A DNA stretch of 56,714 nt from an uncultured Eubacteriales bacterium (GTDB lineage: Bacteria; Bacillota; Clostridia; Peptostreptococcales; Anaerovoracaceae). The position numbers were made by a program, and so were the translations under genes. The stretch spans positions 1 to 56,714 of the forward strand of contig CACYHR010000029.1 in NCBI GenBank assembly GCA_902774265.1, given 5' to 3'. Positions 1-56,714 of the stretch are shown piece by piece. The number at the start of each line of letters is the position of its first letter. Within the stretch, counting starts at the first letter, position 1. Under the pieces are notes generated by a model. The model was given only the letters and a program-made list of their open reading frames with translations. It searched no databases and was not told the DNA's origin.

Positions 1-340
1 GGACACACGGGGATAGCTCGTTGATACTGGCAGGGTCACCTGCCTTGAGCGAGAAGCCCCCACTTCTAAGCGAAAGCAAAAGTGGTGGGAGTATGTCACG
101 CTCCTGATACCTGACCCTGTACTGGGCGTCAGACCATTTGCCGGACAGTATATAGCGTATGCATCTCTGGTTGTACAGATCCAGTTCATGCAAAGAATCT
201 GTCTTTGTGATAACAGGAAAGGCCCAGCGGTTCCAGCACAGTTCGGATGAATTCTTCCTTCCGAAAAAGGTCTGACGGTTAAGGCGTATCAGCAGCAGGG
301 GGTTCTTCAAAGCATTAGCTAAAAGTTCTCCTTTGCTTTT
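1..340 (-). pseudogene. Reverse-transcriptase-like C-terminal fragment (partial)
   Basis: A frame on the minus strand stays open from about 340 to the window edge without a good start codon. It contains peptides such as LLLIRLNRQTFFGRKNSSEL and LYNQRCIRYILSGKWSDAQY. From memory these resemble the extreme C-terminus of group II-intron-like reverse transcriptases, which often end with an IRYxLTGKW-like segment; I could not search this. The resemblance stops where the IS605-type hairpin begins (near 92), so the frame beyond it is probably read-through of non-coding DNA. A run AAAGGAG lies upstream, but the nearest ATG opens a two-codon frame. Best read as a decayed fragment. The gene continues, if at all, outside the window. 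Confidence 0.3.
51..92 (-). mobile_element. IS200/IS605-type right-end hairpin
   Basis: Read on the minus strand, ACTCCCACCACTT is followed by a short loop and AAGTGGGGGCTTCTCGCTCA. The paired arms are at 58-65 and 79-88, with a bulge. A CCC...GGGGGCTTCTCGCTCA end is the form I know from right ends of TnpB-bearing IS605 elements, where it also forms the 3' end of the guide RNA. No tnpB lies next to it on either side in this window, so it is an orphan end. Confidence 0.4.
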
Positions 341-354
341 TTTATTACCTTATC

Positions 355-1602
355 TTATTTCACCGCACGGATACCTTCCGTGATGCGGCTGATATGCTTT
401 TCGTAGCGGCGGAGAGATACTTCCCAGCTGATCAGTGCCTGTTTCCCGAAATCTGTTATGGTGAAAGTCTTGCGGGCCTTCGGTCCGTGTCCTTCCGACT
501 CGGAGGTAAGGTAACCTTCCTTTTCCATCTTGCGCAGATTGCGGTAAAATCCGGCCGGGTCAAGATTATCCTCGATATATCCGTCATCTTTAAGCCGCTG
601 CAGCAGCAGGAAACCGTGGCAGGGTTCCTTTGACAGCTCAATCAGTATGCATGGCTGTATCAGTTTATCCAGATAGAGGCCTTTGCATGAGAAATTGGCG
701 TCGCTCGTGTGCATATCAAGAGAAAGCCAGCTTGAATAGAAAAGCTCCTGTATCTCTATACGGCTCCGGGCTGTAGGAATATTTATTATATTATTTGCCG
801 CATCAGCCGGACACGGATGCAGGAAACCGCTCTCCCCTATCTCTTTTTCATTTATGAAGCATGGTGTCATGTGGTCTGTAAATTTCTCAGGATGATTGAT
901 ATACGCTGCGGCGACTGCATCCCAGCAGTATGAGCTGTCAGCACCGTAAACTACTTCTTTGGTCTTGAACCTGTAGCCGCATTTCTGCGCTATATACATT
1001 CCGGCAGGGTTATCGGCCGTGCACAGCTTGTCGAGAAATTCATCCTTAGGAAGCGCGGAGATAGGCAGACAGTTGTTGCCTGTAATTACAGAAATATTTC
1101 GCCCTTTGCTGAGCACGGTCGCGGAAGCCTTAGCATTTACCGAGAAATTCAGTTCATCCAGCGGCTGTCCGTCGTGTATGAGAAGAGGCTCGGTGATACC
1201 GCCCATCAGAACGATCTGGCCGATCTTTTCGAATATATCATTATCTATGAGGTATGCGCCGTATAGATTTCCGAGAGAACCAATTCCGAGATAGACCAGC
1301 TCCCCTTTGTATTTCTCAGCCATTTCGGCAATGAATCGTGAACTTTCACAGTCTGTGTCCTCTCCCTGTTCGAATCCGTGCAGTACCGGGATATGCTCAT
1401 AGCCTGTCTCGGTGAGAAGTGCGGAATTGCTCTGATAGGATTCTGCAGCGGTGCCGTTTCCATAGTTGCAGGTTAGACCGAGCAATTCGATATCATCGGA
1501 ACTTCCCAGCAGATAAAGGATCGCGAGGGCATCATCCATCGGCCTTCCCGGAAAATTGGCAGTATTATCACAGTCGCAAATAACGTGTTTTATCTTCTTC
1601 AT
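355..1602 (-). CDS. Nucleoside hydrolase fused to a PadR-like C-terminal domain
   Basis: A 415-residue protein. The N-terminal ~300 residues follow the inosine-uridine nucleoside hydrolase fold: a modified calcium-binding start (CDCDNTANFPGRPMDDALA, where the family usually has DxDxGxDDA), then VYLGIGSLGNL, IVLMGGI, an LNFSVNAKASATVL segment (usually EFN...DP.AA), and a late CWDAVAAAY that matches the second metal-binding Asp. The last ~110 residues (CHGFLLLQRLKDDGYIEDN...FYRNLRKMEKEGYL) look like a PadR winged helix. PadR proteins are normally stand-alone repressors. I chose the ATG at 1602 because TGAGGATT precedes it and MKKIKHVIC begins the fold; a longer frame to 1647 would enter a repeat. 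Substrate is unknown, and the changed metal motif makes activity uncertain. Confidence 0.75.
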   Translation of the reverse strand: MKKIKHVICDCDNTANFPGRPMDDALAILYLLGSSDDIELLGLTCNYGNGTAAESYQSNSALLTETGYEHIPVLHGFEQGEDTDCESSRFIAEMAEKYKGELVYLGIGSLGNLYGAYLIDNDIFEKIGQIVLMGGITEPLLIHDGQPLDELNFSVNAKASATVLSKGRNISVITGNNCLPISALPKDEFLDKLCTADNPAGMYIAQKCGYRFKTKEVVYGADSSYCWDAVAAAYINHPEKFTDHMTPCFINEKEIGESGFLHPCPADAANNIINIPTARSRIEIQELFYSSWLSLDMHTSDANFSCKGLYLDKLIQPCILIELSKEPCHGFLLLQRLKDDGYIEDNLDPAGFYRNLRKMEKEGYLTSESEGHGPKARKTFTITDFGKQALISWEVSLRRYEKHISRITEGIRAVK

Positions 1603-1621
1603 AACATAATCCTCAGTCTGT

Positions 1622-1654
1622 TTCATCCAGAAGCAAAGTTCCAACAAGCTCGCT
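1622..1654 (+). repeat. Short relic of the structured repeat found at 20092 and 29035
   Basis: The segment with AGCAAAG.TCCAACAAGCTCGCTT matches the first ~33 bases of the larger repeat copies with a few mismatches. It lies just upstream of the nucleoside hydrolase start. The rest of the element is missing here. Confidence 0.45.
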
Positions 1655-1900
1655 TTAGCATTCGATCTGTCAGATGTTCAGCAGCTATAAATCGCTTTTG
1701 CAGTTGCTTATTCTTTAAGCGGCCGGATGATAAGTGATTTTTAACAGTTGCATTATCAGCCAGGAACTGAAACAGCAATCTCAGGCTTACTGAGCAGTCC
1801 TTAAGAAGGAACAATTCCGCACAGAAACTGCTATTTCTGTTGGAGATGAGTAAATTGTACCAAGATGACAGTTCCCGGTCAAACCCGGCAGCGCAAGCGG

Positions 1901-2208
1901 TGTAAAAACAGCGCCGGTCAGTAATTATTTACACCCGAAGGCCATCAAATGAGCTAATTCGGCCTCATGAAGTGGTAATCGGGTGTATTATTCTGCGTTT
2001 CTGCCGAACTCATACACCACTTTTCTTAAAAATGGGTGTATAGCCAGCACAAATCAGTTATTTTTTACACCCGATGGATGTCAAACAGCAATATTTAGCC
2101 TCATAATGAGGCTGTCGGGTGTAATATTCTGCGTTTCTGCCGAATTCATACACCGCTTTTAGCAAATCGGGTGTAAAACCAGCGCCGGTCAGTAATTATT
2201 TACACCCC
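1901..2208. repeat. Tandem array of 135-bp units, each with a long inverted repeat
   Basis: Two full units (1901-2036 and 2037-2171) and a partial third (2172 to about 2208). Each full unit has TACACCCGA (1930-1938; 2066-2074) facing TCGGGTGTA (1979-1987; 2115-2123), and TTCTGCGTTTCTGCCGAA further on. The inner sequences differ between units but still pair: AGGCC/GGCCT in unit 1, AGCCTCA/TGAGGCT in unit 2. No open frame of note crosses it. This fills most of the 940-base gap between the nucleoside hydrolase and the ABC importer. Confidence 0.75.
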
Positions 2209-2541
2209 AGGAGCATCTCGCAGAAACACCGCGGCGTGTTGTATAGAAAAATTGAATTAGACCGGATCCAATTATAGTTTTGCTCACTTGGACACAGATA
2301 TATATTTGACTTAGTCTAATAATCAGAATCAGAATAAAAATCGGAATCGAAAGCATTCGGATAATTCTGTCTGCCCGAGTGCTGATCTCAGATTTGAAAT
2401 TGCTGAATGAGAATAAAATCTAAACAGCGTGTGGATTTGTCACGGAGCTATGAGCCGTGGCATATGACTGATTCGAATTACGTTTAATGCAAAGAGAAGA
2501 TTCTATAGAATCAAGTGGAGAATTAGAACAGGATGGAGAGA

Positions 2542-3789
2542 ATGAAGAAAATGAAAAAACTGGTAGCTGTTCTGATGGCTGCATTGATGGTGTTCGCGCT
2601 TGCGGCATGCGGCAGTCAGGAAAAAGCGGAGGAAAGTACAGAGCCTGCAAGTCTTGCGGATATGAGCTGGGACGAGATCGTTGAACAGGCTAAAGGCACC
2701 AAGGTAGCATTTTACGGCTGGGGCGGAGATGAGAACCGCAATAACTGGCTGAACGGTACTGTAGCTGATTACATGAAGGAAAACTACGATATCGATTTCG
2801 AGTATGTCGGAATGGATATCAATGATATCCTGTCAAAGCTGACCAGTGAGAAGGAAGCAGGCGAGGAGAGCGGATCCATCGACATGATCTGGATCAACGG
2901 AGAGAATTTCTACACAGCAAAAGAGAACGGACTGCTGTACGGACCATTTACCGATCAGCTGCCTAACACAGAGAAATACATTGACACAGAGGATCCTGAG
3001 ACCCTCAATGATTTCTGCAAACCTATCGAAGGCTTTGAGTCGCCTTACGCAAAAGCGCAGATGGTTATGTACAACGACAGCGCAGTCACTCCTGAGACCC
3101 CGAAGAATGCTGACGAGCTGATGGAATATGCAAAGGCTAATAAGGGCAAGGTTACTTACCCGGCTCTTCCTGATTTCACCGGCAGCGCATTCGTCCGCAA
3201 CCTGATCTATGAGAAATGCGGATGGGAGCAGTTCCAGGATATGGAAGCAGACAAGGAAACAGTTAAAAAGGCAATCGAACCTGCTCTCGAATATCTGAGA
3301 GAACTCAACCCGTATCTCTGGAATGAGGGCAAGACATTCCCTGCTGATTCAACAGCACTCGATAAGATGTTCCAGGACGGCGAGGTCGTTATGAACATGA
3401 GCTATGGTCCGTTCACGGTTGCATCGGGGATTGCGGACGGCACACTGCCGGAAACATGTCAGACATTCGTATTTGACAACGGAACCATCGGCAACACAAA
3501 CTACATGGCTATCGCATTTGACGCGCCTAACAAGGCCGGAGCGCTGGTTGCAATCAACGCGATCATTTCCGCAGATCTGCAGCTGACACAGTATTCAGAG
3601 CTGAGAGATCTTCCTGTAGTTGATCAGGACAAGCTGTCAGATGAGGAAAAAGAAGCATTCGATTCAGTAGATCTCGGAAAGGGCGTACTGACTCAGGCCG
3701 ATCTGCTTGAGCACAGACTGCCTGAAATGCCTGCAGATCTCGTGCCTGTTATCGAGGAGATCTGGGAAGAGGAAGTAGTAGGCAAATAA
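2542..3789 (+). CDS. ABC transporter substrate-binding lipoprotein, YnjB-like
   Basis: About 415 residues. A charged start and hydrophobic stretch lead to a lipobox (FALAAC), so it is a lipoprotein anchored outside the membrane. The mature part is a periplasmic-binding fold of the extracellular solute-binding type; phrases such as FYGWGGDENRNNWLNG and IDMIWINGENF are typical of the YnjB group of E. coli ynjBCD, whose substrate is not settled. Three in-frame ATGs (2533, 2542, 2551) crowd the start; 2542 has AGGA at a normal distance. It heads an operon with two permeases and an ATPase. A strong hairpin lies just after it, which fits the need for more binding protein than permease. Confidence 0.85.
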   Translation: MKKMKKLVAVLMAALMVFALAACGSQEKAEESTEPASLADMSWDEIVEQAKGTKVAFYGWGGDENRNNWLNGTVADYMKENYDIDFEYVGMDINDILSKLTSEKEAGEESGSIDMIWINGENFYTAKENGLLYGPFTDQLPNTEKYIDTEDPETLNDFCKPIEGFESPYAKAQMVMYNDSAVTPETPKNADELMEYAKANKGKVTYPALPDFTGSAFVRNLIYEKCGWEQFQDMEADKETVKKAIEPALEYLRELNPYLWNEGKTFPADSTALDKMFQDGEVVMNMSYGPFTVASGIADGTLPETCQTFVFDNGTIGNTNYMAIAFDAPNKAGALVAINAIISADLQLTQYSELRDLPVVDQDKLSDEEKEAFDSVDLGKGVLTQADLLEHRLPEMPADLVPVIEEIWEEEVVGK

Positions 3790-3828
3790 CATCATAGAAA
3801 GCATATATAACCCTATAACTATCAACAC

Positions 3829-3861
3829 GGAAACGCGCAGCCCTTGTGCTGCGCTGTTTCC
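3829..3861 (+). promoter_or_regulatory. Intercistronic hairpin
   Basis: GGAAACGCGCAGC pairs with GCTGCGC-T-GTTTCC across a six-base loop, with one bulged T. No U-run follows, so it is not a standard terminator. Its place between the binding-protein gene and the first permease suggests an mRNA-stabilising hairpin, which would raise the binding protein over the membrane parts. Confidence 0.65.
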
Positions 3862-3881
3862 ATAATATACAATGTACAGAT

Positions 3882-4760
3882 ATGAAAAGAGAACACATTG
3901 TGCCGCTGCTCCTGATAACACCGTTTGCTCTGATAACGGTGCTGGTGCTGGCGGCAATAATCAATATTATGGTCCAGAGCCTGGGATATATGCCGGTGTT
4001 CGGACTGTATGATATCAGTCTGAAATATTATCTGGAGGAACTCAGCCGTCCTGAAGTCCTGCAGTCTCTTGGCGTGTCTGTCAGGGTAGCTCTTTTCTCG
4101 GCTGTGCTGGCCGCTGTTATCGGGACGATTATCTGTGCGGCTCTTGTCCGTACAGGCAGGACACGCGGTGTGATGCTTTATACTGTGAGGCTGCCTATTC
4201 TTGTACCTCACACTGTAGTGGCTGTATTCACAGTCGCTCTGCTTGCACAGACCGGGCTGTTTGCCAGGATCGCATTTGCACTGGGAATGATAGGCGATTA
4301 TACTGAATTTCCCATGCTGCTCTTCGGAAAAGACTACTGGGGAGTCATACTCGCATATGTATGGAAGGAAGCGCCTTTCATTGCGTATTTTTCACTGGCG
4401 CTGATGGCAAATGTGAGCGCGACTCTGGGCGAGGCTGCGGAAAATCTCGGCGCATCACCGATGCGAAGCTTCTTTCACATAACTCTGCCGATGAGTCTGC
4501 CTGCTATAGCACGCGGATTTATCATCGTGTTTATTTTTGCGTTTGGCGGCTACGAGCTGCCGATGCTGCTTGGATCAACGGTGCCGAAAGCATTTCCGGT
4601 ATATACATATATCGAGTTTATTAAGCCGGATTTTAAGCTGAGACCGTATGCAATGGCAATGAATGGGATAACCCTAATTATGTCACTGGTCATGGCTCTG
4701 ATCTATGCTTTGCTGATGCAGAGGCTGATGAAGAAGATCGGAGGGGGATATGAAGGATAG
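3882..4760 (+). CDS. ABC transporter permease, YnjC-like N-terminal half
   Basis: About 292 residues with six predicted membrane helices. It has the inner-membrane component loop: EAAENLGASPMRSFFHITLPM, the EAA motif that docks the ATPase. The start MKREHIVPLLL at 3882 is preferred, because the earlier in-frame ATG at 3846 lies inside the intercistronic hairpin. The ribosome-binding site is weak. The gene overlaps the next permease by 11 bases, so the two are made together. With its partner it forms the membrane channel of the YnjBCD-like importer. The pairing of two separate permeases matches molybdate/thiamine/iron-type importers, but nothing in the sequence fixes the substrate. Confidence 0.85.
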   Translation: MKREHIVPLLLITPFALITVLVLAAIINIMVQSLGYMPVFGLYDISLKYYLEELSRPEVLQSLGVSVRVALFSAVLAAVIGTIICAALVRTGRTRGVMLYTVRLPILVPHTVVAVFTVALLAQTGLFARIAFALGMIGDYTEFPMLLFGKDYWGVILAYVWKEAPFIAYFSLALMANVSATLGEAAENLGASPMRSFFHITLPMSLPAIARGFIIVFIFAFGGYELPMLLGSTVPKAFPVYTYIEFIKPDFKLRPYAMAMNGITLIMSLVMALIYALLMQRLMKKIGGGYEG

Positions 4761-5685
4761 AGAATACATGCGGGATCCGGATTCTTCGACCTCCGGAACT
4801 CATATACATGAAAAAACTGAGGATCGGGCTGATGTTCGGAGCGTGAGCCGGAATGAAGAGCGAACCGAAAGCCGGACCGAGAAAGGGAGCGGGAGCCGGA
4901 ACCGCTGCATGCGCGCAGTGCTGGCGCTGACCGTCTTTTTTATTTTTCTGCCGGTCATCGTTACGATGCTCTGGACTGTGACCGGGCGCTGGCCGTGGCC
5001 TTCGCTGCTGCCGGAATCATATACGACACGTACCCTGCAGGAACTTTTCAGCGGGTCATCTTCGCTTCACGAGATACTGAGGGGAAGCGTGCTGATCGCT
5101 ACGATCGTTGCGCTGCTCGGAACAGTTATCGCGATGATGACTGCACGGGCGACGGAAATATACCGTATCAGGGGCCGGCAGATTATCAGCTGGTCGGCTA
5201 TGCTGCCGCTGATCGTACCCGGAACTGTATTTGCAATGGGGATACAGGTAATACTGATACGGATGGGACTTGGTGATACGGTGGCCGGAGTAATACTTGT
5301 CCACCTTGTAGCGGCTCTGCCTTATTGTGTGTTCATAATGACAGATATAACTGCAGCGGTAGGCAGCAACCTCGAGGAACAGGCGCAGATACTGGGAGCA
5401 GGCCCGGTCAGATCATTCTTCGATGTCAGCGTACCGCAGCTGCTGCCGGGAATTCTTTCATCTGCCAGCATGGCCTACATCATCTCCTACAGCCAGTATT
5501 TCACAACTCTGCTTGCGGGCGGAGGCAAGGTAAAAACGCTGGCGCTGGTGATGGTCCCGTACATACAGAGCGGAGACAGGGCGCTGTCATCGGTTTACGC
5601 CGTGACATTTGTCGGCTCGGCGCTGATAGTATTCTTCATATTTGAAGCCCTGATACATCGCATTATGAGGAGCGAAGAAAGCTGA
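4750..5685 (+). CDS. ABC transporter permease, second subunit
   Basis: A 311-residue permease that starts inside the end of the previous gene, with GGAGGGG just before the ATG. The first ~50 residues are an unusually charged, Ser/Arg/Glu-rich cytoplasmic tail (SRNEERTESRTEKGSGSRNR) not common in this family. Six membrane segments follow. The ATPase-docking loop reads LEEQAQILGAGPVRSFFDVSVPQ. It pairs with the upstream permease and the ATPase at 5750. The extended tail is of unknown role. Confidence 0.85.
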   Translation: MKDREYMRDPDSSTSGTHIHEKTEDRADVRSVSRNEERTESRTEKGSGSRNRCMRAVLALTVFFIFLPVIVTMLWTVTGRWPWPSLLPESYTTRTLQELFSGSSSLHEILRGSVLIATIVALLGTVIAMMTARATEIYRIRGRQIISWSAMLPLIVPGTVFAMGIQVILIRMGLGDTVAGVILVHLVAALPYCVFIMTDITAAVGSNLEEQAQILGAGPVRSFFDVSVPQLLPGILSSASMAYIISYSQYFTTLLAGGGKVKTLALVMVPYIQSGDRALSSVYAVTFVGSALIVFFIFEALIHRIMRSEES

Positions 5686-5749
5686 TCCGCTGCTTTGAAT
5701 TTGAGCGTACTTTGATAATATTCTGAGTAAACAGGTAAAGAAAACTGCA

Positions 5750-6682
5750 ATGGAAAAAACTGCAATAGAAAAAGCTGCAATAGAAAAAACTGAAAAAGCA
5801 GCAATAACACGATCTGTGAGCGGCGATTCTTATGCAAAACTGATCATAGACAGGCTTTCTGTAGAGCTGAACAGATCGGTCATTCTCGATGATCTTACGC
5901 TGCAGGTAAAGGAGCATGAGTTTCTAAGTCTGCTCGGCCCGAGCGGCTGCGGCAAATCCACGCTGCTCAAGTCCATAGGGGGAATAGTCCCTGTGAAAAG
6001 CGGAGCGATACGGCTGGATGGTGAACTTATAAACGATAAGCCGTCGTACAGAAGGGGAACTGTCATCGTATTCCAGGACATGAGGCTGTTTCCGAATATG
6101 AGTGTTGCCGAGAATGTGGCCTATCCCCTGCGGATCAAAGGAATAAAAAAGAGCGACAGACTCGGAAAAGCCGAAGAATACCTCGAACACGTTCAGCTCA
6201 GCGGCCTCGGAAACAGACGCATTTCTCAGCTGTCCGGAGGTCAGCAGCAGAGAGTTGCACTTGCAAGAGCGCTTGCTGCGGAGCCAAAACTGCTGCTGCT
6301 CGATGAGCCTTTCTCATCACTTGACGAAAACCTGCGCGGAGATATGCGGCAGCTGGTAAAGAAGCTTCACCGCGAATTCGGCATGACGACTGTAATGGTA
6401 ACGCATGACAGGCAGGAAGCCCTTTCGATGGCAGACCGTGTTGCGATAATGTTCAGCGGAAAGATCGTTCAGACAGGAACACCTGAGATGATCCTTTCGT
6501 CACCTGCAGATGAGCGCGTTTCCGGGTATTTCGGCGGAAACAGATATGTACACGGGATCGTTAAGGGCGGAGTCTTCACGGCACTGGACGGAAGCGGTCA
6601 GAGCTGGTGCGTCAGTCTGGAGGACGGAGAGTATGATCTCATGATACGCGCCGAGGTATTATCATCCGGAACTGATTCATGA
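5750..6682 (+). CDS. ABC transporter ATP-binding subunit, YnjD/PotA-like
   Basis: 310 residues. Walker A is GPSGCGKST, the signature is LSGGQQQRVALARAL, Walker B is LLLLDEPFSSLD, and the switch His is in VMVTHDRQEAL. A short C-terminal extension of about 70 residues follows the ATPase, as in importers with a small regulatory end. The N-terminus is odd: MEKTAIEKAAIEKTEKAA is encoded by near-perfect 15-base tandem repeats (AAAAACTGCAATAGA type), and the true start could be later. It energises the importer formed by the three genes before it; spacing to the permease is 64 bases. Confidence 0.88.
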   Translation: MEKTAIEKAAIEKTEKAAITRSVSGDSYAKLIIDRLSVELNRSVILDDLTLQVKEHEFLSLLGPSGCGKSTLLKSIGGIVPVKSGAIRLDGELINDKPSYRRGTVIVFQDMRLFPNMSVAENVAYPLRIKGIKKSDRLGKAEEYLEHVQLSGLGNRRISQLSGGQQQRVALARALAAEPKLLLLDEPFSSLDENLRGDMRQLVKKLHREFGMTTVMVTHDRQEALSMADRVAIMFSGKIVQTGTPEMILSSPADERVSGYFGGNRYVHGIVKGGVFTALDGSGQSWCVSLEDGEYDLMIRAEVLSSGTDS

Positions 6683-6776
6683 GCAGAGCGGCAGAGTAGC
6701 AGTGCACTGAACGCAGCTCATGATGATAAGCAGAGTATTTCGCTTATGTATGACTCCGGCTGCATAGTGAATTGTA
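6683..6776 (-). repeat. Dispersed AATTGTA-ended repeat, copy 1 (short)
   Basis: Contains GCAGTGCACTGAACGCAGCTC...AAGCAGAGTATTTCGCTT and ends in GTGAATTGTA. The same words occur at 34162-34240 in the same orientation, and reversed at 15670-15974 and 43033-43120. It separates the importer operon from the next lipoprotein. Confidence 0.65.
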
Positions 6777-6853
6777 CCTAAAAATCAAAAAATTTAAAAA
6801 ATTGTATACCCCATTGTGTTCAAAATTTCGCTTAAATGTATTATTATTGGCAC

Positions 6854-8494
6854 ATGAAAATCAACATCCCACGCAAAAGAATTCTGTGTCTCATGCTGGT
6901 ATTTGCAATGATGCCTTTCTCTTTTTATGCCTGCTCATCGCAGGGCGGCAAGTCATCGGATTCAGATATCGATACATCCGGATTCATAGTTTCTATCTGG
7001 GATGAACCTGACAATACTGATTTTCAGTGTACTACTCTGTATTACAATACTGCGTACTGCGCCTTCGACCGTCTGGTTAAGATGGAAAGAAGAAATGATA
7101 TTTCGGAAATAAAGCCTTCGCTTGCTGAGTCATGGGATGTCTCAGATGACGGACGCAGCTACAGCTTTCATCTGCGCGAAGGAGTGAAATTCAGTAACGG
7201 ATCCCCTCTCACATCATCAGATGTCCAATATACTCTGACGAGACTTCTGACTCATCCGGATTCCACCAACCGGGATCTGGTTGAAAACATAATCGGAGCC
7301 GAAGCTCTGGAAGAAGGCCGCACGGATACCCTTGAAGGTTTCACCATAATAGACGATCTGAATTTTATAATTAAGCTCGAGGAGCCTTTCGAGGCTTTTC
7401 TCGCCTGTCTTACCATGCCGGGAGCATCCATAATGGATGCGGAGACAACGGAAGCAGCCGGTGACAGATTCGGGCTTGATGTGGATTCAATGATAGGAAC
7501 AGGTTCTTTTATACTCCGCAAATGGGAAAAGGGAAAGGGCATGCTGTTTGAGGCTAATCCTGACTGCTGGGCAGGTCCGCCTGAGTGTAAAGGTCTGGAT
7601 GTCCGTTTCATGCAGGATTCGGAAGAAATCAGAAGAATGTTCGACACCGGCAAACTCGACATAATGGATCTGGATGATCTGGACAGCACCGCGGAGTACT
7701 ATATTCACGGTGATATTTATAACGAAAGACTGTATGAGGCCCAGCAGGTCGGCATCAATTATATAGCTCTCAATGAATCTATAAAGCCGCTCGATGATGT
7801 AAGAGTCAGAAAAGCTCTTCAGCTCGTTCTTGACAGAGAACTCATTCTGGATTCGGTATACTGCGGCAGGGGACAGATCGAGAACGGTATTTTTCCGCAC
7901 GGCCTGTACGGATATAACGAAAAACTGGCAGCGATTCCGTATGATACAGAGGCGGCGGCATCACTTCTGCGCGAAGCAGGATATCCGAACGGCTTCGGTC
8001 TGACTTTTACTGTCCGCTCGACATCTTCACAGAGTGAGGTAGCAATGGTGAAAATGATCGCCGACATGTGGAAAGATATAGGAGTCAGAACAGATATTGA
8101 AGTAATTGATGAAAGCGAGTTCATGAGCCTCAGGAAGCAGGGAAAGATAGCCTGTTATCAGGCGACATGGATAGCGGATTATAATGATCCGGACAATTTT
8201 ATTTATACATTCTTCGGAAACAAGGCGAATACTGTTTCCCGCAGTCTCTGCTATCCGGATGAGGATGTCATGAAGAGAGTCCGTAAGGCCAGAACTATAC
8301 TGAACTCCGAAGACAGAATAAAAGAATACAGGAAGCTCGAAAAGCTGATAGTGCAGGATGACTGCGCATGGGTACCTCTCTTTTCACAGACCAGATACTA
8401 TGTAACATCCGAGCGCCTTAATGGGTTCCGTGTTGCATGGACCGGAAGATATTTCTCAAATTACCGCGAAATGTCGGTAACAGATGCAAAGTAA
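6854..8494 (+). CDS. Peptide-type solute-binding lipoprotein (SBP_bac_5 family)
   Basis: About 546 residues. MKINIPRKR, a hydrophobic run and the lipobox SFYAC mark a lipoprotein. The rest follows the DppA/OppA family: LAESWDVSDDGRSYSFHLREGVKFSNGSP near the N-terminus (domain I), GTGSFILRKWEKGKG, and IKPLDDVRVRKALQLVLDRE. No permease or ATPase gene is linked. Instead its stop codon overlaps the ribosome-binding site of a GGDEF-EAL gene, so the two are translationally coupled. The start at 6854 is chosen because it puts a normal signal peptide first. A role as the ligand-catching part of a sensor is an inference from this pairing. Confidence 0.82.
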   Translation: MKINIPRKRILCLMLVFAMMPFSFYACSSQGGKSSDSDIDTSGFIVSIWDEPDNTDFQCTTLYYNTAYCAFDRLVKMERRNDISEIKPSLAESWDVSDDGRSYSFHLREGVKFSNGSPLTSSDVQYTLTRLLTHPDSTNRDLVENIIGAEALEEGRTDTLEGFTIIDDLNFIIKLEEPFEAFLACLTMPGASIMDAETTEAAGDRFGLDVDSMIGTGSFILRKWEKGKGMLFEANPDCWAGPPECKGLDVRFMQDSEEIRRMFDTGKLDIMDLDDLDSTAEYYIHGDIYNERLYEAQQVGINYIALNESIKPLDDVRVRKALQLVLDRELILDSVYCGRGQIENGIFPHGLYGYNEKLAAIPYDTEAAASLLREAGYPNGFGLTFTVRSTSSQSEVAMVKMIADMWKDIGVRTDIEVIDESEFMSLRKQGKIACYQATWIADYNDPDNFIYTFFGNKANTVSRSLCYPDEDVMKRVRKARTILNSEDRIKEYRKLEKLIVQDDCAWVPLFSQTRYYVTSERLNGFRVAWTGRYFSNYREMSVTDAK

Positions 8495-8504
8495 GGATCA
8501 GAAC

Positions 8505-11003
8505 ATGAATATCCACTCGATACGTGCAAAAATTACCGCAATTACCATTGCAGCGATACTCACTACCGTAGTGGCTATTTTTGTTGCCGGTTATTCTACA
8601 GTAGAGGTCGAAAACGAGCGCAGAGCTGCCGAGCTTATGAATCATTTAGCCGGCAACACGGCAGCTACTGTTGAGCAATACCTTGATACTGTTCAGCACT
8701 GCGTGGAGGCGGTAGCGAGCATGGCCGATAAGAGCCTCGACAGCGTAGTGCTGATAAAAAACGGCGCAGCCGGACGGCAGTATGTAAAGCCCGTGAACAG
8801 AACAGCTGCGCAGAACGAAGCTATCGATTCGTATCTCAGAGAGTACTGTGAAGATCTTCAGAAATCTTTCGAAAGCTTTGCCGGCAGAACGTACGGCACT
8901 GAATCGTATTTCTACTGTATCAATCCGGAGATAAGCAAAAATGTCCACGGTTTTTACTATACCAAGACCGGAAAGACCGGCTATGTAAGGCAGACTCCGC
9001 TGGATGCATCAAAACTCGATCCTTCCGATCAGGAACACAATGCCTGGTATTATGCGATCCTCCAGAAAGGACGGCCTGCCTGGGTAGGACCGTATTTATC
9101 CAATGATAAGAATAAATGGATCTGCTCATATGTCATCCCGGTCTATAAAGCCGGCATGCTGATAGGTGTTCTGGGACTGGATATCCCTGTCGATGTGATC
9201 GTCTCACAGCTGAGCGATGTTCGTGTATACGATACAGGCTATGCCTGCCTTTTCAGCGAAGACGGACATGTCATCTATCATCCGGAAGCTGAGACCGGAT
9301 TCATCCCGGGAGAGGATGACAGAGTCATTTCCGAAGAGCAGCTGACACATGACAGCAACGGAGAAGAGCTGATTTCATATAATTTCAAAGATATGAAGTA
9401 TCAGATGGCTTACTGCCGGCTTTCAAGCGGCATGACTCTGATAGTAACGGCACCGGAAAAAGAGATCGCTGCCTCATGGAACAATCTGTTTCACATGCTC
9501 ATAATAATCACAGTGCTGGTCGTGGCTATTTTTGCATTTCTGGTGTTCTTTGCCATGGGGCTGATCACACAGCCTCTTAAGGATCTGACAGATGCGTCAA
9601 CGCGTCTTGCCGGCGGGGATTATGAAGTTGAACTCAATTATAATAAGAACGACGAGCTGGGCGTGCTTACCCGCGCGTTCACAACGATGAGAGACAAGCT
9701 CAAAAAGTCTATCGATGATCTCAACCACCGGCTGTTCAGCGATTCGCTGACGGATCTGCCTAATATGAGGTTTTTCTTCAGTCTTGCGGAAATCGAGAAA
9801 AAGCGTCTGGCTGCAAACGGCCGCGAACCGGTGCTGCTCTATATAGACCTGATAGGGATGAAGCACTACAATGTGCGCTTTGGCTTTGAAGAGGGCGATC
9901 GTCTGCTGTGTGAAATCGGAAGCATAATCGAGACGCAGTTCGGAAGGAAGTGTATGTGCCGTTACGGTGACGATCATTTTGCAGTGATCACCGATGCCGA
10001 CGGCCTGAATGTAGAACTGGATCTGCTCCTTGAAAACTGCCGTTATGCTAATAACAGAAAGTCGCTCCCGGTCAGCATCGGAATATATCCTTACAGTCTC
10101 GGGGATGTCAGCGTCAGTGTAGCATGCGATCGTGCTAAATACGCATGCGATTCGCACAGAGGCGTCTTTGAATCCGGATATTACAAATTTGACAGATCCA
10201 TGCTCAGGCAGGCGGAAAACACCCGCTATATTATCAGCCATCTCGACGAGGCGATAAGAAGGCGTTGGATCAAGGTATATTATCAGCCGATAGTCAGCGC
10301 GGAGAGCGGAAAGGTGTGCGATGAAGAGGCCCTCTCGAGATGGATAGATCCAGAGATGGGATTTATGTCTCCTGAAGATTTCATTCCGATCCTTGAGACT
10401 GCAAGGCTGATATACAAGCTCGACCTTTTCGTGCTTGACCGTATTATAGAAAAGATCAGGGATCAGGAAAAAAAGGGCATACCTATGGTTCCGCATTCGC
10501 TGAATCTCTCGAGGTCGGATTTTGAATCCTGCGATATAGTTGAAGAGATCCGAAAGCGCATCGATAAGGCCGGGATCCCGCATGAAATGCTTACTATCGA
10601 AGTTACGGAGAGCATGATCGGAAGCGATTTCGATTTCATGAAAAAACAGATCGAGCGCTTCAGAGCTCTGGGCTTCGAGGTATGGATGGACGATTTCGGA
10701 AGCGGTTATTCATCTCTCGATGTACTGCAGAATATACATTTCGATCTGCTCAAATTCGATATGAGTTTTCTCAAACGGGATGATGGAGGAGAAAAAAGCA
10801 GGATAATACTCAGAGAACTGACCGTCATGGCTCACGAGCTGGGCATAGAAACACTTTGTGAAGGCGTTGAAACCGAAGAACAGGCAGATTTCCTGAAGGG
10901 CATCGGCTGCAGCAAGCTGCAGGGCTACCTCTACAGCAAGCCTGTACCATATGATGAGATCGTCAGGCTGTTCAGAGACGGCAGTCATTTCGGATATGAG
11001 TAG
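8505..11003 (+). CDS. Membrane c-di-GMP phosphodiesterase: dCache-HAMP-GGDEF-EAL
   Basis: About 832 residues. A first membrane helix (ITAITIAAILTTVVAIFVAG) is followed by ~300 extracellular residues of double-Cache type (YYTKTGKTGYVRQTP, GLDIPVDVIVSQL), a second helix near 330-355, a HAMP segment (ITQPLKDLTDASTRLAGGDY), a GGDEF domain and an EAL domain. The cyclase motif is degraded: RYGDDHF replaces RxGGDEF. The EAL domain keeps its catalytic set: DEEALSRW, the Asn in LNLSRSDF, TIEVTES, WMDDFGSGYSSL, LLKFDMSFL, CEGVETEEQ and LQGYLYSKP. It should degrade c-di-GMP, with the GGDEF part possibly binding GTP only. Start at 8505 has AAGGA seven bases upstream, overlapping the stop of the solute-binding gene. 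Confidence 0.9.
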   Translation: MNIHSIRAKITAITIAAILTTVVAIFVAGYSTVEVENERRAAELMNHLAGNTAATVEQYLDTVQHCVEAVASMADKSLDSVVLIKNGAAGRQYVKPVNRTAAQNEAIDSYLREYCEDLQKSFESFAGRTYGTESYFYCINPEISKNVHGFYYTKTGKTGYVRQTPLDASKLDPSDQEHNAWYYAILQKGRPAWVGPYLSNDKNKWICSYVIPVYKAGMLIGVLGLDIPVDVIVSQLSDVRVYDTGYACLFSEDGHVIYHPEAETGFIPGEDDRVISEEQLTHDSNGEELISYNFKDMKYQMAYCRLSSGMTLIVTAPEKEIAASWNNLFHMLIIITVLVVAIFAFLVFFAMGLITQPLKDLTDASTRLAGGDYEVELNYNKNDELGVLTRAFTTMRDKLKKSIDDLNHRLFSDSLTDLPNMRFFFSLAEIEKKRLAANGREPVLLYIDLIGMKHYNVRFGFEEGDRLLCEIGSIIETQFGRKCMCRYGDDHFAVITDADGLNVELDLLLENCRYANNRKSLPVSIGIYPYSLGDVSVSVACDRAKYACDSHRGVFESGYYKFDRSMLRQAENTRYIISHLDEAIRRRWIKVYYQPIVSAESGKVCDEEALSRWIDPEMGFMSPEDFIPILETARLIYKLDLFVLDRIIEKIRDQEKKGIPMVPHSLNLSRSDFESCDIVEEIRKRIDKAGIPHEMLTIEVTESMIGSDFDFMKKQIERFRALGFEVWMDDFGSGYSSLDVLQNIHFDLLKFDMSFLKRDDGGEKSRIILRELTVMAHELGIETLCEGVETEEQADFLKGIGCSKLQGYLYSKPVPYDEIVRLFRDGSHFGYE

Positions 11004-11047
11004 GATATGAGGGATATGAGTAATATGCGGAATTGCAAAAATAATGC

Positions 11048-11075
11048 TTGCAAATACATTCGCAATAAGTATAAT
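11048..11075 (+). promoter_or_regulatory. Promoter of rpsF-ssb-rpsR
   Basis: TTGCAA, 16-base spacer, TATAAT. It lies 90 bases before the rpsF start, leaving room for a structured leader. Confidence 0.7.
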
Positions 11076-11080
11076 TATAT

Positions 11081-11140
11081 GGCGCGTCGATTCAGGCGCG
11101 TCTATACAATATAACCACTGCGCCGTGTGATTCGGCGCCA
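11081..11140 (+). promoter_or_regulatory. rpsF leader hairpin, possible S6:S18 binding element
   Basis: GCGCCG (11120-11125) pairs with CGGCGC (11133-11138) around TGTGATT, and a GGCGCGTC direct repeat lies just before. Known rpsF leaders bind the S6:S18 pair through a hairpin with CCG and CAC elements. Position and a CCG/CAC content fit, but I could not align it to the family. Confidence 0.4.
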
Positions 11141-11164
11141 ATCAAGACCACAGGAGGTGTCAAC

Positions 11165-11452
11165 ATGAGAGATTATGAACTTCTATTCGTGCTTGATCCG
11201 GACCTGGACGAGGAGCAGAAGGCAACGCTCGTTGAGACAGTTAAGTCTGTTATCAACAACGGCGGCGAAGCCGGTGAAGCTGATGTATGGGGAGACAGAA
11301 GACTCGCTTATGCAATCAACAAGAAGAACACCGGATACTATGTCGTACTGCCGTTCAAGGCTGATGCAGATCTGCCTAAGGAACTCGACAGAAGACTCAG
11401 GATCAATGAGAACGTAATGAGACATATCATCGTATGTCAGGACGAACAGTAG
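11165..11452 (+). CDS. rpsF: 30S ribosomal protein S6
   Basis: 95 residues, normal for S6. It begins MRDYELLFVLDPDLDEEQ and contains the usual core GEAGEADVWGDRRLAYAINK followed by GYYVVLPF. S6 binds 16S rRNA as a pair with S18 in the small-subunit platform. AGGAGGTG lies just before the ATG. It is the first gene of the conserved rpsF-ssb-rpsR operon, with a good promoter upstream and a terminator after rpsR. Confidence 0.97.
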   Translation: MRDYELLFVLDPDLDEEQKATLVETVKSVINNGGEAGEADVWGDRRLAYAINKKNTGYYVVLPFKADADLPKELDRRLRINENVMRHIIVCQDEQ

Positions 11453-11472
11453 CAGAAAGGTAAGGTCTGATC

Positions 11473-12105
11473 ATGAATCATGTTATATTAACAGGGAGAT
11501 TAGTCAGAGATCCTGAATTGAGCTATACGCCTAATACTCAGGCTGCAATGTGCAGATTTACAATTGCTGTAGACAGGCCGAGAAGACAGGGTGAGGATGC
11601 CGGTGCTGATTTCATACGTATCACAGTATGGGATCGACAGGCAGAGAACTGTGATCGTTATCTGTCAAAGGGCAGTCAGGTGGCTATACATGGAAGAATT
11701 CAGACCGGAAGCTACAAAAACAGAGAAGGTGTCACCGTTTATACTACTGATGTAGTCGCTGACAGATATGGAGGCGTTGAGTTCCTTGGTGGAAGAGGTC
11801 AGGGCAATGGCCAGGGCGGCGGTTCATATCAGAACAACTATCAGGGCGGCTCGTATGGCGGACAGCAGGGCGGTTACGGCAATTCCGGCAACGGCGGATA
11901 CGGCCAGGGCGGCAATGCACAGTTCCAGAACAACGCACCGAGAGAAAATTTTGGCGGCAGCCAGAATTTCGGCGGACAGGACACCGCATTCGGCGGACAG
12001 GATAATTTCGGAGATAACGACGGATCGCAGAACCAGAGCGTGTTCGGCGGATTCGATGATCTTCCGGATTCATTCCAGGCGGCCGAAGATGATATTCCAT
12101 TCTAA
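11473..12105 (+). CDS. ssb: Single-stranded DNA-binding protein
   Basis: 210 residues. The N-terminal OB fold ([20 protein letters not shown]..., [27 protein letters not shown]) spans about 1-105. A long Gly/Gln/Asn-rich linker of roughly 80 residues follows, and the tail ends DDIPF, the acidic tip that recruits repair and replication enzymes. The linker makes this protein longer than the usual ~150-180 residues. It sits 20 bases after rpsF and before rpsR, the standard Firmicutes order. Confidence 0.97.
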
Positions 12106-12125
12106 GAAAGGGGAAGGCACGAATT

Positions 12126-12374
12126 ATGATGAACAACAGACCTAAGCGTCCGAACACAGGCATGAGAAGACGTAAAGTATGCCAGTTCTGCGCTGACAAG
12201 GACAAGAAGATCGACTATAAGGATGCTGAAACTCTGAAGAAGTACATCACTGAGAGAGGCAAGATCCTCCCTAGAAGAGTGACAGGTACTTGCGCTATGC
12301 ACCAGAGAGCTGTTGCAAAGGCAATCAAGAGAGCAAGAGTAGTCGCTATACTGCCGTTCGACGCTGATCAATAA
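12126..12374 (+). CDS. rpsR: 30S ribosomal protein S18
   Basis: 82 residues. It carries the S18 core [17 protein letters not shown] and [20 protein letters not shown], with cysteines in a CxxC-plus-C layout, so it is the zinc-binding type of S18. It pairs with S6 on the ribosome platform. GGGGAAGG stands upstream. Two ATGs are adjacent, so the first Met is uncertain by one residue. A strong terminator begins 76 bases after the stop. Confidence 0.97.
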
Positions 12375-12450
12375 AATACAGAATCAGCCGATTTCGGATC
12401 GATACGAAATATATAAACGGCAAAACGCGTTAATAAATGCAAACAATAAG

Positions 12451-12478
12451 ACCGGTTCTGCGCAGGAACCGGTTTTTT
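12451..12478 (+). terminator. Terminator of rpsF-ssb-rpsR
   Basis: ACCGGTTC and GAACCGGT pair around a short loop (CTGCGCAG inside), followed by six T. A textbook intrinsic terminator. Confidence 0.9.
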
Positions 12479-12480
12479 AG

Positions 12481-12724
12481 TTACAATTCAGTAAACAGCC
12501 AGAGCCTTATACTGTAAGGCAGTGCCATCCAGAGAAGGTTTCCGTCACCGAGAGTGCTTGGCTCGTCGGCTTTGCCTCGCGGAGGACCTAGTCTGACGCT
12601 TCGCTTGCGACGGCCGGTCCTTAGCCGCTCGCCTGCAGTCGCCTGCAGCCTTCTCGCAGCACTCTTAGCGGTTCCTCCAAATTCTCTGTCTGTCGCTGCC
12701 TTACAGTTCGTAAATTGTAATTGC
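12481..12724. repeat. Dispersed TTACAATT-ended repeat, copy 2 (long)
   Basis: Starts TTACAATTCAGTAAACAGCC and ends CTTACAGTTCGTAAATTGTAA, imperfect inverted ends. It shares CACCGAGAGTGCTTGGCTCGTCGGCTT and CTCTGTCTGTCGCTGCCTTACAG with the copy at 24614, but holds about 100 extra bases between them, rich in CTCGC/GCGAG words. No gene is credible inside it. It fills the gap between the rpsR terminator and the promoter at 12784. Confidence 0.7.
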
Positions 12725-12783
12725 TCAGCCGATGGCTGAATTGTAGTGTTTTAGTGGTAAACCTAAAGGTTTATAAAATCCAC

Positions 12784-12812
12784 TTGACCTCTTGTTTGAC
12801 CATCTCTATACT
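12784..12812 (+). promoter_or_regulatory. Promoter for the SH3-domain secreted protein
   Basis: TTGACC, 17-base spacer, TATACT, placed 83 bases before the GTG start. Confidence 0.65.
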
Positions 12813-12894
12813 TTGAACAGCGGAAATAATTACGCAATTGCGGCTGCTTTAAGAAGAATAATTACAGTTGTTTCAGGAAAAACGGAGAATAATA

Positions 12895-14586
12895 GTGCAC
12901 ATAAATCGTATCAGAAGAAAATGGATTGAGTTAACAGTAATATTTGCTTTGTGCATAATCGCGTGTTTCTCTTTTACAGCGGCAGGAGACAATGTATATG
13001 CGGCAAGCATCACGGCAAAAGCTGTGGTATCGGCGACGGGTGGCACATATGTTCGTAGCTCATACAATACTTCTGCAAAAAAAGTTACCCATATCAAAAA
13101 AGGCACTAAGGTGACTCTGATCAAAGAAGTATTCACAAAAGCTGACAGTACCGCTAAATCGTCAAGATGGTACTATGTCAGTTACGGCAGCAAAAAAGGA
13201 TATGTGCGTTCGGATTACCTGAGCAGCTTCAAATATAATTCTGTTTCTGCGACCGCAAAATCATCAAATGCAGTTTACCGCAAAGGTCCGTCAGATGAGA
13301 TGAAAAAAGTCGGAACACTCTCTAAAGGCAAGCGGGTAAATGTCAGACTTCAGGCTGTGCTCAAAGGCAGCAATGAGAAATGGTACAGAATCAAAACAGG
13401 AAGCAAGACCGGATATATCAGATCGGATCTGATAAAGATTAAAAAAACATCATCCGGTGACAGCGGTTCGGCATCATCCCCAAATACTGAAAAAGCAAAA
13501 GAACCGACAAAGTGGGATATTAAAGCAAAAGGTGTTACTAAGCCGGGCAAACTGACCACAGGCCAGGAGTTTGAACTGAAAGGTACGCTCAGTTATGACG
13601 GAACCATCGACAGAGTGGTTGTCGGAATAAAAAACAGCGATAATGAATGGGTCGCAAGAAAGAGTACAAATGTCGGAGCAGACAGTTATGACATTCAGAA
13701 TGCAGACAGCAGTATAAAATTCAGTAATCTCAGATCCGGGATCTACAGATACAGGGTCAATGTCGTTATAGGAAACTATGTTATTGCCCGTGTTGACCGG
13801 AAATTTGAGGTCGTTAGATGCAAACAGGCTGCAAAACTGCTAAAAAAAGAAACCCTGGGCGGCGAAGTCAGAATTGTCGGAACCTTTGACAGCAGCAACT
13901 GCAGCACTATTTTTTCAGTCAAAGGTGACGCTGCAGCAAGAGTCCCGCAGGGGATGACATATGCTAACGGCAAGTATTATCTGGTATACGGACTTGAGCA
14001 GGATCAGGCTATAGTGACATATTCCGCCAAGGGGGAAAAGCTGGGTGTAGTTCATTTTCCGGACAACATATTACATCCTAACGGCATAGCATGGAATCCG
14101 AAGACCAAAAAATGTTATGTTTTCATTGCTTACACCAATAACTGCTATTCATGGGATCCGGCGACAGACGAATTTGTTAATGTTAATATGCCGTTTTATG
14201 CATCCGGTGTCGCATATGATACATCCACTAAGTACATGTATGCAACATCCAAAAAATCCATAAGGATATGCAGCAGAGACGGAAAATTTACCAAGATTCA
14301 TGCGATTCAAAGATGCGAACGCACCGGGATAAAATATGCACAGGACTGCGGCGCAGCACGAGGATTTATATTTCATTGTGTAAGCGGAGAGGGTAAGCAC
14401 GGAACAAATTATATCGATGTATACAGAGCTTCAACCCGCAGGTACATGGGAACGATCAAGACTGAACTGGATGAACTGGAAGGCGTAATAATAGACGACA
14501 ACGGATTTATTCAACTGCTCAGCAATACAACAACAACGACGGATTATATCTGGAAGACGCCTCTTAATATTTACGATCTGAAATAA
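12895..14586 (+). CDS. Secreted protein with two SH3b domains and a propeller-like end
   Basis: 563 residues from a GTG start, which has GGAG seven bases upstream. A signal peptide (WIELTVIFALCIIACFSFTAAG...VYA) leads to two bacterial SH3 repeats at about 40-105 and 110-170 (GTYVRSSYNTS...GYVRSDYLSS; AVYRKGPSDEMKKVGTLSKG...GYIRSDLI). A middle segment of ~110 residues looks like an immunoglobulin-like strand domain. The last ~240 residues (VPQGMTYANGKYYLVYG, LHPNGIAWNPKTKKCYVF, ASGVAYDTSTKYMYATS) repeat a short motif in the manner of NHL or strictosidine-synthase-like propellers. SH3b domains commonly bind cell-wall peptides. No catalytic motif is seen. It is transcribed alone and ends facing an EamA gene. 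Confidence 0.8.
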   Translation: MHINRIRRKWIELTVIFALCIIACFSFTAAGDNVYAASITAKAVVSATGGTYVRSSYNTSAKKVTHIKKGTKVTLIKEVFTKADSTAKSSRWYYVSYGSKKGYVRSDYLSSFKYNSVSATAKSSNAVYRKGPSDEMKKVGTLSKGKRVNVRLQAVLKGSNEKWYRIKTGSKTGYIRSDLIKIKKTSSGDSGSASSPNTEKAKEPTKWDIKAKGVTKPGKLTTGQEFELKGTLSYDGTIDRVVVGIKNSDNEWVARKSTNVGADSYDIQNADSSIKFSNLRSGIYRYRVNVVIGNYVIARVDRKFEVVRCKQAAKLLKKETLGGEVRIVGTFDSSNCSTIFSVKGDAAARVPQGMTYANGKYYLVYGLEQDQAIVTYSAKGEKLGVVHFPDNILHPNGIAWNPKTKKCYVFIAYTNNCYSWDPATDEFVNVNMPFYASGVAYDTSTKYMYATSKKSIRICSRDGKFTKIHAIQRCERTGIKYAQDCGAARGFIFHCVSGEGKHGTNYIDVYRASTRRYMGTIKTELDELEGVIIDDNGFIQLLSNTTTTTDYIWKTPLNIYDLK

Positions 14587-14634
14587 CAGATGCCGATGGC
14601 CAAAGGATCGTAATAGGCAGCAATTCAGACATAT

Positions 14635-15579
14635 TTATTTCTGAGAATCAGATTTCTGAATATTGATGTTCTGAATTTTTAATTTTTGATTGTCGGAATC
14701 TGCAGATTTGAGTTTAAGAGAATCCCATAGGGTGATTGCCGAAGCTTCGAGAAGAAGTATGATTCCGATTACAGTGTTCCAGTATATGTCCTCGCTCAGT
14801 ACGATTACGGCAAGAAACGGCGCTATCGCAGGCTTGATAAAGAACGCAACTCCGCCTGTAGTGGCATCCGAATAACGGATAGCAAGGAAATAGAACATGT
14901 AGCCGAGACCGGTCACGACGATTCCGCAGTAGGCAACGATCTTCCAGTTGGAGATGACACCTTCAAGAACCGGATGGCCGGTCGGGATCATTATGATCAG
15001 CAATACGAGCGAACCGAGAATAAAGTTGAGACTCGTCTGTGTGAAAGTGCCTATACGCGCAATGGACTGCTTGCCCATAACGCTGTAAACCGAGAATGTG
15101 ACAGCAGCTGTAAGGATGAGAATGATACCTGCAGTAGAATTACCTTCCTGCATATCCCATACGCGTATCATAAGAAAAGCAGCGAAAAGGCCGATAATAA
15201 AAGCGATCGTTTTGAGCCTGTCCATTTTTTCGCTGGTGAAAAAATGTGCGATAACCATGGTAAACAAAGGATTAAGGCAGAACAGCGCAGCTGCCGTTGC
15301 AGCATTGCATCTCTGCACGGCCAGCTGGAAGCAAAGCATGCTGACAGGAATTCCCATAATGCCGACAAGAGTCAGCCATCCAAGATCATACTTATTGAGA
15401 TGATATCCGCTCTTTCGCGTCTCATCGATTGCAAGAGGAACCAGCATCAGACCGCCGATCAGAAATCTTAAAAAAGTCATCTGCAGAGGATCGAGGCTGC
15501 TGCCCGCAAGCTTGAGCGCAACCTCCATCGTAGCAAAAAGAAAAGCCGTTGCACCGACAAAAAATACTACTCTTTTCAT
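14635..15579 (-). CDS. EamA/DMT-family transporter
   Basis: 314 residues with ten hydrophobic helices in two EamA halves (first half 1-140, second 145-290). Marks include LDPLQMTFLRFLIGGLMLVP, LAVQRCNAATAAALFCLNPLFT and, in the second half, IRYSDATTGGVAFFIKPAIAPFLA. DMT proteins export small metabolites or drugs; substrate cannot be read from sequence. The C-terminal ~25 residues (LKLKSADSDNQKLKIQNINI...) are polar and probably cytoplasmic. It is transcribed alone, convergent with the SH3 protein gene. Confidence 0.88.
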   Translation of the reverse strand: MKRVVFFVGATAFLFATMEVALKLAGSSLDPLQMTFLRFLIGGLMLVPLAIDETRKSGYHLNKYDLGWLTLVGIMGIPVSMLCFQLAVQRCNAATAAALFCLNPLFTMVIAHFFTSEKMDRLKTIAFIIGLFAAFLMIRVWDMQEGNSTAGIILILTAAVTFSVYSVMGKQSIARIGTFTQTSLNFILGSLVLLIIMIPTGHPVLEGVISNWKIVAYCGIVVTGLGYMFYFLAIRYSDATTGGVAFFIKPAIAPFLAVIVLSEDIYWNTVIGIILLLEASAITLWDSLKLKSADSDNQKLKIQNINIQKSDSQK

Positions 15580-15669
15580 AATATATTTACTTGAATAAAC
15601 CTTTCCGATAAATAATCATTCTTAGAACCGCAGAATATAATACACCTCCGTATGAATCGATTCAAGCGC

Positions 15670-15974
15670 TACAATTCAGCAAACAGTCGGAGTAACAAAA
15701 AGCGAAATACTCTGCTTATCATCATGAGCTGCGTTCAGTGCACTGCTACACCGCCGCTCTGTTCTCACGAGGAGTTTGCAGACTCCGCTCGCTACGCCAG
15801 GCTTCGGGCTGCCGGGCTCCATGCGTTCGAATTGCCGCGTACTCATGCATTGCATCTTCACTACGCCGAATGCTGATGCGCAGATGCATTTCGCTCTCAG
15901 CACACATCGGAATCTGCCGATGGCTGAAGTGTAAATTCTCTGTCTGTCGCTGCCATACAGTCTGTAAATTGTAA
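15670..15974. repeat. Dispersed TACAATTCAG-ended repeat, copy 3
   Basis: Starts TACAATTCAGCAAACAGTCGG and ends TACAGTCTGTAAATTGTAATTG. The inner part is a chimera: an AGCGAAATACTCTGCTTATC block shared with 43033 and (reversed) 6683 and 34162, and an end block shared with 12481 and 24614. It fills most of the gap before the beta-helix protein gene. Confidence 0.65.
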
Positions 15975-16003
15975 TTGATAATTTGTTGAATTTGTACTAA
16001 AAT
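15975..16003 (+). promoter_or_regulatory. Promoter for the beta-helix surface protein
   Basis: TTGATA, 17-base spacer, TAAAAT. The -35 box touches the right end of the dispersed repeat, so the repeat end may help build the promoter. Confidence 0.55.
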
Positions 16004-16085
16004 TCACTAGAAATCAAAAAAATTCAACATATTTGTACAACAAACGAAAGTGAAGCATAATAAGCTAAAGGCAGAGGTGTTTTGG

Positions 16086-19000
16086 ATGAGAGAAATGAAA
16101 AAAAGGATCATATTCAATATCTTAGTCGCGATGGCCATATTATTGTGTGCGATACCTGCAGCAGCGCAGGGTGCGTATGCAGCAGTAGATTATGTTGCCG
16201 TTAATACTGATACTAATCGTTCTTACATCAACTTCAAAGACGCTTATGAGAAAGCCGGAGATGGAAACACGATCAAGCTTCTGAAAGATATTGGTATTTC
16301 TGGACATGACTGGTTTTATATTAAAAAACCTGTAACGTTTGACCTTAACGGCCATACAATTACAGGCGATACTGATGAAGCAACGATAGCGGTCAATTCC
16401 GATCAGTCACGTAAAAAGTCCCGTATTTATACGAACAGTGGGATTCTTACTATAACTGACAGCTCTTCAGGAAAAACCGGTGCTATCATCAATAACAGTG
16501 AAAACGCTGAAGCAAGTGCTATCAGGATCTATAACAACAGTAATGCACCCCGACCGGAATTGATAATAAATGCCGGAAGAATAGAAGGAAGGAATTACGG
16601 TATTAGTGCACTTGGAGCCAGGGGCTGCGATATCACAATTAACGGAGGCGTTATCAAGGGTGATAAAAAAAGCGTCTATATCAAAACCTGGGGAAACTTT
16701 AATATAAATGGCGGGTATTTCAGTGATGATGCAGGCAATAGCAGTTTTACTCTACCTGATAATAAGATACTTGGCAGGATTGGTGGCGAGGGCGCATATA
16801 AAGATTATTATGAATTAAAGGAAATAACAGCAAAGAACGACGGTCCGGGAAGTAAAAAGGATAAGCTTTATGCATCTCTTGAAGAGGCCGTAAACGATGC
16901 TGAAGAGGGAGACACGATAAAACTAATGCGTGACCTCGATTTCGAAAACAGCGGTTTTGTATCCTCCGGAACATATACTCTGGATCTGAACGGTCATAAG
17001 ATCAGCGGCGATGGGATACAGGGGAAGAGCGGATACTCTTTCCGCGCGGTATTATTTGTTACAGATGGAACCCTGACGGTTACGGACGGATCCGCAGAAG
17101 GTAAAGGGGAAATAGATTGTACTTACTCCGGATCTCCGGGATTCGCTTCCTGTATCGCATGCGGATTTGATGAGAATACGACAGCAAAGGTGATTTTAAA
17201 GAAAGGCCTGCTGACATCAGATAGCGGCTGCGGCATATACTCCTCACGCGGTGAAGTAAGTATTGAAGGCGGAACGATAGGATCATCAGCATATGCTGCT
17301 GTTGAAACTTATAACGCTAAGTTAACGATTCTTGTAGATAGTACTGTAATAAAGGGAGCACCGGATGCCATTATAAGCGATGGAACGACTGTTATTAAAG
17401 GCGGTACCGTAAAATCAGAAGGCCAATCAGCTGATACAGCAATCAGAGTTAAAGGCGGAGAACTAAGCATCAGCGGCGGTACTATGAGCGGACCGCATGG
17501 CATTGAAGTGATAGAAGGTGAAGTTGAATTTACAAATGATTCGACATCGACTCTGATCGGCAGCGTAAATAAGTTCAGTACATTCAAAAAGACAGGAGGC
17601 ACTGTAAAAATCAACGGAGGAAGATTCTCTGATGATGCAGGTAACGGCGAAGGATTCATTCTGCCGGCGCATAAGAGTCTGCAGCCGGAAGGCGAATATT
17701 ATGTACTTAAAGACAAGGATCCGGTGATTACTGTAGATATGGGTGAGGGACATGCTGAATTCGCCCGGAGATGGGCTGCTACTTTAGAAAAGAATATCCC
17801 GGACTGTGAAGTCGTAACTGAAGGTAACGCGGTTAAGTTCTATTATACAACCAGCGGAGACAGATCTGTCGGAACCATTCAGGGAGAATTGAACAGCAAT
17901 CTGTATGAATATTACAAGTCGGCAGGCGGAAAAGATAACGATCAGATTCTTGGCGAATACACTTTAGGTCAGAAAACGATCAATAATTATGAAAGCTTTG
18001 ATGATGTAAATAATGAAATGTCGGCTTCGACAGAAAAGATTTCGGACCGGCAAACCTATTATGTGCTCTGGGAGAAACCGATCAAAAACATTGAATATTC
18101 AGTAAAAAAGCCTGTATGCGGACAATCGGCCGGAGAATATGCTCCTGAACTCAGTATAAAAGGTAAAATGGTCAGTCATCTTAATTCCTCATGGCTGAAA
18201 AGTGATGGAAGCGGATCTTTTACGGCGACTTTTGAAGGCGAGAAAGAATATTGGTTGTCCTCAAAGCTTCAGGCAAAGTTTGGTTATTATTGTGATCCGG
18301 ATATGACTGTTGCAGTAAGCGGCGGATCATTGGTAAATAAGGATAGTATACCTGAAGTACAGAATAATCCTCTTATTGAGACTCATACAGTTACTGTTTA
18401 TACAAGTGTGACCGCTGATCACAACTGGGCAGGCAATAGTTGTTCGGCCTGCGAAAAGACAAGAGAAAGCGGAAGTGGCGGCGGCAGCGGAAATGACGGC
18501 GGCAGCGGCTCTGCCGATGACAGTACTGACACCGATGTTCAGCAGGTCGTAGATAAGATCGGTGAATTAAGGGCACCATATGACGAAGCTAAGGTCAGGG
18601 AGGCTCGCGAGGCATATGACAAGCTGACTGCTGAGCAGAAGGATGACAGCAAAGTTAAGGAAGCACTGAAGAAGCTTGAAGAAGCTGAAGCAGCAATCGA
18701 GAGCGAAAAAGATCAGAAGGCTGCAAATGCGGTATCCGGAATGATCGCGGCTCTGCCGGATGATCCATCACAGGCTAAAGCTGATGATGTAGCGAATGCA
18801 GTTTCCGCATACAAAGCACTTTCCGATAATGCGAAGGCCCTGATAACGGAGGACGAGCTTGCCAAACTTCAGGAAGCATTGGATTATCCTGCTTCTATAA
18901 GTAAAACAGGTTTCAGGTCCGTTAAGACTAAAAAGGGCAAAAAAGCTGTAATTACATGGAAAAAGAAGGCTTCTGCAGACGGATATCAGATATACTGTAA

Positions 19001-19199
19001 AGCTAAGGGCGTTAAGGCTAAGAAGGTCAATATCAATAGTGTCAAAACACTGAAGAAGACAGTTAAGAATCTTAAATCCGGTAAGGTGTACAGCTTCAGG
19101 ATCTGTCCGTATACGAAGGTAGAGAATCTGTCAACAGGAAAGATGAAGACTGTATACGGCAAGTGGTCAGAGACAAAGAAGGTTAAAGCGAAAAAATGA
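16086..19199 (+). CDS. Large secreted beta-helix protein with FIVAR-like and Fn3-like ends
   Basis: 1037 residues from the ATG with AGAGGTG upstream. A signal peptide (MKKRIIFNILVAMAILLCAIPAAAQGAYA) is followed by two pectate-lyase-like right-handed helix regions, recognisable by TFDLNGHTITGD / TLDLNGHKISGDG turns and GGTV, GGTM, GGRFSDDAG steps. Residues ~550-790 have little that I recognise. A Gly/Ser linker (SGSGGGSGNDGGSGS) leads to two helical FIVAR-like repeats (LRAPYDEAKVREAREAYDKL; KADDVANAVSAYKALSDNAK) and a fibronectin-like end rich in Lys (VITWKKKASADGYQIYCK). No LPxTG anchor is present, so attachment would need the basic tail or other means. A terminator follows at 19241. Confidence 0.82.
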   Translation: MREMKKRIIFNILVAMAILLCAIPAAAQGAYAAVDYVAVNTDTNRSYINFKDAYEKAGDGNTIKLLKDIGISGHDWFYIKKPVTFDLNGHTITGDTDEATIAVNSDQSRKKSRIYTNSGILTITDSSSGKTGAIINNSENAEASAIRIYNNSNAPRPELIINAGRIEGRNYGISALGARGCDITINGGVIKGDKKSVYIKTWGNFNINGGYFSDDAGNSSFTLPDNKILGRIGGEGAYKDYYELKEITAKNDGPGSKKDKLYASLEEAVNDAEEGDTIKLMRDLDFENSGFVSSGTYTLDLNGHKISGDGIQGKSGYSFRAVLFVTDGTLTVTDGSAEGKGEIDCTYSGSPGFASCIACGFDENTTAKVILKKGLLTSDSGCGIYSSRGEVSIEGGTIGSSAYAAVETYNAKLTILVDSTVIKGAPDAIISDGTTVIKGGTVKSEGQSADTAIRVKGGELSISGGTMSGPHGIEVIEGEVEFTNDSTSTLIGSVNKFSTFKKTGGTVKINGGRFSDDAGNGEGFILPAHKSLQPEGEYYVLKDKDPVITVDMGEGHAEFARRWAATLEKNIPDCEVVTEGNAVKFYYTTSGDRSVGTIQGELNSNLYEYYKSAGGKDNDQILGEYTLGQKTINNYESFDDVNNEMSASTEKISDRQTYYVLWEKPIKNIEYSVKKPVCGQSAGEYAPELSIKGKMVSHLNSSWLKSDGSGSFTATFEGEKEYWLSSKLQAKFGYYCDPDMTVAVSGGSLVNKDSIPEVQNNPLIETHTVTVYTSVTADHNWAGNSCSACEKTRESGSGGGSGNDGGSGSADDSTDTDVQQVVDKIGELRAPYDEAKVREAREAYDKLTAEQKDDSKVKEALKKLEEAEAAIESEKDQKAANAVSGMIAALPDDPSQAKADDVANAVSAYKALSDNAKALITEDELAKLQEALDYPASISKTGFRSVKTKKGKKAVITWKKKASADGYQIYCKAKGVKAKKVNINSVKTLKKTVKNLKSGKVYSFRICPYTKVENLSTGKMKTVYGKWSETKKVKAKK

Positions 19200-19240
19200 G
19201 CTTCCGGACAGGAAAACACTCAAACCGCTGTACGGTCATT

Positions 19241-19271
19241 AAAGGTATCTCCAGACAGAGGTACCTTTTTT
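19241..19271 (+). terminator. Terminator after the beta-helix protein
   Basis: AAAGGTA pairs with TACCTTT, followed by a T run. The remaining ~325 bases up to 19599 hold no feature I can support. Confidence 0.7.
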
Positions 19272-19598
19272 CATGAAAGGAAATGTTAACATAAGATTGA
19301 TATTTTGGTGAATTCCATCTGTTTATCACAAAGCCGCCGTAAAGCTGTTGTAATATACTGTCGCAAAAAGAGTCAGCAAGCGAAAAGGTCAACAGACGCA
19401 ATTGCAAAGCATACTGTCTGAGCGATACCGGACTGTTGTTCGAGCAGCTGCGGCAGGGACTGAAAACACATTGCGGGAGATTCAGAATCAAATACGGAAT
19501 GATCACACTAAAATATACCCATGAAAATGGACATGCGCACACAGGAAGATAGATTGAACGGATAATAAGAAAAAGAAACATAACAGAGGTAGAAAGCT

Positions 19599-19995
19599 AT
19601 GAAAGAATTGATTTATCAGATCATATACTATGTAGCAAGAGTACATGATCAAATACTGAGTATAAACGATGACGGCGGATATTATTTCAACGACAAACAG
19701 CTGCATTTTCAAGCTTCTGGCAAAGTACGGGCATACTATGGTGATTGCATGGCTGTATGTATTCACCCTGGTGCTGGTTATCTGCTTCGCTATTGAGATA
19801 GGTCAGTGGTATTCGGGCACGGGGAGACCGGAGGCTGCTGATATAATGTACGGAATCGGAGGATTCCTGTTTATGTTCGCTGTATTTGCGATAATCAGAG
19901 GCTTATTCCTTGCCATCATCAATCTGATCAAAGGGGATAAGAGAAAAGACAGGTACAGATCAACAGGTGACGATACATATTACTACAAGCATTGA
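19599..19995 (+). pseudogene. VanZ-like membrane protein, broken by a deletion and frameshift
   Basis: Two overlapping frames encode the two halves of one protein. Frame 1 gives MKELIYQIIYYVARVHDQI ... YFNDKQLHF; frame 2 resumes with KLLAKYGHTMVIAWLYVFTL and continues FAIEIGQWYSGTGRPEAADIMYGIGGFL. The DKQLHF and EIGQ...G..D...G..GF motifs are those of VanZ-like proteins, where a membrane helix of about 20-25 residues normally stands between them. Here that helix is missing and the frame changes near 19702. AGAGGT precedes the first ATG. Either the gene is dead or a sequencing error hides an intact frame, but an error alone would not restore the lost helix. Confidence 0.7.
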
Positions 19996-20091
19996 ATTGC
20001 GGTTGCTGATTTTTGTATCACGGAACCTGAATCAGTCAAATTGAATCAAAGGGCGCGCTTACGGACTGCCAATCGGCCGGCTACGGGCGCG

Positions 20092-20240
20092 TTCAACCAG
20101 GAGCAAAGCTCCAACAAGCTCGCTTGATTGGAGCGAGCGACGCCGTCAACAGACACCGGGAGCTTCAGCTCCTGAGAGCATCAGTGGGTCGAAAATGGAA
20201 CCCGCCGCCTAAGAGGCGGGGGACATCCGGTGTCTGTTAT
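20092..20240 (+). repeat. Structured repeat with 12-bp inverted ends, copy A
   Basis: Shares nearly its whole length with 29035-29203. Inner arms AACAGACACCGG (20148-20159) and CCGGTGTCTGTT (20227-20238) are perfect. Further stems are GGAGCAAAGCTCC, GCTCGCT/AGCGAGC, GGAGCTTCAGCTCC and CCGCCTAAGAGGCGG. It lacks about 20 bases present in the other copy, which remove one arm of a hairpin. Confidence 0.8.
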
Positions 20241-20289
20241 TTTATTGAGTATGCGGAAATGGCGGTTCTGTCACGAGATACATACTTTA

Positions 20290-20466
20290 GGCCGACGAGG
20301 TATGGCGAAGTCGGTTGCCATTTCCAAAAGACCGGCGTTTTGGCCGACGAGGTATGGCGAAGTCGGTTGCCATTTCCAAAAGACCGGCGTTTAGGCCGAC
20401 GAGGTATGGCGAAGTCGGTTGCCATTTCTAAAAAACCATCGTTTAGGCCGACGAGGTATGGCGAAA
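20290..20466. repeat. 52-bp tandem repeat, three copies plus part
   Basis: Units begin GGCCGACGAGGTATGGCGAA at 20290, 20342, 20394 and 20446 (partial). The first two are almost identical and the third differs at several sites near its end. The unit is not a multiple of three, so each copy shifts frame. There are no unique spacers, so it is not a CRISPR array. The surrounding stretch 19996-20773 has no credible gene; the rest is plain sequence upstream of purE. Confidence 0.85.
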
Positions 20467-20773
20467 TACCCCAAAATACGAACGAAGAAACAAATGATCA
20501 AACCAATATGCGCCACAATGCCGAACAAATACAGGCACGAATATAAAAACAATTGAGAAAATGGTTAAATCATTTGAATCAGTGAGGACAAAGTGAGAAA
20601 ATACCACAGTGATTTTGTACTGCAAAAAAACATAAAGTGTATATTGCCCGCTCAGATATAAAAAATGTTAATAAACCGTCAACTACTGAAAAGACTGAAA
20701 AGATAGTATTCAGAATTTGCGGACGGATTACACAGAGGAAGTACAGAAGAGAGGAAACAGAGAGGACAGGAGC

Positions 20774-21262
20774 ATGAAAAAAGTCGGACTTATCATGGGG
20801 AGCGACAGCGATCTGCCTGTAGTAAAGAAGGCTGCAGGGGTGCTTGTTGAGCTGGGGATCCCATTTGAAGCGCATGTTTATTCGGCACACAGAACGCCTG
20901 CTGAGGCAAGAGACTGGAGCCTTGCTGCAAGAGAAAACGGATTTGGTGTGATCATAGCATTCGCAGGCATGGCGGCACACCTTGCAGGAGCGATAGCTGC
21001 AAATACAACACTTCCGGTTATCGGAGTGCCTTGTAAGAGCGCTGCTCTTGAGGGCATGGATGCGCTGCTTTCAACAGTTATGATGCCAGGCGGTATTCCG
21101 GTTGCGACGGTTGCGATTGACGGGGGCAAAAACGCGGCGCTTCTTGCTGCTGAGATACTGGCGCTTTCGGATGACGATCTGGCTGCCGGGCTTGATGCCC
21201 GCAGAGCTGCCGAAGCAAAGACGGTACTCGAAAAGGATGTGGCTATAGAGGAAAGACTGTAA
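20774..21262 (+). CDS. purE: 5-(carboxyamino)imidazole ribonucleotide mutase
   Basis: 162 residues. The protein starts MKKVGLIMGSDSDLPVVKKA and has YSAHRTPAEA, AGMAAHLAGAIAA and MMPGGIPVATVAIDGGKNAA, all signatures of PurE. It moves the carboxyl group of N5-CAIR to give CAIR in IMP synthesis (class I), or carboxylates AIR directly (class II). No purK is in the window, which leaves the class open. The start at 20774 is set by GAGG/AGGAG just upstream. It is the first gene of the purine cluster; I see no guanine/adenine riboswitch or PurR box before it. Confidence 0.95.
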   Translation: MKKVGLIMGSDSDLPVVKKAAGVLVELGIPFEAHVYSAHRTPAEARDWSLAARENGFGVIIAFAGMAAHLAGAIAANTTLPVIGVPCKSAALEGMDALLSTVMMPGGIPVATVAIDGGKNAALLAAEILALSDDDLAAGLDARRAAEAKTVLEKDVAIEERL

Positions 21263-21323
21263 TTATTCCGCTGAATCTTGAAATTGATCATAAAACAATA
21301 GTTAACATATAAAGGAGAGGACT

Positions 21324-22004
21324 ATGAAACTTGTTTACACCGGAAAGACAAAGAACGTATTTGAACTCGAGAACGGCAACTATCTGCTGAAATTCAAGGA
21401 TGACTGCACCGGCAAGGACGGCGTTTTCGATCCGGGTGAGAACTCGGTCGGACTGACTATCGAGGGCGTTGGCGATTTCAACCTGCGCATGACTGATTAT
21501 TTCTTTAAGAAGATCAATGAGGCCGGCATCAGGACTCACTTCGTAAAGGTCAACCTCGACGATACAACTATGGAAGTCAAGCCTGCAAAGGTATTCGGCC
21601 ACGGTCTTGAGGTCATCTGCAGACTGAGAGCAGTAGGAAGCTTTATCAGAAGATATGGCGAATACATGGAATCCGGTACAAAGCTGCCTTCATATGTAGA
21701 GACAACATTCAAGAACGATGAACTGGGAGATCCGCTGGTAACAAAGGACGGTCTCGTCGTACTCGGAATCATGACAGAAGAGCAGTATGATGAGCTCAGG
21801 GAAATGACACAGCAGATCACAAAGATCGTAGCTGATGACCTCTGTGAAAAGGGCCTCGAGCTGTATGATATCAAATTTGAATTCGGATACGATGCTGACG
21901 GCAAGGTAATGCTGATAGACGAGATCGCATCCGGCAACATGAGAGTATACAAGGACGGCGAGTACATCGATCCGCTGACACTCAACAAACTGTTCTTTGC
22001 GTAA
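21324..22004 (+). CDS. purC: SAICAR synthase
   Basis: 226 residues, slightly shorter than the usual 235-240. It begins [20 protein letters not shown], carries [16 protein letters not shown] (CAIR/ATP region), and ends [20 protein letters not shown] with DEIASGNMR, where the family usually reads DE.tPDs.R. It joins aspartate to CAIR to make SAICAR. AAAGGAGAGG precedes the start, and purF follows after 30 bases. Confidence 0.94.
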
Positions 22005-22034
22005 TATCGCCGGGATCAGAGCAAAGGAGATATT

Positions 22035-23462
22035 ATGGGAGGATATTTTGGAATAAGCTCTGAGCAGGACTGCATACTTGACGTGTATTTCGGAGTGGAC
22101 TACCATTCCCACCTCGGTACGCGCAGAGGCGGACTTGCGGCATATGACCCTGAATTCGGGTTTCAGAGAGAGATCCATAATATAGAAAACGCTCCGTTCA
22201 GGACAAAATTCGAGGGTATTACAAATAAAATGCATGGAACGTCAGCGATCGGATGCATCAGCGACATGGACCCCCAGCCGCTGCTCTTCCGTTCTGCCGG
22301 CGGCACATATGCGATCACGACGGTCGGGATCGTAAACAATCTTGACGAGATCATAGAAATGATTCTCAAGGAATCGCATGGACATCTTGAAGCCAAGTCG
22401 GGCGGCCAGGTCAATCAGACTGAGCTGGTCGCGGCTCTTATATCCGAAAAGGAAGACCTGATTGAGGGGATCTGCTATGCCCGTGAAATTATAGACGGCA
22501 CGACGAACATCCTCATTCTAAAAGAGGGCGGCAATATCATCGCTGCACGCGATACGGTCGGCAGACTTCCTATGACAGTCGGGGTCGGTGAGAAATCCAC
22601 TGCGGTCGCTTTCGAATCTTTCACACTCTCAAAGATGGGATATGAGGATATGCGTGATCTCGGACCGGGAGAAATCGTAGAATTGACCCCGCGAGGGATC
22701 ACGACTCTGCGCGAGCCGGGCGACAAAATGAAGATATGCGCATTTCTCTGGAGCTACTACGGATACCCGACCACGACCTACGAGGGCGTCAACGTGGAAA
22801 TGATGAGATACAGAAACGGCCGCATCATGGCAAGAAACGACATGAAGAACGGCTTCGATATCTCTGAAATCGATTATGTCGGCGGTATGCCTGACAGCGG
22901 AACGCCGCACGGCATCGGCTATTCGAACGAAACGCATCTGCCTTTTGCGAGGGCTTTCATAAAATACACACCGACCTGGGCGCGCAGCTTCATGCCTACC
23001 ACACAGGATGAGCGCAACAAGGTCGCCAAGATGAAACAGATCCCGGTGAAGGAGCTGATAAAGGATCAGAGGCTGCTCTTTGTCGATGACTCTATCGTCA
23101 GGGGAACGCAGCTCCGCGAGACTGTGGAGTTCCTGTACGATAACGGGGCCAAAGCGGTACACATGAGGTCGGCGTGTCCGCCGCTAATGTACGCATGCAA
23201 ATACCTGAATTTCTCGAGAAACAGGAGCGATATGGATCTCCTGTCGAGAAGAGTTGTAATGCAGCTTGAAGGTGAGAAAGGTCTGGAACATCTCGACGAG
23301 TACGCAGACGCATCCACAGAAAGGGGCAGACTGCTCAGAAAGACCATCGCCGACATGATGGGATTTGAATCACTTGAATTCCAGACCCTTGACGGAGTGA
23401 TCGAAGCGATAGGAATAGATAAGTGCAAGCTTTGCACGTATTGCTGGACAGGCGAGGAGTGA
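22035..23462 (+). CDS. purF: Amidophosphoribosyltransferase, Met-Gly-Gly type
   Basis: 475 residues. The C-terminal transferase is clear: LLFVDDSIVRGTQLRETVEFLYDNGA is the PRPP loop, and GGMPDSGTPHGIGYS and YTPTWARSFMP are well kept. The N-terminal glutaminase fold is present (HLGTRRGGLAAYD, GTSAIGCISD, NNLDEI), but the catalytic Cys that normally follows the first Met is replaced: the protein starts MGGYFGISS instead of MCGI. The end KCKLCTYCWTGEE has a Cys cluster that may hold an Fe-S centre, as in the Bacillus enzyme. It should catalyse the first committed step of purine synthesis, perhaps using free ammonia. CAAAGGAGA precedes the ATG. Confidence 0.88.
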   Translation: MGGYFGISSEQDCILDVYFGVDYHSHLGTRRGGLAAYDPEFGFQREIHNIENAPFRTKFEGITNKMHGTSAIGCISDMDPQPLLFRSAGGTYAITTVGIVNNLDEIIEMILKESHGHLEAKSGGQVNQTELVAALISEKEDLIEGICYAREIIDGTTNILILKEGGNIIAARDTVGRLPMTVGVGEKSTAVAFESFTLSKMGYEDMRDLGPGEIVELTPRGITTLREPGDKMKICAFLWSYYGYPTTTYEGVNVEMMRYRNGRIMARNDMKNGFDISEIDYVGGMPDSGTPHGIGYSNETHLPFARAFIKYTPTWARSFMPTTQDERNKVAKMKQIPVKELIKDQRLLFVDDSIVRGTQLRETVEFLYDNGAKAVHMRSACPPLMYACKYLNFSRNRSDMDLLSRRVVMQLEGEKGLEHLDEYADASTERGRLLRKTIADMMGFESLEFQTLDGVIEAIGIDKCKLCTYCWTGEE

Positions 23463-23546
23463 TCCGTCCGGTACCGGCATTAATATTTCAGCATCACTGT
23501 ATGGCTGCAGCCGGCAGCTGCAGGTTAAAAGTTAAGAGAGGAAAAT

Positions 23547-24608
23547 ATGAACACTAAATCCAGATCCGACAGCTATGCCGCTGCGGGAGTAGATATCACA
23601 GCGGGTTACAGAGCCGTAGAACTGATGAAAAGCCATATCGCAAGGACTGCCGTTCCCGGTGTCATGTCGGATATCGGAGGCTTCGGCGGACTCTTCGAAC
23701 TCGACCTGACCGGAATCAGCAAACCTGTGCTGGTCAGCGGCACCGATGGCGTGGGAACAAAGCTGAAACTGGCATTTCTGCTCGACAAACACGATACGAT
23801 AGGTATCGACTGCGTAGCTATGTGCGTGAATGATGTGATCTGTGTCGGTGCAAAACCTCTTTTTTTCCTTGACTATATCGCCTGCGGTAAAAATGTGCCG
23901 GAAAGGATAGAGCAGATCGTCGCCGGAGTATGCGAGGGCTGCGTTCAGGCCGGAGCAGCACTGATAGGCGGGGAAACGGCAGAGATGCCGGGCTTTTATC
24001 CGGAAGACGAATACGATCTGGCAGGATACACGACAGCTGTGGTCGATAAGGATAAAATCATAGATAATTCAAAAATGACGGCGGGAGATCTGGTGATCGC
24101 CCTGCCTTCGAGCGGAGTGCACTCCAACGGATTCTCGCTGGTACGCAAGGTATTCAGCCTGGACAAACTGTCTAAACTAGACAGGCTTGCTCTGACCGCT
24201 GCAAACACACAGCTTGGAGGAAGATCACTTGCCGAAGCGCTGATCGAGCCGACAAAAATATACGTAAAGCCGGTGCTTGCACTTCTCGAAGAAGTCCCTG
24301 TCAAAGGCATCTCACACATCACAGGCGGCGGTTTCTACGAGAACATTCCGAGAAGCATCCCGGACGGCCTCGGTGCGAGAATAGACAGAACTGCGGTACG
24401 GGTTCTTCCGATATTCGACATGATAGCCGAAGTCGGCAATATTAGCGAACACGACATGTTCAATACATTCAACATGGGTGTAGGAATGTCGATCATAGTT
24501 TCACCGGAATATGCAGCAAGAGCCATCGACATACTTCACGCAAACGGTGAGGACGCATATATCATCGGCGAGATAACGGAATCCGCGGATAAGATACAGA
24601 TCATATGA
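23547..24608 (+). CDS. purM: Phosphoribosylformylglycinamidine cyclo-ligase (AIR synthase)
   Basis: 353 residues, the usual length. Features are DSYAAAGVDITAGYRAVELM, the ATP-loop LVSGTDGVGTKLK, the metal-binding GIDCVAMCVNDV, ALIGGETAEMPGFY, and GISHITGGGFYENIPR. It closes FGAM to AIR with ATP. GAGAGGAAAAT stands before the ATG. After the stop, a dispersed repeat separates it from purN. Confidence 0.96.
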   Translation: MNTKSRSDSYAAAGVDITAGYRAVELMKSHIARTAVPGVMSDIGGFGGLFELDLTGISKPVLVSGTDGVGTKLKLAFLLDKHDTIGIDCVAMCVNDVICVGAKPLFFLDYIACGKNVPERIEQIVAGVCEGCVQAGAALIGGETAEMPGFYPEDEYDLAGYTTAVVDKDKIIDNSKMTAGDLVIALPSSGVHSNGFSLVRKVFSLDKLSKLDRLALTAANTQLGGRSLAEALIEPTKIYVKPVLALLEEVPVKGISHITGGGFYENIPRSIPDGLGARIDRTAVRVLPIFDMIAEVGNISEHDMFNTFNMGVGMSIIVSPEYAARAIDILHANGEDAYIIGEITESADKIQII

Positions 24609-24613
24609 TCGCT

Positions 24614-24754
24614 TTACAATTCAGTAAACAGCCAGAACCATATACTGCAAGGCAGCGCCCTTCAGAGAAGGTTTACGTCACCGAGAGTGCTTGGCTCGTC
24701 GGCTTCTCCAAATGCTCTGTCTGTCGCTGCCTTACAGTCCTTAAATTGTAATTG
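24614..24754. repeat. Dispersed TTACAATT-ended repeat, copy 4, inside the pur cluster
   Basis: Starts TTACAATTCAGTAAACAGCCAG and ends CTTACAGTCCTTAAATTGTAATTG. It is a shorter form of the copy at 12481. It fills the purM-purN gap and carries no gene. Confidence 0.75.
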
Positions 24755-24871
24755 CCCGACCGATGACTGAATTTTAACCTAATTGCAACTAATTTGGTGC
24801 GGGCTTGTATGCCGGACTTGAAATCTCCGCCCATATATCGGATAATAGATATATATTGGAGGTTCGCGGAA

Positions 24872-25486
24872 ATGGACAAAAAAGCAAGAGTAGCGGTGCT
24901 TGTAAGCGGCGGCGGAACCAATCTGCAGGCGCTGATCGATGCGCAGCGGTCAGGGCTGATAGAAAAGGGAGAAATCGTTCTTGTTATCAGCAACAGACCG
25001 GGCGCTTTTGCGCTTGAACGCGCAAAAAAAGCAAACATTGAGACCTGTGTAGTGACACGAAAGGAATGTGGCGGTCAGGAAGGTTTTGAAGCAAAGGTCA
25101 TGGAGATCATTGACTCTCATGATATCGACCTTATAGTGCTTGCAGGTTTCCTTATGATACTCAGCAGCGAGTTTGTAAGACACTATGACCACAGGATAAT
25201 CAATATTCACCCTTCTCTTATACCTTCATTCTGCGGGGACGGGTTTTACGGACTCAAACCTCATCAGGCTGCATTGGAGCGCGGCGTCAAGGTTACGGGA
25301 GCAACGGTTCACTATGTCAATGAGGTCGCTGACGGCGGCGAGATAATTGCGCAGAAGGCCGTAAACGTTGAACCGGGTGACACACCGGAGATACTGCAGA
25401 GGCGGGTTATGGAGCAGGCCGAATGGCTGATACTGCCTGTCGCGGTAGCAAAAATCTGCCGGAGGATAGTCAAAGAGCGCGGCTGA
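24872..25486 (+). CDS. purN: Phosphoribosylglycinamide formyltransferase
   Basis: 204 residues. It starts MDKKARVAVLVSGGGTNLQAL and has the formyl-folate motifs LAGFLMILSSEFV and INIHPSLIPSFCGDGFYGLKPHQAAL, with ATVHYVNEVADGGEIIAQKAV. It moves the formyl group of 10-formyl-THF to GAR. GGAGG is nine bases before the start at 24872; the earlier in-frame ATG (24794) has no ribosome site. A terminator follows, so the cluster is split into at least two transcripts. Confidence 0.95.
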   Translation: MDKKARVAVLVSGGGTNLQALIDAQRSGLIEKGEIVLVISNRPGAFALERAKKANIETCVVTRKECGGQEGFEAKVMEIIDSHDIDLIVLAGFLMILSSEFVRHYDHRIINIHPSLIPSFCGDGFYGLKPHQAALERGVKVTGATVHYVNEVADGGEIIAQKAVNVEPGDTPEILQRRVMEQAEWLILPVAVAKICRRIVKERG

Positions 25487-25512
25487 TCGACAAACAGCAG
25501 TAATTGGAACAG

Positions 25513-25554
25513 CGGAACAGAGACAATATCGCAGTGTCCCCTGTTCCGTTTTTT
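25513..25554 (+). terminator. Terminator after purN
   Basis: CGGAACAG pairs with CTGTTCCG, extended inside by GACA/TGTC, then six T. Genes downstream either use read-through or their own promoter. Confidence 0.8.
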
Positions 25555-25604
25555 AAAAGCAGCAGGAGCGGCAGGAATAAAAAACAGATATTAAAGGAGA
25601 TATA

Positions 25605-26327
25605 ATGGAGACCTATCAGGTAAAAAGATTCAGCGAAGCTGTAAAAGGCAACAGCTATCCGGGACGCGGTATCGTCGTGGGAGAGTCAGAGGACGGATCC
25701 AGGGCGGTGATCGCGTATTTCATTATGGGGAGATCTGAAAATTCCCGCAACAGAGTGTTCGTATGCAAGAACGGAGCCGTTCTGACTGAACCATATGATA
25801 TTTCAAAACTCACAGATCCTAGTCTCATAATTTATGCCGCAGTAAAGTCATATAATAATCATCTTATAGTGACGAACGGCAATCAGACCGATACAGTCTG
25901 TGACGGCCTTGTAAACGGCGTACCTTTCTTCGAATCACTGAAATCAAGGAAGTTCGAGCCGGATGCGCCGAACCTCACGCCGAGGATAAGCGCAGAGCTC
26001 GTTTTTGACGAGAAGGCCGATTTTGAATACAGAATGAGCATACTCAAGAGTGCGGACTCAGAAGGAACAGCCTGCAACAGATACGGATATGAATACAGTC
26101 CTCTTCCGGGAATAGGTCATTTCATACATACATACGAATGTGACGGCAGCCCGCTGCCGACATTTACAGGCGAACCGAGGAGAATTGCTGTCCCTGATGA
26201 TATAGATGAATTCACAAACGAAATCTGGGAAGCGCTTGACGAGAACAACAGGATCTCTCTTTATGTACGCTACACTGATCTGGTAAACGGCGAGACAGAG
26301 AGCAGACTTATCAATAAGAATGAATAA
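25605..26327 (+). CDS. IMP cyclohydrolase, PurO type
   Basis: 240 residues. The segment YPGRGIVVGESEDGSRAVIAYFIMGRSENSRNR is typical of the PurO family (archaeal IMP cyclohydrolase, Pfam IMP_cyclohyd), which shares no ancestry with the cyclohydrolase part of PurH. It closes FAICAR to IMP, the last step of the pathway. AAAGGAGATATA precedes the ATG. The neighbour at 26410 encodes the formyltransferase that makes its substrate, so the two together replace bifunctional PurH. In Clostridia such stand-alone versions are known, so this is a lineage trait and not an oddity. Confidence 0.85.
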   Translation: METYQVKRFSEAVKGNSYPGRGIVVGESEDGSRAVIAYFIMGRSENSRNRVFVCKNGAVLTEPYDISKLTDPSLIIYAAVKSYNNHLIVTNGNQTDTVCDGLVNGVPFFESLKSRKFEPDAPNLTPRISAELVFDEKADFEYRMSILKSADSEGTACNRYGYEYSPLPGIGHFIHTYECDGSPLPTFTGEPRRIAVPDDIDEFTNEIWEALDENNRISLYVRYTDLVNGETESRLINKNE

Positions 26328-26409
26328 ATAATCAGGCGAAGGGCTGCCGCACGCATTAGCATATACGACTGCGGCGGTGATAATTCGCCGGAAAGACGGA
26401 CAATAAACA

Positions 26410-27594
26410 ATGAAAGAATTTGAACTCAAATACGGATGCAATCCCAATCAGAAACCGGCCCGCATTTTCATGGATGACGGCAGTGAACTGCCGCTGGAGA
26501 TACTGAACGGAAAACCGGGATATATAAATTTCCTTGACGCGCTCAACTCATGGCAGCTGGTCAGGGAACTCAAAGAAGCGCTCGGACTGCCTGCAGCAGC
26601 TTCGTTTAAGCATGTCAGTCCTACAAGCGCAGCAGTAGGCACGGTGCTGCCGGACAAACTTAAAAAGGCTTGTTTTGTCGACGATATAGAAGGACTCGAT
26701 GATTCACCGCTGGCCTGCGCGTATGCCAGAGCGAGAGGGACAGACAGGATGTGTTCTTTCGGCGACTGGATCGCGCTGTCTGATGAGTGCGACAAGGCGA
26801 CTGCCTTACTGATCAAAAGAGAGGTCTCGGACGGCATAATCGCTCCGGGTTATACCGACGAGGCTCTGGAGATACTCAAAATGAAGAAAAAGGGCGGATA
26901 CAATATAGTCAGGATCGATCCTTCTTATGTACCGCCTGAAAAAGAACACAAGCAGGTCTTCGGCGTGACCTTCGAGCAGGGACATAATTTTTTCAGAATA
27001 GACCGCGAGCTTTTGAGCAATGTGGTTACGGAAAAGAAGGAACTGCCTGAAGAAGCGGTGCGCGACCTTATCGTGGCACTGATAACACTCAAATACACCC
27101 AGTCCAATTCCGTATGCTTTGCATATGACGGACAGGCTATCGGAGTCGGCGCCGGTCAGCAGTCAAGAGTACACTGCACAAGACTTGCGGGCGGAAAGGC
27201 AGACACATGGTTCCTGCGTCAGCATGACAAGGTACTCGGCCTTCCGTTCAAAGCGGAGATAAAACGCCCGGACAGAGATAATGTGATCGATGCGTATATC
27301 AATAAGAACGAAGAGGACTGCTGCGCAGACGGAGTTTGGCAGAAATATTTCACGGAGCAGCCTGAGAGATTCACTGAAGAGGAGCAGAGAGCGTATCTCG
27401 ACAGCATAAGCGGCGTGAGCTGCGGATCGGATGCTTTTTTTCCGTTCTATGATAATGTTCAGAGAGCGGCGGCATCCGGTACGAGCTATATTGCGCAGCC
27501 GGGCGGGTCGATCAGAGACGATGCAGTCATCGAATGCTGCAATGAACTCGGTATAGTCATGGCCTTTACAGGTATGAGACTGTTCCATCATTAG
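26410..27594 (+). CDS. Stand-alone AICAR formyltransferase
   Basis: 394 residues. KYGCNPNQKPARIFM, PGYINFLDALNSWQLV and SFKHVSPTSAAVG are hallmark AICAR transformylase motifs; the Lys-His pair in KHVSP is the catalytic/substrate pair of PurH. The N-terminal cyclohydrolase domain of PurH (about 200 residues) is absent. The protein ends IAQPGGSIRDDAVIECCNELGIVMAFTGMRLFHH, the conserved formyltransferase end. It makes FAICAR from AICAR and 10-formyl-THF. It lies 82 bases after the PurO-type gene and before purD; the ribosome site is weak. Confidence 0.93.
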   Translation: MKEFELKYGCNPNQKPARIFMDDGSELPLEILNGKPGYINFLDALNSWQLVRELKEALGLPAAASFKHVSPTSAAVGTVLPDKLKKACFVDDIEGLDDSPLACAYARARGTDRMCSFGDWIALSDECDKATALLIKREVSDGIIAPGYTDEALEILKMKKKGGYNIVRIDPSYVPPEKEHKQVFGVTFEQGHNFFRIDRELLSNVVTEKKELPEEAVRDLIVALITLKYTQSNSVCFAYDGQAIGVGAGQQSRVHCTRLAGGKADTWFLRQHDKVLGLPFKAEIKRPDRDNVIDAYINKNEEDCCADGVWQKYFTEQPERFTEEEQRAYLDSISGVSCGSDAFFPFYDNVQRAAASGTSYIAQPGGSIRDDAVIECCNELGIVMAFTGMRLFHH

Positions 27595-27777
27595 AGCGCA
27601 TGGCCCGGTAACAGGCATGATGTGCGCTGTATGCATATCCGGTCCGGCCGGGCAGAGAGCAGCATTGTGACATGGTAAGACAGTGTGAATGTGACAGGGG
27701 ACCGTCCCGTGTCGCATAATAACGGGCTCAGGGATGCAGACTGAAGAGTCCGGATGAGCAGTGGAAGGAGGCCATTT

Positions 27778-29070
27778 ATGAATATCCTGGTAGTCGGCGG
27801 AGGCGGACGTGAACACGCGATAATCAAAAAGCTCAGAGAAAACAGTACGGTCGGAACCATCTGGGCCCTGCCGGGAAACGGCGGAATAGCGAGAGATGCT
27901 GAGTGTGTGGATATCAAGGCTACTGACATAGACGGCATAGTCGGTTTCGCGAAACAGGCAAAACCGGACTACGCTGTGGTTGCGCCGGATGATCCGCTTG
28001 TGATGGGCTGCGTTGACGCGCTGACCAGCATAGGCATACCATGCTTCGGACCGGATTCAAAGGCTGCAGTTATAGAGGGCAGCAAGGTCTTCTCCAAAAA
28101 CCTTATGAAGAAATACGGCATACCGACGGCGCGCTATCAGACCTTTGATAACATGGATGATGCGCTCTACTATCTTGAGAGTGCGCCGATACCGACAGTC
28201 ATAAAGGCTGACGGTCTGGCACTCGGTAAGGGAGTCATAATAGCGGATACCAGGGAAGCCGCAAGGGAAGCGGTAACGGAAATGATGGCCGGTCATAAAT
28301 TCGGAGCCAGCGGAGACCGTATAGTTATAGAGGAATTCCTTGAGGGGCCTGAGGTTTCGGTCCTGAGCTTTACGGACGGAAAGACGATCGTGCCTATGAT
28401 AAGCTCGATGGATCACAAGAGGGCCGGCGACGGAGATACCGGACTCAACACTGGCGGAATGGGAACAGTCGCGCCGAATCCGTACTATACCGAAGAAGCA
28501 GCAGCGCGATGCATGGAAGAGATCTTTCTGCCTACCATAAGGGCTATGAATGAGGAAGGCCGCACATTCAAGGGCTGTCTGTATTTCGGTCTGATGATCA
28601 CAAAGGACGGGCCGAAGGTCATCGAATACAACTGCCGTTTCGGCGATCCGGAGACACAGGTGGTGCTGCCTCTTCTGGATACCGACCTGCTGACCATCAT
28701 GCAGGCCGTCACAGAAGAGAGACTGGACGAAATAGACGTAAAATGGTCGGAAGACAGCGCATGCTGCGTAGTCGCGGCATCGGAAGGCTATCCGGTAAGT
28801 TATGAGAAGGGCTATGAAATAAGCATTCCGGATGAGGTCTGGCCGAATGTATATATAGCAGGAGCTGCAGATGAAGACGGCAGACTCATAACATCGGGAG
28901 GCAGAGTGCTCGGGGTCACAGCAGTGAGACCGGAGCTTGCGGACGCCATCGAGGCATCCTACGGGATACTCGATAAGATAGATTTTGCCAACAAGTATTA
29001 CAGGGCGGATATAGGGCAGAAAGCCCTTAAGGCTTTCAACCAGGAGCAAAGCTCCAACAAGCTCGCTTGA
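27778..29070 (+). CDS. purD: Phosphoribosylamine-glycine ligase, C-terminus from a repeat
   Basis: About 430 residues. The start MNILVVGGGGREHAI has AAGGAGG six bases upstream. ATP-grasp marks follow: PTVIKADGLALGKGVIIAD, GDRIVIEEFLEGPEVSVLSF, DHKRAGDGDTGLNTGGMG and VIEYNCRFGDPETQ. It makes GAR. The natural end would be ...YYRADIGQKALKA; the last residues FNQEQSSNKLA and the stop codon lie inside the structured repeat at 29035. The enzyme is otherwise normal, and the tail lies beyond the conserved core, so activity is probably unaffected. Confidence 0.94.
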   Translation: MNILVVGGGGREHAIIKKLRENSTVGTIWALPGNGGIARDAECVDIKATDIDGIVGFAKQAKPDYAVVAPDDPLVMGCVDALTSIGIPCFGPDSKAAVIEGSKVFSKNLMKKYGIPTARYQTFDNMDDALYYLESAPIPTVIKADGLALGKGVIIADTREAAREAVTEMMAGHKFGASGDRIVIEEFLEGPEVSVLSFTDGKTIVPMISSMDHKRAGDGDTGLNTGGMGTVAPNPYYTEEAAARCMEEIFLPTIRAMNEEGRTFKGCLYFGLMITKDGPKVIEYNCRFGDPETQVVLPLLDTDLLTIMQAVTEERLDEIDVKWSEDSACCVVAASEGYPVSYEKGYEISIPDEVWPNVYIAGAADEDGRLITSGGRVLGVTAVRPELADAIEASYGILDKIDFANKYYRADIGQKALKAFNQEQSSNKLA

Positions 29071-29203
29071 TTGGAGCGAGCGACGCCGTCAACAGACACC
29101 GGGAGCTTCAGCTCCTGAGAGCATCAGTGGGTTGTTACCCACCACTGATGGTCGAAAATGGAACCCGCCGCCTAAGAGGCGGGGGACATCCGGTGTCTGT
29201 TAT
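29035..29203 (+). repeat. Structured repeat with 12-bp inverted ends, copy B
   Basis: Matches 20092-20240. The perfect arms AACAGACACCGG (29091-29102) and CCGGTGTCTGTT (29190-29201) enclose three hairpins: GGAGCTTCAGCTCC, CATCAGTGGGT/ACCCACCACTGATG, and CCGCCTAAGAGGCGG. Its left part overlaps the end of purD and its right end stops 35 bases before the purL start. The right end runs into TGTTATAAC, close to an extended -10 box. Confidence 0.85.
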
Positions 29204-29237
29204 AACATATATATTTCAAAACTGGCAGGAGATAGAA

Positions 29238-32200
29238 ATGGTTAACAGAATTTACGTTGAAAAGAAACCGGGGCTTGCAAACGAGGCTGCAGCGCTGCTG
29301 AATGACGCGAGAACACTGCTCGGCATAGGCGGTCTCAAAAAAGTCCGCATAATAAACAGATATGATGCGGAGAATATAGACTCGCAGCTTTTTGAGGACT
29401 GCATCTATAAGGTATTTGCAGAGCCGCAGCTCGATAATACCGAGAGCTCGCTGTATCTGATTCTCGGAAGCGCGATCGATGTCAATACCGGAGAATTGCC
29501 GAAAACCGACGGAAATAACGCCAATGATCCGAAGTGCGTATTCGCAGTCGAAGCTCTGCCGGGACAGTTTGACCAGAGAGCAGACTCCGCGGAGCAGTGC
29601 ATACAGATCATTTCTCAGGGAGAAAGACCGATTATAAGGTTTGCGAGGGTGTTTGCACTCTATGGGGATCTTTCAGAGGAAGATATTACGGCTATCAAAA
29701 AATACGTGATCAATTCTGTTGAATCAAGAGAAACAGGTCTCGGAAAGCCTGCCAGTCTTACGGTCAAATACGATATACCGACGGAGGTCGAAATACTGAG
29801 CGGATTCACGCGCATGACCGCAGAACAGCTCGCTCCGTATATAAAGGAAAAAGGTCTTGCGATGGACGAGGCGGATCTTGACCTGGTAGTCCACTATTTC
29901 AGGAACGAGGAAAAAAGGGATCCTACGGTCACAGAGCTGAAAATGATCGACACATACTGGTCCGATCACTGCAGACATACGACCTTCGGGACGATTATAG
30001 ACTCGGTATATTTTGAGGATGAACTGCTGGGCAAGGCCTTCAAGGATTATATCGCTGTGCGTAAGATACTGGGCCGGAACAAACCTGTCTGCTTTATGGA
30101 TATTGCGACAATAGCAGTCAGATACCTCAGGAAGGCGGGCAGGCTTGAAAAGCTCGATCAGTCTGAGGAGATAAACGCCTGCACCGTAAAGATCGATGTT
30201 GAGGTGAACGGCGAGAAAGAGCCGTGGCTGCTTCTTTTTAAGAACGAGACACATAATCATCCTACAGAGATAGAGCCGTTCGGCGGAGCCGCCACATGTC
30301 TCGGCGGATGCATCAGAGACCCGCTCAGCGGCAGAGCTTATGCATATTCTGCAATGAGAATCACGGGAGCTGCAGATCCGCTGCAGCCTGTAAGCGAGAC
30401 ACTGCCGGGCAAACTGCCTCAGAGATCCATAACTACAGCCGCTGCACGCGGATATTCGAGCTACGGCAATCAGATAGGGCTTGCCACAGGCATTGTAGAT
30501 GAAATATATCATCCGGGTTATGCTGCCAAGAGGATGGAGGTCGGAGCCGTCATGGCGGCCGCTCCTTCTTTCAATGTCAGGAGAGAGCGGCCGGCGCCGG
30601 GCGATGTCGTGCTGCTGCTCGGCGGCTCGACCGGGCGCGACGGGATAGGCGGTGCAACAGGTTCGTCCAAAGCGCATGACGCGCACTCGGTCGAGACATG
30701 CGGCGCCGAAGTTCAGAAGGGAAATGCTCCTGAGGAGAGAAAGATACAGAGACTTTTCCGCAACGGAGATGCAACGCGCCTCATCAAAAGATGCAACGAT
30801 TTCGGCGCGGGCGGAGTCAGCGTAGCCATTGGCGAGCTGGCTGACGGACTCGAGATCGATCTCGATGCAGTGCCTAAGAAATATGACGGACTCGACGGTA
30901 CAGAACTTGCCATTTCCGAATCGCAGGAGAGAATGGCGATAGTAGTCGCCGCAGAGGATAAATATCTGTTTATGAATCTGGCTGCTGACGAAAACCTGCA
31001 GTGCGTGCAGGTCGCGACTGTAACTGAAGAGCCGCGTCTTGTAATGAAATGGAACGGCAGCAAAATAGTCGATGTTTCCAGAGAATTCCTCAATTCAAAC
31101 GGAGCGGAAAAACATATAGATGTTACGCTGAAGGCTGCCGGAGACTGGGAAGAGACATCCATGTATGAAAAGGGCAGATCTTTTGCTGAGCTGTATACAA
31201 AGATCGCTTCGGATCTCAACACATGCTCTAAGAGAGGCCTTTCCGAGAAGTTCGACTCCACTATAGGATGCGGAACTGTTCTGATGCCTTTCGGCGGACG
31301 CAACCAGCTGACTCCTATACAGGCAATGGTTCACAAGATCCCGCTTGAAAACGGCGTTACGGACGACTGCTCACTGATGTCATGGGGCTACAACCCTTAC
31401 ATTTCATCGGTATCGCCTTATCACGGCGCTTATCTTGCAGTCATCGAATCAGTGGCAAAACTGATCGCGACCGGAGCGAGCTTTGAGGATGTATATCTTA
31501 CATTCCAGGAATACTTCGAGTCCCCGAGGCAGGAGCCTGAGAGATGGGGCAAGCCGCTGTCGGCACTGCTCGGAGCATTTGAAGCTCAGCTGGGACTCGG
31601 CATCGGGGCTATCGGAGGCAAGGATTCGATGAGCGGATCCTTTGAGGATCTGGATGTGCCTCCGACACTGATCTCGTTTGCCGTGACCATGGGCAAGACG
31701 GGAAATATCATTTCGCCTGAATTCAAAAAGCACGGACATAATGTATATATGCTGATACCTGAACGCGAAGAGGATGAGGAAGGTGTCGGACAGGGATTGC
31801 CAAAGCCGGCATCGCTTGTAAGAGTCTGGGAAAAAGCGGCTTCACTCATACAGAGTGGAAGGGTTTCGGCCGCATATACGCCGGTGATCGGAGGCGTTGC
31901 AGAGGCGGTCATGAAGATGTGCTACGGCAACGGTGTCGGATTCCGATTCAGCGATGAAGCGGACGGTGGTCTGAGCGACAGGGAGATATTCGGATATAAT
32001 TACGGAAGCATAATCCTCGAGATGAGTGATGAGATAGAGCTCAGAGCAAGAGGCCTCAATGTTATAAAACTGGGTGAGACTACAGTTTCGAGGAGGATCG
32101 CAAAGGGCGAGGAATACGTCGATATAGGCGACATGCTGCTGTATTACGAGGGCAAGCTTGAAAATGTTTTCCCAACAACGGTGGATAATAAAGCGGGCAT

Positions 32201-33056
32201 CATAGAAAATATCAGCTACAGGGCACGAAGCTGGAACACGCCTCTGTACAAGAGATCAGATCCGAAGGTACTTATCCCTGTATTCCCCGGCACAAACTGC
32301 GAATATGACAGTGCACGCGCTATCAGAGATGCCGGCGCAACGCCGGAGATCATGGTGATACGAAACAGAACGTCTGAGGATATAAAGGAATCGGTCGAGA
32401 AATTTGCAGCATCTCTCAGAGAATCGCAGATGGTATTTATTCCGGGAGGATTCTCCGGCGGCGACGAACCGGACGGCTCGGCAAAATTCATTACGGCGTT
32501 CTTCCGCAATGCGGAAATAACGGAAGCTGTGACGGATCTGCTTGAGAAAAGAGACGGCCTCATGTGCGGCATATGCAACGGCTTCCAGGCGCTGATCAAA
32601 CTGGGACTGGTACCTTACGGCAGGATCATGGATACAGATGAGAACTGCCCGACTCTGACATACAACACGATAGGAACACATCAGTCTAGGATAGTCAGGG
32701 TCAGGGTTGCTTCGAACAAATCGCCATGGCTAAGGGGGCAGGAAGTAGGCTCGATCTTCTCCGCGCCGATATCCCACGGTGAGGGGAAATTCCTTGCATC
32801 CGAAGAAATGGTAAAACAGCTGGCTTCAAAAGGTCAGATCGCAACACAGTATGTTGATCTTGAAGGCAACGCAACAGGTGATAACAAATTCAATCCGAAC
32901 GGATCCGTATACGCAATAGAGGGAATCACATCCCCTGACGGCAGGGTGTTCGGTAAGATGGCCCATTCGGAGAGAGTAGGAATAGATCTATACAAAAATG
33001 TCGAAGGCAATTACTATATCAATATGTTCGAGAACGCAATCAAATATTTTAAGTAG
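29238..33056 (+). CDS. purL: Phosphoribosylformylglycinamidine synthase, large single-chain form
   Basis: 1272 residues. The ATG at 29238 has AGGAGA six bases before it and MVNRIYVEKKPG is a normal PurL start; an earlier in-frame ATG would only add residues translated from the repeat. Domains: N-terminal PurS-like, then two AIRS-like repeats (TYWSDHCRHTTFGT, NETHNHPTEIEPFGGAATCLGG, DGIGGATGSSK, ALLGAFEAQLGLGIGAIGGKDSMSG) and a C-terminal glutamine amidotransferase (PVFPGTNCEYDS, FIPGGFSGGDE, GLMCGICNGFQALIKLG with the nucleophile Cys, and an ISHGEGKF end). It makes FGAM from FGAR. This fused form replaces the PurLQS trio of Bacillus. Confidence 0.96.
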   Translation: MVNRIYVEKKPGLANEAAALLNDARTLLGIGGLKKVRIINRYDAENIDSQLFEDCIYKVFAEPQLDNTESSLYLILGSAIDVNTGELPKTDGNNANDPKCVFAVEALPGQFDQRADSAEQCIQIISQGERPIIRFARVFALYGDLSEEDITAIKKYVINSVESRETGLGKPASLTVKYDIPTEVEILSGFTRMTAEQLAPYIKEKGLAMDEADLDLVVHYFRNEEKRDPTVTELKMIDTYWSDHCRHTTFGTIIDSVYFEDELLGKAFKDYIAVRKILGRNKPVCFMDIATIAVRYLRKAGRLEKLDQSEEINACTVKIDVEVNGEKEPWLLLFKNETHNHPTEIEPFGGAATCLGGCIRDPLSGRAYAYSAMRITGAADPLQPVSETLPGKLPQRSITTAAARGYSSYGNQIGLATGIVDEIYHPGYAAKRMEVGAVMAAAPSFNVRRERPAPGDVVLLLGGSTGRDGIGGATGSSKAHDAHSVETCGAEVQKGNAPEERKIQRLFRNGDATRLIKRCNDFGAGGVSVAIGELADGLEIDLDAVPKKYDGLDGTELAISESQERMAIVVAAEDKYLFMNLAADENLQCVQVATVTEEPRLVMKWNGSKIVDVSREFLNSNGAEKHIDVTLKAAGDWEETSMYEKGRSFAELYTKIASDLNTCSKRGLSEKFDSTIGCGTVLMPFGGRNQLTPIQAMVHKIPLENGVTDDCSLMSWGYNPYISSVSPYHGAYLAVIESVAKLIATGASFEDVYLTFQEYFESPRQEPERWGKPLSALLGAFEAQLGLGIGAIGGKDSMSGSFEDLDVPPTLISFAVTMGKTGNIISPEFKKHGHNVYMLIPEREEDEEGVGQGLPKPASLVRVWEKAASLIQSGRVSAAYTPVIGGVAEAVMKMCYGNGVGFRFSDEADGGLSDREIFGYNYGSIILEMSDEIELRARGLNVIKLGETTVSRRIAKGEEYVDIGDMLLYYEGKLENVFPTTVDNKAGIIENISYRARSWNTPLYKRSDPKVLIPVFPGTNCEYDSARAIRDAGATPEIMVIRNRTSEDIKESVEKFAASLRESQMVFIPGGFSGGDEPDGSAKFITAFFRNAEITEAVTDLLEKRDGLMCGICNGFQALIKLGLVPYGRIMDTDENCPTLTYNTIGTHQSRIVRVRVASNKSPWLRGQEVGSIFSAPISHGEGKFLASEEMVKQLASKGQIATQYVDLEGNATGDNKFNPNGSVYAIEGITSPDGRVFGKMAHSERVGIDLYKNVEGNYYINMFENAIKYFK

Positions 33057-33064
33057 TTGGCAGG

Positions 33065-33090
33065 GATGCGGAGTAAAGCTCCGCATCTTT
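33065..33090 (+). terminator. Weak terminator after purL
   Basis: GATGCGGAG pairs with CTCCGCATC around TAAAG, followed by only three T. It may be partial. Confidence 0.5.
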
Positions 33091-33105
33091 GCTGCAGGCC
33101 GGAAA

Positions 33106-33331
33106 AGTAGTTCCTGAGAAGGAAAATGCTCCGTTAGGAACTACTCAGGCCGAAGAAAAAGGCATGATAAATGAAGCACCGGCAGAAAAAGTAGTTCCTG
33201 AGAGAGAAAATAATCCGAGGGGAACTACTGAGGCCGAAGAAAAAGCTGAGGCCGAAGAAAAAGGCATGATAAATGAAGCACCGGCAGAAAAAGTAGTTCC
33301 TGAGAAGGAAAATGCTCCGTGAGGAACTACT
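33106..33331 (+). repeat. Three tandem hairpin units, possibly coding for an acidic repeat peptide
   Basis: AGTAGTTCC(T) faces (A)GGAACTACT three times (33106-33145, 33190-33229, 33292-33331). Units are spaced 84 and 102 bases; the longer one holds an internal 18-base duplication (GAGGCCGAAGAAAAAGCT type). All these steps are multiples of three. One frame (33089-33322) reads KVVPEKENAPLGTTQAEEK repeats, but its only start is a TTG without a ribosome site, and it ends at a TGA in the last hairpin. A gene is therefore not claimed. Confidence 0.7.
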
Positions 33332-33386
33332 CAGAGCGATGGAAAATGCGTGACAAGCAGAAATAAATGGAAATAGGAGAAACTGG

Positions 33387-34163
33387 ATGAAGGACAGGAA
33401 GGAAATTAAAGATATTGGGAGCGGCGGACTCGCGGATTTGAGCGTAGGGGAGTTTCTGGGGCGGCTCGGGTCGGGGGACCCGACCCCGGGCGGCGGAGCC
33501 GCCGCATCGCTGTCGGCAGCGATGGGAGCCGCCCTCCTCATGATGGTTGCCAATCACACAATAGGGAAAAGCAGATATTCGGAATTTGAAGAGCTCAATA
33601 TTGAAATCAGAGACAAAGCTGCAGAATTGCTTGCCCGTTTTATTGAAGGAATAGACCGTGATGCTGTAGCTTTCCTCAAGGTGAGCACAGCATTCGGGAT
33701 GCCGCGCAGTCTCTCCGACATTGAAATGGATAAAGTATCGGCAAAGATAGCAGAACTCAGCAGAAATGATGCAGAGCTTGCTGCAGCCGACATGTCCGAA
33801 GGCCTTACGGAAGAGAACATGGATCTGATAGACAGGGCACTCAAAACTGCCAGGTCGGCGGCTATCGGCGAAGCTTCTATAGCGGCCGCAGAGGCTCCGC
33901 TGGCTGTTATGGAAGACTGCGTCGAGGCACTTAAACTGGCAGAGAGGCAGCTTGGAAATTCCAATCCGAATCTCGAAAGCGATATCATGGTAGCAGCACA
34001 TTCTCTTCAGGCAGCTCTCACATCTGCCGGATATAATGTGGACGCTAATATTCCGGCAATTGAGCGCAGGGAGCCTCAGACATCAGTTCGTCTGATGACC
34101 CGTGCAGCCGAACTCAGGGAAACGGCTGCAGCACTCACCGCATCCATCACTGCAGCGCAGTAA
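33387..34163 (+). CDS. fchA: Cyclodeaminase/cyclohydrolase family protein (FchA-like)
   Basis: 258 residues. SVGEFLGRLGSGDPTPGGGAAAS is the N-terminal mark of the formimino-THF cyclodeaminase / methenyl-THF cyclohydrolase family. The rest is helical, with the typical DRDAVAFLKVSTAF segment after it, and the length fits. It would convert formimino- or methenyl-THF, and so supplies 10-formyl-THF for the PurN and AICAR formyltransferase steps. AGGAGA is seven bases before the ATG. The exact reaction (deaminase or cyclohydrolase) is not decided by sequence; the placement after purL favours folate supply. Confidence 0.82.
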   Translation: MKDRKEIKDIGSGGLADLSVGEFLGRLGSGDPTPGGGAAASLSAAMGAALLMMVANHTIGKSRYSEFEELNIEIRDKAAELLARFIEGIDRDAVAFLKVSTAFGMPRSLSDIEMDKVSAKIAELSRNDAELAAADMSEGLTEENMDLIDRALKTARSAAIGEASIAAAEAPLAVMEDCVEALKLAERQLGNSNPNLESDIMVAAHSLQAALTSAGYNVDANIPAIERREPQTSVRLMTRAAELRETAAALTASITAAQ

Positions 34164-34240
34164 CAGTGCACTGAACGCAGCTCATGATAATAGGCGGAGT
34201 ATTTCGCTTTATGTGGTTCCGGCTGTTTTCTAAATTGTAA
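34162..34240 (-). repeat. Dispersed AATTGTAA-ended repeat, copy 5 (short)
   Basis: AACAGTGCACTGAACGCAGCTC...GGCGGAGTATTTCGCTT...CTAAATTGTAA matches the copy at 6683 almost word for word. It begins right at the stop of fchA. Confidence 0.65.
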
Positions 34241-34279
34241 AGGCGTTTGTTATTTTTTTTGACTCGGGCATTTGACTAC

Positions 34280-34309
34280 TTGAACTTTTGCCCGATAATT
34301 TGATATTAT
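34280..34309 (+). promoter_or_regulatory. Promoter with an overlapping inverted repeat
   Basis: TTGAAC, 18-base spacer, TATTAT. CGGGCA (34265-34270) and TGCCCG (34289-34294) flank and overlap the -35 box, which could be an operator. Confidence 0.5.
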
Positions 34310-34385
34310 AAATGGAATTATTTTAATAAAAATTATATATGCGATGCCGGGCGCGTCCCGGAACCGCCTCCAGGAGGTAAAGAAA

Positions 34386-35204
34386 ATGCAAAAGCTTAAA
34401 AAATCACCTGTTTCTATAGTATGTTATGTCATCGCAGCACTGGCACTTATCTATTGCTTCTATGTGCTTGGTACTGCGTATAAGACGGTCGCAGATTATT
34501 ATGCAGCATATAATATGCAGCCTCAGCTGAAAGAGGTTGTCACATATGTACTGCAGACAGGGCTTGCACCGCTCACTTCAGCGATCACACTGTTCATGGC
34601 AGCATACATCCTTGACTCAGTAAGAAAGCTCGATCCTAACAATTATGTTACGGTAGAGGACAAAGCAGTTAAGGCAGAAACAGCTGTTGCAGCTGATGCA
34701 GCTGATACAGACAGCGAAGATGTTGCAGCTGCAGAGGATATGCCTGAATATGAAGATGGTGTAGTTGAATTCGAAGGAACCGCAGCAGAGAAAGCTGAAG
34801 ACGGTGAGTTTGAAGGAAAAGAAACTCGCGAATTCACAGAATTTGTGGAATCGTCTGCTCCTGAAACTGACGAGGACATGAAGGTTGAAGGCGAAACTGC
34901 CGGATTCTCAAGACTGGCAGAAGATCTTGCCGGTGATTATACCGACAGTGCTGAGGCAGAGGAGACTAAAGTGGCAGAAGAGGCTGCAGTAGCAGAAGAG
35001 ACTGCTAAAGCAGATACTGAAGCAGCTGAAGCCGAAGAGACGGCTAAGGAGCCGGACAAATCAGAAGAAAAGGCTGCTGAAGAAGCCGGACAAGGCAAAG
35101 ACGCAGATAAAGCAGATAAAAAAGAGGGATCTCAGGATCAAAAACAAAAGTCGAAGAAAAGGAATAATCGCAAGCCGGCAGCAAAAAAAGAAGAGAATAA
35201 ATAA
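34386..35204 (+). CDS. Membrane protein with acidic Ala/Glu-rich tail
   Basis: 272 residues. I do not recognise a family. Two hydrophobic helices (SIVCYVIAALALIYCFYVLG; LAPLTSAITLFMAAYILDSV) lie in the first 80 residues. The remaining ~190 residues are low-complexity, rich in Ala, Glu and Asp (EETKVAEEAAVAEETAK), and switch to a strongly basic end (KSKKRNNRKPAAKKEENK). AGGAGG is eight bases before the ATG. It has its own promoter. The design (two helices, long charged tail) suggests a structural or envelope-linked role, but nothing supports a specific function. Confidence 0.7.
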   Translation: MQKLKKSPVSIVCYVIAALALIYCFYVLGTAYKTVADYYAAYNMQPQLKEVVTYVLQTGLAPLTSAITLFMAAYILDSVRKLDPNNYVTVEDKAVKAETAVAADAADTDSEDVAAAEDMPEYEDGVVEFEGTAAEKAEDGEFEGKETREFTEFVESSAPETDEDMKVEGETAGFSRLAEDLAGDYTDSAEAEETKVAEEAAVAEETAKADTEAAEAEETAKEPDKSEEKAAEEAGQGKDADKADKKEGSQDQKQKSKKRNNRKPAAKKEENK

Positions 35205-35340
35205 TTAATGGCGACGGGCTGAATCTTCGACTCATATAGAATACTCTCACTTCGTCTTATACATGTGGCAATCATAGCAGCAATGATCCTGATTAACGGC
35301 TGCTGAACAGATGCATGCGACAAGGGAAAAAGGTGACCGT

Positions 35341-36546
35341 ATGGAAAAACAGGACGTATTAATGGTAAGAACTCTGGGTGATTTCGCCATGACATGGAAC
35401 GGCAGACAGATCGGAGCCGGTGTCAAAGCGAAGGACTCTCAGTTCACGCGCCTAATGGAAATCCTTCTCCACAATCGTGAAGAAGGTGTAGAACGCAGCC
35501 GCCTCGAAGACCTGGTATTCAGGGAGAGCAATTCTGATGATCTGCATCACATGTTCCGCAGCGTCATCTATAACACCAAGAAAAAACTCGCTTCGGAAGG
35601 TCTGCCTAAATCGGATTATATAGTTTACGAAAACGGCAGCTATTTCTGGACAAAGGATATTCCGGTCATAGAAGATTCGACAGTGTTCGAGGAAATGTGT
35701 ACAGCGGCAGATGCAGAACCGGATCCGCATCTCAGGGCGCAGCTCTACAAGGATGCGATACTGTTTTACGGCGGAGATTTTCTCCCTAATCAGACAAGCC
35801 TGATCTGGGTCATTCGCGAAGGCCGCAGATATCGCGATCTCTTCGGTGAATGCATGGAAAAAGCTGTTGACCTGATGCGTGAAAGCGGCGATTTCACATC
35901 GATGGAGGAGATCGGCCGGCATGCAACAATGATCAATCCGCTGTCAGAGTGGGAATTCGTGACGATGGAAGCTCTTATTTCCATGGAACACTATGAAGAA
36001 GCGAGACTGCTGTACGAGCGAACTGTCGATTATTACATGAAAGAGCTCGGTGCCAGACCGTCCGCCGACATGATCAACATGCTTGACAGACTCGGCGGCC
36101 GGCTTGAGTACAAATTTTCACTTATAGACGAAGTTCAGAAAAGGCTGTCCGAAGGCAAAATGCATGAGACCGGAGGATTCTTCTGCACATACCCTGTGTT
36201 TCAGGGAATATACAGATTCATGGAAAGAGTCATGGACAGAAGCGGGCAGTCCGCATTTCTGATGCTCTGCACTATACTTGACGGCAGCGGCAAACCTATG
36301 AAAGAAGGCGCTGTGCTGACAAGACTTGCAGAAAGACTCGGTGATTCCATCGCGGTGTCGATAAGGCGAAGCGATGTAGCATGCCGTTATGGCAAAGGTC
36401 AGTTCCTCATACTGCTCCTCAATACGACAGTTGAAAACTGCGATATCGTAGAGAAGAGGATCAACAAAGCGTTCAGTTCTGAGGGACAGAGGACAAAGGT
36501 AAGTTACCATGTAAATGTCGTAACATACGAACCGTTCGACGAATAA
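35341..36546 (+). CDS. BTAD-type transcriptional regulator with GGDEF-like end
   Basis: 401 residues. The N-terminal ~100 residues form a winged-helix DNA-binding domain of the OmpR/SARP type (MVRTLGDFAMTWNGRQIG, DLHHMFRSVIYNTKKKL). Residues ~105-250 match the bacterial transcriptional activator (BTAD) helical repeats (EEIGRHATMINPLSEWEFVT). The last ~130 residues look like a GGDEF fold without catalytic residues: VSIRRSDVACRYGKGQFLIL, where GGDEF would be YGKGQF. No receiver domain is present. AAGGTG is six bases before the ATG. Two small paralogous genes follow in the same direction, the first after 18 bases. Confidence 0.85.
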   Translation: MEKQDVLMVRTLGDFAMTWNGRQIGAGVKAKDSQFTRLMEILLHNREEGVERSRLEDLVFRESNSDDLHHMFRSVIYNTKKKLASEGLPKSDYIVYENGSYFWTKDIPVIEDSTVFEEMCTAADAEPDPHLRAQLYKDAILFYGGDFLPNQTSLIWVIREGRRYRDLFGECMEKAVDLMRESGDFTSMEEIGRHATMINPLSEWEFVTMEALISMEHYEEARLLYERTVDYYMKELGARPSADMINMLDRLGGRLEYKFSLIDEVQKRLSEGKMHETGGFFCTYPVFQGIYRFMERVMDRSGQSAFLMLCTILDGSGKPMKEGAVLTRLAERLGDSIAVSIRRSDVACRYGKGQFLILLLNTTVENCDIVEKRINKAFSSEGQRTKVSYHVNVVTYEPFDE

Positions 36547-36564
36547 TAGCAGGGAGGACGGCTT

Positions 36565-37050
36565 ATGGAAAGGACCAGTCAGGTATATTTGGGAGTGCCG
36601 AACGGCGTAGTGCTGTGTATAGATTCTGCAGAATCAGAGCAGAACATTTCTGCGCGTCTTTATCATGCGTATCGCAGCGATGCAGTAAATATCACATCGC
36701 CCGAAGAGATACTTCCCGAGATGGAGAAACTGTTTGAAAGCCTGAGATTTCCTTTCAGGACGACAAATTACCGCAGCTTCAGAGGTGAAAGGGAAGATTA
36801 TACAGCAGAACCGGGCGTGCGGCCGGGCAGGGAATTCGCAGAAGCGGCAAGCAGACGCATGATGAGTGATGAAGAACTGCTGGATCTTGAGGGAGAACTT
36901 GCGACATTTATAATCAGAGTGCAGCAGCGGCAGAACAGTGACTGGCAGGGCCGCATAACATGGGCGGAGCATGACCGGACACTGAGTTTCAAGACAGTTA
37001 CGGAAATGCTGCAGTTAATTGAAAAAGCATTGAGTGATTTGCTGGTCTGA
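36565..37050 (+). CDS. Small protein with RVQQ-WQG motif, larger paralog
   Basis: 161 residues, cytoplasmic, no known family. The C-terminal ~55 residues (ATFIIRVQQRQNSDWQGRITW...LSFKTVTEMLQLIEKAL) match the next gene closely. The N-terminal ~100 residues (ARLYHAYRSDAVNITSPEEI) are unique to this copy. It starts 18 bases after the BTAD regulator, with GGGAGG before the ATG, so the two are probably one transcript. Similar small proteins next to BTAD regulators occur in related genomes as far as I recall. The module may bind a regulator or its ligand; this is inference. Confidence 0.7.
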   Translation: MERTSQVYLGVPNGVVLCIDSAESEQNISARLYHAYRSDAVNITSPEEILPEMEKLFESLRFPFRTTNYRSFRGEREDYTAEPGVRPGREFAEAASRRMMSDEELLDLEGELATFIIRVQQRQNSDWQGRITWAEHDRTLSFKTVTEMLQLIEKALSDLLV

Positions 37051-37131
37051 AACTGCTGATACTGTTTGATCAGTAACCTCAGATATCGATGCAGAGCACA
37101 GAGCGAAGTTCAGGTTTTACAGGTGATGACT

Positions 37132-37350
37132 ATGGCTGAGACCGTCAAAAGAAAGAAACACAGTGAGCTGGGCACATTCGTTGTACGAGTACAGCAAAGC
37201 CAGCACAACAATTTCCAGGGAGAGATCACCTGGGTAGAGGAAGACAAGACTACGCATTTCCGTTCTATGTGGGAAATGCTCAAATTGATGGAGGAAGGAC
37301 TGTTAAGTACAGGCGAGGTCGAAAAGGAAAAGCTGCCTGACTGGCAGTAA
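37132..37350 (+). CDS. Small protein with RVQQ-FQG motif, short paralog
   Basis: About 72 residues. It is almost only the shared module: LGTFVVRVQQSQHNNFQGEITW...THFRSMWEMLKLMEEGL. The ATG at 37132 has AGGTG six bases upstream; the longer in-frame start (37066) has none. It lies 81 bases after its larger paralog. No membrane segment or known domain. The repeated module next to a BTAD regulator suggests a conserved accessory set. Confidence 0.72.
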   Translation: MAETVKRKKHSELGTFVVRVQQSQHNNFQGEITWVEEDKTTHFRSMWEMLKLMEEGLLSTGEVEKEKLPDWQ

Positions 37351-37384
37351 TTGCCTGCCTGAATCAGTTAAATGTCAATTAAGT

Positions 37385-37417
37385 GAGTGAAACAGAGGAA
37401 TGTCCTATGTTTCACTC
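37385..37417 (+). promoter_or_regulatory. Inverted repeat upstream of the COG0523 gene
   Basis: GAGTGAAACA pairs with TGTTTCACTC across 13 bases. No T-run follows. It stands 48 bases before the GTPase start and could be an operator or a weak terminator. It does not match the Zur box I know. Confidence 0.4.
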
Positions 37418-37464
37418 GTTTCACAAGTAAAAAAATATTTAATAATAAGGAGCATGAGCGAAAA

Positions 37465-38562
37465 ATGACAAAGGTTGATATTTTTTCAGGCTTTCTCGGA
37501 GCCGGTAAGACAACTCTGATCAAAAAACTGATTTCAGAGGGTTATGAAAACAAAAATATAGTACTGATAGAGAACGAGTTCGGCGAGATCGGAGTTGATA
37601 CGGGATTTCTCAGAGATTCCGGCATAAAGATCAATGAAATGGTTGCCGGATGCATTTGCTGTACACTCGTAGGAGATTTCGGCAAGGCGCTGAATGAGGT
37701 CATCGAGCAGTATGATCCTGACAGGATACTTATCGAGCCGTCCGGCGTAGGCAAGCTTTCAGACGTTATCATTGCCGTGCAGGACATCAAAAATGACAAG
37801 ATCGAGCTCAACGGTTTTACCACAGTCGTAGATGCAAAGAGATTTGACTTGTATATGAATAATTTCGGCGAATTCTACAAGAATCAGGTAGAGCATGCCA
37901 GCTCGATTTTCCTTTCGCACCAGCAGGGAATGGATCCGGCGAAGATCGACGCAATAGTAAGTGCAATAAGAGAGCTCAATGCGGAAGCAACCATAGTGAC
38001 AACGGACTGGCATGAGCTGAGCGGAGCAAGGATTCTCGAGGTCATGGAGTCAAAGAAGACACTCAACGCAGAGCTTGATAAGCTGAGAGAAGAGGCGTAC
38101 GAGGAGCTCGAGGCGCATGAGCATGAACATGAGCACGAGCACCACCATCACGACCACGACCACGATGATGATGACGACGAACATGAGCACCATCACCACC
38201 ATCACGACCACGACCATGACGATGATGATGACGACGAACATGAGCATCACCACCACCATCATCACCATCACCACCACCATGGACACGATGCTGACGAGGT
38301 GTTTGATGAGGTCGGAGTGCAGACAAGCAATAAATACACAAAGGCAGAGCTTGAGAATATCGTAGACAGTCTCGACGAATGCGGAGAGGTTCTCAGATCC
38401 AAGGGAATCGTAGAGAATTCCGAAGGCGGCTGGCTTGAATTCGATTATGTACCGGGCGAAGGTGAGATCAGAGAAACAGAGGCAGAAGCAACAGGAATGA
38501 TAGTAGTTATCGGAACACGCCTCAACAAGGATAAGATACATGATCTCTTCAGACTCGCTTAA
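37465..38562 (+). CDS. COG0523/CobW-family GTPase with a His/Asp-rich metal stretch
   Basis: 365 residues. The P-loop FLGAGKTTLIKK and the family mark GCICCTL (CxCC metal site) are present; the GTPase domain covers about 1-210. Residues ~216-275 are almost only His, Asp and Glu, with runs of up to twelve His. This is a metal buffer of the type seen in zinc and nickel chaperones. A C-terminal CobW_C-like domain follows (ELENIVDSLDECGEVLRSKG...WLEFDYVPGE). AGGAG is 12 bases before the ATG, slightly far. It should insert or deliver a metal, probably zinc. The partner at 38678 is a second GTPase of the same family. Confidence 0.87.
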   Translation: MTKVDIFSGFLGAGKTTLIKKLISEGYENKNIVLIENEFGEIGVDTGFLRDSGIKINEMVAGCICCTLVGDFGKALNEVIEQYDPDRILIEPSGVGKLSDVIIAVQDIKNDKIELNGFTTVVDAKRFDLYMNNFGEFYKNQVEHASSIFLSHQQGMDPAKIDAIVSAIRELNAEATIVTTDWHELSGARILEVMESKKTLNAELDKLREEAYEELEAHEHEHEHEHHHHDHDHDDDDDEHEHHHHHHDHDHDDDDDDEHEHHHHHHHHHHHHGHDADEVFDEVGVQTSNKYTKAELENIVDSLDECGEVLRSKGIVENSEGGWLEFDYVPGEGEIRETEAEATGMIVVIGTRLNKDKIHDLFRLA

Positions 38563-38677
38563 TACGGATGCAGGCGATTTTACTTCAGGCGGATATCGCA
38601 GCAGTGAAAAGCGCATGCATAGAAGCTGTCTTTTGAAATCAACAGGAATATAGAAATAAAAGATCAGGGAAATAATA

Positions 38678-39619
38678 ATGACAGATAAACCCGTATATTT
38701 ATTCACCGGTTTTCTCGGAGCCGGTAAGACAACATTTATAAAAGAGACTCTTGAGAATCACGAATTCGGCGATGACGGCCGCACACTCCTGCTTATTTGC
38801 GAGCGCGGCGAGACCGAATATGAGCCGGAAAAATTCGTCGGGCCAGGAGTCAGGACGGCAATCATCAAATCAGAAGAAGAACTGAACGAGGCGAATCTCA
38901 GGATGATCGCTGCGGAGGGAGCTTTTGACAGAGTCGTTGTCGAGTACAATGGAATGTGGGAGAATCAGAAGCTCTTTGCGGCAATGCCCCGCAACTGGGT
39001 GATCGCACAGGAAATGGCTTTGTTTGATGCAAGCCTGTTCATGATGTACAACCGCAACATGAGACAGTTATGCTTCAATAAACTGCAGACAGCAGATATG
39101 GTCGTTTTCAACCGCTGCGAAAAAGGCTTTGACAAAATGCCGTTCCACAAGGAGGTCAGGATCGCCAATCGCAGAAATCTCATAGTATATGAGTATGGCC
39201 CTGATGATATCGAGCCGGACGACATTGAAGATCCGCTGCCTTATGACATGACACAGTCACGCATCGAGATCGACGATGAATGGTACGCAGAATGGTACAG
39301 GGACATCAACGAAAACGAAGATAACTACGACGGCAAAACATTTGTGATCAAAGGCAGAGTGGCGCTGTCAGATGAGCTGCCGGAAGGACAGTTTGCTTTC
39401 GGAAGACATGTGATGACCTGCTGTGAGGCGGATATTCAGTTCGCCGGCCTGCTTGCATACTACTCAGGTCAGGAGGAACTCAAAGTAGGAGACTGGGTGA
39501 AGATCACTGCCAAGGTCAGGGTCGAATACACCGAAGCCTATAAGGAGAAAGGACCGGTGCTCTACATCCGCAGCCTCGAGAGGTGCGAACAGTGCAATCC
39601 GGAGGTTGCAACCTTCTGA
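38678..39619 (+). CDS. Second COG0523-type GTPase fused to a YcgQ-like C-terminal domain
   Basis: 313 residues. The P-loop FLGAGKTTFIKE and the fold of COG0523 are present in the first ~190 residues, but the CxCC motif is absent; the equivalent place reads LLICERGETEYE. The last ~100 residues (FVIKGRVALSDELPEGQFAFGRHVMTCCEADIQFAGLL) match the end of YcgQ/TIGR03943-like proteins, which pair with the YcgR-type permeases in zinc-regulated loci. YcgQ is usually a separate membrane protein, so this is a fusion without the membrane part. It is 116 bases after the His-rich GTPase, with AGGGA upstream of the ATG, and points to metal delivery. Confidence 0.8.
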   Translation: MTDKPVYLFTGFLGAGKTTFIKETLENHEFGDDGRTLLLICERGETEYEPEKFVGPGVRTAIIKSEEELNEANLRMIAAEGAFDRVVVEYNGMWENQKLFAAMPRNWVIAQEMALFDASLFMMYNRNMRQLCFNKLQTADMVVFNRCEKGFDKMPFHKEVRIANRRNLIVYEYGPDDIEPDDIEDPLPYDMTQSRIEIDDEWYAEWYRDINENEDNYDGKTFVIKGRVALSDELPEGQFAFGRHVMTCCEADIQFAGLLAYYSGQEELKVGDWVKITAKVRVEYTEAYKEKGPVLYIRSLERCEQCNPEVATF

Positions 39620-39857
39620 GAATGAGGAAATTCAACGCCGTATCGTAAATAACTGCGGAAGAAATGCCGGCGGCAGTGCGTAATGATGCGGTGCGCAGCG
39701 GTGCAGTATGCAGTACTCACCGGAAAAATAATCTTATTATTTATAAAGAAACAGTCAGGAGACGGCGCAAATGCGCTAAAATCTTACATACATGATGGGG
39801 TAATCTCCGTCTGAATAAAAAAGATTGATCAATGGCTGTTTTTTGGAAGGTGGAAGA

Positions 39858-42104
39858 ATGAAAATCGCAAAGGAAATATTGGGATCCAGGATAAGTAATA
39901 TGCTTTTGACTTCTGCATTGACGGTGTTTCTTATAGGAGGAATACTGCCGCAGCTCGGATCAATTGAGGTGTTCGGAGCAAGCAGCCCGCTCAAAAGCGG
40001 CACATACAACCATGCTTCCAGATTTGACGGTAATCTGATTGTGAACGGAGTGGATGTTTCGTACTGGCAGGGTACAGCGTCCAACTGGAATGTAGCCAAA
40101 CAGAAGGGCGTTGAATACGCCATTATGAGAGTCACCTGGACCAGCTATGCAAAAGGTTCACACAACTACAAAAACAAGGACAGCCATTTTACGACACATT
40201 ACAAAAAGGCAAAGAATGCCGGAATCATGACAGGGGCCTATGTCTTCTCGCAGGCAAAAAGCGTGACAGAGGCGAAGAACGAAGCAAAATACGCAGTCAG
40301 CACTCTCAAAGAATACGGAATCACACCGGGAGATATGCAGCTGCCTGTATACATGGATTATGAATACAGCGGAGGCAGTGCCGGCAGACTGAACGGACTC
40401 AAGGCCGCCACAGCGAAAAAATGCGCGAAAGCTTTCTGCGATATAATCAGAAACGCAGGATATCAGCCGGGCATATATGCGAATACAAATTTCTTCAAGA
40501 GCATGCTTGGAAACGGAACAAGTCTGGATTCCGACATAGATCTCTGGTGTGCTCAGTACTACAACAAGAACCAGTCTGCATCGAAATACAGCAAATGGCA
40601 GTATTCAAGCTCAGCGGCAATAGGAAGCGGTAAAAAGGGACTGCTGTTCACCACAACAGATAAAGTCGGCAGCACCGATGTCAATTTCTGGTATATTCCG
40701 AGAAAACCAAAGGCAATCGGCAGCAAGGATATAGCAGGCATGAAGATATACGGTGCCACAGCATTTAACTATACCGGCAAACTTATCAAGCCTGATTATC
40801 AGATCTATGACGGCAGTACCCGCCTCAAAGAGGGGAAGGATTACGCTATAGGATATATAAATAATGTTCAGAAGGGCAGTATGCAGGCGTACGCATATAT
40901 CAAGGGCGTGGGCGATTATAATGGCTATGCCCTGATACCGTTCACGATCGGATCGGGATACATCAAGCATATGGATCTGATTTCAGACGGAAAAGACGGA
41001 TACATCCTGGCCAATGCAGGCGAAAAGAACACATATAAGTTAAGTGTTTCAATAAGCGAAGATGAGAATGAAGACTGCCCGGAAAATGTCGTAGTCGAAG
41101 AGATTGCTGATATGCAGGGAGACGAATCAGGAGAAAAGGCGGGAGAAACACCTGCCTACGCAGAGAATGCCGGCGCACAGAATGCCGATGCACAGAATGC
41201 CGATGCACAGAATGCCGACGCACAGAATTCAGGCGCAAAGACTGATACCGCTGTTTCAGTTAAGACAGAGTCTGACACATCCGGCTATCAGTCAGCGGCC
41301 GATGCCGAAGAAACCGGAAGTGTTTCTCAGAATGCTGCAGATACAGATACTGCGGAGCTAAGTGCGGAAAAAACAGCTGATGCGGAAAAAGCAGATACGA
41401 GTTCAGACGGATCTGCAGAAGCAGCGGTCAGCGATGATATGGCATCACTGAGTATCAGCAGCGCTGAGGTACAGGCTTCGGAATCATCGTCAAGTGACAG
41501 TCTCAAACTCACGATAGGAAATAACAAAAACGGCGGATACATCCGCAACATCCCTTCAGGCACAACAGCAAAGAAACTGCTGAACGGACTTGCTATAAGG
41601 AAAGGGTTCCAGAATAAATACACTGTTGCCGTCATAAACAGTAAGGGTGTCAGACAGGATTCATCGGCTAAGGTCAAAACCGGAATGATGATCGGTATAT
41701 ATGACAGTAAAGGAAGCCTTGCCGGGACTGCAGATCTGGCTGTCAAGGGAGACAATATCAAGGACAAAAAAGGCAAGGATCCGATTTGGGGATATGCTGA
41801 CGCACTCTCGGTCAAAAAAACTTCGATCGCATCGATTGCAGGCGGTTCCGGATCATTTACGGTTACTGCAAAAAAACTGACGCAGGCAGCTTCGAACGGC
41901 TACCAGCTGAGATACAGCCTCAAGTCCGATATGTCCGGATCGACCGGCGGTACGATCAGCAGCAGTTACAGCAAAGTCACCAGACAGGTAACCGGCCTGA
42001 AGCAAGGCAAAACGTATTATGTACAGGTAAGAAATATAAAAGTCGTCAATGGCAATAAATATTATTCATCCTGGAGTTCAGCAAAATCAGTATCAGTTCA
42101 GTAA
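39858..42104 (+). CDS. Secreted GH25 lysozyme with low-complexity linker
   Basis: 748 residues. A signal peptide (LLTSALTVFLIGGILPQLG) leads to a glycoside hydrolase 25 domain at about 50-275: VNGVDVSYWQG, the catalytic pair in YMDYEYSGG, and YANTNFFK. It cleaves the peptidoglycan glycan chain. A segment of about 100 residues after it resembles a bacterial Ig-like repeat. The middle is low-complexity and contains four short tandem copies of AQNAD (12-base repeats at about 41165-41230). The end is a fibronectin-like domain (TRQVTGLKQGKTYYVQVRN). AAGGTGG is before the ATG. No wall anchor is seen. A terminator follows. Confidence 0.87.
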   Translation: MKIAKEILGSRISNMLLTSALTVFLIGGILPQLGSIEVFGASSPLKSGTYNHASRFDGNLIVNGVDVSYWQGTASNWNVAKQKGVEYAIMRVTWTSYAKGSHNYKNKDSHFTTHYKKAKNAGIMTGAYVFSQAKSVTEAKNEAKYAVSTLKEYGITPGDMQLPVYMDYEYSGGSAGRLNGLKAATAKKCAKAFCDIIRNAGYQPGIYANTNFFKSMLGNGTSLDSDIDLWCAQYYNKNQSASKYSKWQYSSSAAIGSGKKGLLFTTTDKVGSTDVNFWYIPRKPKAIGSKDIAGMKIYGATAFNYTGKLIKPDYQIYDGSTRLKEGKDYAIGYINNVQKGSMQAYAYIKGVGDYNGYALIPFTIGSGYIKHMDLISDGKDGYILANAGEKNTYKLSVSISEDENEDCPENVVVEEIADMQGDESGEKAGETPAYAENAGAQNADAQNADAQNADAQNSGAKTDTAVSVKTESDTSGYQSAADAEETGSVSQNAADTDTAELSAEKTADAEKADTSSDGSAEAAVSDDMASLSISSAEVQASESSSSDSLKLTIGNNKNGGYIRNIPSGTTAKKLLNGLAIRKGFQNKYTVAVINSKGVRQDSSAKVKTGMMIGIYDSKGSLAGTADLAVKGDNIKDKKGKDPIWGYADALSVKKTSIASIAGGSGSFTVTAKKLTQAASNGYQLRYSLKSDMSGSTGGTISSSYSKVTRQVTGLKQGKTYYVQVRNIKVVNGNKYYSSWSSAKSVSVQ

Positions 42105-42116
42105 TGTAAGAGACAT

Positions 42117-42158
42117 CGGATGTTCCCGCCGCCTTTAAGACGACGGGACATCCGTTTT
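42117..42158 (+). terminator. Terminator after the GH25 gene, related to the structured repeat
   Basis: CGGATGTTCCCGCCG pairs with CGACGGGACATCCG, then TTTT. The arms resemble the right half of the repeat at 29035 (GAACCCGCCGCCTAAGAGGCGGGGGACATCCGG), so it may be a decayed copy now working as a terminator. Confidence 0.7.
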
Positions 42159-42205
42159 CGATCATCATCGTAAGATCTCTGTTTCAATTAATGCCTTGAC
42201 GAATA

Positions 42206-42691
42206 ATGATTATCAGCAAATCAAAATCGGAAAAACTGAATTTAAGAGTAAAAAACGGTAATGAGGTATCTGTTCATCCGGTGTCTGTTATAATGCAGGC
42301 AGCAGCAATGATTATTATATTGCTGTTGTCTTTTGCTGTGATAACAGCGCCTGCCTTTGCCGCATCGGACAATGGCGCGGATGCGCATGCCAGATCGATG
42401 TCGGCAGGTTCCGGCGACAAACCCATAGACGATGATTCAACAACCTGGGATTACGGCCAGTCTGATGAGGATACAGATAATGACCGTCTGTCGGATGAAG
42501 CGGAAATGTTCGATGAAGAGGCAGCTGATCATGCAGCTGACGAAACAGCAGATGTAGCTGAACAGAATAACACAGCTGCAGCTGATGATCTGTCCGGAAA
42601 AGTCATGAGCACACTTATCGCGGCCGCGGCTATTGCAGCAGCTGCTCTGGCGGCTATCCTGATAATAAGGTCAGTGAAAAAGCGGCAGTAA
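42206..42691 (+). CDS. Small exported membrane protein, Ala/Asp-rich
   Basis: Up to 161 residues. I do not recognise a family. A hydrophobic export signal (MIIILLLSFAVITAPAFAA) is followed by about 70 residues rich in Asp, Glu and Ala, and a C-terminal helix (STLIAAAAIAAAALAAILII) with a basic end RSVKKRQ, so it is anchored with its middle part outside. The start is uncertain: the ATG at 42206 has no ribosome site, and a TATAAT box at 42289 allows a shorter start near 42308. The words CATCCGGTGTCTGTTAT at 42275-42291 equal the right end of the structured repeat. Confidence 0.6.
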   Translation: MIISKSKSEKLNLRVKNGNEVSVHPVSVIMQAAAMIIILLLSFAVITAPAFAASDNGADAHARSMSAGSGDKPIDDDSTTWDYGQSDEDTDNDRLSDEAEMFDEEAADHAADETADVAEQNNTAAADDLSGKVMSTLIAAAAIAAAALAAILIIRSVKKRQ

Positions 42692-42859
42692 ATACGGCAA
42701 TAGCGTCACAAAAAAGGATGAAAAGCTAATAAAGGTAAAAAAATGATAATATAATTACAATAAAAAACTGCAATGAAAAAACGACTTTGAACAAGCTGAA
42801 CCCCAATCAGCGTGCACATAGCCGTTCTTTCAAAGCACTATCTCATATCGAGTAAACCA

Positions 42860-42893
42860 GGTTTCTCCCCGTAGACCGGAGAAACCATTTTTG
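42860..42893 (+). terminator. Intrinsic terminator
   Basis: GGTTTCTCC pairs with GGAGAAACC around CCGTAGACC, then ATTTTTG. It lies 169 bases after the small membrane protein. Between it and the AraC gene lie AT-rich bases and a dispersed repeat. Confidence 0.7.
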
Positions 42894-43032
42894 TTTTCAG
42901 CAAACATACTCCGAAGAGTTGAACTGACAGCCTGCAAAAACAACTCGGTTTGCAATTTGATTGTATTATAATACGTTTGTTTATGTTATAATCCTGTTGC
43001 GAATACTGTAATTTATTTATGAATAATGTACT

Positions 43033-43120
43033 TCGCCTAATCAAATACTCTGCTTATCATCATGAGCTGCGTTCGGTGTACTGCTGCTGCGCTGCTCTGT
43101 TCCATCGTAAAGTAATATTC
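43033..43120 (+). repeat. Dispersed repeat block, copy 6
   Basis: CGCCTAATCAAATACTCTGCTTATCATCATGAGCTGCGTTCGGTG repeats the inner block of 15670-15974 and is the reverse of 6683. The bases following to about 43230 partly match the same copy (GAAGTTTGCAGACT...CGCTACG). Confidence 0.6.
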
Positions 43121-43254
43121 CCGCAAGAGGGCTTCATAAGCTCACATGAAGTTTGCAGACTATGCTCGCTACGTCGGGCATCGGACTTCCGGATTGACCG
43201 GACGTACGATTCGGAATATTCACAAGCATTGATTAAGAAAGGCAGTTGACGATA

Positions 43255-43986
43255 ATGAGCGACAGGAAAACCGCTAATATGATCCTGAGCCGTACGCGCA
43301 GAAATCAGATTTATCTGCCGTATTCGCGCAAGAAAAAATATTTTGATGCTATAGCGACAGGCAACACGGAACGAATCGCCGAGCTCTCGCAGGAAAATTA
43401 TGAGTATCCGACAGCGCTCTATAATAGATGCGGTTCATACAGCGAAGCGATGAACAAAATGTACTATGAGGCAGTGGGTGCTGCAAATGAGATGTGTCTG
43501 ATTGCAATACAGTCAGGCCTTCTTGATATGGTCGCATATGATATACGCGATGAATTTATTGCGGAATTCGACAATGCAGTTTCTCTCCCCGATCTGTACG
43601 ATCTGGTGCACGGAATGGCGCACAACTTTGCCCAGAAAATGGGATATATAATAAAAGAAAAAAAGCGTTCTCCGAGACTTGCCAAGATGATGACTTATAT
43701 AGAGGAACATCTGACGGAAAAGATAGAGCTGCAGGATATTGCCGACCATGTAAATCTGAGCCGCACATATGCATCTGCTATCTTCAAAGAGGAGCTGGGT
43801 ATAAACATCAGCGAGTTTATCATGAAAGAAAGGATGCTTGAGGCAAAGCGCATGCTGAGAGATACCGACCTGCCGGTCTCCGCTATAGCCGACAGACTGG
43901 CTTTCTGCTCGCAGAGCTATTTCACGAAGAATTTCACACGCATGGAAGGAATGACACCTGTGGAATACCGCCGCAACACCCTGTAG
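43255..43986 (+). CDS. AraC-family transcriptional regulator
   Basis: About 243 residues. The C-terminal ~100 residues are a standard AraC DNA-binding domain with two helix-turn-helices: LQDIADHVNLSRTYASAIFKEELG and VSAIADRLAFCSQSYFTKNFTRMEGMTPVEYRR. The N-terminal ~140 residues contain no cupin; they look helical, like the small sensing parts found in this family in Clostridia. The ATG at 43255 is preferred; a TTG nine bases earlier is possible. Its target is not evident. The Y-family polymerase gene 104 bases downstream runs in the same direction. Confidence 0.85.
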   Translation: MSDRKTANMILSRTRRNQIYLPYSRKKKYFDAIATGNTERIAELSQENYEYPTALYNRCGSYSEAMNKMYYEAVGAANEMCLIAIQSGLLDMVAYDIRDEFIAEFDNAVSLPDLYDLVHGMAHNFAQKMGYIIKEKKRSPRLAKMMTYIEEHLTEKIELQDIADHVNLSRTYASAIFKEELGINISEFIMKERMLEAKRMLRDTDLPVSAIADRLAFCSQSYFTKNFTRMEGMTPVEYRRNTL

Positions 43987-44090
43987 ACTGCAGGACCCGG
44001 ATATATGATCTGAAACAGGACGGATGGCGTTGATTGTCCGGAATTTCCGAAAAGTTTTGAGTAATGTACGAATCACAATAATTAATACTG

Positions 44091-45455
44091 ATGAAAGAGA
44101 GCACAGCAAACCGCACATATTTATGCATAGATCTGAAATCTTTTTATGCATCGGTTGAATGCGTCGAACGCGGACTTGACCCGATGACGACTGATCTTGT
44201 AGTGGCTGATCCGACCAGATCCGACAAGACGATATGCCTTGCGGTCTCGCCTTCTCTCAGGGCCAGGGGCGTCAGCAGCCGCGCAAGAGTCTTTGAGATC
44301 CCGAAATCGTATGAATACATTATGGCGCCTCCGCGGATGGCGCTGTACATCGAATATGCCGCTGCAATATACAAGGTATACCTCGATTACATTTCTGCTG
44401 ACGACATGCATGTGTATTCGATAGATGAAGTGTTTCTCGATGTAACACACTATCTTAAGAGATACAACTGCACTCCGAAGCAGATGGCGAATCTGCTGAT
44501 GGGCGAGGTCGAGCGGAGAGTAGGAGTCAGGGCGACGGCCGGCATCGGGCCGAATCTGTACCTTTGCAAAATAGCACTTGATATACTGGCAAAGCATGCA
44601 CCGGATTTTATCGGTGTGCTGGATGAGCAGAGCTACAGAAAAAAACTGTGGGATCACAGACCTCTTAAGGACTTCTGGAGGATAGGTTCGGGAACTGCAC
44701 GCAGACTGGAGCGGATAGGCATAACGACGATGCGGGGCATCGCAGAACAGGCGGAGAGAGATGAGGAGCTGCTTTACCGGATGTTCGGGATAGATGCCGA
44801 GCTGCTGATCGATCACGCATACGGCATAGAGCCGACGACAATAGCGGACATAAAAGGCTATAAAAACAAGAGTCATTCTCTGTCGCACGGGCAGGTGCTT
44901 ATGCGCGATTATACTAATGCGGAGGCCGAGCTTATAGTCAAGGAAATGACTGAGCAGCTCTGCCACGAGATGAGCGGTGTCGGGATGCTGACAAAGAATA
45001 TTTCAATAGCCGTCGGTTATTCGAATGCGCTTAAGGCTCCGATGTCTCACGGCTCTGTATCATTCAGTGTACCTATAGAAGCCGCTTCGATCATAATACC
45101 GAAGGTGGCTGCGCTGTACCGCAGGATCAGCGAACCCGGATATCCGGTGAGACGAATTTTTGTAAATTTCAACGATCTGCAAAAGAAAGGCGCAGACGGA
45201 CAGATTACGCTGTTCGACCTGATGGACAGCGAATCCGAGGAAGAGGGCAAGACCAAAGGTCAGATGCGCCGCGACGATATGAATGATCCTGTTGCGGAGA
45301 TACATGCAAAGCTGAGACGCGATGCTGCACTGCAGGAAACAGTAAACTCCATAAGAGCAAAATTCGGCAAGGATGCAATGTTCCGCGGTATGGACCTTGA
45401 GGATGCCGCAACAACGCTTGAACGAAACCACCAGGTCGGCGGTCATAAGGAATAG
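44091..45455 (+). CDS. Y-family DNA polymerase (UvrX/DinB-like)
   Basis: 454 residues. Catalytic acids lie in CIDLKSFYASVE and in SIDEVFLDVT, the two carboxylate motifs of Y-family polymerases. The little-finger domain follows, and QITLFDL near residue 375 is a beta-clamp binding motif. It should copy past damaged DNA with low accuracy. The protein is of the longer Firmicutes type, often found with a small YolD-like gene, as here (45520). I saw no LexA/DinR box before it and no clear ribosome site at the ATG. Confidence 0.88.
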   Translation: MKESTANRTYLCIDLKSFYASVECVERGLDPMTTDLVVADPTRSDKTICLAVSPSLRARGVSSRARVFEIPKSYEYIMAPPRMALYIEYAAAIYKVYLDYISADDMHVYSIDEVFLDVTHYLKRYNCTPKQMANLLMGEVERRVGVRATAGIGPNLYLCKIALDILAKHAPDFIGVLDEQSYRKKLWDHRPLKDFWRIGSGTARRLERIGITTMRGIAEQAERDEELLYRMFGIDAELLIDHAYGIEPTTIADIKGYKNKSHSLSHGQVLMRDYTNAEAELIVKEMTEQLCHEMSGVGMLTKNISIAVGYSNALKAPMSHGSVSFSVPIEAASIIIPKVAALYRRISEPGYPVRRIFVNFNDLQKKGADGQITLFDLMDSESEEEGKTKGQMRRDDMNDPVAEIHAKLRRDAALQETVNSIRAKFGKDAMFRGMDLEDAATTLERNHQVGGHKE

Positions 45456-45519
45456 ATACCGCGAACAAATGTAACAGGGGAATGTGACCGACGAAGCATA
45501 TACGGATAAAGGCTGAAAT

Positions 45520-45711
45520 ATGAATAACAGAACCACAAATAAAAAGCCGCGAAGCAGGATGCCTGCGTCGCAGCGTGCCAAACAGTTTGCACCGTTCAAA
45601 TCGCTCGGAGGCGATCTGGACATTGCTCTGAAAAGAGCCGAGGAAGAACACCGGCTGGAGACAGAATCGAAAAATGTGATACATGTGAGTCTCGAGGACG
45701 AAATGCAGTAA
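45520..45711 (+). CDS. Small YolD-like partner of the Y-family polymerase
   Basis: 63 residues. MPASQRAKQFAPFKSLGG is a version of the RAxQFxPFxAL motif found in YolD-like proteins that sit beside UvrX-type polymerases. It lies 64 bases after the polymerase gene in the same direction. It may modulate the polymerase; direct evidence is lacking for this family. Confidence 0.72.
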   Translation: MNNRTTNKKPRSRMPASQRAKQFAPFKSLGGDLDIALKRAEEEHRLETESKNVIHVSLEDEMQ

Positions 45712-45747
45712 GGAATTCTGCCGTAATGACCTCGTGCAGATCAGCCA

Positions 45748-46614
45748 TTATTTAAAGAACTCAAGCGCGTAGCCGATGAACTTGCGTGCAGCGCTTGTCA
45801 TGTGCTCTGAAGATGTGATGGCAATGCCAAAGGTGACATTCTCAGGCGGATCAAGCGGCAGCTTGACAAGATGCTCATTCCAGACGCGCGAACTGAGTTC
45901 GTTTACAAGGCTGATCCCGAGTCCCATCCTGACCATAGCCAGCGTGGCCGGAGTATCGTAAGTCGTATATCTTATAGACGGGTGAAGGTCATATTTATCA
46001 AAGATGTTGAGTATCTCCTGCTCTTTGCCCCATGATCCGATGATCAGATCATAGTTCTCGCATTCGGCAATCGGGAATTCCGAAAGGCCGGCCAGCTCGT
46101 GATCCTCGGGAAGAACGGCAACGACGGATGTATCGCATAGCGGCGTCCATTCATACGGCATAGGATCGCAATATGTAAGAATAGCAAGATCCGCCTTGTT
46201 CTGGTTGAGATTCGAATAGATATCCGAACGGATTCCTTCCATTATATCTATATGAATACCGGGATAATCGTTTTTGAAGCTGCGCACTATCTCAGGCAGC
46301 CAGGTGATAGCGACACTCGGATATACAGCAAGCGAAAGACTGCCCGAAACAACACCTCTCAGTTCATCCGCAGTCTGGTATATCTCTTTTTCTCTGGCAA
46401 GGAAATTACGCACCTTCGGCATGATTGCCTGACCTTCCGCCGTAAGTCTTACGCCCTTGCTGGATCTGATAAGGAGTTTGAGTCCCAGCTCATCCTCGAG
46501 TCCGGATATAAGCTGGCTTACAGCTGAAGGAGTGTAGCCGAGAGCTTCGGCGGCGGCTGTGACACTGCCGCGGTCAGCACATTCCACAAGTGCTTTACAT
46601 CTTGAATTATCCAC
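45748..46614 (-). CDS. LysR-family transcriptional regulator
   Basis: 288 residues. The N-terminal helix-turn-helix (CKALVECADRGSVTAAAEALGYTPSAVSQLISGLEDELG) and a LysR substrate domain are clear. GTG is the start, with AAAGGAG seven bases upstream, lying within the end of the EamA gene (8-base overlap). The two are thus co-transcribed, and the regulator may control the transporter or another gene. Effector unknown. Confidence 0.92.
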   Translation of the reverse strand: MDNSRCKALVECADRGSVTAAAEALGYTPSAVSQLISGLEDELGLKLLIRSSKGVRLTAEGQAIMPKVRNFLAREKEIYQTADELRGVVSGSLSLAVYPSVAITWLPEIVRSFKNDYPGIHIDIMEGIRSDIYSNLNQNKADLAILTYCDPMPYEWTPLCDTSVVAVLPEDHELAGLSEFPIAECENYDLIIGSWGKEQEILNIFDKYDLHPSIRYTTYDTPATLAMVRMGLGISLVNELSSRVWNEHLVKLPLDPPENVTFGIAITSSEHMTSAARKFIGYALEFFK

Positions 46615-47521
46615 GATCTTCTCCTTTCCCGCCGCGTTGGCCGATCACAGTAGCTGCGAATATGATCGTACTGCCGGTGATCTCACGCACAGACATCATC
46701 TCACCCAGTATCAATGATCCGAATATAGCTGCAAAAACTGCTTCTGTACTCATTATAAGCGCTGCAGTTGACGGATCGGTGTATTTTTGACCGATAATCT
46801 GAAAAGTATAACCAAGTGTAGTCGGAACGATAGTCTGGTAAAGCAGTACCGGCATGGCAAGCCATACTGCTTTCAGGCCGGGATCTTCAAGAATAAGAGC
46901 CGGTATAAGTCCGAAAGCACCGGCAAAAAACATCTGAAGCGCCGAGATAAGCACAGCGTTGTCTTTATCGAGGAAATAATTTACAGCAACTATCTGCGCA
47001 GCAAATCCAGCTGCGCTGATGAGTGTGAGCCAGTCTCCGACAGTAGCCCCTCCAAGACCGCCCTTAAGGCTCATGACAGCAAATCCGAACATTGCGAGAA
47101 TAACACAGAATACAGCCCGTCTGCTGACAGAATCGCCAAGAATGATGCTGAAAACAGGAACAAGCACTATATACACAGCAGAAATAAACCCGGATTTGCC
47201 GGCGCTCACAGTGATCAGACCTATCTGTTGTGTAGCTGAACCGGCAAACAGGCAAAACCCGCATATAAAACCGGCGAGAAGCAGCCGGAATTTTTTGCGC
47301 CTTAGCTGTGATCTCAGATTCTGCTTAGCTGACAGATAGCCGCTTTTTCCAAGCCCGCTTAGCGCAAGCGGAGCCAGAACGACAAAAGCCATAAGCTGTC
47401 GTATCGAATTAAACGACAGCGGAGGCAGATAATCAAGGCCGATTTTTTGTGAAATAAAGCCGGTGCCCCAAAGCACAGCCGTCAGCAGCAAACACAGATT
47501 TCCCTTAGTCCTGTCAGTCAT
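46607..47521 (-). CDS. EamA/DMT-family transporter
   Basis: 304 residues with ten helices in two EamA halves (TAVLWGTGFISQKIGLDYLPPLSFNSIRQ; second half TLGYTFQIIGQKYTDPSTAALIMSTEAVFAA). It carries the usual LSTEA-like end motif. It starts the EamA-LysR operon and is transcribed away from rplM. Small-molecule export is likely but substrate is unknown. Confidence 0.9.
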   Translation of the reverse strand: MTDRTKGNLCLLLTAVLWGTGFISQKIGLDYLPPLSFNSIRQLMAFVVLAPLALSGLGKSGYLSAKQNLRSQLRRKKFRLLLAGFICGFCLFAGSATQQIGLITVSAGKSGFISAVYIVLVPVFSIILGDSVSRRAVFCVILAMFGFAVMSLKGGLGGATVGDWLTLISAAGFAAQIVAVNYFLDKDNAVLISALQMFFAGAFGLIPALILEDPGLKAVWLAMPVLLYQTIVPTTLGYTFQIIGQKYTDPSTAALIMSTEAVFAAIFGSLILGEMMSVREITGSTIIFAATVIGQRGGKGEDRG

Positions 47522-47577
47522 GCATCCCCTTTAACCGAAGTTAATTCCTACATATCGAATTATATTCGAAAAATCGC

Positions 47578-47606
47578 TTGACTTCAATGATGCGCGAGAA
47601 TATACT
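47578..47606 (+). promoter_or_regulatory. Promoter of rplM-rpsI
   Basis: TTGACT, 17-base spacer, TATACT. A strong match to the housekeeping consensus, suited to a ribosomal protein operon. Confidence 0.8.
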
Positions 47607-47611
47607 AAATA

Positions 47612-47899
47612 AGCCTGTGCGCGGGATTGTACATATATATACGCATTTGTACGCATATTTGCACAGGAACTGAAGCAGGTATCATTTACCGGCAGCTTCG
47701 ACACTAATAATTTATTACTAGTTATGCCGAACAAGCAGGCGCGGCAGCGTAGAATCACGGCCCGTCTTCCCAGTAGGCAGACCGAAAAAGCTCGGGAACA
47801 TGTGCGCTATGTACGGCTCACTCTGACCATAAGAGGCAGGAAAGAGCCCAAAGCAAAAGGCAGTGTTTCGGAACTGAGTAGGTAGAAAGGATTCAAGGA
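47612..47899 (+). promoter_or_regulatory. Long rplM leader, possible L13 leader RNA
   Basis: About 290 bases separate the promoter and rplM. CCTGTGC (47622-47628) can pair with GCACAGG (47661-47667). Ribosomal protein L13 leaders exist in Firmicutes and bind L13 or the nascent product, but I cannot confirm the family here. No open frame is convincing. Confidence 0.35.
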
Positions 47900-48328
47900 A
47901 TGAAGTCTTACATCGCTAAGCCATCCGATATCGACCGCAAGTGGTACGTTATCGATGCAGAAGGCAAGACTCTCGGAAAGCTCGCAGTTGAGGCAGCTAT
48001 GATCCTGAGAGGAAAGAAAAAGCCTATCTACACACCTCACATCGACACAGGCGACTATGTAGTCGTTATCAATGCTGAGAAGGTTGCTGTAACAGGCAAG
48101 AAGGAAACTGACAAGATCTACAAGAGACACAGCGGTTATCCGGGTGGACTCAAAGAGACAACTCTCGGTGAGATGAGAGCGAAGAAGCCGGAAGAGGTTA
48201 TCCTCCACGCAGTCAGAGGAATGATGCCAAAGGGCAGACTCGGACGTCAGATGTTCAAAAAGCTCAAAGTTTACGCAGGTCCTGAGCATCCACATGCAGC
48301 TCAGAAGCCTGAGGTATGGAATTTCTAG
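47900..48328 (+). CDS. rplM: 50S ribosomal protein L13
   Basis: 142 residues, the normal length. It begins [20 protein letters not shown] and contains [29 protein letters not shown] and [22 protein letters not shown], all standard for L13. L13 is an early-assembly 23S-binding protein. AAGGA is close to the ATG. rpsI follows 17 bases later, the classic pair. Confidence 0.97.
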
Positions 48329-48345
48329 GAAGGGAGGATTAAGAA

Positions 48346-48744
48346 ATGGCTAAGACTATGTATCAGGCAACAGGCAGAAGAAAGTCATCCGTAGCTAGAG
48401 TCAGACTTCTCCCGGGTGCCGGAAATATCATCATCAACAAGAGAGACATCGACACATATTTCGGTGCTAAAGACATCGTTAAGAACGAGGTAAGAAGACC
48501 TCTCGAGCTGACAGGAACACTGGGCAGCTACGATGTTATCGCTACAGTAAACGGCGGCGGATTCACAGGTCAGGCAGGCGCACTCAGACACGGTATCGCA
48601 AGAGCACTGTGCGAAGTTGACGCTGAGGCTTACAGACCTGCACTCAAGGCTGCAGGCTTCCTGACAAGAGACCCGAGAATGAAGGAAAGAAAGAAACCAG
48701 GTCTCAAAAAAGCGAGAAGAGCAAGCCAGTTCTCAAAGAGATAA
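48346..48744 (+). CDS. rpsI: 30S ribosomal protein S9
   Basis: 132 residues. It has [38 protein letters not shown] and the end [12 protein letters not shown], which projects a basic tail toward the tRNA. GGGAGG precedes the ATG. The 3' end of rpsI is a known target for integrative elements, and an integrase remnant lies 175 bases downstream. Confidence 0.97.
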
Positions 48745-48869
48745 TTTTTATCGCTTCGCAGGACTTCTCAGAACTGCTGAGAGCTTGCAATCACTGGGTT
48801 TCAGAAACGCTCCGTTGTTATGCGGAGGCGTGAGACGGGACTTACTTGCAACAAATCCAGAATTCAGAA

Positions 48870-48905
48870 AGAGATGTTTTTATTAGAGAAAGACATCTCT
48901 TTTTG
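48870..48905 (+). terminator. Terminator after rplM-rpsI
   Basis: AGAGATGT (48870-48877) pairs with ACATCTCT (48893-48900), followed by TTTTTG. The bases 48745-48869 hold small palindromes (CTCCG/CGGAG) and no gene. Confidence 0.75.
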
Positions 48906-48918
48906 TTTTGTCCAGATC

Positions 48919-49044
48919 CTATATCTTGTTGATTGCATCGAGTAACTCCTTTATATCAGGATGGGTATAGACTTTCTAGGTAAGGCTCATGACTCCGCTG
49001 TGACCGATAGAATCTATTGGGGCAAGGCTGCCATGTGCTGCCAT
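48919..49044 (-). pseudogene. C-terminal remnant of a tyrosine recombinase
   Basis: The minus strand reads HGSLAPIDSIGHSGVMSL, a premature TAG, then KVYTHPDIKELLDAINKI and a stop. The GH...YTH pattern with the catalytic His and Tyr is the last part of phage- or ICE-type tyrosine integrases. Only ~42 codons remain, and a stop breaks them. ICE integrases often lie next to the 3' end of rpsI, which they use as attachment site, matching this position. Confidence 0.6.
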
Positions 49045-49252
49045 CTATTTGTTGCAAAATTGCTGCAAAAATGTGCTACAATCATGTTAATTATTGCTGA
49101 TTGAGTTTTGAGATTTACTATTACTTTACAATATATAACCTAAAACGATATGGCGATTCGGCGTTCATAACAGCTGAACAGGATGCAGGATTCATTCTGA
49201 CGATGGTACAGATGGTCTGCATTCAATACAGGGAAACTAAGGAGTAAAATGC

Positions 49253-50848
49253 ATGTATATCGTTGTATATGACTTCGGTACAAGCAGCGTGAAAACCTGT
49301 CTGTTTGAGATCGATACTGAAATACGGCTCGTAACGGGTGCCACGGCAGGGTACGGACTGTACATATCCGACGATGGTGGTGCGGAACAGGATACGGAAG
49401 AATGGTGGTCGGCACTGTGTAAGACTACACGTGAGCTGTTCAGGAAATCGGATGTCCGGCCTGAAGAAATCGAAGGAATGGCTTTTTGTTCACAGATGCA
49501 GGGTGCTGTTTTCGTAGATGAGAACGGCAATGCTGTCAGACCTCCAATGAACTATCTGGATCAGAAGGGTGTCAAAGAGTACAGGAATTGCATGGGCAGA
49601 GGGATAATCAAGGTCTCCGGCTGCAGCCTGTACAAGCTGGTACGGAATCTGATCGTGAATTATGCCGGTTCGACAAGCGCCAAGGATCCTGTATGGAAGT
49701 ACAAGTGGGTGGAGAACAACGAGCCCGAAACATATAAGAAAATATATAAATGGCTGGATATCGGCGACTACCTACTTGCGCGCTGTACGGGCAGGATTGT
49801 GAGGACTGCTGATTCAGCATTTGCGACCTTCCTGTATGATACCAGAAAGGGAAAGGAAGGCTGGAACCGTGGCCTGCTGAAGATGTATAAGGTAAATCCC
49901 GACCATATGCCGGAAATAATCGACTGCACGGATAAGGCCGGCGAACTGACGGAGAAGGCTGCTGAAGACCTGGGTCTCGTTAAGGGGATCCCTGTATTCG
50001 GAGGAGGTGGCGACACGACATTCGTCAATATCGGAGCCGGATGCACAAGGCCTGGAGACACACATATATATGTCGGAACATCCGGATGGGTATCGACATA
50101 TCTTGATTATCAGACTGTTGATATCAATGCAATGATAACAGGAGTTCTGTCGGCAAAGAAAGGATACTTCAATTATTACGCGGAACTGGAAACAGCCGGC
50201 AAGTGCTTTGAATGGGTCATGAATCATCTCGCACTGGATGAAATCGGTGTGTACCTGGACAGTATCAAGGTGACGGATGATTATGAGAAAAAGCATATAA
50301 ACCTTTATGATTATCTTTCTGAAGAGGTCAGCAAAGTGCCGCCGGGTGCGAACGGCGTGATATTCACCCCGTGGCTGCACGGCAACCGATGTCCGTTTGA
50401 GGACGCCAATGCAGGAGGGATGTTCTTCAACATCAGGATCGAAAACGGCAAGAGGGATATGATACGCGCTGTTCTTGAGGGTATCTGTTATCATCTGCGC
50501 TGGCTGCTTGAAAGCGAGGCGAAAAAGGTAAAAACGTCTGATAAGGTCAGGTTCGTTGGCGGCGGCGCGCTGTCGCCTGTTACATGCCAGATGCTCGCAG
50601 ACATTACAGGAAGACCGATAGAGACAGTAAGGAATGTCCAGGAGGCGGGCGCGGTCGGAACGGCGCTCGTTGTCGCGGCAGGCATCAGAGGCGTAGATGT
50701 ACTGGATCTGTCGCGTCAGCTTGTAAAAGCTGATCATGTATATATCCCGAATCGCGAAAACAGGGATGTATATGAACGAAACTATGATGTGTTTAAGAAA
50801 TTATATAAATCCAATGTATCGAACTTCAGGGATCTGAATGCAAAATAA
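49253..50848 (+). CDS. FGGY-family carbohydrate kinase
   Basis: 531 residues. It begins MYIVVYDFGTSSVKTCLFE, the phosphate-binding strand of the FGGY/actin fold, and carries FCSQMQGAVFVDE, GTSGWVSTYL and VRFVGGGALSPVTCQMLADITGRPI. These fit xylulokinase-type sugar kinases; the sugar is not fixed by sequence. AAGGAG is eight bases before the ATG. It begins a five-gene unit, with gaps of 71, 14, 59 and 58 bases between the genes. A possible promoter (TTGAGA, then TATATA after 18 bases) lies about 49110-49136. Confidence 0.88.
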   Translation: MYIVVYDFGTSSVKTCLFEIDTEIRLVTGATAGYGLYISDDGGAEQDTEEWWSALCKTTRELFRKSDVRPEEIEGMAFCSQMQGAVFVDENGNAVRPPMNYLDQKGVKEYRNCMGRGIIKVSGCSLYKLVRNLIVNYAGSTSAKDPVWKYKWVENNEPETYKKIYKWLDIGDYLLARCTGRIVRTADSAFATFLYDTRKGKEGWNRGLLKMYKVNPDHMPEIIDCTDKAGELTEKAAEDLGLVKGIPVFGGGGDTTFVNIGAGCTRPGDTHIYVGTSGWVSTYLDYQTVDINAMITGVLSAKKGYFNYYAELETAGKCFEWVMNHLALDEIGVYLDSIKVTDDYEKKHINLYDYLSEEVSKVPPGANGVIFTPWLHGNRCPFEDANAGGMFFNIRIENGKRDMIRAVLEGICYHLRWLLESEAKKVKTSDKVRFVGGGALSPVTCQMLADITGRPIETVRNVQEAGAVGTALVVAAGIRGVDVLDLSRQLVKADHVYIPNRENRDVYERNYDVFKKLYKSNVSNFRDLNAK

Positions 50849-50919
50849 TATAACAGACGCCAACAAGCATGCCCGGCGGATGCAATGACAATTTCCGGTG
50901 GAAACAAGGAGGAAATATA

Positions 50920-51552
50920 ATGAATGTATATGATTTTGACGGGACTATTTTCTATTCGGACTGCACTATAGGTTTTGCTCTCTGGTGTATGAAGCGTCAA
51001 CCCGGGCTGTGGTTCACTTTTTTCCCGGGCATGATGAAGACCCTGGTACTGCACAAAATGGGTAAGCTGCCGAATTATAAGCTGCAGCGCAAGATGTTCA
51101 GTGTTCTGACAATGGTAGATGATCTGGATGAACAGATCGAGCGCTACTGGGACAAATATGAGAAAAGGATCTCTTCGTGGTATCTGGCTCAGAAGAAACC
51201 TGACGATCTCATTATCAGCGCGTCCCCGGAATGTCTCATCGGGCCAATAGCAAAGAGGCTGGGCGTGAACTATATGGCTACGGAATACGACCCTGAATTC
51301 GGGATTTTTCTCAACAATCTGATGTACGCGAAGGAGAAGGCGAAGTATATATTTGATCACGGTTTCCCGATGATCGATAATTTCTACTCTGATTCTCTTG
51401 CCGATACGCCGCTCGCACTCTGTGCCGAAAAGGCGCATCTGGTGACCAATCATGCCAGCACGGTGATCGACTGGCCTGAGCTGGATGAGACGACCATGAG
51501 TAAGGTCAAGGAGAAAATCGACACAGGCTGGAACATACATCTGAAGGAGTAA
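50920..51552 (+). CDS. HAD-family phosphatase (HAD-IB type)
   Basis: About 210 residues. The motifs are complete: VYDFDGTIFYSD (motif I, nucleophile Asp), IISASPECLIGPIA (II), YAKEKAKYIFD (III, Lys) and DNFYSDSLADTPL (IV). The cap is helical (QPGLWFTFFPGMMKTLVL). HAD-IB enzymes dephosphorylate small phosphate esters such as phosphoserine or sugar-like phosphates. The ATG at 50920 has AGGAGG eight bases upstream. Following a sugar kinase in one operon, it may act on the product of that kinase or a derivative. Confidence 0.87.
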   Translation: MNVYDFDGTIFYSDCTIGFALWCMKRQPGLWFTFFPGMMKTLVLHKMGKLPNYKLQRKMFSVLTMVDDLDEQIERYWDKYEKRISSWYLAQKKPDDLIISASPECLIGPIAKRLGVNYMATEYDPEFGIFLNNLMYAKEKAKYIFDHGFPMIDNFYSDSLADTPLALCAEKAHLVTNHASTVIDWPELDETTMSKVKEKIDTGWNIHLKE

Positions 51553-51566
51553 GAGGAAACAAAGAA

Positions 51567-53288
51567 ATGAATGGTTTTTGCGAGAAAAAATTCAGATCAA
51601 TGCTGATATCAGGTACATTCACCAAGGCAGTCATGTACCTGATGCTGCTTAGCGACAGCATAATTGCAGGTTACTTTATAGGAGAAGCGGGTGTTGCCGG
51701 GATCAATGCGATCACACCGGTCACAGCAATCGTCACATTCTTCGGAGATCTGGTATCGACAGGCGTCGGGATTGCTTTCACACGCGAGGTCGGCGCGATG
51801 AGAAAGGACAGGGCCGATGAGATATACGGTCAGGGACTAATCATCAGCGTTGGCATGGGACTTATCTCAGCACTTCTGATATTTGTGTTCCGTGACGCTT
51901 ATTTCGGTATAAGCGGGGTCACGGGAGATATCCTGGATAGCGCGCTGCAGTATTACCGCTGGATCCCGATCAACGCGTTTCTGACCATTGTTATCTTCTA
52001 TCTGGAGCAGATGGTCTACAGTGACGGAGATGAGCTATGCAATAATATCTGCTACGGATTCCAGATCGGCGGTAACATTCTCTGTTCAGTCATACTGGCC
52101 AGGCACCTTGGTATGACTGGCATCATCCTGGGTTCCGTGACAGGCAACAGTCTCGGCATCCTTACATGCCTCTGGCACTATTTCCGCAAGGAGAATACGC
52201 TGCACTTCGTGTGGCATCTGTCATTCAGGGATTTCCTGATGACGTCGCGGTACAGCATCGTGGATTCTTCCGTATATATCTGCTGGGGCCTGATGGACTA
52301 TGTAATGATAGGATTTGTCTCAAATCACTATGGCGGATCCGGCCTGATCACTCTGGCAGTTGTCGTCAGCCTGATCGAGTTCGGCGTCGTGATGGATGGC
52401 GTGGGAATGGCGATGCAGCCGCTGATAGGTACATATTTCGGAGAGAAGAATCATCAGCTCATCAGGAGGGTCATGAGATCCGGCATCAAGGCTGCAATCG
52501 TTGAAGGCATTATCGCTACGATCTTTATCTGGATATTTGCGAGACAGTTCTGCGGTCTGTTCGGGATCACCGGCGGAGATTCTCTTGCACCGTCGATAAC
52601 AGCGCTTCGGATCGTATCGCTCGGGTTCGTGTTCTGCAGCCTGGTGTCGCTCACGACTTCGTATTATATGCTGATCGACCGTATAGGCATGGCAACATGT
52701 ATCGCGTGCTTCCAGAACGGTCTCCTGTACATTCTGCTGCCGATACTGGGATCATACATTTTTGGGTTCAATGGAATGTGGGCCGGATTTGCCGTTGCTC
52801 CTATGCTGACACTGGCAGCAGCTATGCTATATGTGTATATGCGATTCGGCAAAGATAATTTCCCGTTCCTGTTAAACTATATGGAGACAGAAATAATCGT
52901 GATGGACGATACTCTGTCGGCTGAGATCGTTTCAGAACTGTCTGAAAAGGTCGAAAGCTGCATGGAGTCCCATCAGTATTCTAAGGCAGATGCAAACCGC
53001 GCAGCGCTCTTCGTAGAGGAAATCTTTCTGACCATACTGGAAAAGAATAAAAAGAGCAGGAAGGCTATTCTGATCGAGATCTCTCTGTTCTTTGAATCTG
53101 ATTCTGTTCTCATCATTGCGCGTGATTCCGGGGATTTATTCGATCTGACTGACCCTGATCTTCATATCAGTGGATTAAGCGGATTCATACTCAGCGGATT
53201 GATGGAATCGCATAATGAAAAAGCTTATCTTGTGACCACTGGTTACAACAGAAATATGATACGCTTCAGACGCCATCAGGAGAGCTGA
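51567..53288 (+). CDS. MATE-family transporter with C-terminal HATPase-like domain
   Basis: 573 residues. The first ~445 form twelve helices with MATE signatures (KAVMYLMLLSDSIIAGYFIGEAGVAGINAI; GVAFTREVGA-like segment; GVGMAMQPLIGTYFGE). MATE proteins export small organic compounds with a sodium or proton gradient. The remaining ~125 residues look like an anti-sigma (RsbW-type) HATPase: DANRAALFVEEIFLTILEKN (N-box region), IIARDSGDLFDLTDPDL (G1 region) and a GFILSGLMESHNEKA stretch. The N-box Asn is replaced by Thr, so ATP turnover is doubtful. MATE plus HATPase-like tails occur in Firmicutes, but their role is unclear. Confidence 0.82.
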   Translation: MNGFCEKKFRSMLISGTFTKAVMYLMLLSDSIIAGYFIGEAGVAGINAITPVTAIVTFFGDLVSTGVGIAFTREVGAMRKDRADEIYGQGLIISVGMGLISALLIFVFRDAYFGISGVTGDILDSALQYYRWIPINAFLTIVIFYLEQMVYSDGDELCNNICYGFQIGGNILCSVILARHLGMTGIILGSVTGNSLGILTCLWHYFRKENTLHFVWHLSFRDFLMTSRYSIVDSSVYICWGLMDYVMIGFVSNHYGGSGLITLAVVVSLIEFGVVMDGVGMAMQPLIGTYFGEKNHQLIRRVMRSGIKAAIVEGIIATIFIWIFARQFCGLFGITGGDSLAPSITALRIVSLGFVFCSLVSLTTSYYMLIDRIGMATCIACFQNGLLYILLPILGSYIFGFNGMWAGFAVAPMLTLAAAMLYVYMRFGKDNFPFLLNYMETEIIVMDDTLSAEIVSELSEKVESCMESHQYSKADANRAALFVEEIFLTILEKNKKSRKAILIEISLFFESDSVLIIARDSGDLFDLTDPDLHISGLSGFILSGLMESHNEKAYLVTTGYNRNMIRFRRHQES

Positions 53289-53347
53289 CGGCGAAATGGC
53301 ATATGTTGATATTGAGACGCTGTACTGGTTTTACAAAGGAGGGGAAA

Positions 53348-54766
53348 ATGTATTATATTCTGGAAGAAGGTATCAAGCTCAAAAAATGGGCGAACGGCTG
53401 GGCCTGCTGTATTACGGAAGAAATGCGTCATCCGTTTCCGTTAAGGCCGAAGGATTACGCGCTTTTGAAAAGCTGCGACGGCATAACGGATCTGACCGGG
53501 AGTGACGCGCTGCGCGCATGGGAAGCGATGGGCGTGATACGGCAGTGTCGCAAGGGCGATGCATGTCTCGCGGAAGGGCAGATCAGGGAATTCCCGAACA
53601 AGCTGAATTGCGTCCTCGACTGGACGATCACCGACCGCTGTAATTACAACTGCCTGCACTGCTTCCATGCGGCGGACAACACGACACAGAAAAATGAGTT
53701 TACCCGCGAAGAGGCGTTTCGCCTTCTGGAGGAAGCGGAAGCCTGTGGCATTACCAGCGTTGAGTTGACGGGTGGAGAACCGACCATATATCCGTATTTC
53801 CGCGATGTAGTTCAGGAAATCCACGACCGTGGCATGCAGCTGGGATGCGTTGTCACTAACGGCTCGATGATGGACGAGGATCTTGCGGCCTTCATCAAGA
53901 AGCTGCACCCGAATGCGCTGATCGCAATCTCTTTTGACGGCATCGGTGTTCACGACTGGCTGCGCCAGCATGAGGGCAGTGAGGAGAGCGCCAAGCGGGC
54001 CATCCGTAACTGCGTTGCCGCAGGGCTGAAGGTCGTGAGCAACATGAACGTGAACCGAAGGAATAAGGACGTGCTCTTTGGTTCGATCAAAATGATGGCG
54101 GATCTGGGAGTGGATCATCTTCGCGTCATCAAGACAACGGAAGTGCCGCGGTGGGAACTGAATGCCGAGGACTTCTCCATGACGCCGGAGGAATACTACG
54201 ACTATTCTATCGAATTCGCCAAATGGTACCGCGACAGCGGCATGACTATTCCTGTAAGGCTATGGCAGGTCCTGGCTCTGAACGGAAGGGAACAGATCTA
54301 CCATGTTGTGCCGGTGAAGGCGTCCCAAAGTACTTACTGCGAATACGAAATGACCTGTCCGGATATGCTGAAAAAGCTCTCCGTCCAGCCTAACGGGGAG
54401 ATCATCCCATGTGCTCCGATGGCCGGTATCCTCTCATCGAGGAACATCCACCTGGGCAATGTGAAGCAGGAGGGGCTGGCAAAGCTGCTCTCTGAAGGAC
54501 CTCTGTATGATCAGGTAACGTACACGGTGAAGGATAAGCGGCAGGCCAATCCAAAATGCGCCGGATGCCGGTATTTCACATACTGCCAGGGCGGCTGTCC
54601 TGCAGTGGGACTGCTTTTCAATGGCAGTCCTCTTGGCACAGACGATTATAAGTGTTTATTCTTCGAAAAAGGTTATTACAGGAAAATCAGCGATGTCATG
54701 AAAGGGTGGAAGAATCTGCTCCCATTGACGGAAGCGGAAGAGAAATTACTCTCAGGAGAGGATTGA
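53348..54766 (+). CDS. Radical SAM/SPASM peptide-modifying enzyme with RRE-like N-terminus
   Basis: 472 residues from the ATG with AGGAGG five bases upstream. The radical SAM cluster is C98-x3-C102-x2-C105 in TDRCNYNCLHCFH, followed by VELTGGEPTIYP. The C-terminal SPASM domain is complete: C337-x12-G-x4-C355 (CPDM...PNGEIIPC), C404-x2-C407-x5-C413-x3-C417 (CAGCRYFTYCQGGC) and C436. The first ~80 residues (MYYILEEGIKLKKWANGW...) resemble a PqqD-like recognition element that grips leader peptides. Enzymes of this layout build thioether or C-C links in peptides. The small peptide gene 58 bases downstream is the likely substrate. Confidence 0.88.
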   Translation: MYYILEEGIKLKKWANGWACCITEEMRHPFPLRPKDYALLKSCDGITDLTGSDALRAWEAMGVIRQCRKGDACLAEGQIREFPNKLNCVLDWTITDRCNYNCLHCFHAADNTTQKNEFTREEAFRLLEEAEACGITSVELTGGEPTIYPYFRDVVQEIHDRGMQLGCVVTNGSMMDEDLAAFIKKLHPNALIAISFDGIGVHDWLRQHEGSEESAKRAIRNCVAAGLKVVSNMNVNRRNKDVLFGSIKMMADLGVDHLRVIKTTEVPRWELNAEDFSMTPEEYYDYSIEFAKWYRDSGMTIPVRLWQVLALNGREQIYHVVPVKASQSTYCEYEMTCPDMLKKLSVQPNGEIIPCAPMAGILSSRNIHLGNVKQEGLAKLLSEGPLYDQVTYTVKDKRQANPKCAGCRYFTYCQGGCPAVGLLFNGSPLGTDDYKCLFFEKGYYRKISDVMKGWKNLLPLTEAEEKLLSGED

Positions 54767-54824
54767 TGATGAGATCCGGATTATTGGCTCATCATTGAAC
54801 AGATGTAAAATGGAGGAGAACGCT

Positions 54825-55106
54825 ATGAAAGATGCGAAACAGTTTTTTTCGGATTTCACTGACAGCGAATTACTGCGCAGCCGGATTTGTGAGGAGATGA
54901 ACCGCCTGATCGATGACGAAGCTCCGGAAGCCTGGCAGGCAGGACAGAAAGCTGCGCACATCCTGGGGTATGATATACCGGATGAGGTCGCTAAGACGAT
55001 CGTTGTGCGCGTACAGGGAATCAGTGAGGATGAACTGAAGGAGCTGTCGGAAGATGAGGCTAAAGCGATAGCCAGCGGAGATCCGCGTCTTCCGGCATGC
55101 TGCTGA
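54825..55106 (+). CDS. Putative RiPP precursor peptide ending in PACC
   Basis: 93 residues, acidic, no membrane part. The sequence ends ISEDELKELSEDEAKAIASG followed by DPRLPACC. The LSEDE..A.ASG segment is like the end of Nif11/NHLP leader peptides, where a cut after the Gly releases the core. That would leave an eight-residue core, DPRLPACC, with two Cys as the only obvious modification sites. The first half (FFSDFTDSELLRSRIC, EEAPEAWQAGQKAA-like) is helical. GGAGG lies eight bases before the ATG at 54825. It follows the SPASM gene and is the last gene before a terminator. No homolog was searched; a non-RiPP accessory role is possible. Confidence 0.6.
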   Translation: MKDAKQFFSDFTDSELLRSRICEEMNRLIDDEAPEAWQAGQKAAHILGYDIPDEVAKTIVVRVQGISEDELKELSEDEAKAIASGDPRLPACC

Positions 55107-55134
55107 TACATGTGCGCCTGACCGCGAAATGACG

Positions 55135-55160
55135 ACACCTCTTCGGAGGTGTTTTTTTTT
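55135..55160 (+). terminator. Terminator of the radical SAM operon
   Basis: ACACCTC, loop TTCG, GAGGTGT, then eight T. A very strong intrinsic terminator. Confidence 0.92.
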
Positions 55161-55315
55161 AGACAAAACAGATGCCCGGATTGAGATCTATTGCAATATT
55201 ATGTGAGACGCAGAACAATAGAAACAAAACGACGATCCGTTATGGATCGCCGCTTTGTGTAGGTAATAATAAAGAATATTTTTTAAGAAATCATGCTGTA
55301 GGTTAACAATTTATT

Positions 55316-55405
55316 CTATTTGTGAGCGTTGTAGTGTTTTGAGAAGAAATTCCACTTCATTACGAGAACACCGACGAATGCTGCTGTGATTACGATGTTG
55401 ATCAT
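55316..55405 (-). CDS. 29-residue hydrophobic peptide
   Basis: On the minus strand, AAGGGGG stands eight bases before an ATG that opens a 29-codon frame: MINIVITAAFVGVLVMK is a membrane helix, then WNFFSKHYNAHK is a basic, aromatic tail. I know no family for it. The ribosome site and the sharp helix-tail layout are typical of small membrane peptides such as type I toxins or subunit-tuning peptides. The rest of the gap 55161-55648 is AT-rich; a possible -10 (TATACT on the minus strand, about 55475) lies upstream. Confidence 0.5.
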   Translation of the reverse strand: MINIVITAAFVGVLVMKWNFFSKHYNAHK

Positions 55406-55648
55406 GACTCTTACCCCCTTTTCCATGACCCGGACATTGCCGGTAAGTGGATATATCTTTCTTTTACAATTACAGTATAAGGCATAAATGATATTAAGGA
55501 AATTTAAAAATATTTATTACAGTCTGAAGTTGCACTTAAATAAATACAATCTGTTCACAGTATTAAGCTGGACTAAAAAGGAAGTATCAGCGACCGGGGG
55601 GCATAGTGTGCCGGTGTCCAGTGTGCCGGTGCCGCATTTTTCAGAAAA

Positions 55649-56714
55649 TCACTTTGTTGCAGCATAAGGATCCGCAAAATACCAGCTGAGCATTAGAGTG
55701 GTAAGCTGGCCATAGCTATCGATGCCTTCATCCACTCCGTTTGATTTGAGATATGCGTCATTGACTTTGTTCTGCACTTCGGAAGCGCGCGTTTCATGTT
55801 CGGCCCAGAACTCATTATTTGCAGTGATCTCTGCAATGGCGGCTTCTGGCAGTCTGCTTCGGATCTCATCAAATCTCTCAGGATCGACCCGGCGAAGAGA
55901 ACTTCCCGCATAAATCCAGGCGATAAGCCAGCCGCTTCGGTTAAAATCCGCATCTTCTGACCCGATGCAGGCGAGCCAGCCTATATAATTGGCTTCGCCC
56001 TCATTCATATATCCTCTGAGATGTGAGAGTTCGTGACAGGCTGTGAAAGGCTTTTCCATACCTTCCATCTGACCGTTTACATTAGCCTCTATAGTAAAAG
56101 GGGAATATATTCCGCTCACTCCCATACCGGAAAACAATCCCGACAATATGGATAACTTTTTCGGATGCGGATAATATCCGCTTAGCTGCGGGTACTCTGT
56201 TCCGAGATACTCCATTGCCTGCACAGCTCCCTCCGCGATACCGCTCCACTCAGGGTAAGGCGGGACAGATATCGAGTTTGCTGACGGCTTGTCTTTATCA
56301 TCTGTATATGCGTCAGACACATCGTTATCAGCGTCATCCACGGCTGCAAGCGAACCATCAGGAGCCGGGCTGTCCGGATATACAGCGTAGATTTCCTGCA
56401 GCTTATCACTTGTATATTCGCAGAACTCCGCAAGCTGATCGATGGTAAATGACGCGGATTCATAGACATCCGGAGAAACAAAAGGCTGACTGTGGTAATT
56501 TACACCGCAGCAGGCTTCATACAGAAAGAACAGAAGTGCCGCAAGGAGCAATAAGCGCTTTAAAAATCCGCCAAAGCGATTGCGGGCATTATTCAGTTCG
56601 GCTTCATCTGAATTGCTGTCATCCTGCGTCCATGTTGTACCGTTGCTGATATGTTTTGCTTCACGCACCCTGGCACTATACTTTCTCCACGTCTTAAGAA
56701 TGTCATAAAGATCA
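55649..56714 (-). CDS. DUF3810-like membrane metalloprotease-type protein (5' cut by the window edge)
   Basis: The frame stays open to the edge (DLYDILKTWRKYSARVREAKH), so the true start lies outside. Within the window, one helix (FLKRLLLLAALLFFLYEACCGVNYH) matches the third helix of DUF3810 proteins, which usually have two more helices before it. The family core is ACHELSHLRGYMNEGEANYIGWLACI, an HExxH-like metal site (HELSH) with a downstream Glu. A Ser/Asp-rich insert of about 40 residues separates the helix from the core. A GTG at 56668 could mimic a start but lacks a ribosome site. The substrate of this family is not known. Confidence 0.75.
   Translation of the reverse strand, partial: DLYDILKTWRKYSARVREAKHISNGTTWTQDDSNSDEAELNNARNRFGGFLKRLLLLAALLFFLYEACCGVNYHSQPFVSPDVYESASFTIDQLAEFCEYTSDKLQEIYAVYPDSPAPDGSLAAVDDADNDVSDAYTDDKDKPSANSISVPPYPEWSGIAEGAVQAMEYLGTEYPQLSGYYPHPKKLSILSGLFSGMGVSGIYSPFTIEANVNGQMEGMEKPFTACHELSHLRGYMNEGEANYIGWLACIGSEDADFNRSGWLIAWIYAGSSLRRVDPERFDEIRSRLPEAAIAEITANNEFWAEHETRASEVQNKVNDAYLKSNGVDEGIDSYGQLTTLMLSWYFADPYAATK

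Follow-up and report, generated by a model that had tools for sequence, protein, structure and literature searches.

Do a sugar kinase, a phosphatase, a transporter, a radical SAM enzyme, and a small peptide that are encoded one after another work in a single pathway, or does their order bring together genes with separate roles? The five genes lie within the 56,714-nucleotide stretch of DNA from an uncultured Eubacteriales bacterium that was analysed here (the window), where they follow rpsI. The sequence-only reading of this DNA had described five same-strand genes ending at one terminator, and the open reading frames, coordinates, and terminator were all borne out:

49253..50848, + strand: FGGY-family carbohydrate kinase, 531 residues (Pfam FGGY_N/FGGY_C; module 2)
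50920..51552, + strand: HAD-IB-like phosphatase, 210 residues (Pfam HAD, 29.1 bits, cut-off 27; module 2)
51567..53288, + strand: MATE-family transporter with a C-terminal HATPase_c_2-like extension, 573 residues (Pfam MatE; HATPase_c_2 below cut-off; module 2)
53348..54766, + strand: radical SAM/SPASM peptide maturase, 472 residues (Pfam Radical_SAM and SPASM, 11 predicted cluster cysteines, AlphaFold2, Foldseek; module 1)
54825..55106, + strand: precursor-like peptide, 93 residues, with residues 1-85 as predicted helical leader (module 1)
55080..55103, + strand: predicted core DPRLPACC, residues 86-93 of the peptide (DP[R/H]LPACC in 4/4 copies)
55134..55153, + strand: intrinsic terminator, 8 pairs, 4-base loop, T run (terminator scan)

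The gaps between the genes measure 71, 14, 59, and 58 bases, and a scan of the + strand found no terminator-like site inside them; these short, terminator-free gaps suggest that all five genes may be co-transcribed. Four of the five products are named by domains that score above the Pfam cut-offs (FGGY_N/C, HAD, MatE, Radical_SAM, and SPASM), and searches of Pfam and NCBIfam found no family that matches the 93-residue peptide. The transporter had been read as a MATE-HATPase protein, of which the MatE part stands and the HATPase part is weak (15.1 bits, cut-off 27.4); the HATPase part of a distant MATE protein, at locus L036, scores 39.1 bits. We consider it probable that the block consists of two modules arranged head to tail, a RiPP maturase/precursor pair (module 1) and a separate, conserved sugar-kinase/transport set (module 2).

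The enzyme of module 1 likely starts at position 53348 and not with the longer open reading frame from 53303, because a strong ribosome-binding site, AAAGGAGGGG, precedes the former. With a CxxxCxxC motif and the seven-cysteine SPASM pattern, the protein is, as judged from its sequence, a maturase of the radical SAM/SPASM class. All eleven cysteines expected of such an enzyme were located residue by residue, in a pattern of three plus eight (C98, C102, C105, C331, C337, C355, C404, C407, C413, C417, and C436). A scan of 84,980 species, each represented by one genome, returned 115 stretches related to the enzyme, of which 80 were kept; the enzyme tree holds 75 of 83 extracted rows, four having been dropped for in-frame stops and the others for too little coverage. 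C98, C102, and C105 are cysteine in all 75 aligned rows, and the seven SPASM positions from C337 onward are cysteine in 99-100% of them. The eighth, C331, is cysteine in 4/75 rows; as some cysteine lies within 14 residues before C337 in 61/75, the idea that C331 is unique to the clade was set aside. By analogy with anSME, whose cluster ligand assignment we assume carries over, this set of cysteines is what a SPASM enzyme needs for two auxiliary clusters.

The AlphaFold2 model of the enzyme has a mean pLDDT of 91.7, and its best Foldseek matches are SkfB, SuiB (481 aligned columns), and CteB (structure 5why, which we take to be CteB). Residues 2-67 are modelled as strands and helices that may form an RRE (PqqD-like) domain, so that the model and its Foldseek matches are consistent with the RRE-like N terminus of the sequence-only reading. 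SkfB, SuiB, and CteB are described as RiPP maturases with an RRE, SkfB having a twitch domain instead of SPASM (PMC8326336, in the part of the text available). The window's enzyme is like these proteins in fold, in CxxxCxxC, in its SPASM cysteines, and in being encoded next to a small peptide that ends in a C-terminal tail, but differs from them in sequence (14-17% identity in the structural alignments), in the eight-residue length of the putative core, and, from SkfB, in having SPASM in place of twitch. Among the NCBIfam matches listed for the enzyme, all 25 fall short of their cut-offs.

Close relatives of the enzyme (83% identity) occur in three genomes, those of Oribacterium P6A1 (L008), Butyrivibrio AC2005 (L009), and Oribacterium WCC10 (L010), and the remaining relatives are at most 63% identical. 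Looking for enzyme and peptide together, as had been proposed, gave an adjacent peptide for all four close enzymes (at least 83% identity, window included). The homologs in P6A1, AC2005, and WCC10 likewise have 93 residues, are 73-74% identical to the window's peptide, and adjoin the enzyme gene in divergent orientation; these three copies were reached through the enzyme scan and not with the peptide as query. When the family to which the window belongs was searched by tblastn (349 genomes), the peptide was found in its own genome only (1/349), and no peptide without the enzyme was seen, the direct peptide search covering the 349 family genomes and viral contigs. A viral setting for either gene was rejected, as neither was found among the viral contigs searched, as was a plasmid setting for the enzyme, all 103 plasmid records being below 60% identity.

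The peptide ends in ...AIASG|DPRLPACC, so that the leader-like ASG end and eight-residue core of the sequence-only reading are both present, and its three cysteines are residues 22, 92, and 93. Of 94 codons (stop included), 24 encode a residue other than that of the WCC10 copy and 27 carry synonymous changes; the nonsynonymous codons number 16 of 36 in residues 1-36 and 8 of 57 in residues 37-93. The peptide is under purifying selection, with dN at 0.16 and dS, near saturation, at 1.67. Alignment of the homologs, a check that had been proposed, places the PACC end in the better kept, C-terminal half, with the tail varying solely by R/H. This conservation counts as one independent comparison, because the four copies represent two lineages and three of them are nearly identical. 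A model built from the four sequences (mean pLDDT 76) is helical to residue 83, with a disordered tail whose residues 90-93 have pLDDT below 50. Adjacency in 4/4 loci and the conserved C-terminal half support the pairing of enzyme and peptide, and their reading as a RiPP maturase and precursor is plausible.

The wider enzyme family offers points of comparison. The four PACC enzymes group together with support of 100/100, nested within a 15-row clade in which many loci hold Cys-rich peptides with GG leaders. The sister group comprises the enzymes of L011-L013; peptides at L011 and L013 have GGCC tails, with 14 and 10 residues after GG, respectively. Homology of the PACC leader to the leaders of this sister clade was rejected, the profile alignment being unconvincing (probability 5.8%). 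The PACC leader also matched none of the leader and precursor families searched, and a Nif11 leader was rejected, with no TIGR03798 match at E ≤ 5 and none at E ≤ 10 for the window's own genome and WCC10. A regular-expression survey, which yields false positives and overlooks at least two known peptides, those of L011 and L013, returned candidate leader peptides at 52 of 81 loci, 103 in all; their median core length is 65, and the PACC cores, all four with eight residues, are the shortest. Elsewhere in the window's own genome (G000:C53 and C25), three peptides score above the Nif11-leader cut-off, one of which shares its contig with two C39 matches. At L011:8353-9375 and L012:2343-3167, a protein with a RiPP-leader-like N terminus lies directly 3′ of the SPASM enzyme, with a Fic domain in the case of L011. 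At five further loci (L029, L030, L033, L037, and L071), a LanM-like protein, with DUF4135 and LANC_like domains in L030, is encoded 11-48 bases upstream of the SPASM enzyme; by gene content, these are possible hybrid lanthipeptide/radical SAM clusters.

Among named systems, there is also a likeness to ACGX-like (TIGR04340) and Nif11-type loci. Enzyme relatives at 52-57% identity share their loci with a second SPASM enzyme, which in L015 scores 371.6 bits against TIGR04340, under the cut-off of 400, and the peptides of such loci have GGC...C tails, one L014 peptide passing the Nif11-leader cut-off. In contrast, the PACC loci show a single SPASM enzyme at the pair, no nearby C39/ABC exporter gene, no GG, and no leader that matches Nif11. 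SCIFF-type peptides have six cysteines in about 45 residues. A ranthipeptide of this type was rejected for the window, where the peptide has three cysteines and no family match; SCIFF is named in the accessible part of PMC8326336. As judged by titles and the openings of abstracts, the literature yielded no paper on the enzyme/peptide pair, and Oribacterium, AC2005, and P6A1 go unnamed in the main text, as far as it was available, of a Hungate1000 bacteriocin paper (PMC13289728).

Module 2 can be followed apart from the pair. The kinase has both FGGY_N and FGGY_C and is, on these domain matches, an FGGY carbohydrate kinase; none of its 13 NCBIfam matches reaches its cut-off. FGGY relatives at 45-74% identity occur in 94 other genomes of the family, and among the best 29 of these 94, viewed with flanks of ~1.5 kb, a class II aldolase gene adjoins 21 and a class III aminotransferase gene 11. 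The aldolase neighbors suggest that these distant FGGY genes fit sugar metabolism. Operons of FGGY kinase, aldolase, and aminotransferase in the same family hold kinases 51-59% identical to that of the window and, in genome G051, HAD and MATE partners as well, whereas the window's kinase has no adjoining aldolase or aminotransferase. The G051 order is HAD-MATE-aminotransferase-aldolase-FGGY (51%), without the peptide. The HAD phosphatase is present at 70% identity or more in 10/349 family genomes including its own; the nine others (70-83%) all lack the peptide, and the neighbors of the gene vary among them, with aminotransferase and aldolase genes nearby in G085 and G064 and an adjoining STAS-like gene in G272. 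In G669, a genome of another family, an FGGY gene at 76% identity is part of a MATE-FGGY-GtrA-SpoIIE-STAS-HAD run (L207:5991-12181). This run, which appears to join a transporter and a sugar kinase to genes of a partner switch, is possibly a system of its own. Neither G669 nor G331, which has an FGGY fragment at 74%, has a close copy of the enzyme. AC2005 carries MATE-HAD-FGGY at 77-83% on a different contig from the pair. The arrangements in G669, G051, and AC2005 indicate that kinase, phosphatase, and transporter belong together and exist without the pair, and they weaken the reading of the block as one operon, against which such recurrence apart from the pair had been named beforehand. These absences and separations are uncertain because the genomes are incomplete (G669 87%, G051 82%) and, in the AC2005 draft, the contig ends 1.2 kb away from the pair. 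The window's own genome has a second MATE gene (G000:C93, L105), 84% identical to the first, on a 3.1-kb contig.

If the modules are separate, their repeated meeting calls for an account. Close FGGY and HAD genes are present in 4/4 genomes with the peptide, and a close FGGY gene occurs in 2/391 genomes of the class (the window's own and G669), a base from which the rate among close Oribacterium and Butyrivibrio kin may differ; counting the 74% fragment, the figure is 2/349 for the family, own genome included. The presence of so rare a kinase in all peptide genomes favors a link between the modules. The association amounts to three lineages at most, because the two Oribacterium loci represent one event. 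By these counts it appears real and commoner than rarity predicts, but unexplained.

One account, which we regard as possible though doubtful, is that the modules have unrelated functions and spread among Clostridia as joint passengers on mobile DNA. P6A1 and WCC10 have 9.6 kb in common at 99.4% identity, and P6A1 and AC2005, of different genera, have 2150 bp in common at 99.4%. That shorter stretch contains the enzyme/peptide pair together with 43 bp from the 3′ end of the kinase gene; this retained gene end argues that the AC2005 pair derives from a kinase-linked locus. L009 has a serine recombinase gene upstream and L008 a transposase gene downstream, and by these comparisons the pair is rare and mobile between Oribacterium and Butyrivibrio. 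The insertion point fits this account as well: rpsI is matched in 42/47 genomes of the window's genus, FGGY follows it in none of the 29 other genus genomes examined (26 with at least 600 bases past rpsI among the loci listed), and the site after rpsI is, on this comparison, variable. Against passive carriage, the order and orientation differ between the window (FGGY-HAD-MATE-enzyme-peptide) and Oribacterium (HAD-FGGY, then the peptide reversed, then the enzyme), which suggests repeated assembly. Moreover, AC2005 has its separate MATE-HAD-FGGY set, with a kinase 82% identical to that of the window where the Oribacterium copy is 78% identical.

An unlikely reading makes all five genes one pathway, in which the FGGY kinase would phosphorylate the PACC product for self-protection or activation, the HAD phosphatase would dephosphorylate it, and the MATE protein would export it. 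Collinearity and short gaps speak for this, as do the contrast between 4/4 peptide genomes and the rarity of close FGGY and HAD genes elsewhere, and the existence of two distinct gene orders in which FGGY and HAD adjoin the pair. Further evidence concerns export. MbnB belongs to the DUF692/MNIO family, and the five genes encode no DUF692/MNIO protein (Pfam), so a methanobactin-like system was rejected. Methanobactin and the window do have in common a small peptide and a MATE gene, the window's enzyme being instead a radical SAM protein. Since methanobactin is a small RiPP with a MATE exporter gene, MbnM (PMC3621798, in the part available), a MATE exporter in a RiPP cluster, presented earlier as unusual, was already known. 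A MATE gene also lies directly 3′ of distant enzyme relatives in L045, L049, and L057, and 156 bases on in L046. By phmmer, MATE genes are found within 8 kb of enzyme relatives at six loci besides the window, all in one seven-row clade, and a second-round profile adds L067, L083, L056, and weaker ones; we give this count little weight because it is near chance by an estimate made without a control. Four loci (L045:2788-6188, L049:11405-16415, L046, and L057) have a run of SPASM enzyme, MATE protein with a HATPase-like tail, and GH3-family protein, followed in L049 by SpoIIE.

C39-ABC exporters were matched (tblastn, E ≤ 1e-8) at 51/81 enzyme-family loci, 40 of them over the C39 part, although other ABC proteins may match too and many contigs are short. 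The PACC loci gave 0/4, L010 being the one with 10 kb on both sides, and no leader peptidase was seen near the pair. C39 proteins are encoded elsewhere in 3/4 PACC genomes, none having been found in the Oribacterium P6A1 draft. From gene content, the MATE protein is a possible exporter of the PACC product in the window and AC2005. The two Oribacterium carrier drafts have no close MATE gene (best 23-24%), which weighs against a single pathway, as do the FGGY-HAD-MATE sets of G669 and G051, the nine peptide-free family genomes with the HAD gene, the separate contigs of AC2005, and the aldolase genes beside distant FGGY relatives. Still less probable is an elaborated minimal RiPP pathway in which DPRLPACC would become a tiny thiol or thioether product, reversibly phosphorylated (on the product or a joined sugar) by the FGGY and HAD proteins, and in which a HATPase/STAS/SpoIIE partner switch would gate its export through a MATE protein. 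Finally, that the small protein serves the enzyme as a stable partner or as a regulator and is no RiPP precursor would suit its lack of a leader or precursor family, its largely helical residues 1-83, and its unusually short core, but is very improbable given the more conserved C-terminal half including the tail, the modelled disorder of that tail, and the many enzyme relatives that adjoin GG-leader, Cys-rich peptides.

We therefore return to the two-module reading. In module 1, the RRE/SPASM enzyme would bind the helical leader of the peptide and perform radical chemistry on the tail DPRLPACC, the peptide being its presumed substrate. One or both terminal cysteines would most likely be used, for example in a thioether to a nearby residue, and a protease whose gene lies elsewhere would then cut off the leader. 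Module 2 would act as a separate set made up of the FGGY kinase, the HAD phosphatase, and the MATE protein, whose tail is HATPase-like; the G669 locus is a fuller copy of it, with its SpoIIE and STAS genes as components of a putative partner switch.

If module 1 works as proposed, its core would be the shortest found here beside an enzyme of this SPASM family, and radical chemistry at vicinal cysteines could be studied on a simple two-gene substrate; the pair is, moreover, mobile between genera. As judged by titles and abstract openings, no literature on FGGY kinases in RiPP biosynthesis was found; a functional link between the pair and these two enzymes, kinase and phosphatase, would make the FGGY kinases a new family in RiPP biosynthesis.
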